NCBI GenBank assembly: GCA_963930775.1
Contig: OZ005699.1
Coordinates: 9,011,501-9,075,500 of the forward strand
Length of the DNA stretch: 64,000 nucleotides
Reading direction: 5' to 3'
DNA from: Cliona cf. orientalis
Lineage: Eukaryota; Porifera; Demospongiae; Clionaida; Clionaidae
In this document: positions 1 through 64,000 of the stretch, piece by piece
Position numbering within the stretch: the stretch's first letter is position 1
How the letters are laid out: each line of letters begins with the position of its first letter
Notes under the pieces: model-generated
What the model saw: the letters and a program-made list of their open reading frames with translations, nothing else
What the model was told of the DNA's origin: nothing
Databases searched by the model: none
Position numbers and translations under genes: made by a program

Positions 1-423
1 TCACGCACCAAATAGGGCACTTAGCTAATATCCCTCAAGTTTATACGTGTGCACTAGCTGGAGTGCATTTATCTTGTCAAAACAGTTGCAATCAGCTGAC
101 CCAGAACGAAGTGCAGTCCACAACCTTATGGGTTTGCGGTAAATTGTAGAGCCCTATCTGTATCTATAGCTAGGTGATATGGGTCTCTAGCTGTGTGCAC
201 TGTCAGCAATCCTTTCTCCATTGGCAACCGCTTGGAACTGTGCTGCTCTAGTTCCTTAGCGACTATATTGCCTGCCCTTTGCTTTGTCATGATTAATTTT
301 GATGAAGTTTATCTGTTGCTTGCAGCTGTGATCTAGCTGGCTAGGCTCCTGCCTATCTGATCTGAGGGGCTTAGTAGCTATCTGCACTGAGAAGAAGAGG
401 AGTGTGGAGGAAGAAAGAGAAAT
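1..423. other. Upstream region of the RTK-like gene, no gene seen
   Basis: No coding exon or recognisable repeat is visible here. The stretch just before position 424 is purine-rich and is probably the 5' untranslated region of the kinase gene that starts there. Confidence 0.4.
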
Positions 424-3400
424 ATGGCCTCATTTCGAATGGGTCCCAATCGTAAGTCTCTTTTTATTACGTGATGAACTTCTGATAGATCCAGATATAT
501 AGCTGCCACACGTATTCCATGCACACTCGATAAATATAAAACAGTTTCTGCCTGGCAAGATTAAAGAATAGGCTTGTGGTCTAATAGCTAATATTGCAGC
601 CACTTTCGTGGCTCAATATACACTATATAAACCGTTAGTACTAGCTGATTTGTATTGAGTGTGTCTATTAAAGACTAAGCTTCTTCTAGCAGTATGATAA
701 TACACTGTGTATAAAGCAGTTTTAAGAGTAATCATCTCTCTTCCTTCCCCCCATGGAGACACGGTTTGTGCATTCCTCGAAGTTTTGCTCTGTGCTCGCA
801 TGTCGATAATAGAGTGATGGTGAGTGTGGACAGATGGACCATTAATGACCAGCAAATTGCCTCGTTACCTGATGTATAACAAACATAGCATCAAATGCAC
901 ACATAATATTATTATACATTAGAGCATACCTGTAGAGTGAACATCATAGAAATATAATTATGTACAAAAGCATCTCCCCCTATAGGCTGTGTGCCAGGCA
1001 TATCAATAATAATATTATGAAGCTGAGATAGGGCCCCTGGGGCGTTCTTATGATTTTCACGGTCTACAACCTTGCCAGACAGTAAATCAAATTTACAGCA
1101 GACCACACCAGTGGCCAACTAACATGCCTTCCTTTCAACTAGCTTCTCTCTCCCACTCTCTCCACCACATACACTCCCACTGCAGGATTGGTGCTGTCCG
1201 ATTCGATAGGTTTATCGTCGAGCGAGACTGTTGGATTAATCCTGGCTGTGGTCAGCGGAGGAACAATACTCATACTAATCATATTCACGATCACTTTTGC
1301 ATGCAGGCGAGTCAGTGGTAAAAGTCATTATTCTAGATCTTTCCTATTATAATATTATTGTTAGCTGCATGTTCTTACTATGATAACTATTGTTACTGAA
1401 GAATACACAAAACAATGATACCAAGTATCGCCCTCATACGAGGTACGCGAGATTTATTTCAGGAACACTGGGTATTCTCTCAGCTTAGTCTTGGAATTAA
1501 CAATTTGCTCACTACATTTGTGATCTTCTGTTTTTTATCATTTTGCTTCACAGATTTGCATGGCATCGGCACATTCATCGCCGTAGCAACATTCCTAACA
1601 GTCCATCATCATCATTGCGCTCACCAGAGGGAAGGATCAGCAGACTACTGGCTGAGGCAGAAATGACAAAGTCTAATGGATACAATGTTGATGCAGCATC
1701 CACGACTGATGTGAGTGGCTTTCTCTCTCTCTCTCTCACTCTCTCTCTCTCTCTCTGTCTCTCTCCCCCTCCCTCCCTCCCTCTCTGCATTGTTGAGTCA
1801 GAAAGCCTAACTCCAGAGATATTCACACACAGCAGTCTAGCATCCCACTTCTTTTCTCTATCTGTCAATTATGTATTCATGCTATCACCATTGGAAATGC
1901 TATAGCTTGCACTGAGCTGCACGTGATGAATATTGGCACTACTGAGCCCCATATGGCTATGAATATCATTAGCAGCTGGGGGCTGTGACAATGAAAAACA
2001 CATCAATATGTAATGATTATCCATACGAATTGTATAGCTGAGAGCATGTGTGCTTGTAACGTTCATAGGTCAACAGGTTGCCTGAGATTTGCACAGAGTA
2101 TAGTCTCAACATCCTAGCAGGCGTGACTTGACATCCCATTCATCAAAAATATGGGTGGGACTAGGTATACAGTATTAGGTGAAATCTCCTTACCTATATA
2201 GTTCAAGATGAAGAAAGCATTCTAAAGAGAACAGTTGTTTGGATCGTTCATTCTTGTCTTTTGTGCATGGTGTAATACAAGCGGGGAAGTTATCATTGTT
2301 CGTGGGGGAAGCAAATATTTGATGCATGCTGAGGGAAACCACTCTTTATAATTAGCTACATGAATGTATATGCATGAGCGATCTGTCTCTACAAGGAAAA
2401 TTAATACTGGGATGTAACTTCTGGGTGCAGGAATGTGGATGCACACTGGTCTGGTAGCTTTTACCAATAAGGTATATAGTACATAGGTCAGCATAATTAT
2501 GCTAATTTGTGTAACGATGCTAGGGGAAAGATTTTCCACTTCTGAGTATAATATACTTGCTTTTAATTGGTATTTTGTGTTTGATAAATGATTAGCTTGG
2601 CTTTGAGCCAAAGCATCCTCACACGCACCATATAAGCCTCCATTGCACCCTGAGGCTGTGTTGCGTCTTAGCTTAGCTCATGTGTAGGAACACGTTCTTG
2701 ACTATAAAGGGGGGAGGAGAGACTCTTAGGGTTTGATAGACTCAACTAGTATGCTAGGAATGAAGTGGTGAGCACAACTAAGTGAAAACAGCTGACTTGA
2801 AAATATTTGATCATCACAGCATAATAATAGCAGCAGTATACTTAGCGTACTTCTAAATACCATATAGCCGGAAATATTGGCGGGAATTAAATTAGGCGGT
2901 TGAGCAAGAATATTAGCAGATTTAAATTTGGCGGCTCGGTACCGGATCGCCATTTGTATTATATGTGAGTAGGAAATTTTGGCAGATTTTAATTTGGCGG
3001 TTGTAATATAGACCGCCAAACCGTCAAATTTAATTCTCCACCAATTTTTCTGGCTATACAGTATTTTCCTAGCTAAATTTCATCAGTGGGTTGACTGAAA
3101 CATCATTTTCACACTTCCACCTTCACAGACCCAGCTAGCGACGATCAACACAAACAGGGATGAAGTTAATACTCAGAACTTTCCTCCCCCTCCCCCCACC
3201 GAGGAGGAGCTGGAGATGAGACAAAGACAAGAGTTTGTCGAGACTCACCAATTCCCTCGTGAGGACTTACTGCTGCAAGAGAAGCTCGGGGAGGGAGAGT
3301 ATGGACCAATATACAGGTATTATAATAGGCTGTGGTTTCATTCCCATACCCCATTCCATGACCGAGCTCATTCCTAGATCTCATTCCTAATGATAATATT

Positions 3401-4329
3401 GCAATCAAGTACTTTCATATCACACACACACACACAAACACTTCTACACCTTCAGGGGTGAAGCCTATGGTCTTAGTGAACCAGGACAGTCTCGACCAGT
3501 CACCGTTAAAATGCTGACTCAGCAGGCCACGGACGACCACCACATGATGTTTGAGTTGGATATCGAAATGCTCTCAGCGATCAACCATCTCCACGTGGTC
3601 AAAATTCTCGCCCTCTGCACAAAAGATTCACCTGAGTGCATCATACTCGACGCTGGCCTCCCCGGTGACCTTTTGACCTTTATCCGAGACAAGAAACGGG
3701 ACACATCTCCGTTAATATCCACTGAAGAGGAGACCCAGGACCTGTTAAAGATCTCCGATGAAATCGCCCTCGGCATGGCTTACCTCTCTTCAGAGCGTTT
3801 CATCCATAAAGATCTCGCAGCCCGCAACTGCATCATGGGATACAATGGCGTCGTGAAAATTGCTCACTTTGGCCTGGGGCCACTGGTGTACCCCGAGGCA
3901 TACTTCCACGTACAAGACAACGACCTGCCGATTCGGTGGATGCCCCCTGAGGCTATCACAAGTGCCAATTTCACGATGGCCAGCGATGTGTGGTCGTACG
4001 GAGTCGTCCTTTGGGAGCTTTTCACGTACGGAGATCTACCGTTTGATGATAAGACGGACGACGAGGTGGTACGATTTATCGTCAAGGATTTCGGAAAACT
4101 CGCTTGTCCAGTTAAGTGTCCGACTAATGTTTTCGATGTGATGGAAAAGTGCTGGAATTTGGATCCGGGAGTGAGACCGAACTTCATGACTGTTCACGAA
4201 ATGATCAGTGATTTCATCGGAGACAGCACGGGTATGTACCCCAGTCCACTAACGTCACCAAGTGCATACTCTGGAACGGGAATCGGAATCGACGCACAGG
4301 GATTCGAAGCTGAAACAACATTCCAATAG
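424..4329 (+). CDS. Receptor-tyrosine-kinase-like membrane protein, predicted pseudokinase
   Basis: Five exons: 424-451, 1186-1306, 1554-1710, 3129-3316 and 3456-4329; all phases match and the product is 455 aa. Order: a very short N-terminus without an obvious signal peptide, one membrane segment at about residues 25-47 followed by Cys-Arg, a linker of about 100 residues, then a tyrosine-kinase domain to the C-terminus. Visible kinase motifs: glycine loop LGEGEYGPIYR, lysine K183 in VTVKML, catalytic loop HKDLAARN (D284), RWMPPEAI in place of RWMAPE, DVWSYGVVLWE, and a C-lobe CW..DP..RP. The DFG aspartate that binds magnesium is replaced by histidine (H302, AHFGLG), so catalysis is probably lost or altered. 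The HKDLAARN and RWMPPEAI signatures point to the RTK class; I cannot name a subfamily. The near absence of an ectodomain is odd, and an upstream exon could be missing. Intron 2 needs a GC-AG splice to keep phase. Confidence 0.85.
1720..1790. repeat. CT-rich microsatellite in RTK-like intron 3
   Basis: Imperfect CT/CCCT tract just after the exon 3 donor at 1711. It is a simple repeat; the open frames across it are not genes. Confidence 0.8.
2858..3063 (+). mobile_element. MITE family A, copy 1 (TACC-TATAGCCGGAAA termini)
   Basis: A 206-bp non-coding element in the last long intron of the RTK-like gene. It has terminal inverted repeats of the form TACCRTATAGCCGGAAA and an internal run of GGCGG/CCGCC words. 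The same sequence recurs at 11731, 50878 and, inverted, 51945. It has no ORF of its own, so it must be moved by another element. Confidence 0.85.
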
Positions 4330-4599
4330 TAATAATTAGAGGGGCATAGCAAAACATACCATGAAGATTATTTTTAATACACAGTGCTAAAAGCTTATAC
4401 ATGTACAGTCTTATTATCTGCCACATTGTCACTTCTATTATAATCTATGCTTCTATTCTCTGCATTAAATTGTTTTCCCTCATTTTTGTCAGATTTTATG
4501 CGCATGCTCAGATCCATACCGGCGCCTTGCCGAACGACCTTTGACCTTTGCATAACTGCCGAGTCAGCATAAATTTCTAGTGATCCGTGCATCGTAGTG

Positions 4600-14753
<10,154 letters not shown>

Positions 14754-15233
14754 CATCACCAGTCATTGTTGTGGCATTAGTTATAGTGTATTGTGTTCTT
14801 AATAATAGTTATTCTTGCTAGTCACATGATTTTTTTCAATTAACAATAATTTATTTATGCCATATTATGGTATTATGTAACTTGTGTCAATAATAATGAT
14901 TGTATCATGACATTGTGGTACGCAGCGAAGGTTTATGTCAACTGGAGATTACAGCCAAAATAAGGGGATTTCACTGTACTAACTTTTACCAGGGACTATA
15001 CATTATCTAATGTCTTAATAAATGGCCTTCAGATCAAGAATTGTTAATTATTATGTTAATACTAATAGAGCAGCCAGGCTATATAAAATAGCATCTCATT
15101 CAGCAGTGTAAAAATAGTATGCAGCTCAAGAGGTAAATTTATATAATTATAGTATTCGCAAAAATTATTATAGGGGTTCCTCAATAATATTACGTACACA
15201 TACAGCTAGCATCATAGGACTGGTTCAGTTTGC
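14754..15233. other. Convergent intergenic region, no gene seen
   Basis: AT-rich 3' flanks of CUL2 (+) and the secreted Cys-rich gene (-). An AATAAA at about 15016 could be a polyadenylation signal. No repeat family or coding potential was recognised. Confidence 0.5.
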
Positions 15234-16930
15234 TCAGTAGACGGTGCAGTTGTGGCTGGAGTACTGAGTGCAAGACGAGTCATCAGTAGTCTCCTTAAAG
15301 CCGGGGGAGAGGCGAAGGCTAGACCCGTCAACCAGGTTATACAGGTTGCAGTAGTTGGTACCATCGTCGAGAACAGCATACCAAGTCTCAGATGTGGAGA
15401 ATCCCTGTGTGAAAGAGAGAGAGAGAGAGAATCTCTTAATTCGCTTATTCAATAAACTTACTGAGAGACCAAAATTAATGTCTATAGTACGTGCACCAAA
15501 ATTAAAAAAAAAAGTATCATTAATTTCACTTACAGATACAACACATCCTCCATTGGATCCGGGCTTAAATCCCATTATCTGGTCGTCAACGTAGTGCTTC
15601 TGAGGAGTAGTGTGAGTGGTCTTCAGCTCTGTAGCCGTCTGAGACACAAGCTGTGAGGAGTATGAGTATATAGTGTATTATAATATTATCATGCGGACTG
15701 TGTGTGCACGATAAGTTCCAGCACAAAAAAGCCCATGCAATTTGAGAATGGTTATTAATCAAATTTTTTCCTGACTACTGCATAAGTTGATGTAACAGCT
15801 GTGTAACCACAACTACCAATTAAGGTCAGAGGTCGGAATATGATGAGGCAGCTTTTTAACCACAAAGGCAGAAAGGTCACAAGCCTCTGGTCCCTGTATA
15901 GGCCATGCCAGTCACATGACATGCTGCATCCAGAAACTCTTCCCCTCCTCGAGGGTGGGGTCTGGGGACGAGGCCTATAACGTTATAGCTCAGGCATAAC
16001 AAATTATGAGACTAACTGTATATACAATGAATGCATCACGAACTTCAAGGCAAAGATTCTGATATTATGTTTTTTTTTTGTTGCGTACCAGTATCTGTAT
16101 GAGATTATCACAACGCTATAGACACTTGTCATATCACACATTCTCACAACAAACCATGTACATATCAATTGGGTACCTATAATCTGAGTTGTTGGTAGTT
16201 GCCTAGCAGCCAAAGTATTTATCAGCAATTTGCCAGCTATGGGAAGGGGTTGGTTGGGTCATCATAAAGTAGGCCAATGATGAACAGAGGTCAACTACCA
16301 ACAAAATAGTTATCTGACAGTAATTGGGGTGCATGAGATGCATGATAACTATTATTTACAGACAACGTCGATCAACTATATTATACCTACATCAGTATAA
16401 TATTATTATAGGACATGTACAAGATACAGTAACAGTACTCACTGCATATCTGCATTTCTCTCCCTGTCCAGGAGGTGGACAGTTAGTGTTGTTCCACTTC
16501 TTGACCTGAGCCACCAGCTGACTTTGGACATTTGTGCAGTTCAATGAGAACTCCCTAACAATAAAGAGATAAGATTTATGGAATTAATTATTATTATTAT
16601 TAAGTCACATTATGCAATTCAGCGTGAATAAGCTAGAATAATTTGATAAACTGTCCCCCCAAATGCATGTCAAGCTATTAAATGAGTACATGTAGATCTA
16701 AATCAGTACACTATGATCCACCCTTGGTACAAAAAGTAGGATACAAATACAATGAATCTGCAAACTTATTTTTGGAGAGTTACATAATTTATTAAAATTC
16801 AACTGTGATCATGTAAAAAAATTTGTACAGCACTAGCATACCATGTCAGTTTGCAGGAGGCGTGGATGGGGTAGGAGATGGCCACGCTGTAGAGGCAGGC
16901 GGCGACGCAAACAACGATCAGCAGCTTCAT
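15234..16930 (-). CDS. Small secreted cysteine-rich protein, family not recognised
   Basis: Four exons read on the minus strand: 16930-16842, 16554-16443, 15650-15534 and 15404-15234. The phases join to 162 aa. The N-terminus MKLLIVVCVAACLYSVAIS is a typical signal peptide, so the product enters the secretory pathway. The mature part of about 140 aa has roughly eight cysteines, an NCTN and other N-glycosylation sequons, a motif around HYVDDQIMGF, and a C-terminal half with ETWYAVLDDGTNYCNLYNL. There is no membrane segment. I have a weak impression that this Cys pattern recurs in other marine invertebrate secreted proteins, but I cannot name a family or function. The gene is divergent from the RIIa-domain gene across about 190 bp. 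Confidence 0.85.
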
Positions 16931-17120
16931 CTTGCTTGTTCAGCTCAGATGAGGTCAGTACAGTAATAAGGGTCATTGCGCATGCGCACATAAATGCTGA
17001 GTCAACCGTTAATTAACTCGCGGCCGGCCGGCCCGATAGATGACGTTATCCATCTACGCGGCGCGCGCGTTACCATGGCAATATTTGCTGCAAATGCGCT
17101 GAGTCAGCATTATTCTAGCA
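16931..17120. promoter_or_regulatory. Divergent promoter region, GC-rich
   Basis: 190 bp between two start codons pointing away from each other (16930 minus, 17121 plus). It contains CGGCCGGCCGGC, GGCGCGCGCG, a TGACGT-type word and two TGAGTCA-type words, far richer in CpG than the surroundings. A shared promoter is an inference from position and composition. Confidence 0.6.
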
Positions 17121-17572
17121 ATGGCTTCAGGAGATCAAGAAACAGCACCAAAGGGCACCACTGATATGGAGGTAGAAGGAATATCACAAGAGCCCAAGCT
17201 CACCGCGTCGGTAGAGCCTCAAGATCTTCCAGGATACCTACCCTGGGAGCAAGATTTGGAAATGATGTCAAAGTTTCTTGATAGAAAAGTATTAGCCTTG
17301 CTCATCCAAATTTATACGTACCAGGGGACACATGATTAATATTTCTTTCTCTCTCTCTCTCTCCATAGGAAGAGTTGATTGATTCCCACAAGAAATACAT
17401 AAAAGAGAATCCAGAGCTGAAAGCTATTTTAGCTGATTTCTTTCAAGCACTGCTTATTCAGCGACCTGATGATGTTTATGAGTTTGCACGGAAGTTTTTC
17501 GCTCCCTTTGACCCCAAGGCACCTCATGCTCCATCCTACCCTTCCTATAAGCCACCAGAAAAATCTGAATAA
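17121..17572 (+). CDS. Small RIIa/DPY30-type domain protein, RIIAD1-like
   Basis: Two exons, 17121-17288 and 17369-17572, joined in phase 0, giving 123 aa. The first about 55 residues are acidic and low in complexity. The C-terminal part (EELIDSHKKYIKENPEL, then FFQALLIQRPDDVYEFARKFF) matches the dimerisation/docking fold of PKA regulatory subunits and DPY30. There the helix ending LL..RP.D...F...FF is diagnostic. Proteins of this size with a lone RIIa domain, such as RIIAD1 and relatives, are often ciliary or flagellar adaptors that bind amphipathic helices. Assignment to the fold is firm; orthology to RIIAD1 and a ciliary role are inferences. Confidence 0.8.
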
Positions 17573-19231
17573 TAGAAGATGAATCAACTGAATACCCTTT
17601 CTCTCCCAGTATTGTGTTCAACATTCATCAGTGATCTTTCATGTATGTATCTATCTCTCTATCAAGGATAAAAAAATATTTACTATCATTAAAATGAATG
17701 TTGCCTAATAATTTAATTCCCACCAGTTCAATGCTGCACACCTCCTACTTTTCAGTACCCAAAACAGTAAAATTAATTATTATTATTGAAAAACTGAGAG
17801 GTAGTGTACTAGGAGATGAGGCTAAAACATTAAATTTTGCACAAATTTTTAGTGGTCTCACCCCCCAAGTGAATCAGAAATCTAGCGGCTAGCTAAGGTA
17901 CACACCCCTTAAACGGGTTTTTACCTTCAGCAAGATTGAGGTACGTACACATGTCCATCGCACATCCCGCGTACATATGCATACATGCATGTGACATGTA
18001 ATTGCTTCTGTAGAGCAGTCTACGCTAAGACCACCGGAAGTCCATATATTGTACGTGCAATTTAATGTCACGCGCACGTTTGTACTATATGTATGGGAGA
18101 TAATGATATGCACACCACATGGGTAGCCACAAAAATTCTGTCCAAATACGAAGGGCTATAACTTTTGAAACAGAAGAGCACTCGCCTCAACTAAGGTAAG
18201 TACAGATCCAGGAGCTCCTCAGCTTCAACCTGATACCTAACATGATACCATCTACGGCGTGCATCTAGTACGGGTGCTTGACAAAGACAATAATGCCGTT
18301 TGGCTGATGCTATCTTTGAATTCGGGGCAAATCTGTAACACTCAACCAGGCCATGCAATTGTACGCTCAATGTAAATGTAAGTACCAGGCTTACCAACAG
18401 ACAAACGCAAGAGAGAGCTGTTCCAGGTTAGGTCGGTTTTTAGCCACATCATAAACGTCAAATATTTAGTTGATTTCACGGGCCTGAACAGCCCTCCATA
18501 GCGATTTCAAGTTATATAGCCTAGATCTACCTAAACTTTAGCTCCATAACTTGCTACAAATCCATTGACAGCTATAGAGCTGGGACCATGACGGTCCCAT
18601 AGTCCTTCCAGTATGACAACTATTCAAGAACTTGTGTCTGACTCGAACTTTGAATTCGGGGCAAATCTGTAACACTCATGTTGGAACCAAATTTCTTCCA
18701 AAATCTTAAACCATACCATCAGGTCTATCACTGCTCTTCATGCTAAACAAATCCGGAATACCGAATCCAAGATATGAGACTCTGAATATCCAAAAAAGTT
18801 CAGTCTGGCTGCTTTCTCCTGGCATAGGGACACACCCCCTTAAGGGGCGCGCGCCATAGTATACGGTAGTTTACCTTAAAATATACTGATTTCCTCACGT
18901 GGTCAGCCCGCGCCCTGCCCGGGAGATTCCTCGTGGTTCGTTCGATGGTGATCTGAGAGCTGCTCTTACTTTTGTGCGACTTCTGCTACCCACCTGTGGT
19001 AATCTGGTTTATCTAGCTACTGCCCCACCCGTGTTAGCCTTTCCTGCCTTTGTAAGTTTGCCCTAGAATTCCCTTTTTTGGCCTTGTTTACTGTTCCATA
19101 ATTAAGTCCCTAGGCATTTTTTTTACTTAACGACTTCTGTAGCCATCATTTTGTCTTCTAACCCTACCCTAGGCCTTTTTTTTGACTTTTAACATACTTG
19201 CATATCCACCATTTCATGTTCTTTGTAGTCT
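17573..19231. other. 5' flank of the large element; internal repeats, no gene seen
   Basis: Contains two direct copies of TTTGAATTCGGGGCAAATCT (about 18315 and 18652). Two similar words, ACACACCCCTTAA at about 17900 and ACACACCCCCTTAA at about 18828, could mark element ends or TTAA target sites. From about 18950 the sequence turns T-rich; TTCTTTGTAG just before 19232 looks like a splice acceptor for a 5' UTR intron. No coding region was found. The exact border of the element is unknown. Confidence 0.5.
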
Positions 19232-22200
19232 GTGTCCAGCATGGCATATCCAATAATTATTAATCAGCACCCCCCAGTTTTCAGCCCCATTTACAATCCC
19301 TTAGTGTTAGCTCTGTTGGTGTTTGTAGTTGCTTTTAAATGTTACCATTTGTTGTGTGTTTGCTATGTTATTGGTAGCCTGTGTGTCAATATTCTAGGAA
19401 CTAAATACAAATCGATATGTGTTGTTTTCTTCCTTGTGTTTACTTGTTTTGTCCTGTCCACCTGTGTAGTGTTAGTGTTCCTTACACACACATCTCATCC
19501 TTTTGGTCTTGGAGTCATGAATACATCTACATTTCTGTTAGTTTTATTAACCCTATGTCAATACTGCTTACCCATTAAAGGAATATTTTGGTTACTGACC
19601 CTTGTGTCCTGCATTAGCAGTTGTGTGCATGCTGTCATCCATTACTATAGAACAGAATTTGTCACTATTTTCCTTGCCTGGAAGCTTAATTTCAATTTTA
19701 AGTGTTTGGTAGCGACATGTATATGGATATTGATGGGGATTGCTGGTTCTTGTGGTGCTGGATTACCAGTCATCTTAGCACTTCTATATTTTAAGCGAAG
19801 TATGGTAAAATTGCTAGTATTGAAGTATGCCTTTACAATCCCACATATTACTCTGCCACTCAGTGATCAGTCTATACAACAAACAAGCATGGTGCATGAC
19901 AGTAATCCAGAAATTTGTAAATCACAGAACAAAACAAAGCGCCCAAGGAGTATAGGTAAAGAAAATGCATGTCAAGGAGATAATATTCCTCCTCCCAAGC
20001 GTGGTCGTAAGAATAAGAGTATAGATAATGAACATAGGTGTGGGCCTTGCACTGTGTGGCTGCAAACAGGCAGCAATGAAAAATTATCAAAATACCACAA
20101 CATGAACAATGGTAGGGTACGTCATCCAGGAGATAGGTCCGTTGAGTTCAGTATATTCCTTAGCTGTAACGGTGTCCACAATATTACACTTAGGGGTGAT
20201 AGCTGCATGTGTGAAGCTTGCTATAGGGATTGCACGAGGGGAGAGGGTAAGCCTCGTTGGGTGGGCTTATCCAAACAATTGATATGCAAACACTGCTTTC
20301 TTTGTTGCCATGGTCCTAGTGACTGTTCTTGTGAATGCATCACCGATTGGAGTCCCAAACAGCATATAGATGATAGTGAATTCAAGCTATGGACTGACTA
20401 CTTTCAATGTCCAAATCAAATCAATAGCAGTAAAGAGTATGACATCTGTAGAGTTCATAATGCAAAAATACACAAAATAATTAGCACTAGAATTTGTAAA
20501 TTATGTGAGAGCTGTACATCTTCTACTTGGGTGCTTGGAAAGACTTTACTAGATAGCTTAGGATCACTTAAAGAGGAATATGATGTGTTACCAGATGACT
20601 GGATATGTGGGGGATGCTTCACCTCGGCAGTATACCCAAATAACTCAGGCTGTAAAAGTCACAAGTTTGCTAGTGCTAGGGATGAAGCATCAGATTACAC
20701 TCTTACGACACTAGGGGAAGATGGGGCATGTCTGGCAAAGTGCATAATGGACAAGTATAAAGAACTGCTAATTTCTCAATATGATGTGCATGACGTAGCA
20801 GATAGTGAGTACATAAATTACAAAAAAATATTAAAAATAGTTGTTGAGGCAAATGGTTATATGTGCTATAGTCCGTCAAAAAAATCTGGCATAATGTATT
20901 ACAATCCTTCTATACTCAGTGATGAAAAATGTATTTCATTGGTATACAAGATACTCAATAAGAAGAATGATACTGCTAGGGTCCCAGATACAGAACATAT
21001 AAGGAATATGGTAAAACGACAGGCTACCTTGCTTCCAGAGAGTAGTAAATTTGACTATAGAACACTATTTGAGGAGGAAAAGGAATGTAAGTTAGATAAA
21101 TATTTTGACAGGGAATTAATGGGTGTTGTTGACTCAATAACCACTTCAGACTGGAGCAAACATACCAAAACAACTAGTCCAACACATACCCATGAAAGAA
21201 AACTGAAATGTATGATGATATGTGCTATAATGGCCAATAATATGGATCCAAGAAAATGCTTCTTGCAAACTTTAATTGGACTTGCATGCTATGCTCAAGG
21301 GCTTAGAGATAAGGGTATGAAATTACTGAATTCATTTGGAGTTACTAGTAGTATCTTTCATATTAGGCAGCATGGTAGCTACTGGGCAAAGCTTCGGACA
21401 GCAATCAAGGAACTCAATCTAACTGCATTTTGGAGAGCCACTTTTGATAATCTCGACTTTAGAATTAAATTTGCAAAAAAGTTGTCGACTGGAGGCAGTT
21501 TGAAACGAATGCTACACTTACTGACATCACAAATAAGTTTTAGGAGTAGTTCTAGCCAGCAATTTAATGACAATACACAAAATTTAAGCCCTACAGATCT
21601 TAAAGAAAATAATTTTACTCTTGATGATGAAAATGTGGAATGGATAAAATTTGGTAAATGCACCTATAAAGCCAGTGACACTCGTGAGGATACTGATAAG
21701 CCACTCCTAACAAAATTGGAAAAACTCATGCCACATTGGACTTCAGAATGTTCAGATAAGGTAGTGTATGCAACTGTTAATGAGGCACATTCAGGGTCTG
21801 CCGATGATGTAGGTAGTTACTTATTTCAGTTGAGGAAAGATCTGCATATAGGTGAAGATGGTTATCCTAAATATGTCCTTTTGGGTGGTGACCAGCAAAC
21901 ATATGCTATAATGAAAAATTTAAAGAGTAAGTATCGAGATCAATATGACTGGGTATACCCTGTTCCAGGAGACTGGCATATTATGAAAACGGCAGCTGAG
22001 GTAATTAAGTATGTGCTAAATGATGGGGGGTTTAAAGTTCTTGCAGCTAAATGTGGTCATAAGGGGGACATCAGTCAGTGGCAGGACATTCACAATGTAA
22101 TAGTTGCAACATACGAGGCATTGCTTCAATCAGCAGTGGAGGAATACCAAACAGTAAATAAGGATGAATATAAGGACTTTTGGGAATGGGTAAACAAACT

Positions 22201-24790
22201 AAGTACTCCTAGTGATGATCAGGTATGTTGTTTTTGGTCACAAATGCTAATTTATCTGCATGCATATGTGGGATTTTTCTTTGCTATCCGTTCAGGTAAC
22301 TGGCTTTTACGTAATTCATGCTTGAAGGTACTTACGGAATTATTCTTTGCCTATAGTAGGGATAAGTACGAAGTATTGAGCATAAATGCCTTAGCTGATA
22401 GTTACACATACCCAAAACAAGTACTGGATAAGTTCAAGAATGGCGAATGGACGGTTAGTTACAAAGGTAGACCCTATCACAGTTTAGCCTTGGATGAAGC
22501 TCAGGAATGTATAGTAAATAGGAAATTAAAACAAATCACTACTAGGCCTTCTCACTTTCGCATGGTGGATATGGCTGATTTTATGGCATACCTTGACAGA
22601 GTTGTAACGGGGCTAGATTCTCATGTATTCAAACTACAAAAGGAGAAGGTATCCAACAAAAAGAAATGCTGTACACGGAGAAATTTAATTTCTGATCTAC
22701 TTGCAGATAAGCATATATTTGAATTACAAGGTAACAGGACACTGTGTAACATTTTTGTAACTAATCCTCCTACATTGGCAGCTTCTAATATTCAAGATTT
22801 ACTGTGCATTAGACAAATAGGTCATGAACGCATGTTTTCATACATACGGCAACACACATTAATCCCGCCCACTGAATTAAAACAGAAGAGACGGAGACTA
22901 AAACTTAAAACATTTACTAAAACTAGAGATTCCACCAAAAAAATGACAACAAAATTGAATCAAGCTACTTTGCTCCTATCTAGTGCATACAAAAGCTTAC
23001 TAAATCCTACTAAAGGATACAAACAAACGTTCCCTCTCCCGCTAGCCATATGCAACCCCTCCGGTCAGATGCGGACATGCAATAAGAGTTTATTCAAGGA
23101 AGCACTCGAAACGACTTTCCAAAACTCACACATATTTATTCCCGACTGCCCTCTTTTGTCATCCCCTCATGAGCTCATAGTTGACTTTTTATATATGCTA
23201 CACCAACCACCACCCCCACATATTTTGACATTTTCATCCTATGCAAAGTACTTATGGGAGAGAATAGTAATAAAACTGGGAGTACAAAGAGGAGCTAATG
23301 TTATTAGAATAGTAGTAGACAAGCCAGCATACCTACCAAAGCCTAGGGATTTGTTGCATGCAAGTAGATCTGATAAAACTGGAATATTAAGTGTAGATGA
23401 CTGTGACATCAGTGCTGATGGAACGATACCACAATGTAGACAATACCAGCAAATGTTGGCGAATGAAAATTTGAAAAAGAAATTTATTGCTTACGTAATG
23501 AATCAATTTATTAAGTTTGGTACAGATGGCAACCTTTCAATAAACATTATTTTAGATTATGAAGAAATAGAATGTCCTTGTGCCATATATGAAGGCAACA
23601 AAGTAGATTTAGGAATGTTAACAAACAAAAATGGTGAGGCGGATTACAATGTATGGTACCACTGCTTGTCCTCACTTTCTTCTAACATAGTAATACTGGG
23701 TAGTGATACTGACATATGGGTATATGGGATGGCTTTTATGGGTTGTGGGTGGTTAGGCAACAAAACAGTATACGTAGAAAGGACCGTTGGCTCCGAATAT
23801 GTAAGCTTGAATGCCATATTTGAAGCTGTGATGAACCATCCAAAATTAAAAGTAATTCCTTTCCCTTTATTAACTTTATCCACTGTGTACATGTTGACGG
23901 GTGGGGATTACATAAGCAGTTTCTTTAAGACGTCAAAGCAGACTTTCATAAAAGTTCTTATTGAAAACATGGGACATATCTGTGATGGGGAGGCATTTGT
24001 AGATACACAATCTGCAACAGTGATGGGAATAGAGGGGTATGTGGTACATAAAATCAACTTGGATGCGTGGATTAAATTAGTTTGTTCAGTGTACTTGACT
24101 AAACACAAAACCTTATTCAATAGTGAGGCTATTGCTTCATTGCATGCATCCCTAATGTCATCTCCTCTAGCCAATGAAAAGATTCAATTATTAAAGTGGT
24201 TAGCATACGATAAAGTACTTCCCTTAACTAGACTATCTGATTGGCATGATTTCACTAGGAGAGTGTGCTTTTATCATAGTACAGGGAGTAAGGACCATGA
24301 AAGTTTGCTTGTGCCTACACTTGGTGCTCTTAGATATCATATGTTGAGATCTGAGTACGTCCTAAAAACTGTATTTGGTTGTATAAATAATGAACCTATT
24401 AATCCAAGCGAATATGGGTGGAGAGTCAATGAACCAATGATAAGTATTGTATGGGATGATGAGGAAACCATAAAGGCTGTTGTTGCTAGTAAGGGATGTG
24501 GTTGCAAGGGTGCTAAATGTGATGGGTCAACTGCAGGATGTAGGAATTGTTATAGAATGTGTAAGGCTTGTAATTCTAGGTGTAAGTGTAAAGGCAATTG
24601 TAGTAATCCCCATAACAACGGTGGAACGTGTGCAAGATGTGAACCACATGCTGAAAGTGATGACAACGCTACTGATGATGAAGAACAAGCTCCTGAAACG
24701 CTACCACTTGTATCCCGTAATGCTGACACCATAGACTCTGGCACAGACAGTGATGATAGTGACCATGCTGATGCTGATGATGATACATAG
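19232..24790 (+). CDS. Large intronless ORF of a probable DNA transposon: zinc-finger, transposase-like and FEN1-like regions
   Basis: 1852 aa without introns, unlike most neighbouring genes. Residues about 25-210 are strongly hydrophobic (four or five possible membrane spans); a start near residue 219 is also possible. Residues about 225-265 carry a basic tract (KRPRSIGKEN, PPPKRGRKNK). Residues 268-480 hold many CxxC pairs, consistent with zinc binding. Around D887 (GGDQQTY) and D914 (PGDWHIMKT) there is a pattern I associate with DUF6589-type RNase-H-like transposases. D1363 (VVDKP), E1469/D1471 (GEADYN), D1492/D1494 (GSDTDIWVYG) and D1559 (LTGGDY) follow the acidic layout of FEN1/XPG nucleases. 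Residues about 1753-1802 are a CXC/tesmin-like Cys cluster, followed by an acidic tail. A mobile-element origin is inferred from the missing introns and the domain mix. Terminal repeats were not found. Confidence 0.75.
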   Translation: MSSMAYPIIINQHPPVFSPIYNPLVLALLVFVVAFKCYHLLCVCYVIGSLCVNILGTKYKSICVVFFLVFTCFVLSTCVVLVFLTHTSHPFGLGVMNTSTFLLVLLTLCQYCLPIKGIFWLLTLVSCISSCVHAVIHYYRTEFVTIFLAWKLNFNFKCLVATCIWILMGIAGSCGAGLPVILALLYFKRSMVKLLVLKYAFTIPHITLPLSDQSIQQTSMVHDSNPEICKSQNKTKRPRSIGKENACQGDNIPPPKRGRKNKSIDNEHRCGPCTVWLQTGSNEKLSKYHNMNNGRVRHPGDRSVEFSIFLSCNGVHNITLRGDSCMCEACYRDCTRGEGKPRWVGLSKQLICKHCFLCCHGPSDCSCECITDWSPKQHIDDSEFKLWTDYFQCPNQINSSKEYDICRVHNAKIHKIISTRICKLCESCTSSTWVLGKTLLDSLGSLKEEYDVLPDDWICGGCFTSAVYPNNSGCKSHKFASARDEASDYTLTTLGEDGACLAKCIMDKYKELLISQYDVHDVADSEYINYKKILKIVVEANGYMCYSPSKKSGIMYYNPSILSDEKCISLVYKILNKKNDTARVPDTEHIRNMVKRQATLLPESSKFDYRTLFEEEKECKLDKYFDRELMGVVDSITTSDWSKHTKTTSPTHTHERKLKCMMICAIMANNMDPRKCFLQTLIGLACYAQGLRDKGMKLLNSFGVTSSIFHIRQHGSYWAKLRTAIKELNLTAFWRATFDNLDFRIKFAKKLSTGGSLKRMLHLLTSQISFRSSSSQQFNDNTQNLSPTDLKENNFTLDDENVEWIKFGKCTYKASDTREDTDKPLLTKLEKLMPHWTSECSDKVVYATVNEAHSGSADDVGSYLFQLRKDLHIGEDGYPKYVLLGGDQQTYAIMKNLKSKYRDQYDWVYPVPGDWHIMKTAAEVIKYVLNDGGFKVLAAKCGHKGDISQWQDIHNVIVATYEALLQSAVEEYQTVNKDEYKDFWEWVNKLSTPSDDQVCCFWSQMLIYLHAYVGFFFAIRSGNWLLRNSCLKVLTELFFAYSRDKYEVLSINALADSYTYPKQVLDKFKNGEWTVSYKGRPYHSLALDEAQECIVNRKLKQITTRPSHFRMVDMADFMAYLDRVVTGLDSHVFKLQKEKVSNKKKCCTRRNLISDLLADKHIFELQGNRTLCNIFVTNPPTLAASNIQDLLCIRQIGHERMFSYIRQHTLIPPTELKQKRRRLKLKTFTKTRDSTKKMTTKLNQATLLLSSAYKSLLNPTKGYKQTFPLPLAICNPSGQMRTCNKSLFKEALETTFQNSHIFIPDCPLLSSPHELIVDFLYMLHQPPPPHILTFSSYAKYLWERIVIKLGVQRGANVIRIVVDKPAYLPKPRDLLHASRSDKTGILSVDDCDISADGTIPQCRQYQQMLANENLKKKFIAYVMNQFIKFGTDGNLSINIILDYEEIECPCAIYEGNKVDLGMLTNKNGEADYNVWYHCLSSLSSNIVILGSDTDIWVYGMAFMGCGWLGNKTVYVERTVGSEYVSLNAIFEAVMNHPKLKVIPFPLLTLSTVYMLTGGDYISSFFKTSKQTFIKVLIENMGHICDGEAFVDTQSATVMGIEGYVVHKINLDAWIKLVCSVYLTKHKTLFNSEAIASLHASLMSSPLANEKIQLLKWLAYDKVLPLTRLSDWHDFTRRVCFYHSTGSKDHESLLVPTLGALRYHMLRSEYVLKTVFGCINNEPINPSEYGWRVNEPMISIVWDDEETIKAVVASKGCGCKGAKCDGSTAGCRNCYRMCKACNSRCKCKGNCSNPHNNGGTCARCEPHAESDDNATDDEEQAPETLPLVSRNADTIDSGTDSDDSDHADADDDT

Positions 24791-25029
24791 TTATGCTATA
24801 GCACATCTCAAATGATTATTATTGACTGGCCTGATGTCGGGTATGATGCCAAATGAGTTTAAGTGCATGGCAGCCATGGATATAGTCGTGAAAAGTTGGC
24901 TAAAATTTAAAAGTAAACATTTAATTTCACAATACCCTTTATTATGATCACTTGATATGTACAAAACATGTGTAACATTTCTATGCCCAAAGGAGACGGC
25001 CATTCTTGTACACAGTGGCATGGATTTGC

Positions 25030-25206
25030 TGTCATCTATGCGTTTTGTGATTCTTTACATGTGTATACCTACCAACCTATGTGAAACCAAAGCGGGACTA
25101 CAAGTGTTTGGATTTTGCCATCTATGCGTTCTGTGATTCTTTATACATGTATACCTACCAACCTATGTGAAACCAAAAGCGGGACTACAAGTGTTTGGAT
25201 TTTTGC
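25030..25206 (+). repeat. Tandem duplication of about 88 bp
   Basis: Two adjacent near-identical copies beginning CATCTATGCGTT and running through ACCTACCAACCTATGTGAAA to GTGTTTGGATTTT. It lies 240 bp downstream of the large ORF and may be part of the element's 3' end. Confidence 0.85.
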
Positions 25207-25286
25207 TCCATTGTAAACATTGTATATAAAAAGCGGAATAGCAGTAAATTTGAAACTAAAATCAACTCATTTTGAAATAAAAATAA

Positions 25287-25316
25287 GGACTGTCCCTTGA
25301 GAAGAGGGACAGTCTG
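25287..25316. repeat. Short perfect hairpin
   Basis: GACTGTCCCTT and GAGGGACAGTC pair around a short loop. Position downstream of the large ORF suggests a structural or 3'-end role for the element, but that is a guess. Confidence 0.7.
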
Positions 25317-25321
25317 AGAGT

Positions 25322-25480
25322 ATGTTCTTGTACCATGTTGGATGTATTCTTGTAATGCGTTGGATATATTGTTATGAAGCGTTGGATGTGTTCTTGTATA
25401 CGTTGGATGCGTTCTTGTACGCGTTGGATATGTTGTGTTACGTATTTGATGTGTTCTTATACGCGTTCGATGTGTTCCTT
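25322..25480 (+). repeat. Minisatellite of about 24 bp (GCGTTGGATGTGTTCTTGTA)
   Basis: Six or seven degenerate copies. The small open frame across it (repeats of LDVFLYA type) only mirrors the repeat. Confidence 0.85.
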
Positions 25481-25499
25481 TTATACTTCATCAGAAGGG

Positions 25500-26340
25500 A
25501 ATAAAAATCTTACAAAAACATGCACTAAATTATCCCTGGCTCTGTTATGGTATACCCATGGCATAGTCTAATACATTCAAGTGATCAGCACATCAAAGGG
25601 TGTTGGTTTTAATCGTACTTACATAGGAGAAAGCCAACCTAGTAATGACTACATGGCAGCCTGCAACACAAACTTATGATGAGGTGTAAACATAGCTTGT
25701 ATTCACAAGGTCATAGCTCTTCTATATGTATGTATGCACATACTTTTCTATGTTTCATTTTATTTTATGATGTTATGAGAATTTTTTCAAATACTTACCT
25801 ATATATAATATGATGCACAAGTAGCTAATAATTCAACACAAGTCTCATCATCCTCTGTACTCACTGCATGCACACTAGAAACACAGCTAGATGAATGCAT
25901 GACCTTGTGGTCAAGTGTCACACCACCCTGAAACCCCCTAATCGCGTTCGTGGCCGGCCAGGCCGGCTGACCTCATACAAGCGCACGCCGCCACAACGTC
26001 ACACACGGTAATGATTACTCAAACCCACAACATGAATACAATTACCGGTTTGACATTAAATCGTAGGTCTTAGTGTAGACTGAGAGAGCATGTTCCCTGC
26101 ATGTGCCATTGTTCGTGGTATGTGTTCCAGAATTAGCCTAAGTATGCCGTGGCGAGATAATGCTCGAACTTTAGATAGTATTCATAACCACAGGTTTATG
26201 ATAATCATTGTCGCTAATCTATTATGTCAGTCATATGATAGTGTGGTATTCATTTCGCCATACGCTGGGAGGTGTTCTTACACAATGCCGTAGTGCGCGT
26301 GCGCAGTCTTGCTGAGTTGTGAATTTCATTAAAATTCCCA
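25500..26340. other. Intergenic stretch, no gene seen
   Basis: AT-rich apart from a CpG-rich island at about 25940-26000 (GGCCGGCCAGGCCGGC). Short open frames here show no recognisable protein features. The right part is presumably upstream regulatory DNA of the Boule-like gene. Confidence 0.4.
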
Positions 26341-26360
26341 ATTATTCAGGCTGCGGTCAG

Positions 26361-26368
26361 TATAAATA
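26361..26368 (+). promoter_or_regulatory. TATA box of the Boule-like gene (candidate)
   Basis: TATAAATA within GTCAGTATAAATACCGC, followed by a likely non-coding first exon ending TTTGGAG at 26462 with a donor GTAAGT. The next acceptor is probably CTACCCAG at 27019, 13 bases before the start codon. Core promoter position is an inference. Confidence 0.5.
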
Positions 26369-27032
26369 CCGCAATTCGCTTTCGTTACGGTAACTATATA
26401 CGGTAAAGTGCTCCATCACCTCTTCCCGCCAGTTTTGTGTTGAGTTTGTATAAAGTTTGGAGGTAAGTGTGCACGGCTTCTCTTAAATTTGCTGGTTCGT
26501 GCATGCAATATCTTTACCGTCTGCATGTGGCCAGATTCTTCACCAGACTGATAGCTCTCGTTTATACTACGCAGAGCATCGTGCAATCATGCCGCCAATT
26601 TTGTGGGTAGGATATTGAAGGAGGGGGCCCTCTGCAAGCTGTTATACATAGGCTTGTAGCTATCCGTACAGGTAGTGAAGCTGAATTTGACTCAGATTCT
26701 CGAAAACGGTAGTGGGTGAGTATAGCATAAGCTTCCATAATTATCATGAATTGAAATTACTCTACTCACTAAAGTCCAGTGTGCATGCATTTCAATTTTT
26801 TAGGCGAATTTTTTATGTCTCCATGCAGAGAGATTAATTTTATCAAATAATTTATTCTGTTTCAAATTATTTTCCTTTTCAGTTCATTTGTTTTGGGTTG
26901 TTTTCTCAAATCTCACTGAGACAATAGTTTGGAAATTATTGGAAGCCTCTCAGCTCTTGATCTGAGCTCGACAAGCAACGTAGTTTCAAACTTCAAATTC
27001 ATTCTCTCTTCCTACCCAGCTTCCTACAAGCC

Positions 27033-30000
27033 ATGGTGAGTTGATATCAAAGTTTGTGTCAGGGAGCAGTACTGTTGACGTTAGTTAATGACACAAAACC
27101 GGGGATAGCTTGGGTAGTGCAGTCACCTGTAACAAGCAAATGCTATGATCACAACTACCCTCATTTATGTGTTCATGCATGTGTATTTAATGTTTGTGCA
27201 CATGCATGTATGTGTTATAATACACTATCAAACTGTTATGCATGCATGATCCATGAATAAAACGAAGATTCTTTGTGGACAACTTGTCACTTCATGCATG
27301 ATCCAGTTTGAAACAGATAGTCACATGCAAACATGTGCACAATACTCAAATCATGCACTCACTACATGCAAACTTGATATTCCAGCAGTTTGGTCACTCT
27401 AACTATGTAGCTATATACACACTAGCTGTAGGTGTTAACGCCACTGACAAAAGTGTCATGCTGCACTAGACAGCCTGTGAATTGGAATCATCAGCAGTCT
27501 ATTAGTTCCATCACTCTCACCTAGGTGTATAAAACTATCACTAGAACTGATCATAATAATCTCAGCTGTATCCCCAATCGGTTCCTGGTTCTCAAATCTC
27601 ACTGACACAATAGTTTGGAATTCTACTAATTTCAGGGGTGGAATACATGTAGTTTAAAAATTGTGCATTTCGGGTATACTTGATTGCATGCATAAGAGAA
27701 TGCGGTATCTTCTTTTCATGGATGTTCTTGTGAATTTGGAATTCCACCATTTTTTTTCCCACATAGGAGCTGTCTTACTCCACCGCCGGGCAGCCTGGCC
27801 CAACGGCAGTGTATGCTCCTCCATACGCCACCACAGCCCCTCCCCCTGCTGCTCTTGGTCCGGGTGGCCCTGCCCCTCCCCCTCCCCCTCCTCCCTCTGG
27901 TGCCGTGTCGGCTGGGAATGTTTCCATGACGGGGATGCTGCCGTACGGAGTTGAGATTCCAAACAGAGTGTTCGTTGGGGGATGTCCATTCAGTGTAAGT
28001 AGCTGCTATAAAATTATTTAATTTTGCAAAATAATTACCGTACTTAATCTAATACTACGTATGGAAAAAAAATAATTTCATTTTTGAAAAACGCGCGGTT
28101 TTCTGGTAAAGGTCGTCAATCGCTCCATATACATACGTTATGAGAATTCGTAAAATGCTAATTTCTTACGTTAGATTGGATCATACGTTGTATTTGATTA
28201 ACTACGGTATAATATTGTTTACCAGGAAATTTTATAGCCCAGGCCAGCTTCATAAATTTTCCATTATCGTGTTTACTAAGACAGCATAGAGTTCATTCCA
28301 GCCTCACAATATTAATAATAACATTATAGAATGTTACGTAAATGCTCTTTCATCACTTTGCAGATGACCGACAAACAATTAGGAGAGGTCTTTGCTAAGT
28401 ACGGAAACATTAAGGACAGTAAGATCATTGCAGACAGGAGCACAGGGAAATCCAAAGGGTGAGTATGTACTCACTTTATCCAGTAGCTGTGCTTGATTTT
28501 GTGGAAATTTTAGCCTTCGACCAGAAGGGGTATAGGGTGGGTCATAGGGTGGGTCGAGGATGTTCAGGATTGCATTGGCTTTATGCATGATGATGAAGTG
28601 TGATTGCAGTACTAGTACTGATACTACGCTGTGGGTCCCCCCTGCAGTGTGATTCTGAAATCATGTGAAAAAATCTAGATTGTGGTGGGCGAGAATATTC
28701 TTGCACAAAACTAATCTCATAGCCTCAGTTGTCCCACATAATTATACTCCTCATCTCTTCCTGCTGAGTTTGTACTTCCTCTTTCTGCTGTCCTATGGTT
28801 TTGATAAGTGCCACCAATACTACAACCTTACAATGCTTGCATGAACAAGTTCTTCCCACCAATTGACTCCCATGGGTAGTTGTGGCGGCTGCGGCCTGCT
28901 CTAATTCACCAAGACAAACCTACCTTGTGCAAGAGTACTACCATACTGACTCACTCATACTATAGCTGGCACTCAGTGACCACTAGAAGATTGCAAAATT
29001 GCGATGTAATAACAAAGGCCAAGTACATCATCAGTATATTATTAATGTGGTACCCCCTGCAAGAATAATCAGCAACGGCTCTTAGTATGCTTGCTTATTG
29101 TGTGTATGTTTAGTGCATGTGTGCAGAGAGAGAGAGAGAGAGAGAGAGAGAAGGAGAGATTTTCCTTGGATAAAGCATGCTGCAATCTGCCACAGCATCA
29201 ACATCTACTTCCCCCAGACCATACAAGTGGTTTGTCAGCAAAACCATCAACACCTTCTCAAGCTAAGGTAGCAATGAGAGGCAGTCTGTGGTGACTGGCC
29301 TGCACTGCCTGTGGTCTTGCGGGAGTTCACTATTAACACTTTTTTCTTGGGTTTCCCGTCTTGTGATACCCATAACTAAGTGCCTAGTTAGATGCATGCA
29401 CATTGAGAAAAAAATATTGAAATACCAGTAGATACATGTACATGCATAATACCTCCTAAGGACAGACGCAGTGGATCATGCAAGCACTTTTGCATTAGCA
29501 CTTAGAACAATCCTTCTCAATAAGCCACAGGCAATTATACTGAGCACAAGTTGAAGAGTTTTGGTTTTCAAGGTGTAGTAGCTGAGTGATGCAAAGGGTG
29601 CACAAGATTTCTGTAGACAGATTCTAGTCATGCTTCTGCATGCAAAGCTGATGGGGATGTAAAACTGGTGCCTAGTGTAAACTGTGCCATTTGTAATGGG
29701 GTTTTGTGTGATGTACCTTGTGGTTCTGTAGACCACCAGATAAAGGAGTGTGGCTCAGCCCTCTCTGTCTCTCTCTCCCCCTCTCCATGCAGTTATGGTT
29801 TTGTCACCTTCAGTACTGAAGAGGAAGCGGTGAATGTACATGCCATGGTGAGTGAATTTGAATTTTCAGTAGCTCAATTTCTACATACATTACATGTGGT
29901 ATATCCTAAGAGCATCAAATTTATCAAATTTAACATTCATGTATTCAACGATGCATGAGCTAGGTAAACTTTGCGTTACCCAAAATGCTAACATTTTTTC

Positions 30001-33000
30001 AAATGCTGACTAATTTCATGAGTGGTGAACATCTAATCATTGTCACCGGTCTTGTCAACACTGTAGCTGAAGCATGCTCCCACCTTTTGTCCGTGCATGT
30101 TTAGCTCACATGTTAGCTGTACGTGCCCGAGTTCAGCAATCGTCCAATCACATTGCTTCTGTATCATAACTATGTCACTTATACATCATGCTAAGTACTA
30201 TAATATTACCGTATCCTCCCGAAAATAAGCCCCCTTCGAAAATAAGCCCCCTCCCCTCTTTGACCTTCAAGTTCTTGCACAGGTATGTTTGCCTCGATTA
30301 TAAGCCCCCCTCCACATAATATACATGTACACGCGCGCGAGCACGTACGTACGTACGTACGTAACCCCGCCCTTCAATTGACTACGAGTACAAAGATGGT
30401 GCTGGCTGTTAGAAAAGCCTGTTTTGAAGTCATTCTGTTATGATGGCACTTCTAGCTTGGCGAAGATACTTACGAGCCGGTCAAGATGCTTTTACTTTCC
30501 TCTAACGACGTACACACACGGAACAACAAGTCCTTTTCCTACCGCCGATCCTCGTGTTGCCGCTCTTTTGGAGAAAAGACAAGCAAACTCTGGATATTTC
30601 CCGCGGTACGTGACCAACGATGGTGGCTAAGGGGGGCTTATATTCGAGGGAAAGTGTATATTCGAAAATAAGCCCCCTCCCCAGTCTAGGTCATGTCTAC
30701 TGCTGAAAAAGGGGGGGCTTATTTTCGGGAGGATACGGTATTATAATATGCTAGCTAGTGCACAGTCGCTTAAAGATAGGGGGTCAAATTATGCTATACT
30801 TCAAAGCATCGGTGCGTCCCAGTTGAATTTCTCATGAGCAGCAGCAGCACTACAGCTGGTAGAGGCTGCTGAGGTACATGGTGAGATAATGACAGAGTAC
30901 ACGATCACATGGTGTGGTTGATTGGCAAAGAGATGTCCTCACCTACTTAGAAACAGATTATGCACATCTTAGCAGAAACTGTACCGGCATTAAATTTTGT
31001 GTACCCCCCTCGAGCATCAAAATTTTCATATCCATTCCCCCCCCCCTTAATTTCACAATACGTCATTATTGCCCCCTTCAAAGAATTTGAACTCTTAGTA
31101 ATTTTATTACTGGAGTTTTAACATAGTCAATCATTTTGTGTTACAGGGAAGCATCTTCTATAACGAGAAGAAGTTGAATTTGGCTAGAGCCATTAGGAAG
31201 TGTGTAAGTACAGTAAAATTAAATAATAATTAATTGAGTTTGCATTCTATAATGGGATATGAAATTTGTTCACTTGCAGGGTGGACAGTTCAACCGTGCC
31301 AATCAAGGTAAGCTATCTGCAACACTAGAAGTACTTCTCTTACCACTCACAATCCCCATATGTGTCCTGGATTATTTAACAATCTATAGTCTAAGAGAAT
31401 ATTGTCATTATTATCAAACTTAATGGACGTTAAAAGTATTATTATGTTAACTGCACGAATAAGTGTTAAGTTTATCCTTAATTATCTTCGATTCGCCACG
31501 TGCAGAGTACATGAACGGGCAGAGGGCGGTGTGGATGCATCCGAGTGGGTACCTCATCCAGCAGTTTGAGGGGAACTGGCACTTTGAGCAGTTCAACTCT
31601 CACTCACAACCAGTCAAGGTAAATGCAGCATTTATGGTGTACATAATAATATTATGTGAGAGAGAGATTCAGAGAGAGAGAGAGGAGTAGAGGGAGGGAG
31701 GGAGAGAGAGAGAAGGAGACAGGAAAAGAAAGAAGGGGAGAGGGAGACTAGACTCAGAGAGAAGTTGGGGGAGAGAGGGAGAGTGAGTGAAGTGTGTGAG
31801 AGAAAGAAGGAGGTGTGAGGGAAGGAGAGGGGTATGGTTGCATCTCTCTTAGCTATTCATTCCACCACCTGGTGGCTGGATGAATACGTCGTCTAGCTCT
31901 AAATGATACATGTGACATAATTCTTTAAAATATGAATCCGTATAACCATCTTTAAAATTCGCCTCCCCCCAAGCACATGCTGTGCACCACCCATCCAGAA
32001 AATTAACGTTTTATTTACACTTCCATATATGGTCATATCCTATTGTCCTGCGAGCATACCATGCTTGCATGTGACTATAGCCAGTATTCACAATGAATAT
32101 TGTACGGCACAAGACGCACATGTGGCAGATATGTTTAGGGTGCACGCTAAGTCTTGTTACAATGCATTATCTACCGGAGACGGATTTAGTATTCAAATTT
32201 CATTCTCTGCTGCAGTCTACGGCACCCATTTTGTGTGATAATGAATATTCTGTTCTTGGGACATGTGCTCCAATATATTGCCATGATTATCTCACACAGA
32301 GGCTATGAATTTCATTAATTTTGGGGGAGTAGTTAAAGCATGCTTCAGGAACATGTTGGACTGATATGAATTTCATGCAAACACTGGGAGGCTGAGTCAC
32401 ATGTGGACCAGCATTCCAATGGGCTACTTTTCTCAATGCTAGAATAAAAAAAATTTTTGTCAGCGAGAAGCGAAATATCCAATGATGCTTTAGAAGTATA
32501 CTTTGAGCAGAATCTCTCGTATACAGTATTTACTTGATTTCTTCTCTCTCTCTCTCTCTCCCTCTCTGCAGCCTTGCTACCCCATGTACTATCCCCCACC
32601 TCCAGCTGTCCAACATCATCAGCCTTACTACGTAAGACATCATGAATACCATTAAACTAAATAGTTATTCAGTAATTAAACTTTCGTACACTTGAATAAT
32701 TAAAATTTCCTATTTCTCGTGCAGAGTGGTGGTTATTCTCCCGTTGGTGGGACCACCTTCTTTCCACAGAACCAGCCTTCAGCGTACACGACCCACGTCA
32801 GCAATCCTCCCCCTCCCCCCAACAACGCCGATAACAACACTAGCACCGCTGAAGATTCAATCGATGAGCAAGGTGAGGAGAAAGAGAGAGAGACTCCATC
32901 GTCCGCATCCCCTCCATCCTCTCCTTCTGAGAAGAAAGATTCGGATCAGCTAGCAGAGCAAGTGAAGCAGCTCTCCCTCGACTCTGCCTACACGAGTGAG

Positions 33001-33411
33001 GCAGATCTTGAGCAGTCTACTTCCAGCTCGGTATCTCCGAAGGAGAGTCCGGGTACTCCGCAAGAGCTGGGGCCGGCGAGCGACCACGAGGGGGCGGAGG
33101 ATTCAGGACACGATGATGGTGGGGGCGGGGGAAAGGAGGCGGAGCCACCGGTTGACATCAGTAGAATCGTTGAGCGGAGGTCCCCACATATCGCCTTACG
33201 ATCGTCACACGTACCAGCGAGAGTTCCACCGAAGTACACTAACATCTTCTCAGCCTCTCCACCTGGGCATCAATACAGCAGCAGCCATGGACCGGTGTAT
33301 TATGGTCCAGCGTCTGGGTATGTTCCCGCCGCTAATCCATACGCATACAATCCCTATACTCCACAGGCAGCTATACAAACAATTGGACCTATGTACCATG
33401 CCAACCAATAA
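27033..33411 (+). CDS. BOLL: Boule/DAZ-family RNA-binding protein
   Basis: Nine coding exons: 27033-27035 (start codon alone), 27767-27994, 28364-28458, 29793-29847, 31147-31203, 31280-31307, 31506-31618, 32572-32631 and 32725-33411. The phases join to 441 aa. A Pro/Ala-rich N-terminus is followed by one RRM with RNP2 RVFVGG (residues 68-73) and RNP1 KGYGFVTF (108-115). The end of the RRM, KKLNLARAIRKC, matches the Boule/DAZL signature KKLNIGPAIRK. The rest is Pro/Tyr/Ser-rich and disordered. In animals, Boule binds 3' UTRs of germ-cell mRNAs and promotes their translation in meiosis. No clear DAZ repeat was recognised. The RRM is split over three introns and the fourth coding intron carries a MITE. 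DAZ-family membership is firm; Boule is favoured because it is the ancestral member. Confidence 0.9.
28036..28209 (+). mobile_element. MITE family B, intact copy
   Basis: 174 bp in an intron of the Boule-like gene. It runs from TACCGTACTTAATCTAATAC to the inverted end GATTAACTACGGTA. It is the uninterrupted version of the element at 13299-13712. Confidence 0.85.
30207..30740 (+). mobile_element. MITE family C (TACCGTATCCTCCCGAAAAT termini)
   Basis: 534 bp in the Boule-like intron between exons 4 and 5. Inverted ends are TACCGTATCCTCCCGAAAAT and ATTTTCGGGAGGATACGGTA. Sub-terminal copies of AAAATAAGCCCCCT occur on both sides. It includes an ACGTACGT run at about 30343-30362. No transposase is encoded. 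Confidence 0.9.
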
Positions 33412-33936
33412 TAATAATTGGCTAGTAAGATTTTTAAGTCACATAATAATACTACTGTTATGATCCTATTAATAATTTAATGCTTAATTTAAAAAAACAA
33501 GATGATCTTTTTAATCTGTCGATGTCATGAAAATTTGCTCAGTAATTCTCCCATCAAAAGTGTAATCATCGTTAATAGTAGTTGTGCTATGCAGTATAAT
33601 AATAATATTATAATAATTATTATCATGACATTGTATTATGCTAACTTTGTTAAATTTTGTAAAAATAGTCATGAGGTATAAATTCCGTTTGTATCAATGG
33701 TGTACATGCATTGACACATAATTATGATTCTTTAATTTATTGTATATACGATTATCGCTAGCGCTGTTATTGATGATCCTTGCTGTATTAATTATTTATT
33801 ATTGCTTGACATTGTGCAAACTATTGCCCTTCGTGATGGTAAATGTATCATGTGGTAATGGTCGTCATCTTAAAACGCTGTTACTGTGGCATTAACAACA
33901 TCATGAAAATTTAATATCACTACAACATGAATGAGA
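33412..33936. other. Convergent 3' regions, no gene seen
   Basis: AT-rich sequence between the stop codons of the Boule-like gene (+) and the next gene (-). Only untranslated regions are expected. Confidence 0.5.
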
Positions 33937-35121
33937 TTAGACAGTTCCCCAAGCTGCAATAATGACAAATGCCCAGAGCATAATGTGAAAGCCATCCCCA
34001 GGATTCTTGAAAGAGTCTAAGAACTGAACTGCTCTCTTCCACACTATCAGAAGAGGAAAGTTTGAAACAAGCTCAGAGATGTCTGACTCCTGGATGAAAG
34101 AGCGTAGGCTATTCTTATTCGATGAAGCTACAGCTACAGAGCTCTTGGACGTTTGGGTAGACTTTTCAACTTTCTCTCGAGCAACTTCTGTTGTCCTTGA
34201 GCTAAAGGTCTTTAACGCAGCATCGGAAGAAGTGGTTCTTGCTAGTTTAGCTAGATAAGATGTACTAATTTCATCTTGTAGAGTAGATTTAAGGTAAGCA
34301 ATTGCGAAAGGCACTGGCAGGAACACATGATACAGTCGGAGAGAAAATGGATGGGTAATGATCAGTTTGGACCGAGATCCACCGTTTAGCAGACCACCTT
34401 GCATACTAGAACAGCTGTAACACTGTGGATAGAAGAACTGCTTTACTTGGACACCGTTCTCTGCAACACCATTACTGCTTGACGACGGCAAATCCAATTT
34501 AGCTTCACCAACATTTCTTTCACTACTTGCTATAGTACTAGCGGAGTTGTTCTTCCTTATAAAATACGAGGGCGGCTGATGGTCACATACCATCATGTCG
34601 ACTCGTTTTTTCCCGCAAGTGTGGCATCCGTACTTCTTACCGTACTCGCGAATGAGCGCCTTCTCCGTGGCAACGGCTGCTTGCTGCCCACGTATGGCTG
34701 GAACACGCTCCACCGCAAATGCCCCCGGGTGGAAAAGATGACTAGGAAGGACAGACGAAAAACGACCACCAAGCGCTCGAAAAATGACCACACTCGACAC
34801 AGTCGAGACTATTAACTCGGGAGTAGAGAAAGATAGTGGCTTTCCTGTGCTAAAATTGTCCATAGTTTCACCCCTTAGCGAGTCCTGGATCAGTGAATAG
34901 GCCTTAATAGCCGCGAAAGACGCGGTAAATCCGGCCAATGAGACGGAGAGGCCGCCAAATATCGGAGCCAGTCTACTTGCACATGTGATCCTCAGTGGCT
35001 TGAAGATGGAGGTTTGCGCCAGCGCCAATACGGTCGGAAAGGTTACTGCTCCGACGGCTGTCGTTGTTAAAAGTTCGCTGGAGGCCAGAGAGGGCTGTAA
35101 CTCGGTGGTGAGCAAGGACAT
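33937..35121 (-). CDS. Membrane protein with an HNH-like Cys/His cluster, uncharacterised
   Basis: Single exon, 394 aa from the methionine at 35121. The frame is open upstream to 35277, but that extra part is Cys-rich and less protein-like, so I prefer MSLLTTELQ as the start. Hydrophobic stretches occur in the N-terminal third and at the C-terminus (FHIMLWAFVIIAAWGTV). The central region shows YGCHTCGKK, then CDHQPPS, then FFYPQCYSCSSMQGG. The spacing CxxC, DHxPP, CxxC resembles an HNH/treble-clef zinc site, which I have seen only in uncharacterised proteins of marine invertebrates and protists. Whether it is a nuclease or simply a zinc knuckle in a membrane protein cannot be told. The gene is convergent with the Boule-like gene. 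Confidence 0.75.
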   Translation of the reverse strand: MSLLTTELQPSLASSELLTTTAVGAVTFPTVLALAQTSIFKPLRITCASRLAPIFGGLSVSLAGFTASFAAIKAYSLIQDSLRGETMDNFSTGKPLSFSTPELIVSTVSSVVIFRALGGRFSSVLPSHLFHPGAFAVERVPAIRGQQAAVATEKALIREYGKKYGCHTCGKKRVDMMVCDHQPPSYFIRKNNSASTIASSERNVGEAKLDLPSSSSNGVAENGVQVKQFFYPQCYSCSSMQGGLLNGGSRSKLIITHPFSLRLYHVFLPVPFAIAYLKSTLQDEISTSYLAKLARTTSSDAALKTFSSRTTEVAREKVEKSTQTSKSSVAVASSNKNSLRSFIQESDISELVSNFPLLIVWKRAVQFLDSFKNPGDGFHIMLWAFVIIAAWGTV

Positions 35122-36674
35122 TATGCGATGTGCTTTAAATAGGGCGATAACTTCACCATGTACCAGCAGAGTGTAAAGGTCGAATAGATCTGCGCATGCG
35201 CAATGCTGGCAAGCACATGTTCCGCGCTGGCATGCATGCTCCCTGGAACTGCACTCGAGCGAGGAAGCCCTGCACATTATATTTAGCTATTTAATGATAA
35301 ATATGTATTATAGTAGCATTCTTTAATATTCAGAGTCCAGCTTGAAGACTATCCAACTTGGCGTATTCGATCAAGCAACAAAAGATCAGAATCAGTAAGC
35401 TATTGATTAATCTGTAGTGGTAGCTACTAGTAAACTTGAACAATATAGCTAATATCTACAGATTGTAGATACTGTTTAATTTTTTCAATGATGCATGTAG
35501 CTACTATAGCGATGTCTATAGATCCGTATAGCTACTTTATCATGCTAACTACAATGTCATGCAATGCCATCCACGCATAATAATTATCATAATTACCATC
35601 TGAGATGTATACCCTTACTAGAGAGTAATGAAAAGTGCATGATATTATTATAAAGAATTTCGAAAATTGTTTCAGTGTGTTACGGTCCAGTTGCATGAAA
35701 ATTCATCTTCTTGTAGATAGCTGTGAGTAACTCATGCACATTATTCCATGATTGTGACATCAAACATATAAATACTTGTATCGGATATTAATATGCTTGT
35801 TTATTCAGTATGTATACAAACAACCATGCATACATGATTTCCCAAAGACTTGACTACACATATAGTAAACAATGATATTATGTGTACACAACTTAATATT
35901 GACACTGCAGTATTAACATTTCAACACAACTTTGTATTGATGATCGACCACAATTATTATTTAATATAATATAATTATATTATACATATTATGTATAACA
36001 CAAAGTCATGTTCTGTGATAAGTGTACGTTAAAAATTAAATAAATAATACTTCCTGCAGGAATTCCCTTGTGACTTGATGATTAGATATTGCACTCAAAT
36101 AGCAAACACATGCCTGTGACATGTAATAATAATGCAGGTTGCCTCAGTTGTTATAGACACATTTCATTTATCAGAAATCCTTCCCTATCCTCTGACAAAC
36201 AAGTCTAGGAAAGATCATACTTTAGTAAACACGACATAAGGAAATCTTATTTGATCTATAATAATATTATAGTAAATACAGTGGCATAGCTACTGTAACA
36301 TTGTCAAGTTTCAAAGATGGTCGATTAAGAATAATCATCCTAGGCCTCCTCTGCATAATATATTAATTTTATATAATATAATTTAGTCTGGGGGTATATA
36401 CCAGCCTAGAGAAGAGGGTATATACCCCCAGACTGCGGTTACTGCATGCAAGATCATTATAGCGCCATGCAGTATAGCCTAGCCATGCATGCATGCAGTG
36501 TGGCTCCAATAATGGTACTATAATTTTACCACCTTACTATACGAATCGGTGAAATATAAAATCAACAACCATGATAATATTTGTGAACAAATTGGATGTA
36601 CGTATAGCTACACATTGACGGCTTTTTGTTCATTATTTCTATACAGCACCTCCTACTAGTATAGCTATACTATC
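35122..36674. other. Intergenic stretch with one hairpin, no gene seen
   Basis: Very AT-rich. The only notable structure is a perfect inverted repeat, AGTCTGGGGGTATATACC at 36385-36402 against 36417-36434. It probably holds the promoters of two divergent genes. Confidence 0.5.
36385..36434. repeat. Perfect 18-bp inverted repeat with 14-bp loop
   Basis: AGTCTGGGGGTATATACC is followed by its exact reverse complement. It lies about 240 bp upstream of the four-TM channel-like gene. It may be a small foldback element or a regulatory structure. Confidence 0.85.
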
Positions 36675-39255
36675 ATGTCGGTACCCAGTGGTGGCGTTGA
36701 TCTTGTGGGTGCAGCCAGTGCTTTAAAGACAATTATTCAAATGGAAGATGATGGCATAAAGCAAAAAATAATTCATTTACGTGATTTCTTTTGGGACAGT
36801 GTGATTACTACTATCATTGTTCTAATCTTTGGTGTCACTTCTGTTCAAGCGATTGCATCGTACTTTGATAACGGGCACTTGCAATGCTGGACTACTGAAA
36901 ACTCTTCTGCTGCTACAAATCGGTACCTAAATCAATTGTGCCGTAAGGATGCCCCAAATTATGCAAAATATTTCAGCATTTCCCTATACGCTGAGGTGGC
37001 ATTGCTATCTGGATTCCACATATTTTGGAACCAAATCTGGAGGGGTCGTATCGAGAATTTCAAGTGCACCATCTCTTCAATGTCACTAAATCGCAGTTCA
37101 ACAACTGGTCACTTTGAACCAAGCGATTATGAAGCAGTCAGGTACTTAGAACGCAATCTTGAATCAACCGCATTGACTTGGACATATATGTTGAAGATTA
37201 GTGGACAGATTGCAGTAAGCGTCCTCAGTATATGGTTTCTAGTATTTCACCCTGAGATGGGGTTTACTTCCGAGCTAATACTGACATTTGAGTGTAACAA
37301 TGCTACGCTTCTTGCAGGTCAATGGCCGCTTGCTGCAGCAAGCACTGTCTGTGCATTGACTGAGCTATCCAATTTGCAAATATTGCGCTGGTTCAACTTC
37401 GCCACATTAGTTATAGTAATCTTTGCAAATGTTGTCGGTACATACTTTCTGGCTTACAGCATCTATTTCTATCACACGTTGGACTATAAAAGAGTTGCAC
37501 GGTTCATTCTTTATACGGGGCTTAGACGAGACCATTATCCAGAGTACCACTACAAGTCCGGCTGTAACAGAAAATATGAAATGTGTTCAAATGGCTGTGC
37601 TCACTCGTGTAGTTTTCTGGTTTTCTCTCTTTGTTGGTGGTGGAAGACTACCAAATGTCTGGGGAATTGTTGCTGCTGTCTCTGTGCCGAGGAAAATTTC
37701 ACAAGAGGGCTGATTCCATTTGACATGTCATTTTTGATAGTACGACTCTTGGGAACCAACACAAAAATGGGAGAAGCGCTTTTGAATGTACTGATCGAGA
37801 ACCATCTGAACTATCTTATCAAGAATGAGTGCAGTCAAGTAGCTAGGTTAATACTCGTCGATCATGATCATACAGACGGCGAACATGATGAGGGTTATGG
37901 AAACCGAAAAATATCATTGGGAAAAATAATTACAACAGGTAATCTATATTGTCTTATACTTTATTGTCATGCAAACTCATTGTATCAAAATGTTTGTAGC
38001 TATATACTATAATATTATATTGTTGACAACACTCACTAAATCTTATTATTAAACATATTCTGATCACAGAAGTAAAATTTAATTCTACACGGGATACCGG
38101 TGCAGATGAGACAGATACAGCTTCTCCTAATAATTGTATCCTGATCACAAATGACAATGAAAGTTTAGCATATCTGATTGACAGTTACAATGTCTTCAGT
38201 AAAGTAAGATACGAGGATTAGTAACATAATTATTTAATTTAATAGAATAAATTGATAACAATTGTGCACTCATTTTCCAAAAATGAGTGCACAATTGTTT
38301 ATCAATTTTATCTTATACATGCCGTTGGTTGTAAATATTAGAATCATAATTTGTATTCAATCAGTGTCTACTCTATTAAATTTGTACAGGTCGTATGTAT
38401 AAACTTCAATAGTGCCATCTCTTCATGTGAAAAATCAGAAAACCAATTGTTTTGTCATGGAAAGCCACTTATTTACCGAATTCCATCTCAGATGTGGTCA
38501 GTTGATGCAACGATGAATAAGGAGGTATCTATAGAATTCCATAGTATTGCTTTAAAATAATATCATCTTTAACCAATTTAGCTTAAATCACCATATTGTG
38601 AAATTGTGGATAAAGCCATGAAATATCTCAATGAAGATAACGAAGATCGTGCAACTGTTATTGTGTTAGCCCCTCTTAGTGATGAGGTGTACATACGGCA
38701 GGGGAATCTGCACAACACAATGCAAAGAGGTACCATACATAAATTAAATATGATACTCCTGATTTATTGCTTCCCCAGCAGTGTTTACTACATACATAAT
38801 GCATAACCTCAGCCACAGTCAGACAAATATAAGTGGTAGTGCATTAAGGCTCGAGCTGATCATAGCAGATTCTAATTCCTAGCCTTACTCAATAACTTAT
38901 AATTAATTTTTATATCTCTCACATAATATTATTATGCATGGTAATTATTATGATTGCAGTGATGAGCCTTCTTTGGCATATCAATGGCAGCCTTGAGAAT
39001 CAACTTTCCCTGTTCTCTGTCATTCCTAAGTCCATAGCGAATAAAGCAGACGTAAGCGGTGAGTTTTGTTGGGGTAAAAATGATGATTGTGAAGTATTTC
39101 TGAAGTTGATTAATAAGTCAGAAAGTGATAGTTCAAGGTATGATCAGTCTTAGACCATAATAACTACAATGATTAATATTATTTCTTATTATTATAGTTA
39201 TACTTGGCAGCAGTCAAATGTGATCATGAGCAACATGATGAAGTGGAAGGAGTAA
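36675..39255 (+). CDS. Four-TM protein of the innexin/pannexin/LRRC8 type (candidate large-pore channel)
   Basis: Six exons: 36675-37938, 38070-38203, 38390-38524, 38582-38729, 38960-39137 and 39198-39255. The phases join to 638 aa. Four hydrophobic segments lie at about 40-62, 97-120, 172-192 and 236-262. Each predicted outer loop has a Cys pair: CWTT to QLC about 17 residues apart, and FECNN to VCAL. The stretch ILRWFNFATLVIVIFANVV after the second loop and FDMSFLIVRLLGTNTKMGEA after TM4 resemble the corresponding parts of pannexins and innexins. The region after TM4 includes a very Cys-rich patch (CLGNCCCCLC), perhaps palmitoylated. The C-terminal half has no leucine-rich repeats and I do not recognise it. 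Family assignment rests on topology and short motifs, so it is tentative; another four-TM channel family is possible. Confidence 0.6.
38246..38312. repeat. Near-perfect hairpin in an intron of the four-TM gene
   Basis: ATTGATAACAATTGTGCACT and its reverse complement flank a loop of a few bases; the arms are about 30 bp with one extra base. It lies within intron 2, between coding exons 2 and 3. It would form a long stem in RNA and may be a minimal foldback element. Confidence 0.85.
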
Positions 39256-39668
39256 CATTTTTGCTCAGAAAATATGAGAGGACTAAAAATTAATGATCAG
39301 AATTAAGACTACAGAATTAAAAATGCAACTCTTCATTAGTAAACATAAAGGCCTGTATATACATTATTTTTTGCCTAGTCAGTGACCCTAGTTCATTATA
39401 AATTTTGATGAGTATTTTCTATAATAATTATAAAAGGATACGTCATATGTACCTGCTCATAATATGGTCCATTGTACATGACATTGTGCTATTCATCAAG
39501 CTTATGGTACAATAAAAATTTAATGAGACATTCAATAGTTTGCTGATACACAATAATCAGTAATAATGTGAGCATTGTACACACATAAAAAATATCGAAT
39601 CATATTTTAGCTAGCCAGTATAATATAGCTATATACATGTGTATGCACAGATAATAATCGATATCATC
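39256..39668. other. Convergent 3' regions, no gene seen
   Basis: AT-rich DNA between the four-TM gene (+) and the CILP-like gene (-). No ORF or repeat was recognised. Confidence 0.5.
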
Positions 39669-42600
39669 TTAATTATTAGGGACACAGTCAAAATGTACCC
39701 CAATATCAGTGGGGCCGGAATTAGTACATTTTTGTTTGGCTACATGTCTGATGTTTAGTGATCTAAATACTCCCCTCTCTCTTCCGCCACTTGAACTTTC
39801 AAATGCAAATTCCACCGAGTCATAGGCAGCAATGTTCATCAAGAGCAGACTGGAATCGAGATTCGGTGAATGGAAATTTGAACGAGGTAGACATGGAATA
39901 GAATTGTACGGCATTGAGGTCTCGTTCTCAGTCTTAGATAAGAGATCAAAAGCTTCGTCATGGTAAGTGTTGAAACCATCGGAGTTGTCTGTCATCGATG
40001 CAACGCTAAGATTCACTCGTGATTCGCACGAGAAAGTAAAGCACGTGTGTTGAAGTATGTTACACTTGTTCTTGGACTGATATAGATTTTGTCCCTTGGC
40101 CGGACCACTCAACCAATCATCATCATCGTCTCCGCTCGCCCACTCTAAATCATCAGGGTCTTCCCCACCATTCCCCATAGGAGCGGCAGCCTGAGTAGGA
40201 GTAGACTCCTCACTCGACAATGACCTCACCATTACATCATCTCCGGCAACACACGTCACAGTGACTGTCGAATCAGAACACATTCTAACCGATACCTTCA
40301 CACTGCAATACTCCAGCTCCTCCTTCTCTATGGGGACACTCTTGGAGGAGGTTGCAAGCTGCATTCCAGCACGAGCAACAAAACTTCCTTGCTCAATCTC
40401 ACCTGGTGTCTGCAGTTGTGTGGCAGGGCTCAGAGTATTGATCGGTAAATCCAGCACAATGTGGTCGGGTGATTCCAACTCGCTCTCTAATCCGATGGCT
40501 TCACAGCCCCTTCTGCTCCTATAGACAGGCCCCACTCGTCCAGAGTTGCTATTATAGCGTTCGTAGTTGTCCACGATCGACATACCGTATCTAGTCTGAA
40601 ATTTTGAGCTGTCCATGACGTGTAAGACTAGCTCACCGTGGCATGGCACAGCAATGCAGCTATTGATTCCTCCCCTGTTCATGAACACAAGGTAGTCGCT
40701 GCTTGAACTAATGTTGGTGCCACCACGTTGAGCTACTGCTTGGACAATGGTCGTAGCTTCAGTTAAACTTGAGTCGATGAGTCTGAAAGGGTCATTGGCT
40801 CTCGTGGCAAGGTAACAGGCGTGTTTTTCTTCGACAGCTATCATCAGACTGAGAGGGAAGCTTGGAAGGGTGAGGTAGATTGGAAAAACAACCCATTGAA
40901 TTTCGCTAGCATGGTTGGTGTACATGTACGGCCTTTCTTTGAGAATCTTAAATATATTATTATTACTATTTCCATCGTTGTAGGAATAGAGTCTCAAGTC
41001 GTTCAGTTTTGTTTGAGGGAGGGATCGTGATAACGATGGACTTAGACCAACAAGAATGCTGTAGTACTCTTCGGAAAGCGGTGTCAAGGGGTCAAAAGGT
41101 TGCCCGTCTTCGTCGTAAATTTCCAACTGTCCCCACCCCAAGGCAAAAAGTGGAATATCGTGATAGGTCCCAGCAAGCTTCTTCTGTCTTTTCAGGAGAA
41201 ACGAAACATCCAGCAATTCTTGTGTTAAATCTTCGTAAAGTGTCTGAGGCATGGAAGTGGTAAACGTGAACTGCTTGTCGCGCGGAAACACTTTTGCTGG
41301 AAAATAAGCGAAAATTTCGCCAAATTTGGGACCAAATTCGTCCAATAAGTCCATCATATCAATTAGTTGATCTACCTCAAGATAGTCGAAGTCAATTGAT
41401 CTTTGCACTGCCTTAATCTCCAGGGTAGTGAAGCTAATTATGAAAGGGGCCTGAGGGGGAATTAGTGTGACCGTCCTGGAAGCTTGAAGGTGGACGGTAA
41501 TCGAATTTACTCTGCCCGGGATGACAAAATAGTGACGCTGGAAATCTCTGAAAAGAAGCGCTCGAACCTTAACATCGATTTTCACCTGTGACGCTGGCAC
41601 CAAAAATCCCACGTAGCCCTGTTCATCACTCTGATAAGACTGCTCATCATCAACGATAATTTTTGCCAAAACAACTGGCTTTCCGCTGCTGTCCAAAACT
41701 CTAACAATGACCGACACTTGCTGGAATATCTCACTGCAGGGCCTACACTCGCACTTCGTGGGAATATCAGACACCATCACGCTCTCTCCTCTAAGGTACT
41801 CGGGACACGTGTAGGTAAGGCTGGTCATTTCCGTGGCAACACAGCAGCACCGCCCCCTCACCAAACAAGCTTCACTCGTGCCCTTGCAGAGACAGCTTGG
41901 ACAGTGAGCTGTGGTGTAGAAGAAGGACCTCACTGTAGTGCCATTGGAGGGGTAGTGGATTTGGCAAATTTCTGGTAGGAGTACTGGACGTGATTCTGGG
42001 TAAGGGTTGCAATGGGTGGCTTCTTGTTTGGATAGAAGGTTTATCAATTTGTCTTGAGGTACGACTCCACTTCGGGATGACTCAATTTCGTCAATTACTG
42101 TAAACAAGAGAACATAATTACAATGTAATGTCTATAGGAGACTTGGTGAATACAGAGCTGTACAAAACACTAAAGAAAGGCATTTATTTGCAGGCAAAGG
42201 TCTAGCAGATTGCAAGAGCACCCAATACTAAATTGAATGCTCATAATATAACTAAGTGCTCTTAAATTAGAAATGAAAAAATGCTTCAGTAGTACTTCAG
42301 TACTATTCTCTACGTAAACTTGAAAAGTTCTAGGGAGAAAATGAATCCCCCTATGCTTTTCACCTTCTAAATAGCTAAATCTGAGATTCTGTGCGTACAT
42401 AATGCACCATATATTATACTTCAGCACTTACACAGTTCACTTTTGGACAGCGACCTAATGCCAGGGATAGAGAGAGCAACGATGGCTGCAAGAACACTGA
42501 TGGCTGCTATCAAAAATACCCAAAGGAGGACAAATTTCCAGTTACAGAGGGGCCTGCCTCGCTGCTGGCTACCATCACTCTTGATCTTCTTAGTCGGTGC

Positions 42601-42687
42601 AGAGTTGTTGTGGAGCTGTGGTGATGATTCAGTCACTGTGGAAGAATTCGAAGTGGTGTCCATTTCTATTGATACATGTAGATGCAT
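39669..42687 (-). CDS. CILP-like type II membrane protein (copy A)
   Basis: Two exons on the minus strand, 42687-42432 and 42097-39669, joined in phase to 894 aa. A cytoplasmic tail of about 50 residues with a KKIK basic patch precedes one membrane anchor at about residues 51-73 (WKFVLLWVFLIAAISVLAAI); the large C-terminal part would be outside the cell. Next come a Cys-rich module (CPSCLCKG, GRCCCVA, TKCECRPC) and then a carboxypeptidase-regulatory-like beta domain (VSVIVRVLDSSGKPV, SDEQGYVGF). This order is that of cartilage intermediate layer proteins, which are secreted extracellular-matrix proteins in vertebrates. RSRR near YRSRRGC may be a proprotein-convertase site. The alternative start at the ninth residue cannot be excluded. 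A paralogue is at 55434. Function in sponge is unknown; a matrix or surface role is inferred. Confidence 0.8.
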
Positions 42688-43135
42688 GTACAGCTGGGGA
42701 GGGAGGGAGGATGGGGAGCAAAAGAACGAAGGGGTGGCAGTTTGTTAAGTCACGTTGGTGCTTTAGCCCTGTATTTGTATTTAATAGAAAAGGGCATAGC
42801 ACATGAAAGGTGAAGGAAGGGAGAGAGAGAGAGAGAGAGAGAGACTACCATGCTCTGACTGCCTGCCTTACTTTTTCCAGGGGTCCTTGGAGGGTTGAGA
42901 ACATCCAGCGAGACAGTAGTATGAGCGTTTGGAACTGACAAGTTGAGATATTTACAGGAGGAAGAGAATAAATAATCCACTTCCCCTTTGCATATCCTAG
43001 CGCTAGCGGTTTGCGCGCACACTGCGCATGCGTATTAAAATTCTAAGATTCTCCGCAAAACGTTAGCTTAAAAACGAGAAAATTTTGAGTGTCATTCAGT
43101 CTTATGTGTAAAAAAGTGATATTAGCGTAGACAGA
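42688..43135. promoter_or_regulatory. Divergent region between CILP-like A and the GWTR-type gene
   Basis: Start codons at 42687 (minus) and 43136 (plus) face away from each other over about 450 bp. It contains a short GA microsatellite (about 42823-42843) and a CpG-containing stretch near 43000-43030. No motif could be assigned. Confidence 0.4.
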
Positions 43136-43933
43136 ATGACTCATCCGACATTTCTGCCAGCACTTGCACTATTTTTTATCCTTGTGAGCAGTGCGAACTA
43201 CCGATGCTTGGCGCATGCTAGCTCAGAGCGCCATTCCTCCGTTCAGCGTGGCGGGATCCAATGGCGTGTGTCCCAGCCAGTCTATCAGGGAGGACCTGAA
43301 GTCTGCTCTTCAGCAGGAGATAAGAACAGAGCTACAAAACTACACTCAAAATCAAGAACAGATTGGATCCGGAGGCCAAGGTATAATACGATATTTAATA
43401 ATAATAGCACTACGGTACTACCGGTATAATTAATTTTGATGCCTTTTCGAAACACAATAAATAAGGGGAAAGGGATTGGAAATAGAGTGCATAGCTAACA
43501 ATCCTTTTTAATATTGCAGATCAAGATGACAGTAGTTACTGTGATGGTACTTCAGGCTGGACTCGCATTGTGCATCTGAACATGACAAACACGAGTCATA
43601 CTTGCCCTTCAGGGTGGTACGAGCACTATTTAAGTGGATTGAGGCTGTGTGGTAGACATCCAGTTCTGGATCAGCTCTCAGGTTCATGTTCACCAGCTAG
43701 CTGCAACATTCTCTACTGGTGGAATTGCATACAGTCAAGTATGCGGTCAAGCTCGTGGCTATCAGCACGGAGATGTTACTGCATTTGTTCCAAGTACCTT
43801 TGATTCTCAGTTTGATTCCTATTACTACAAGTAATATGTTTGATGTAACAATGATGGGATAATATGCATGAGTTATTCACAGTAATGCCCTCCAGGTATT
43901 AAGGACACTGATTGTCTGAAAAATAATTTTCAT

Positions 43934-44200
43934 TAGATTATGAGCTACATTTTGGTCTTTGTTCCAGCTCCATAACTATTACCGTTACCGAAATACGTTT
44001 TTTGGTCTGAGTATATTATATTATAGCTACACGTGACAATCATACATGTAAGGTTGTCTTTGAAGAAGCTTGATATGTATACCATGGTATAGTCTAACAT
44101 GTTCAGGACCATGGTAGCTGCTTTCATCTGCTCAAGAGCTACATTTTGGTTGTTGTTCCAGCTCCATAGCTCTTTCCGTTGCTGAGATACACTTTGGCGC
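43934..44200 (+). repeat. Direct repeat pair (GAGCTACATTTTGGT...GTTCCAGCTCCATA)
   Basis: Two copies of about 65 bp, at 43943-44000 and 44142-44205, about 200 bp apart in the long intron of the GWTR-type gene. They carry the words GTTCCAGCTCCATA and CGTT-C-GA-ATAC. Similar wording (AGCTCCATAAC) appears near 18540, suggesting a dispersed family. Confidence 0.6.
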
Positions 44201-44339
44201 GCGCCGCGGTATAGACTTAATGATATTCATAGCTTTTAATTAATTACGTCACGGTCTGTACATTCCAACGTGAAAACCATACGCATTTTGCTACCCCCTG
44301 TCCCAGCTCAATAAATAGCATTTTCTGGGAGGTACTATC

Positions 44340-44582
44340 GATAACGGGGCTAGACGGTGTCAGGGGTATCCCCTCTGGCACCTGCAGCTGAAAACTGCAC
44401 ATGGTCCTGGGCATATATGGCTTAGGGGTCGCCCAGGTTCCTCCCTTGAATACCCCCCATCCCTGGAAGTATGGCCAATTGCGGTAATGTCCGCAGTGTC
44501 ACTCCCAAACGGATCACCGAAGCTGCGGCACCTCGGCCCGGGGGGAGGGATGATTGGGACTTTTTTTTTTTTTTTTTTTTTT
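44340..44582 (+). ncRNA. GC-rich structured segment ending in a T run: candidate Pol III RNA or SINE
   Basis: Composition differs sharply from the AT-rich surroundings. Successive hairpins can be drawn: 44356-44382 (GGTGTCAGGGG with its partner), 44383-44399 (TGCAG/CTGCA), 44406-44437 (CCTGGGC/GCCCAGG) and a GCGG/CCGC stem near 44482-44495. It ends in 22 consecutive Ts, which would stop Pol III. The stretch GGATCACCGAAGCT is faintly like 5S rRNA, but the rest does not match. Transcription is not shown; a SINE tail is an equal explanation. Confidence 0.35.
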
Positions 44583-44639
44583 CCACTTGTCGAAATTACG
44601 TATGTAGTACAGCGTGCATGCCAGCTGCAGCAGCACGAA

Positions 44640-44905
44640 CTGACCAATCGGATCACAGTATATATTTGTTACAACTATAGGGTAATGTAGGTATTGTAGG
44701 TATTATAAGGTATTGTATGGTATTTTAAGGTATTGTAAGGTATTGTAGGGTGATGTAGGTCAGGAATCTGATTGGTCAGTTGGAGGTCCACTATTTTACG
44801 TTGCTTTGCTCGGGATGCTACAGCCTCGGGCCTCGAGTGACCAATCGGATCACAGTATTTGTTACAACTATAGGGTAATGTAGGTAATGTAGGTATTGTA
44901 AGGTA
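44640..44905 (+). repeat. Duplicated block TGACCAATCGGATCACAGTA with GGTATTGTA minisatellite
   Basis: Two copies of TGACCAATCGGATCACAGTA followed by GTTACAACTATAGGGTAATG (about 44640 and 44838). They flank a short tandem array of GGTATTGTA-type words (44694-44765). Non-coding. Confidence 0.8.
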
Positions 44906-45009
44906 CTGTTTTATTTTTTTTTCACAAGTAAGCTTATTAGGTTTGATGTAACAATCATGAATTATTCACAGTATTGCCATCCTTCCCTCTTTATTATTAA
45001 TTTTACTCT

Positions 45010-45233
45010 TGCACCACAGCCAGTTACACTGTATCACAGCCCAAGGGGGGACCATTGGTGGACATCACGATAGCCAGTTACACTGTATCACAGCCCAAGG
45101 GGGGACCATTGGTGGACATCACGATAGCCAGTTACACTGTATCACAGCCCAAGGGGGGACCATTGGTGGACATCACGATAGCCAGTTACACTGTATCACA
45201 GCCCAAGGGGGGACCATTGGTGGACATCACGAT
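45010..45233 (+). repeat. 54-bp minisatellite, block 1
   Basis: Four near-identical units with GCCAGTTACACTGTATCACA, then GCCCAAGGGGGGACCATTGG and TGGACATCACGATA. The unit length is a multiple of three, which again leaves frames open. The array resumes at 45646 after a MITE insertion. Confidence 0.95.
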
Positions 45234-45645
45234 CATAGGCTCCAACTTTTCCTGAACAGCTCCAGGGACATAGACCACACCCACTAGATGTGGCCATCAT
45301 TAATTAAAACTCCACCCACACCACACCCAATATGATTGAATTTGATGACCACAATGCCCAAAATATACTTTCTAGAGCATGAATTTGCAAGCCTAGTAGA
45401 GCTCCTGTAGTGTTGCTACTGCAAAAACCAAAGTTTGTAAGGCACTACCACAAGCAGGTTGTTCATTTTACCACCAATAAGTGATTAGTTGTACTATTAT
45501 TACTACAGTGTTTATGCTAGTGTCTGGACCTCTTCCGGGACCAATAATACAATGTAATACAATTATAGAAGAGCCTTCCGGGACGCGGGACAATTGCTAA
45601 AAATCCGGGACTGTCCCGGAGATTCAGGGACAGTTGGAGCCTATG
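45234..45645 (+). mobile_element. 412-bp MITE inserted into the 54-bp minisatellite
   Basis: Starts CATAGGCTCCAACTTTTCC and ends with the inverted form GGGACAGTTGGAGCCTATG. Flanked by a perfect 6-bp duplication CACGAT (45228-45233 and 45646-45651). The host repeat unit shows the uninterrupted site, so this is a clean insertion event. No ORF. Confidence 0.9.
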
Positions 45646-46165
45646 CACGATAGCCAGTTACACTGTATCACAGCCCAAGGGGGGACCATTGGTGAACATC
45701 ACGATAGCCAGTTACTGTATCGCAGCCCAAGGGGGGACCATTGGTGGACATTACCGCAGCCACTTACTGTATCACAGCCCAAGGGGGGACCATTGGTGGA
45801 CACTACCATGGCCACTTACTGTATTGCAGCCCAAGGGGGGACCATTGGTGGACACTACCGCAGCCACTTACTATATCACAGCCCAAGGGGGGACCATTGG
45901 TGGATATCACGATAGCCAGTTACTGTATCACAGCCGAGGGCCAAGGGGGGACCATTGGTGGACATCACGATAGCCAGTTACTCAGTATCACAGCCGAGGG
46001 CCAAGGGGGGACCATTGGTGATATCACGATAGCCAGTTACTGTATCGCAGCCCAAGGGGGGACCATTGGTGGACATCACGATATATAGTTACCGCAGCCA
46101 GTTACTGTATCGCAGCCCAAAGGGGGGGGGGGGGGGACCATTGGTGGACATTACGATAGCCAGTT
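45646..46165 (+). repeat. 54-bp minisatellite, block 2
   Basis: About ten more units, more diverged than block 1. Some have lost CACT, some read GACACTACCGCAGCC in place of GACATCACGATAGCC, and one has a run of about 16 Gs (46121-46136). It ends near a truncated unit at about 46165. Confidence 0.93.
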
Positions 46166-46853
46166 AGATTTCTGTATCACAGGGACCATTGGTACAGTGC
46201 TCGAGCTCCAGTATTGTAGCCTAGGAGACTAAATAATTATGTCACAGGATGTAAGCTATAGAGCAATGAGAGCAAGATAAAAGAAATTTTGGTTGATTAT
46301 TACCACGGAGAGACCAATCGTGAGTCTTCTAAACTTGTAGGAGAGCGCATCTTTTATGCCCTCCAGGTTAGGACACGGATTATATAAGAAAATTGTCGCT
46401 CTGAAAAATATTTTTCGTTGTATATATATAATAATACTCTGATGGGCTATCCCTCACTTATGGATTTCGTGGATTAAGAGCACATATTTGGACATTTGCC
46501 AATGGACATTCAGACATAGGAGCGGGATCTGATGCATGTCCTTGTAACACAAACTCCAATGGCACTGCACCACCTTCGATTATTGGCAGTAACTACTTCT
46601 GTGAATCCGGCATACTAAATGATGCAAGCAATCCCGGTCCACAATTATTGCATCATGGTTGAAGATCCCTTGTGGGATGGAAAAGGGTGCGCTCCGGAAG
46701 CAAACGCATGCTGTGAATTTAATTCTCCACCTTATTTCTCTACTCGACTTGCTTCAGCTACAACCCATGATATTGAGGGCCGAATATGTAATGAAGCACC
46801 AGACGAATTTGGTGGTACATTTGTCACTTTTCTTGAACTTTATGTAAAATGAT

Positions 46854-47463
46854 TACCGTATTTCTTCTAAAAATTCGGCCCTTCTAATTATTCGGCACCC
46901 AGAGGAGGTAGGACACGCTTGACCTTTGGCTAATAGTTCACTAATTAAATCGCTAGTAGAGGCTTTCGTGCAGATTTTTAGAGGATATCGTTGCGATTTT
47001 CGAACTCAGCGCTATTGATTTAGTGGGGGAGCCCCTCTTAGTTAGCACTATAGAGCAATTTTTAGGTCTTTGGAATGTCAATTAGCCGCTTTGATTAACA
47101 TTCCAAGGACCTAAAAATTGCTCTACAGTGCTAACAAAGAGGGGCTCCCCCACTAAATCAATAGCGCTGAGTTCGAAAATCACAACGATATTCTCTAAAA
47201 ACCTTCACAAAAGCCTATACCAGTGATTTAATTAGTGAACTATTAGCCAAAGGTCAAGCGTGTCCTACCTCCTCTGTTCGGCACCCTTTACCGAATGATT
47301 GAATATAGTCTCTAATTTTTCGGCAAAGGTCGTCATGCGTATATGCTATAAACGGGAATGGAATGCGCACGCAGACAGAATGTCGAATATTAACCTCTAA
47401 AAATTCGGCGAAGCTAAAGCAATATTATTATTTTCATGCCGAATTTTTAGAAGAAATACGGTA
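46854..47463 (+). mobile_element. MITE family D (TACCGTATTTCTTCTAAAAA termini), with a nested element
   Basis: Outer inverted repeats TACCGTATTTCTTCTAAAAA and its complement at 47444-47463, with AAATTCGGC words nearby. TA at both outer ends fits a Tc1/mariner-type site. Interrupted by the palindrome at 46900-47276. It begins one base after the stop codon of the GWTR-type gene, so that gene's 3' UTR and poly(A) site would lie inside it. Confidence 0.9.
46900..47276. mobile_element. Palindromic MITE nested in MITE D, 9-bp target duplication
   Basis: 377 bp, almost entirely one inverted repeat (arms about 185 bp) with ends CAGAGGAGGTAGGACACGC and GCGTGTCCTACCTCCTCTG. Flanked by TTCGGCACC on each side (46891-46899 and 47277-47285). 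A 9-bp duplication fits Mutator-like transposases. No coding capacity. Confidence 0.9.
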
Positions 47464-47659
47464 GCTAATTTCGAATTCCTGTCTAAGTAAATCAATTTCT
47501 GGTTCTATGCACAATATTATTATGCATTGTGGTATATTTCTAGAATAGTAACTGTTGGACATCGTTTTTCATAGATTGTGTATGACATAATAATAATAAT
47601 AATTATAGTATGATTTGACTATCGAACTTATGTTTTCAGTACTAAAAATTATAATAAGT

Positions 47660-49428
47660 TTACGTAAATACACCATCACAGAATTTCTCCACGTCCTCCC
47701 TCGTTGGTAGACACGGTCCAAAAGCCTCAATCAGAAGCGTCTCCTTGACGATACTAGCATTGAAATCTTCTAGCGAAACTTTGGAGTCATGATCTTGGTC
47801 CTGTGGGAAGGTATGCAGGCACTGATAATGATTCATTATAATAATTATTATTAAAGAAAAAACTATCATAATGCTGGGCTTGTGTAGCATATTCACAAGG
47901 TCTTAATAATCAGCTCTGATACTGGTATTTAATCATAATAATAATATTATTATTATATTACGTATGTACATAGGATCTGGTGCAGTGGGAAGCTAAGCCA
48001 GGGTGGCATGTTAATTGTAATTGTACTATAATAGCTACGTACTAATGTGGTCATTTAATTTGGAGACTCTCTCAAATACAGTGTCAGCCATTGGAGCATT
48101 GTAGCCAAAATTAAATTCAGGGTTCTGCCTACACTGGTCAGGAGTGGTTGGTACTTGTTAAGTATTAAATTTTTTGCCACTCATCAAAAATGACATGCAG
48201 GCAGATAATATTTCAGCTTTATCTAGCTGTCTGCCACTCCAATCACTCCACCCTGGCAGAACCTACCATCATGGGAATTGAAATTTCAATCATTGAGTGA
48301 GAAACTGACAAGCATTAAATAGCTATTGGAATGCATTAGTGGATTTTGATAATTTTCCGCAATTTGCCAAATTTAAAAACCTTGCCAACGTTTCCCACCA
48401 TATACAGTAGTATAGACTCTTAAAGATGGTACATGTATAATAATATAGTATTATTATAATAATAGTGAATCAGTATCCACTTGCTGACCATTTTCTTGAC
48501 CATTGTTTCGACGAGGTCCTTGATTCCCTCGTCAGGGTCTTCCTCTGTTGGCTGCTTCACCATCGTGTTCTTCAACATCTGAAACATCTCCTCTCGACTG
48601 ATGTAACCATCATCATTCAGGTCGTAGATACCAAAGCAATCTGGAAAAAGCAAAGATGACAGTGTTATTCCTATATTATTGTACATACATGTAGGCCCTT
48701 TCAGCATAGCAGCAGGCCCCCCTGCACTAGGAACATTTCCTTGATGTGGTAGCCAAATCATAAGCGTAGGAACCATGGGGGCTCCAGGGGCTGGTGTCCC
48801 CCTATGTTTTCAAATAATTACATAGCTAGACTGAAGTTCATACATACTGAACATACTGCCCTTGCCTATAGATCTATAGAGCCCCCTTCATGCCCTTTAC
48901 CAAACCATCTTCCTACGCCTCTGCAAATGATATTGCTATGGGGCTGGTATGCCATACATGTGCTACTTTTTGATTACATTTTATCTTTTCATCGAGAGTT
49001 CCCTTGAGGAAGATTGACATTCCCCTGACCCAGTCCTCCTGCGTCAAGAACCCCCCACTCTCTTTATCAAAGGCGCGAAACACTCGGTCCATGAAGAAAT
49101 CATCGCTCATTGAGAAGTGGATGTGAAGGAGGTCACGAAATCTGATACGGTCTAAACGATCAGGGGTCAACTTATGGTAGAGGTAGAGCAGCTTCTCTAC
49201 TTCATCTTTGGTGACTGCATGTACGTGTGTGTATGTGTGTATGCGCATGTGCATGAACCAAATGAAGCTGCTACATGCATGCTAGCATAGACTTGCAAAA
49301 TTTTCGAAACCTTATGCAAAGGAAGAAAAATAATTCAATAGAAACTTACAGTGAGTTGATTTGAACAACTGCTCCGCCAATTTCAGTAAGTTCTTCCTCT
49401 CAATAGCATTCAGTGGGACGGTTGCCAT
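47660..49428 (-). CDS. CLXN: Calaxin (EF-hand protein of outer dynein arm docking)
   Basis: Four exons on the minus strand: 49428-49350, 49214-48978, 48640-48489 and 47800-47660. The phases join to 202 aa (human EFCAB1/calaxin is 211). The match runs the whole length: [73 protein letters not shown] and [20 protein letters not shown]. Three EF-hand loops are visible ([36 protein letters not shown]); the first lacks a good acidic pattern and may not bind calcium. In animals calaxin attaches outer dynein arms to ciliary doublets and tunes beating with calcium, fitting flagellated choanocytes and sperm. It is head to head with NMT over about 270 bp. Confidence 0.95.
47801..48488. other. Last calaxin intron, nothing further seen
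   Basis: 688-bp AT-rich intron between the last two calaxin exons, with short AAT/ATT runs only. No repeat family or RNA gene was recognised. Confidence 0.5.
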
Positions 49429-49696
49429 GGTAACGGAACAACTTCTTCGGTTACGATCTTTTTTTTTCAACGCTGTTTATTCAATTTTTCTACTATCTAA
49501 ACAAAACTATAGTCACAGCTATTTCGCTACTTTGAAGCTAAGAAGGGTAGCTAGCTGACGTACGAAGCTATCACCTCACACAAACAACGCATGGATGGGC
49601 GAGGACGGCTGCATCTGAGGGACTTTCCCTAATTATTGGGTGGCTGCTTGATCACGTGATCAATGTGCCCAACCCACGTGTGTAAGCGTGTGAAAA
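49429..49696. promoter_or_regulatory. Divergent promoter between calaxin and NMT
   Basis: 268 bp between two start codons facing outward. It includes a poly-T run on the calaxin side and GATCACGTGATC, a palindrome with an E-box CACGTG core, near 49651. Shared regulation is inferred from position only. Confidence 0.5.
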
Positions 49697-52600
49697 ATGG
49701 CTGAAGGCGGTGGAGAAGACCTGTCGAAAGTGAGCGGTGGAGACGGAGGGAAGGAAGATCCTGACCCAAAGACTCAGCACACGGCCTCAGCCAAGTCAGG
49801 AAAGAAGGTACGTCACGTTATGTAAAGGATTAGCATTTGAACTAGAGATCCTGCATACGTTTGAGCGATACAAGTCACAAGTGGTGACGGTGAAGTCATG
49901 AATCGACCGCCAGAAGTGGAAATTATGCGTTACATAGATCAAATATGTATCCCTTATTTAATATCTATATAATTGAAAGTTCTTTGCCGACGACTTAATT
50001 GTTCGGTAAAACTTGCTGACATTTTGACTGCTCTAGTCATCCTCAGCAACTGAGACTTCATATCTATACAATTTCTGGAGTTCTTGTGGGAGAATTTGAT
50101 GACTATAAAACTAAATTTACGTCCATTGATCATCGGATCATGATAAAAATTTGATTATGGTTTGCTACATGTACTTATCTTTGGTACAGGCTAGACGAAA
50201 GAAGAAGCATAAGGGAGGTGGTGCTGAGGGGGTAGACTCTGGAGCAGTCGGTGGCGGACCGCCCCCCTTGCCCGCTAAGAGGGGGGCAGGGGAGGGGGGA
50301 GGAGGAGGAGGGGGAGGGGGACCGACCCCCGTCAACGTCAGTAGTATATCCACCAAAAACCTGCAACAGATCTTGAACAAGTTGTCCCTGGAGGAGAAGA
50401 GCAGACGGCATGACTTTTGGGACACTCAGCCCGTCCCAAAGCTACGTGAGTTCAGCAGAACAAGATTACACATAATTATTATTATAGTGCAAGTTTTAAA
50501 GATTTATAGTGTTGTAGTGGAACATAGCATGGAACAAAATGTTTATTCTTGAGGAACTTTCACATCTCTCTCTCTCCCTCTCTCTCTCTCCCCCTTCCTT
50601 TAGAGGAGAAGGTTGATGAGGTTGGTCCGCTGGAGCCAGACCGAGAAGACATTAGAAGAGACCCCCTCTCTCTCCCTGAACACTTCATCTGGGATGACAT
50701 TGACCTTCTAGATGATGCCCAGGTGTGTGATTCAGTGTGTGGTGTATATAGTGATTCTATTTTAGTACAACCAACATAATAAGTATCGGTACTGGGCTGG
50801 TCGATGTATTCTGTGCGTGGCCTCGTCAATCTTCAGGCCCATTACCACTTTTCAGTGTTTAGCACATACTTAAAAGATACCGTATAGCCAGAAATTTTGG
50901 CGGGAATTAAACTTGGCAATTGAGCCCAAAATTGCTATTGCAAGAATATTAGGATATAAATTTGGTGGTTTGGTATGGGATTGCCATATGTATATATGCG
51001 AGTAGGAAATTTTGGCGGATTTTGATTTGGCGGTTGTAATATAGACCATCAAACTGCCAAATTTTCCGGCTATACGGTATTAACTTTTGCAAGTACTTTA
51101 AAAGTTTTGTGAGTCACATATGAAATGTCCAACCAAACCTCCCCCCCCCCCCCCCCCAAGCTGGAGGAGGTCTACACGCTGCTCAACGAGAACTACGTTG
51201 AGGACGAGGACAACATGTTCCGGTTCGACTACAGCCGTCTGTTCCTCCGCTGGGCCCTCCTCGCCCCCGGCTGGAAGAAGGTGTGGCACTGCGGGGTCAG
51301 GGTGAGCTCTAATAAGAAACTCGTCGGATTCATCAGCGCCATCCCGGCTCTCATCAGAGTCAAGGAACAGTGAGTATACATGTACATGTTACATAATCAA
51401 TAGTTGATTAGTTTGGTATAGAAGGTACATATACCGTAGTGTCCCGGGTAAGCGGTTAAACATAACTCGCGATTTTGGCCTGCATGGGCAATTACCCGGG
51501 ATCAAAATTTCAGTAGTTGATTGAAATTTTAGTAGTTTTCATCAAGAAAAGGATTCTCGATCTCGCTACCTACTCTTTAGGCAAACCCATTATTAACAAG
51601 ACAACAGTACATAGGAACTTAGCTAAGGTTATATAACACCCTAATGTATGTCACATGTGGCGAATTCAGGATTAATTTCCTTCGCCAGACTCTCTTGTGA
51701 AACATTCCTGCTAGTGTACTCTATACAGGAGAATCCGTTGCAGTGCTTGTTTCTTGCATGTACATATACATGTACATGCATGTACCTGTCGCTTGAAGTA
51801 TCGGATATCAATATTTGAATTCCTGTGTAACACTGGAAGGGTTTTGACTCTTCTCTGCCGTAAATGTACACTGCCTAGTGAGAATCGTTCATGGACTTGT
51901 AATGAATAGATACAACGATACCTTAAGTAGCAAAATCTGTGGAATACCTTATAGCCGAAAAATTTGGCAGTTTGGCGGTCTATATTACAACCGCCAAATT
52001 AAAATCCGCCAAAATTTCCTACTCGCATATATACATATGGCAATCCGGTACCGAACCGCCAAATTTAAATCCGCCAATATTCTTGCAATAGCGATTTTGG
52101 GCTCAACCGCCAAATTTAATTCCCGCCAATATTTTCTGCTATACGGTATACATTCTTATCCATACCCATGGATGCATTAGTATCATACATACACACACAC
52201 TATTAATGATTGTTATCATGCACACACACACTCTCTCAGTCACCAGAAAATGGTTGAGATCAACTTCCTCTGCGTGCACAAGAAGCTGCGATCGAAACGA
52301 GTCGCCCCTGTGCTGATTAAGGAGATAACGAGACGAGTGAACAAGGAGGGGATATTCCAGGCCGTCTATACAGCTGGAGTCCTTCTACCGAAGCCAGTCG
52401 CAGTGTGTCAGTACTGGCATAGGTCTCTGAACCCTAAGAAACTGGTGGAGGTGCACTTTTCAGCGCTGCATAAGCACATGACGCTGCAGAGGATGATCAA
52501 GCTATATAGACTGCCAGAGGTGGGTGTATTGGGTGGGAGGGAGGGAGAGAGAGAGGGGGTGGGAAGAAGGGATAGGATACAAGTACCTTACGTCTACGAT

Positions 52601-54080
52601 TATTTGCGGGTACAAATTTTAGCGGATTTCAGAAATAGCGCATTTAGCAGGTACTCATTTTAGCTTTTTTTTAATTTTATTCGAAAATGTTAAAAATTTT
52701 AATATTCGTGGGTACAATTTTTAGCGAAAATTAGGCAAATTGCTGATTTTGCTAAATTTATTAGTACCCGCAAACAGAAGTGTCCTTAAGGTACGTCACT
52801 ACTCAGACTGTGAGATTTGACAATAGGTGCTTTGGTTTGTACAGGAAGCGAAGACTCTTGGACTGAGACCGTATGAGAAGAAGGACACGCCCATCGTTTT
52901 CAGCATGCTGAATGAGGTATACAAGTATCCATGCACATTAATTTCTCGACATAAAAATTTTTTTGAACATTTTTGTGGACAAACTTCATCTAAAAACGTA
53001 CTTGTAATTGTAGTGAACAGTCCGTTACTAATCCTCACATTTTTGCCACAGTATCTTGGGAGATTTGAAGTGATACCAGTGTTCCAATCAGAGGAGGAGA
53101 TGGAACACTGGATACTACCAAGACAAGATATCATATCAAGCTACGTCGTGGAGGTGAGAGAGACAGGGAGGGAAGGAGAGAGAGGGGGGAGGGGGCGAGA
53201 GAGAGAGAGAAGCTTGAAAATACACAACAACATTAATTTTACATCATTACATCACCAGTTTGAGAGCATAATACCAAATTGTGTCCTCTCTCTCCAGCTC
53301 TCATGCCAAGTACATAAAACCATTTTCTTCTTCTTCCCTCCCCCCAGGATCCTGAGAGCCATGAGATAACTGACATGATGAGTTTCTACCACCTTCCCTC
53401 GACGGTGGTGAGCCACCCCGTCCACAAGTCCCTCCACGTTGCCTATGCCTTCTACTACTTCTCGACCAAAGTGCCCCTCAAGGAGCTGATGCAGGATGCT
53501 CTCATTCTAGCCAAGAATGTACGTCAGTAATGATGTTATCTTCTGTACTGTGAAGGAATATTGGGGATAGTTATAGTATAGCTGGTAGCTCATAAAAGTG
53601 TATTTTGCATACTTCAATGGCTAGATAAGGCTTATTCCTTTCTTATTGGAGGAAACGAACATTATTCGCCTAATTTCACGATAGTTCAAGGTTAATCTAC
53701 TGAAATTCATATCTGTATTGATAGCAGCCCAGATTGTACTAAAACACCACAGACCCTTTCATGTGCAGCTCAAGTAGTACACCTCCAAAAAGCATTACTA
53801 AGTCTTACTGTTGCCCTTGATCATCCATTCTATGACATCGTACTTGTATAGGGTGGAGCTGATGTCTTCAATGCTCTCGATTTGATGGATAACAAGTTGT
53901 TCCTTGAAGACCTCAAGTTTGGGACAGGCGATGGTAACTTACACTACTACTTCTACAACTGGAAATGCCCGGAAGTCCCTCCGGGGAAAGTGAGTTCAAA
54001 ATTACTTAGATTTTCCTGTAATTAGAAAAAACAATGATCACGTGACCTATCTTTTCTAGGTTGGACTGGTGCTCCTATGA
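49697..54080 (+). CDS. NMT1: Glycylpeptide N-tetradecanoyltransferase (N-myristoyltransferase)
   Basis: Ten exons: 49697-49807, 50190-50445, 50604-50722, 51161-51369, 52240-52519, 52845-52916, 53052-53153, 53348-53518, 53852-53989 and 54060-54080. The phases join to 492 aa (human NMT1 is 496). A lysine-rich ribosome-binding stretch (ARRKKKHK) and a Gly/Pro-rich linker precede the catalytic core. Core motifs are [84 protein letters not shown] and [11 protein letters not shown]. The enzyme transfers myristate from myristoyl-CoA to N-terminal glycines; the C-terminal carboxylate is the catalytic base. The C-terminus is VGLVLL, where vertebrates end in Q, and it is encoded by a 21-base last exon. 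Vertebrates have NMT1 and NMT2; this is probably the single pre-duplication gene. The acceptor of exon 4 follows a run of about 19 Cs. Confidence 0.96.
50878..51079 (+). mobile_element. MITE family A, copy 3
   Basis: 202 bp in the NMT intron before exon 4, TACCGTATAGCC to the inverted TTCCGGCTATACGGTA. Same orientation as the copies at 2858 and 11731. Confidence 0.9.
51945..52148 (-). mobile_element. MITE family A, copy 4 (inverted)
   Basis: 204 bp in the next NMT intron, in the opposite orientation to copy 3, so the two copies form an inverted pair around exon 4. Ends are TACCTTATAGCCGAAA and TTTTCTGCTATACGGTA. Confidence 0.9.
52583..52794. mobile_element. Small inverted-repeat element in an NMT intron (GTACCTTA termini)
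   Basis: About 212 bp from GTACCTTACGTCTACG to the imperfect inverse ending CCTTAAGGTAC. TTTGCGGGTA and TACCCGCAAA sit at matching inner positions, and GGGTACAA-TTTTAGCG words recur inside. Likely a MITE of another family. Confidence 0.65.
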
Positions 54081-55433
54081 GGCCCCACCCTCCACTAATC
54101 AAATATTGCACCATAGCTAATGAATATGTATGAACTCTAGGAGTCTTTTATTTATGAAGGAGAGGTAGAAGTCAACACACTAGGAGGATTGCTTTATTAT
54201 TAATAATTATTCTTAGTGCCGACAAAAAGCTTGTAGAGATGTGCACCATATTATTTCATGATGTCGGTGTTTTTTTGGTTTAATACTGTATTATTATTAC
54301 TGCTTTGTGTTCATATGTATAATCGTGTGTCCATGTGTGTATTATTATTATGGATGTCTTCTTGTGCGTTTTGATACCTTGTAATAATTTTTAATAGTGT
54401 TGCTCCAAAAGTGAAACTGAAACTTATTCAACCACGTACTTGGTAGGACTGGATGTGATGACTTCACAACTCCTTTGGCATTGCTATAACCATCAGTTGT
54501 TCTACAATACGTACCTCCCATGCACTGTAACAATTAAGAATGTGGGACTATAGCTAAGCGAGCCAGGCACAGGCTGATCATGGTCAATTCCCTATACCTC
54601 ATGGTTGCATGCTATAATAATAATATTATACTCTTGTGCATGATCAATATTAGCTATAAGTGCGTGCATGACATTCAATGAATGTTTCTGGTATGTGAGC
54701 CAGTAATCACATACATTGATGCTGCGCATGGTACAAAGGATTATCTGGTACAAGTGTGTGGTTCTATATAGATCTATAATAAAGAATGCACAAAATTAAT
54801 TAAAATGACTGGCAATACATTAAAGCTAGCAATCCCACTGCACACAAGCCTGTGCCAGGCATGGCTATATACAAAAATAATTATTTCCTTCCTAAAATGC
54901 TCAAGCTCTGTAATAATAATAATAATATGACATGTCATTGTATATAGCAGGGCTTCCTTTTCCCCATACACGCATGCACTTATTTAGTGCCTGGAGGTGA
55001 CACTCCCCATTGCATAGCTGAATCCTGTCATGTGAGAGATGCCATACCTACATCACCTGGCTAGCCACCTATACTACAGCCGGCAGCATAGTTCAGCCCA
55101 GCCAACCCATAATATATCTATATCTGCACTATAGAGTTATCATAAAGCATAGTAGTTGATTAGCATCTTCAGTGTGTTGTTGGTGGTGAGGTGATCATCT
55201 GCCATTCTCACCAGAGAGAGCTGCTAAATGCTTCAAATTTGTGCCTACTTTCTCTTGCAGCCTTGAGCCTTAACACTTACCAGTCTCCCTAGGCAACAAA
55301 CTCCATAGTGTTCTATAGAGCCTCAAAGTGCTACGAACTATAGCTAGTAGTCTGTAAAGTAGCTTTATCTACAGAAGTACAAAATTTGTTAAAAATAGAG
55401 GAAGATTAGAGTATTACAGTTATTTCGTTGAGA
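54081..55433. other. Intergenic stretch, no gene seen
   Basis: AT-rich, with ATT/AAT runs. It holds the NMT 3' UTR and presumably the promoter of the CILP-like gene B. No repeat family was recognised. Confidence 0.5.
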
Positions 55434-57904
55434 ATGGGTCGTAGAGGTTCGTCGGAACTGATAGAGTTTTTGATTGCTCTATTTGTGGGTCTGCTGGCTG
55501 TTCTCGGTGCCACCCTCTGCATTGGATTTCTGCTGGTGGAACCACTGAGAAATCCTCCCGGACAAACTGAACCAATTATTGAAATTAGTAAGTATGCAAA
55601 TTCATAATATTATTATTGAGTGCTTGCTGGTCATTGAGTCTTTTTTCCCCCACACATGTACTATTTCACCAACCATCACCACAGCTCCTACAGATGAAGG
55701 TAAATTTATAAGGCTAAGCAATCCTAAGATTGAAAAATTATGCACACTTATACTTTACTTTCTGGCACGGCTATATTATAACTTATGATAATTATTTTTC
55801 AGGTTGCACCCCAATTACTTCAAGCTACCTCCTCCCCATCGGTTGCACCCTCAATGAAGAGAGAGAAATCGAGCGACAGACATGCAGCCACTCTCCTTGT
55901 AGCTGCGGCAATGACACATCCCCCGGCTCTCTATGCTGCTGTCGGGCCATTCAAGAGACGCTCGTGCAGGGAATCCAGTGCATAAAGGAGCTGCAGACGC
56001 CTCAAGTCAGCTCGGCACTCCACTGCGGGTGTGAGGTGTGCCACGATATTCCCGTGAGGGTAACGCTGAACGTGCAACATCGCGATAACCAGGAGCCTGT
56101 GGCCGCGGCACAGATATACCGGAAAAATGGAGACGATTTACAACTGCTCGGATTGACGGATAATTTCGGACGATTTATTCACTCAGATGTGGTAGGGGCT
56201 CGTGAGATAACTCTGCACATTGTCGCACCAAATTTCATTGCAATAACACTGGAATCTCTCACCCTACGTCCGGACAGGCCACAGACTACAATCACGGTCA
56301 ATCTCATCCCCCTAATGAATTTAGACGTGGGATTGGGGGGCTCCCCCATTACGATCCGCCTCGGCACCATGGCCGCAGTCTCCGCCCCTCCCTCAGCTTT
56401 TACGATGATGGACACAAACGAAACTTACAATGACCTTGTGACGTTCAGGGGAACTGTAATGACATCAAGTGACGATAATGAGTTCATTGGTGTACCAGGG
56501 AATTCATTCATGGGCCGAAATGAAGTCACAAATGAAATGGAGCAGTATGGAGTGCTAATGGTGGCCTACCTCCAGTTTCAAGGAGTGGACGGCGAATCGC
56601 TATCTTCGGATCAGATACGATTGGGTGTTTCCTTGCAAGATAGCGATGGAAACTTACCACCCCTCTACCTGCTTTATTACGATGAAGATAAGAGGTACTG
56701 GGTCAACCTAGGACCTCTTAATCCAATAGAGCCATCGCGTAAAAAACGACAGGCAAATCCAGTGTTTCTTGAAATGGATAATGTCCCGATAGACGTTTTT
56801 GTAGCCCTCGCTGGAAATGAAAACGCAAACTGCTGGTTGCAGGCTCGAACATTTGCAGAGAGTGGTATTGGGGATGCTTTTCCGTCTACAGCAGGTCAAG
56901 GAAACGGTCCCCTCGTCTCTCTCCAACAGAGGAGTGATATCTCTGGTAATCTATTCCTTTTCCAATTTGGTACAGACACAGGGAACATCTTCAACACAAT
57001 CTTTGCACCAAACGCCATCTGTCTTCCGCTGAGATGCTCAGATTTCACCATAGCAACGTTGGAAGCTCGTAACGATGCCCCAATAGGAAGCCCCAATTTG
57101 CTACCTATTTCATTCAATGAGAGCATGTTTGATATGGCACCAAGTGCCCCCCTTGAGATTGGAACAATTTTTACTTGGGACGAGCTGTTCTTTCCTTCTG
57201 ATCCAGCCACACCCAACCCTTTCTATCCTGACTTTGCAACGTGCCAATCGAACGCACAAGAGGTAAATCCCGAACGAGGGGACTATTTTGGCTTCCAGCT
57301 TCAACCTATGATTGATGTTCCTCTGCCGACCGAAAATTGTTACATCAAAATACAGATCAGGGATTGCTTTGACGAAAACGAAGTTGTGATTACATCAATC
57401 AATCCAAACACAGCTGGTATCGATAATCAGAACAATACTTTTGTTAGACGCCCTGCGGAAATCCTTTCAACAACCACTGATTTTTCTAGTGGTTTAACGA
57501 CTGCAGAAGTGCCTACAACCCCCGATGTGTTTGTATGTGATGACACCACTGCTACTCTGAGGGCTGCTTGCTTGCCATTTGTGTGCGGTGATGTCATTCA
57601 GATATTTGTCAGACCCAACCCAGAAAGTGGTCAGACCGGTTTTTGCCAAGTGACCGGGCGCTCCATCATCGTCAACACAGAGATTGTCTCGGATCTGACA
57701 AACAATGACCAGTTGATCATAACATCTGGCGCTCTAAAGACTACGGACTACAACGATCCTAATCTTGGGTTTTATTTTGACGAAGGAAGTGGTACTATGT
57801 CAACAACGATTGCTCAGCGGAGGTGCAATGCAGGGACAGGGGTGGAGACTTCTGACGAACTCAACCTGGAGACTGGGGTGGCTGCAACATTCAGCTGTTT
57901 TTAA
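55434..57904 (+). CDS. CILP-like type II membrane protein (copy B)
   Basis: Three exons: 55434-55587, 55685-55699 (a 15-base micro-exon) and 55803-57904. The phases join to 756 aa. A basic MGRRGSS start is followed by a membrane anchor at about residues 10-35 (FLIALFVGLLAVLGATLCIG), with the bulk outside the cell. Then come a Cys-rich module (CSHSPCSCGN, LCCCRAI, CGCEVCHD) and a beta domain (PVRVTLNVQHRDNQEPVAAA, TDNFGRFIHS). A later region has LYYDEDKRYWVNLG, and SRKKRQ is a good furin-type site; vertebrate CILPs are also processed between two halves. The module order is shared with the gene at 39669-42687, so the two are paralogues on opposite strands about 13 kb apart. A matrix or surface role is inferred from the family. 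The micro-exon is symmetrical and could be skipped without changing frame. Confidence 0.8.
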
Positions 57905-58360
57905 TGAACACTTTTTTTTATAAACCAAAAATGTATATCTAGCTATATCTTTATTTTGTATTATGAATAAAAGTTGATGAAGAGTGTAGTTATCGACTGT
58001 AGCAGTTTGAAAGAGTAAAAATGTTCTATACTATAGGCATGCCGCACAAGATATTAAACAGCATGCCCAACTAGAGTTCACTCTAGAGCACATTGTCATA
58101 ATAATAATAATATTGTTATAGTATACCCCGCGTGCTGCATCTGCATCCTTCATGTATTATACATGCAGAGGTGAGAGCTGGAGCAAGGTCAGGGATGAGA
58201 AACACAGTGATACCTTTACACCTTGTAATTTTGCAGTTCTGCAGCCCCACCCTCTGCTCCACCAAGGCACCGCCCCAGGACCCTCCCGTGAGTATGTGCA
58301 CGTGCATAGATATTATAGACTACGTTACGTCGTAATCCTGTTTACGCATATCGCATATCC
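57905..58360. other. Intergenic stretch; possible 5' UTR of the CARD/DD gene
   Basis: The words CCCCAGGACCCTCCC at about 58272 also occur at about 63341, just before the start of the paralogous gene. They therefore probably belong to a shared 5' region. No ORF of interest. Confidence 0.5.
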
Positions 58361-58676
58361 AGGGGCGTAGCTTAGTTGTTTCCTTGTTGCCCGGAAACCC
58401 CCCCTGGCAGTCAGATTCAGTATTATCTTAGTATGATTTAGCTATCAGGAAACCCCCTTGGTTTCCAGATTCAATGTGCAGGCACTAAAATCTCCTAAAA
58501 CTTAGCCTAGATCTCCTCCTTTTGTGCTTTTCTCTGCCAAAATATCGAGAATCGAGCAAAATCGCGATCGTTAATTAGACGGCATGGCCGAAAAGTGGGC
58601 GTGGTCTTTAAATTTTTCGCGCGCGCTTCGCGCGCAACTGCTGGAAACCCCCTCAGAAAATCCTGGCTACGCCCCT
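58361..58676. mobile_element. hAT-like MITE upstream of the CARD/DD gene
   Basis: 316 bp with inverted ends AGGGGCGTAGC and GCTACGCCCCT. It is flanked by GCATATCC (58353-58360) and GCATATCT (58677-58684), an 8-bp duplication with one mismatch. Short CAGGGGCG-type ends and 8-bp duplications are typical of hAT elements. It contains CGCGCGCGCTTCGCGCGC and ends 26 bases before the next start codon. Confidence 0.85.
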
Positions 58677-58702
58677 GCATATCTATGGTACATGGTGAAA
58701 AC

Positions 58703-60026
58703 ATGGCTACAACCGTTGAGTCTGATACCTTGGAAGTGTTTCTCCCTCGTTTAGTGACTGCTATCTGTGGTGATGTTCAACGTATAGCGGACCAATGCCT
58801 GTCCGCTGGTCTTATATCGGACTCTGGACGCAAGAAAATACTGGAGTTGAGAGGCAGCAGCGAAGATCAAGCGAGAGCGTTGATCCTGAGTATACTGAAC
58901 AGCACTAAAACTGATAATCGCTGTTTCGAGATATTCTTGGACTGCTTAGATGGAGAATTGCCACGTTTAGTTAAAGAAAAATTATTGCCAAATATAAGAA
59001 AAGATTTGGAAGATAAATATCAGGCCCAACAAGATGGTGTGATATGTAAAGCTATTGAATCTCCAAATTCTCAAAGTCAAGTCACACGATTCATGCAACA
59101 GGGTGATCCTCAAGAGTGCGAACGGCAACAAAGATCTCTATTTGGCAGATACGAACATTCAGTGAAGAATTATGCGTTCGCTTTTAGTGAAAGAGCTCAG
59201 TGTAAAGAATCACTGCAATGTAAGACAGAGGAAAGGGAGAAGTTGAGAGGAGAGCTTACGAGCTTAGGAGGACAAAATTCTGAAACTAAAGAAATTGAGA
59301 CCACCAAAGAAAGATTGTCAGCTTGTGAGACTGAAATGGCTGAACTCAGAGAGAGAATTGAAAAACTGGAGGTAGTCATAGAGGAAGAAGACATGCAAGC
59401 AAGACGAGGAAAGAACATCATAATGGTGGGAACGAAAATGTTTGTGAGGATGACAGAGCATGCTTTCAAGGAGAAAGAAGAGGAATACAAAAGATTATTG
59501 GAAGATGAACTAGAAAAAAGAATGCAAGAAGAAAAAGCTAGAGAACAGCAAGTTGCTCAGGCTCAGGATCAAGTGGAACTGGATGAATGGGAGATAGGTA
59601 AGAGTACATCATATTCATTAGTTTCTAATCAACTGCCCATGCAATGGCACTATTATTATGTTTACAAGGGAGCCGAATACTAGATTCAAACTTGTTCACA
59701 GAGTATCCCCCTAAACTCATAATAATAATAATAACAGTTGGTCTGTATTATTTTACTACATTGCAGAGAGAGAATTAAGGAAACTAGTTGAGTTTAATGA
59801 AGCCTATGGGGAACTGCTTCCCTTTGCTGATGAGTGGAGATCAATTGGAATACTGATGGAAGTGCCACTTGATGCTATCAAAGAGATGGGTGTTGAACAA
59901 ACGGATAGTAGCATATGTTTAGCGGAGGTGCTGACATGGATCCAAAGAAGAGGTTATGAACCTAAACGAAAGAAATTCAATGAGATTATGAAGAAAATCA
60001 AAGCAAAGGTTGAAATGAAACACTAG
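58703..60026 (+). CDS. CARD-like / coiled-coil / death-domain protein
   Basis: Two exons, 58703-59597 and 59767-60026, joined in phase to 384 aa. The start MATTVESDTLEVFL is supported by the paralogue at 63376, which begins the same way; an upstream in-frame ATG exists at 58685. Residues about 1-95 form a helical CARD-like death-fold domain (LVTAICGDVQRIADQCL, GLISDSGRKKILEL). Residues about 150-300 are a charged coiled coil (EREKLRGELTSL, ETEMAELRERIEKLE). Residues about 300-384 are a death domain (FADEWRSIGILMEVPLDAI, LAEVLTWIQRRGYEP). Such proteins assemble signalling platforms in apoptosis and innate immunity. The precise partner is unknown. The first domain call is by pattern only; a DED or another death-fold type is possible. 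Confidence 0.8.
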
Positions 60027-60371
60027 ACTAACATAATTAAGGTACCTCAGTAGTTCAATAGTTCTGGAACCGATGTATTGATACAGTATTGCGTGATATA
60101 TTAAACACTATTATGAAGCCTTGAAGGGCAGTGGTATAATATTAAATTATAGGACCGTGATGAGGTAGTAAACCAACTTGAGCGTGGCATGACAGTGAAC
60201 AGTAACTTGGAAAAGGAAAAGAGAAATTAATACAACACCATCTCTAAACTGAAGCCACTCTGAGAACCTTCCGATAATAATATTACAAAAGCACCATGCG
60301 CATGCGCCTAGTCTCGAGCTCGTTCCCAGCTCCGATGCAGCGGGCCCCGATCGATTCCGGAAGGCCCCTCC

Positions 60372-60535
60372 ATATCACAGTATCGGATTCAAGCGAATAC
60401 TGGAGGCCAAACGCCAAGCGAGAACGTTGATCCAATGTGTACTTAGTAAACAGCACTAAAACTGATAGTCGCTGTTTCGAAATCTTCCGTCTTGGATTGC
60501 TTAGATAAAGAGCTAGTTGATATTAAAAGCGAGCA
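60372..60535 (+). pseudogene. Degenerate copy of the CARD-like exon
   Basis: Sequence such as AACAGCACTAAAACTGATA and CGCTGTTTCGAAAT corresponds to the NSTKTDNRCFEI part of the genes at 58703 and 63376. It has small insertions, lost start and broken frame. It lies between the first CARD/DD gene and the next death-fold gene, and is a decayed remnant of tandem duplication. Confidence 0.85.
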
Positions 60536-60615
60536 ACGTTGACCCTCAGGCTTGACCGGCCCACAAAGAAGCAAGTACGCCCGGCGGCCCCAAATTTGAA
60601 ATTCCCGAAGAAGGG

Positions 60616-61881
60616 ATGGCTGATTCACAAGAATACAATATTCTGAAACGGTATGTACCAGAATTCAGGACTGCTATCAAGTCGAATCTCACCTCACTGG
60701 GTGGAAGATTTATTTCTAGCAATTTGATATCACCAGAAAATGATAGTAAACTTCGTAATCAATCAAAGAGTGAAGAAGATCGTGCAGCTGAACTGGTGTC
60801 ATTGCTGCTGGATAAGGTAAAATTGAACAAGGAGAACTATAGAAAAATTGTTGACATCCTGAAAACAAGTGGAGACCATTTTAATGATTTAGTATCAAAA
60901 CTGGAGTCCCCTGAAGCTCGGCAAGAAAGTGGGCGTGTTGGTATTGACTCCCAGCAGACTGCATTACAGGCATCTGCCAGTGCAATTTCTGATCAGTCTA
61001 GAGTGCCTATTGGAGCTCTTGGAATGAAATGTGGGTGTGGTGTTTGTATTAGTGAATTAGGATGTCCAAATCCTCTTGCGTCTGAAATCAAATTTCCACT
61101 CTCCGATAAAAGTTTTGGCTCCCTTGATAGTCGAGAAAAACAAGAATTTTTATCTGAACTAAGAAGAGATACTGTGCAAATAATGAGGAAATTCTATAGG
61201 CTTGCTTCAGAATTGTACAATAGTATCAACCATGGGCCTAGACCTGTGACGGTTCACGACTTAAGGGCAAACTTGTATGAGATAAAAGTATATCTTGATG
61301 GAAGATCCAAAGAATCAATCTTTGGTGGCTACAACGAAGAGTTTGATAGAGCTCAAAAAATTGAAGAAATTTTTAATGCCATCACAGAAATTTGCTCTTT
61401 TCTTGATTATGATCTATTGGAAAACTTAACGAATACATTTGGAACTGTAGAAGACAAGGAAAGAATTGCAAGGTACCGTAAAGATTTTACTGACTATGCT
61501 AAACGGAGAACCTCGATTTATGAGTGTCCTTGCATTGAACCAGCTGATTGTACCAAATGGAGTGATGTATACGTTAAGCTAGACTCGAAGCTTGAGGAAG
61601 GGCTCAATATTGAACAACTACGAGAATTTCGCCACCAAATCAGTAAAATTTTAAGTATCAACAAAGCTGCCATCCGCTTTTGCTGTGCACAAAAAGGCTG
61701 CATAGAACTGAAATTCCAGCTTCCAAAATTTATTGAGAAAGTAATTGTTCCACTGTCTTTTGAGAGAAAGACACAATTAAAGCAACTAGGTGTGATACAA
61801 TTCTCAACCAATGACTACAGGTGTAACATAAAGGTAAGTTTGCATGCTTATCAGAAACTTATTGTAATAATATATCTATAG
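60616..61881 (+). CDS. Death-fold protein with a conserved sponge/cnidarian C-terminal domain
   Basis: Open frame of 421 aa from MADSQEYNIL. Residues about 1-95 look like a CARD-type helical bundle (LKRYVPEFRTAIKSNLTSLG, AAELVSLLLDKVKLNKENYR). A linker with CGCGVC at about residue 138 follows. The region from about 165 to 405 contains DTVQIMRKFYRLASELYNS, ICSFLDYDLLENL, YRKDFTDYAKRRTSIYECPC and IRFCCAQKGCIELKFQLPKF. I associate this domain with uncharacterised proteins of sponges and corals; its function is unknown. A donor (AAG then GTAAGT) at 61833 in phase 0 suggests the last 15 codons are intron and that further exons exist downstream. I could not find them, so the C-terminus is uncertain. 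Confidence 0.75.
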   Translation: MADSQEYNILKRYVPEFRTAIKSNLTSLGGRFISSNLISPENDSKLRNQSKSEEDRAAELVSLLLDKVKLNKENYRKIVDILKTSGDHFNDLVSKLESPEARQESGRVGIDSQQTALQASASAISDQSRVPIGALGMKCGCGVCISELGCPNPLASEIKFPLSDKSFGSLDSREKQEFLSELRRDTVQIMRKFYRLASELYNSINHGPRPVTVHDLRANLYEIKVYLDGRSKESIFGGYNEEFDRAQKIEEIFNAITEICSFLDYDLLENLTNTFGTVEDKERIARYRKDFTDYAKRRTSIYECPCIEPADCTKWSDVYVKLDSKLEEGLNIEQLREFRHQISKILSINKAAIRFCCAQKGCIELKFQLPKFIEKVIVPLSFERKTQLKQLGVIQFSTNDYRCNIKVSLHAYQKLIVIIYL

Positions 61882-62584
61882 TGTCATCCAGCACAAACAA
61901 ACGATCGTGCATGGCTAGTGTTCGTAACCATGCCCAATTAATATAGCTGTCATCAACAGCACAAGGTGAAGTATCGGCGGATAGCCGACCGCCCTTGCTC
62001 TCGATTGGTAACCATACTAAAATCAATGGTAGCCATGGCTGCTATTCGAATTATGAAGATCCCATAGATAATTTACCTGGGCACTCTTTTGCATGTTATT
62101 GCGACACTAATACCTCGAATATCGGCCCACCCCCCAGTCTAGGCCCAATGTAACGTGCACTGCCCATGGGCCCTCTTTTGCGAGGGTACGGTATTATATG
62201 ATGCACTATCAAACACTCAATCAATATCGCTGGTGTAAATCTTCTCACAGCCCTTTTTTGCACTAAAATAATATTATTATGTAGGACCCAGGGATTGGCA
62301 CCATGCAGACTACGTGACTGCTGGGTGCTTAGGTGCTGGAGCAGCATCTCACCCCTATAATGGGAACAAACAGTAACAATGGGCTATATCATTAGTATGA
62401 GTGAGAAATTATACGAATCGGGCCTCTTGAAAATGTACCCAATTTCTACATGTGGCATGATAAAAATTATACGATACAAATTCATGTGACCGGCACCAAG
62501 CGCGTGCGCTAATGAATACAATTAACATTCCTGAGACACAATAACACCCAATACAAGTGCTAGTGATGAACAACGTATATGCAA
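61882..62584. other. Intergenic or intronic stretch, no exon identified
   Basis: Might hold a missing last exon of the preceding gene. A fragment near 62117-62196 (CCCCCCAGTCTAGG, then GGGTACGGTA) resembles the right end of MITE family C and may be a truncated copy. Confidence 0.4.
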
Positions 62585-63117
62585 TACCGTAAAGTCTGGT
62601 TAATAAGCGCACATGCTTATTAAGTGCATATTTTTAATAAACGCATGCTTAATTCCTGTTATTAAGTATTGTCTAATAAGCGCATGCGCCCAATAAAGAC
62701 TACAGCATTCGATCAAGAGTGTTCCATGCTCTACATGGCTAGAACTAATTTACCAACCTATTTTCGGATAGCCAGCTACACGAGATCGGCTATACTCAAC
62801 ACTGTGATGTTCCACTGAGACGGGTTCGGACTCTTGACCTTGACTTCGAAGCGAGTCTTGCCGAAAAAATTGACTATTTTTCCACGGTATTCTTCCAGCG
62901 ATGGCTTCCGATCATACTCCCATGAACTATTACAGAGCTTATTCCAAGAATCGCTGTTTTCATAACTTGCTAGCTTTATAACCGAGCGCTCTAACATGCT
63001 GGCAGTGGGCGGGGCCAAAATTTCACTCTCTATTAAGCGCACATCGTCTAATAGGCGCATGTTTCCTTACCACTGAGAGTGATAAGCGCATGCGCTTATT
63101 AACCAGACTTTATAGTA
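62585..63117. mobile_element. MITE family E (TACCGTAAAGTCTGGTTAAT termini)
   Basis: About 533 bp, with inverted ends TACCGTAAAGTCTGGTTAAT and ATTAACCAGACTTTATAGTA and repeated AATAAGCGCATGCG words inside both ends. A 94-codon minus-strand frame at 62776-63060 lies within. It looks protein-like in composition (EYRGKIVNFFGKTRFEVKV) but has no family match I know, so it is not called as a gene. Confidence 0.85.
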
Positions 63118-63375
63118 CTTCATGTAATGTTGTCGCGTACTCTCCCTAATACACTCTTGCTGGCGCATAGTTCACAAAATTATTATTACATAAAGCTTGC
63201 ACATAATAGTATTGTCTTTACGTACTAATTACCATAGAATCCTACATTTACGCTGCCAGCCCCCTCCCCCTCCCGGCACATAAGCCTACCATATAATATA
63301 CTAGCTGTTGTATCATAATAATTCCGACTTATTGTGCCACCCCAGGACCCTCCCCCCGCTTGTGAGTTACCAAAC

Positions 63376-64000
63376 ATGGCTACAACCGTTGAGTCTGAGA
63401 CTTTGGAAGTGTTTCTTCCTCGTTTAGTGACTGCTATCTGTAGTATTATTCAACGTATAGCGGACCAATGTCTGTCCATTGGTCTTATATCGGGCTCTGA
63501 GCACAGGAAAATACTGGAGTTGAAAGGCAGCAGCGAAGACCAGGCAAGAGCGTTGATCCTGAGTATACTGAACAGCACTAAAACTGATAATCGCTGTTTC
63601 GAGATATTCTTGGACTGCTTAGATGGAGAATTGCCAGAAGAAAAATTATTACCAGATTTAAGAAAAGATTTGGAAGATAGATATCAGGCCCGACAAGATA
63701 GTGTGATATGTAAAGCTATCAAATCTCCAAGTTCTCAAAATCAAATCACACAATTCATGCAACAGGGTGATCCTCAAGAGTGTGAACAGCAACAAAGATC
63801 TCTATTTGGCAGATATGAAAATTCAGTAAAGAATCATGCGCGTGTTTCTGGAGAAAGGGATCAATGTAAAGAATCACTGCAACGTAAGACAGAGGAAAGG
63901 GAGAAATTAAGGAGAGAGCTTACTAGCTTAAGAGGACAAAATTCCGAGACTAAAGAAATTGAGACCACCAAAGAAAGATTGTCAGCTTGTGAGGCTGAAA
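63376..64000 (+). CDS. CARD-like / coiled-coil protein, paralogue of the gene at 58703, cut by the window end
   Basis: Open from ATG at 63376 to the last base, 208 codons so far. It follows the gene at 58703 closely: MATTVESETLEVFLPRL, LKGSSEDQARALILSILNST, FMQQGDPQECEQQQRSLFG. Three residues are missing where the first copy has LPRLVKEKLL (here LPEEKLL). Substitutions are scattered and no stop is seen, so this copy appears functional. The coiled coil begins before the window ends; a death domain is expected in a second exon beyond the edge. The two genes are a recent tandem duplication in the same orientation. Confidence 0.85.
   Translation, partial: MATTVESETLEVFLPRLVTAICSIIQRIADQCLSIGLISGSEHRKILELKGSSEDQARALILSILNSTKTDNRCFEIFLDCLDGELPEEKLLPDLRKDLEDRYQARQDSVICKAIKSPSSQNQITQFMQQGDPQECEQQQRSLFGRYENSVKNHARVSGERDQCKESLQRKTEEREKLRRELTSLRGQNSETKEIETTKERLSACEAE

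Follow-up and report, generated by a model that had tools for sequence, protein, structure and literature searches.

An AcademX-like DNA transposon in a sponge genome encoding a transposase fused to a putative flap-type nuclease

The window, the whole stretch of 64,000 nucleotides of the Cliona cf. orientalis genome analysed here, carries a DNA transposon of 8067 bp (18016..26082, + strand) that is very probably an autonomous cut-and-paste element of the AcademX type, an already recognised group that has received little study; the placement is based on the described features of that type. The element is complete, with an intact open reading frame (ORF), mapped ends, 4-bp target-site duplications and short non-autonomous partners, and so the role of its fused flap-type nuclease is directly testable.

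Ends, subterminal repeats and copies of the element

The ends of the element were located by searching its own genome (216.8 Mb) with the DNA around the gene; repeated DNA starts near 18016 and stops near 26082. The left terminal inverted repeat, CAGTCTACGCTAAGACC (18016..18032, + strand), is the same terminus as in related copies, and the right one, CAGTCTACACTAAGACC on the - strand (26066..26082), is its inverted counterpart. Identical AGAG target-site duplications lie outside them at 18012..18015 and 26083..26086. The interval 19232–24790 of the original prediction is thus the span of the gene, but the mobile element is larger. In an inverted-repeat search of the window, the terminal repeats were absent from the 25 longest of 179 pairs, which were mostly CT/GA runs. 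Each 801-bp flank of the element matched itself alone in the genome, and so no empty insertion site is demonstrable.

A second, decayed long copy of about 8.2 kb (C1 30383132-30391303, comprising loci L036 and L008) has similar termini and is flanked by TCTA on both sides. Among 40 genome stretches examined, 24 short copies with a length of 920–1399 bp have both termini, the loci among L031–L070 with one end or none being left out of this count. The original prediction had proposed that other copies would define the ends and duplications, and this is borne out by exact 4-bp duplications around 20 of the 24 short copies, showing a 4-bp stagger at the target; the duplication is 3 bp long in two copies, 2 bp in one and missing in one. 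The 20 duplicated 4-mers all differ from one another, and at each of 16 other offsets 0 of the 24 copies show a match. Duplication pairs at L032 and L034 were discarded as internal chance matches, and a search for the right end of the cousin L002 on C7 did not find it.

The left end contains two identical 31-bp direct repeats (18314..18344 and 18648..18678, + strand), and no such repeat is present at the right end of the element. The first, a candidate transposase-binding site, is retained in most short copies. Both repeats are recognisable in 21 of the 24 short copies, 15 of which are mismatch-free in both, and three copies (L046, L066 and L068) have one; the spacing is 322–336 bp in the short copies and 334 bp in the long element. 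Among the BLAST matches listed, which run as far as L055, the similarity of the short copies to the long element is concentrated in the outermost 97–120 bp or so on the left, the outermost 42–54 bp or so on the right, and around the 31-bp repeats. The identity profile peaks over the 31-bp blocks (0.84 and 0.82 in L043; 0.74 and 0.72 in L053) and in several of the intervening bins drops to about the level of shuffled sequence. This pattern fits a role of the 31-bp repeats as putative asymmetric binding sites of the transposase.

A protein search of the genome has identified at least 42 matching stretches, and 29 of the 42 listed contain stops (25 of 238 candidates scored). The divergent cousins L002 and L005 have open frames with 35–39% identity. 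The proposal that the element may be recently active agrees with its intact ORF, but no near-identical full-length copy was found in the genome, where the closest long DNA match has 96% identity over about 1.1 kb; shorter matches have 97% identity over 95 bp and 98% over 167 bp. The non-autonomous copies of about 939 bp (L040–L069) lie on various contigs. The median pairwise identity of the 24 short copies is 0.941 over 276 pairs, with 0.998 for the best pair, suggesting from sequence likeness that these copies may have been mobilised fairly recently and that some of them seem to have moved later than anything demonstrable for the long copy.

Domain organisation of the encoded protein

A single intact ORF of 1852 amino acids (19232..24790, + strand, stop included) runs in one frame with exactly the predicted coordinates. 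Translation could begin at a GTG, which is the earliest start codon downstream of an in-frame stop at 19226; the first ATG, at 19241, is codon 4. The motifs quoted in the original prediction are all located in this ORF at the expected positions (GGDQQTY at 885, PGDWH at 912, GEADYN at 1468, GSDTDIW at 1490 and TGGDYIS at 1556), as is the Cys-rich C-terminus from residue 1756. A Pfam scan gives a DUF6589 (PF20231) match at residues 843–1103 with an E-value of 2.9e-11 and 43.2 bits against a cut-off of 27; at E-values up to 1 the only other hit is a DUF3278 match below its cut-off, and no helicase domain is listed. Three homologue searches have listed 7, 30 and 12 related proteins. The third, aimed at helicase-bearing AcademH relatives, scored the 7995 candidates sharing most words, and among its 12 proteins PF20231 is found in seven and no Pfam entry in five. 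One scan of viral contigs gave 45 pattern matches, none of which was confirmed as a viral relative. In comparison with the long genomic copy L036, substitutions are most frequent at the third codon position in each 100-codon bin from codon 201 to the ORF end, and indels after codon 200 are multiples of three in 8 of 14 cases (9 of 14 in L035), so most of the protein was maintained during the movement of the family. The DUF6589 match, the related proteins and the third-position excess place the ORF beyond chance.

The transposase core with a helical insertion (21107..22633, + strand; residues ~626–1134) adopts a P-element/hAT-like RNase H fold in an AlphaFold model built from 26 sequences, which include two genome cousins and 23 homologues out of a set of 31. 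Together with the Pfam match, this model upholds the predicted transposase-like region of the DUF6589 type. The likely catalytic triad is D739, D887 and E1089, assigned by position in the model. The nearest solved structures are those of the P element and Hermes, with no Foldseek match reaching an E-value of 0.001. Since a sequence-level search of the whole ORF against solved structures gave no match, the fold assignments rest on AlphaFold models. The window protein is a member of DUF6589 above the curated cut-off, and this Pfam family has no stated function and is not named in the literature searched. D887 and E1089 of the modelled triad both lie within the match, suggesting that DUF6589 corresponds to the catalytic half of a transposase and so linking the Pfam family to transposase function. 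The genome contains at least 122 stretches matching DUF6589 (102 of 338 candidates scored). Those listed overlap none of the listed sites of the element's protein and so apparently belong to other lineages.

The nuclease domain (23081..24406, + strand; residues ~1284–1725) has an EXO1/FEN1/XPG fold in its AlphaFold model. Seven conserved acidic metal ligands characterise the FEN/XPG superfamily, and all seven are present in the model in the order of FEN1 (D1318, D1363, E1469, D1471, D1492, D1494 and D1559), in line with the predicted FEN1/XPG layout. The first alignment of this domain had 24 rows and the folded one 18; the rows omitted are P0024, P0028, P0029 and P0031 (0% identity), P0027 (20%) and P0032 (50%). 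Two weak matches of the alignment to solved structures were rejected, as they derive from full-length rows and fall on Cys-rich positions upstream of the nuclease. Cys/His clusters recognised by motif (20039..20617, + strand; residues ~270–462) form a possible zinc-binding and DNA-binding part. A second Cys-rich cluster lies at the C-terminus (24497..24640, + strand; residues 1756–1803) and presumably resembles a CXC-type cluster; comparison with solved structures by sequence gave no convincing relative and a single weak match, to Nup153, leaving the CXC assignment unproven.

Relation to Academ and a plausible mechanism of transposition

Academ transposons have terminal inverted repeats, and the AcademX nuclease is of the XPG type. 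The AcademX lineage of the Academ superfamily is credited to work by Kapitonov and Jurka in 2010 and by Kojima in 2020, the latter of whom reportedly defined AcademH and AcademX. The window element has terminal inverted repeats, 3–4-bp duplications and, as modelled, a DDE RNase H transposase and an XPG-type nuclease. As all AcademX features open to testing are present and kinship is judged from descriptions rather than by sequence comparison with Academ, membership is likely, not proved. According to the available excerpts, Academ is an established DNA transposon superfamily (PMC4455052, PMC10294476), and curated bivalve Academ elements have a mean length of 5565 bp (PMC10294476). In the excerpts of PMC10045372, the 3–4-bp duplications of AcademX and the 9–10-bp duplications of AcademH are tied to the encoded nuclease and helicase, respectively. 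AcademX thus shares the nuclease, the short duplications and the great length with the window element, whereas AcademH, a sister lineage in the same superfamily (PMC10045372), differs from it in its helicase and longer duplications. The available descriptions of AcademX make no mention of a hydrophobic N-terminus or of left 31-bp repeats. The original prediction of an unusual machine in which a flap nuclease is fused to a transposase therefore holds for the fusion in one protein but not for its novelty, because transposase, nuclease and 3–4-bp duplications have been published together for AcademX.

The P element and hAT transposons such as Hermes share the RNase H fold and helical insertion domain with the window transposase, whereas the window element carries a nuclease domain and makes 4-bp duplications. 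The P and hAT superfamilies produce an 8-bp target-site duplication, and the longest exact duplication around the 24 short copies is 4 bp or less. KDZ (Kyakuja-Dileera-Zisupton) transposases have a KDZ Pfam domain, which is not listed in Pfam scans of six of the proteins at E-values up to 1. The structural proximity to P and Hermes is consistent with a new superfamily in which a P/hAT-like transposase and a FEN-type nuclease were fused independently of Academ, and so is the reliance on descriptions for the kinship to Academ. The three word-limited homologue searches lend it slight further weight, as the proteins listed have PF20231 or no Pfam entry and none has the helicase that an AcademH relative would carry. 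Such an origin is nevertheless quite unlikely, because the element has both features stated for AcademX in the excerpts of PMC10045372, and to assume that this pair arose a second time is less parsimonious.

For an element of the AcademX type, a plausible mechanism is that the transposase binds the element ends, the left one through the two 31-bp repeats with their spacing of about 330 bp, and that the Cys clusters help DNA binding. The DDE site would cut the transferred strands and join them to the target at a 4-bp stagger. At the junctions with donor or target DNA, the fused nuclease would remove 5' flaps or the 5' (non-transferred) strand. In Tn7 the second-strand job is done by TnsA and in hAT by hairpin chemistry, and the fused nuclease may be the counterpart of these. 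This division of labour between the DDE site and the nuclease seems the most likely one, and the short copies of about 939 bp would be moved in trans by the enzyme of the family or by a close relative.

The window nuclease differs from EXO1, FEN1 and XPG, which are repair enzymes, in being part of a transposase protein, and it is only 10–16% identical to the 50 solved chains listed, as would be the case if the domain were a structural passenger without a catalytic role. This is very unlikely, because the seven acids are retained in each ungapped alignment row at 26–82% identity to the window protein and because the third codon position shows the most change over residues 1301–1700. That the ORF is a transposon-derived, domesticated host gene is extremely improbable in spite of its intactness among decayed relatives and of flanks without a second match, since both terminal repeats and the duplication, needless for a host gene, are intact and since the relatives are dispersed at many places and in many families.

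The hydrophobic N-terminus and neighbouring genes

A hydrophobic N-terminal region (19232..19861, + strand; residues 1–210) with six 19-residue stretches of mean hydropathy of at least 1.6 is an unexpected part of the element. It precedes a basic stretch, which is followed by the Cys clusters. In 16 of the 21 proteins that have the first Cys cluster (P0001 included), hydrophobic stretches precede it; 11 of 32 proteins were set aside as lacking its motif, and P0033–P0038 stand outside the count. The cousins L002 and L032 have such stretches as well.

The region could be a mere T-rich leader, as considered here. Its identity to P0002 is lower in the first two bins (57/94 and 60/100) than later (34/48 to 97/100), frameshifting indels make up 10 of 10 within codons 62–192 of the decayed copy L035 and 9 of 10 in L036, as opposed to 5 of 14 and 6 of 14 further along the ORF, and no clear third-position excess is seen in codons 1–200 when compared with L036. 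Against this reading, the frame is open beyond chance in the window ORF, L002 and L032. The 200 N-terminal codons of the window ORF are free of stops, whereas the two other frames hold 17 and 10, an outcome reached in 0 of 20000 Markov simulations; L002, whose N-terminal DNA is 29% T, has 0 compared with 14 and 9 (0.0002 of simulations), and L032 has 0 compared with 9 and 8 (0.0004 of simulations). In addition, the identity to P0003 is reduced solely in bin 1–100 (70/100); in bin 101–200 it is 83/100, near that of the rest of this protein. The view that the N-terminus is translated in most lineages and has a putative membrane role is kept. A tentative and somewhat unlikely extension of it is a membrane-tethered cut-and-paste transposase, in which the hydrophobic N-terminal segments actually cross the membrane of the ER or the inner nuclear membrane and anchor the protein there, transposition takes place at the nuclear periphery and the fused nuclease makes the second-strand cut. 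If membrane-inserted, the protein would represent a type of transposase without a match in the open-licence text searched.

Other ORFs of the window encode domains of animal type, among them collagen, tyrosine kinase and CARD domains. An ORF with collagen repeats at 5932–8571 is overlapped by long ORFs on the opposite strand and is probably repeat-driven, and the ORF at 58595–59683 contains a CARD domain with an E-value of 2.4e-7.
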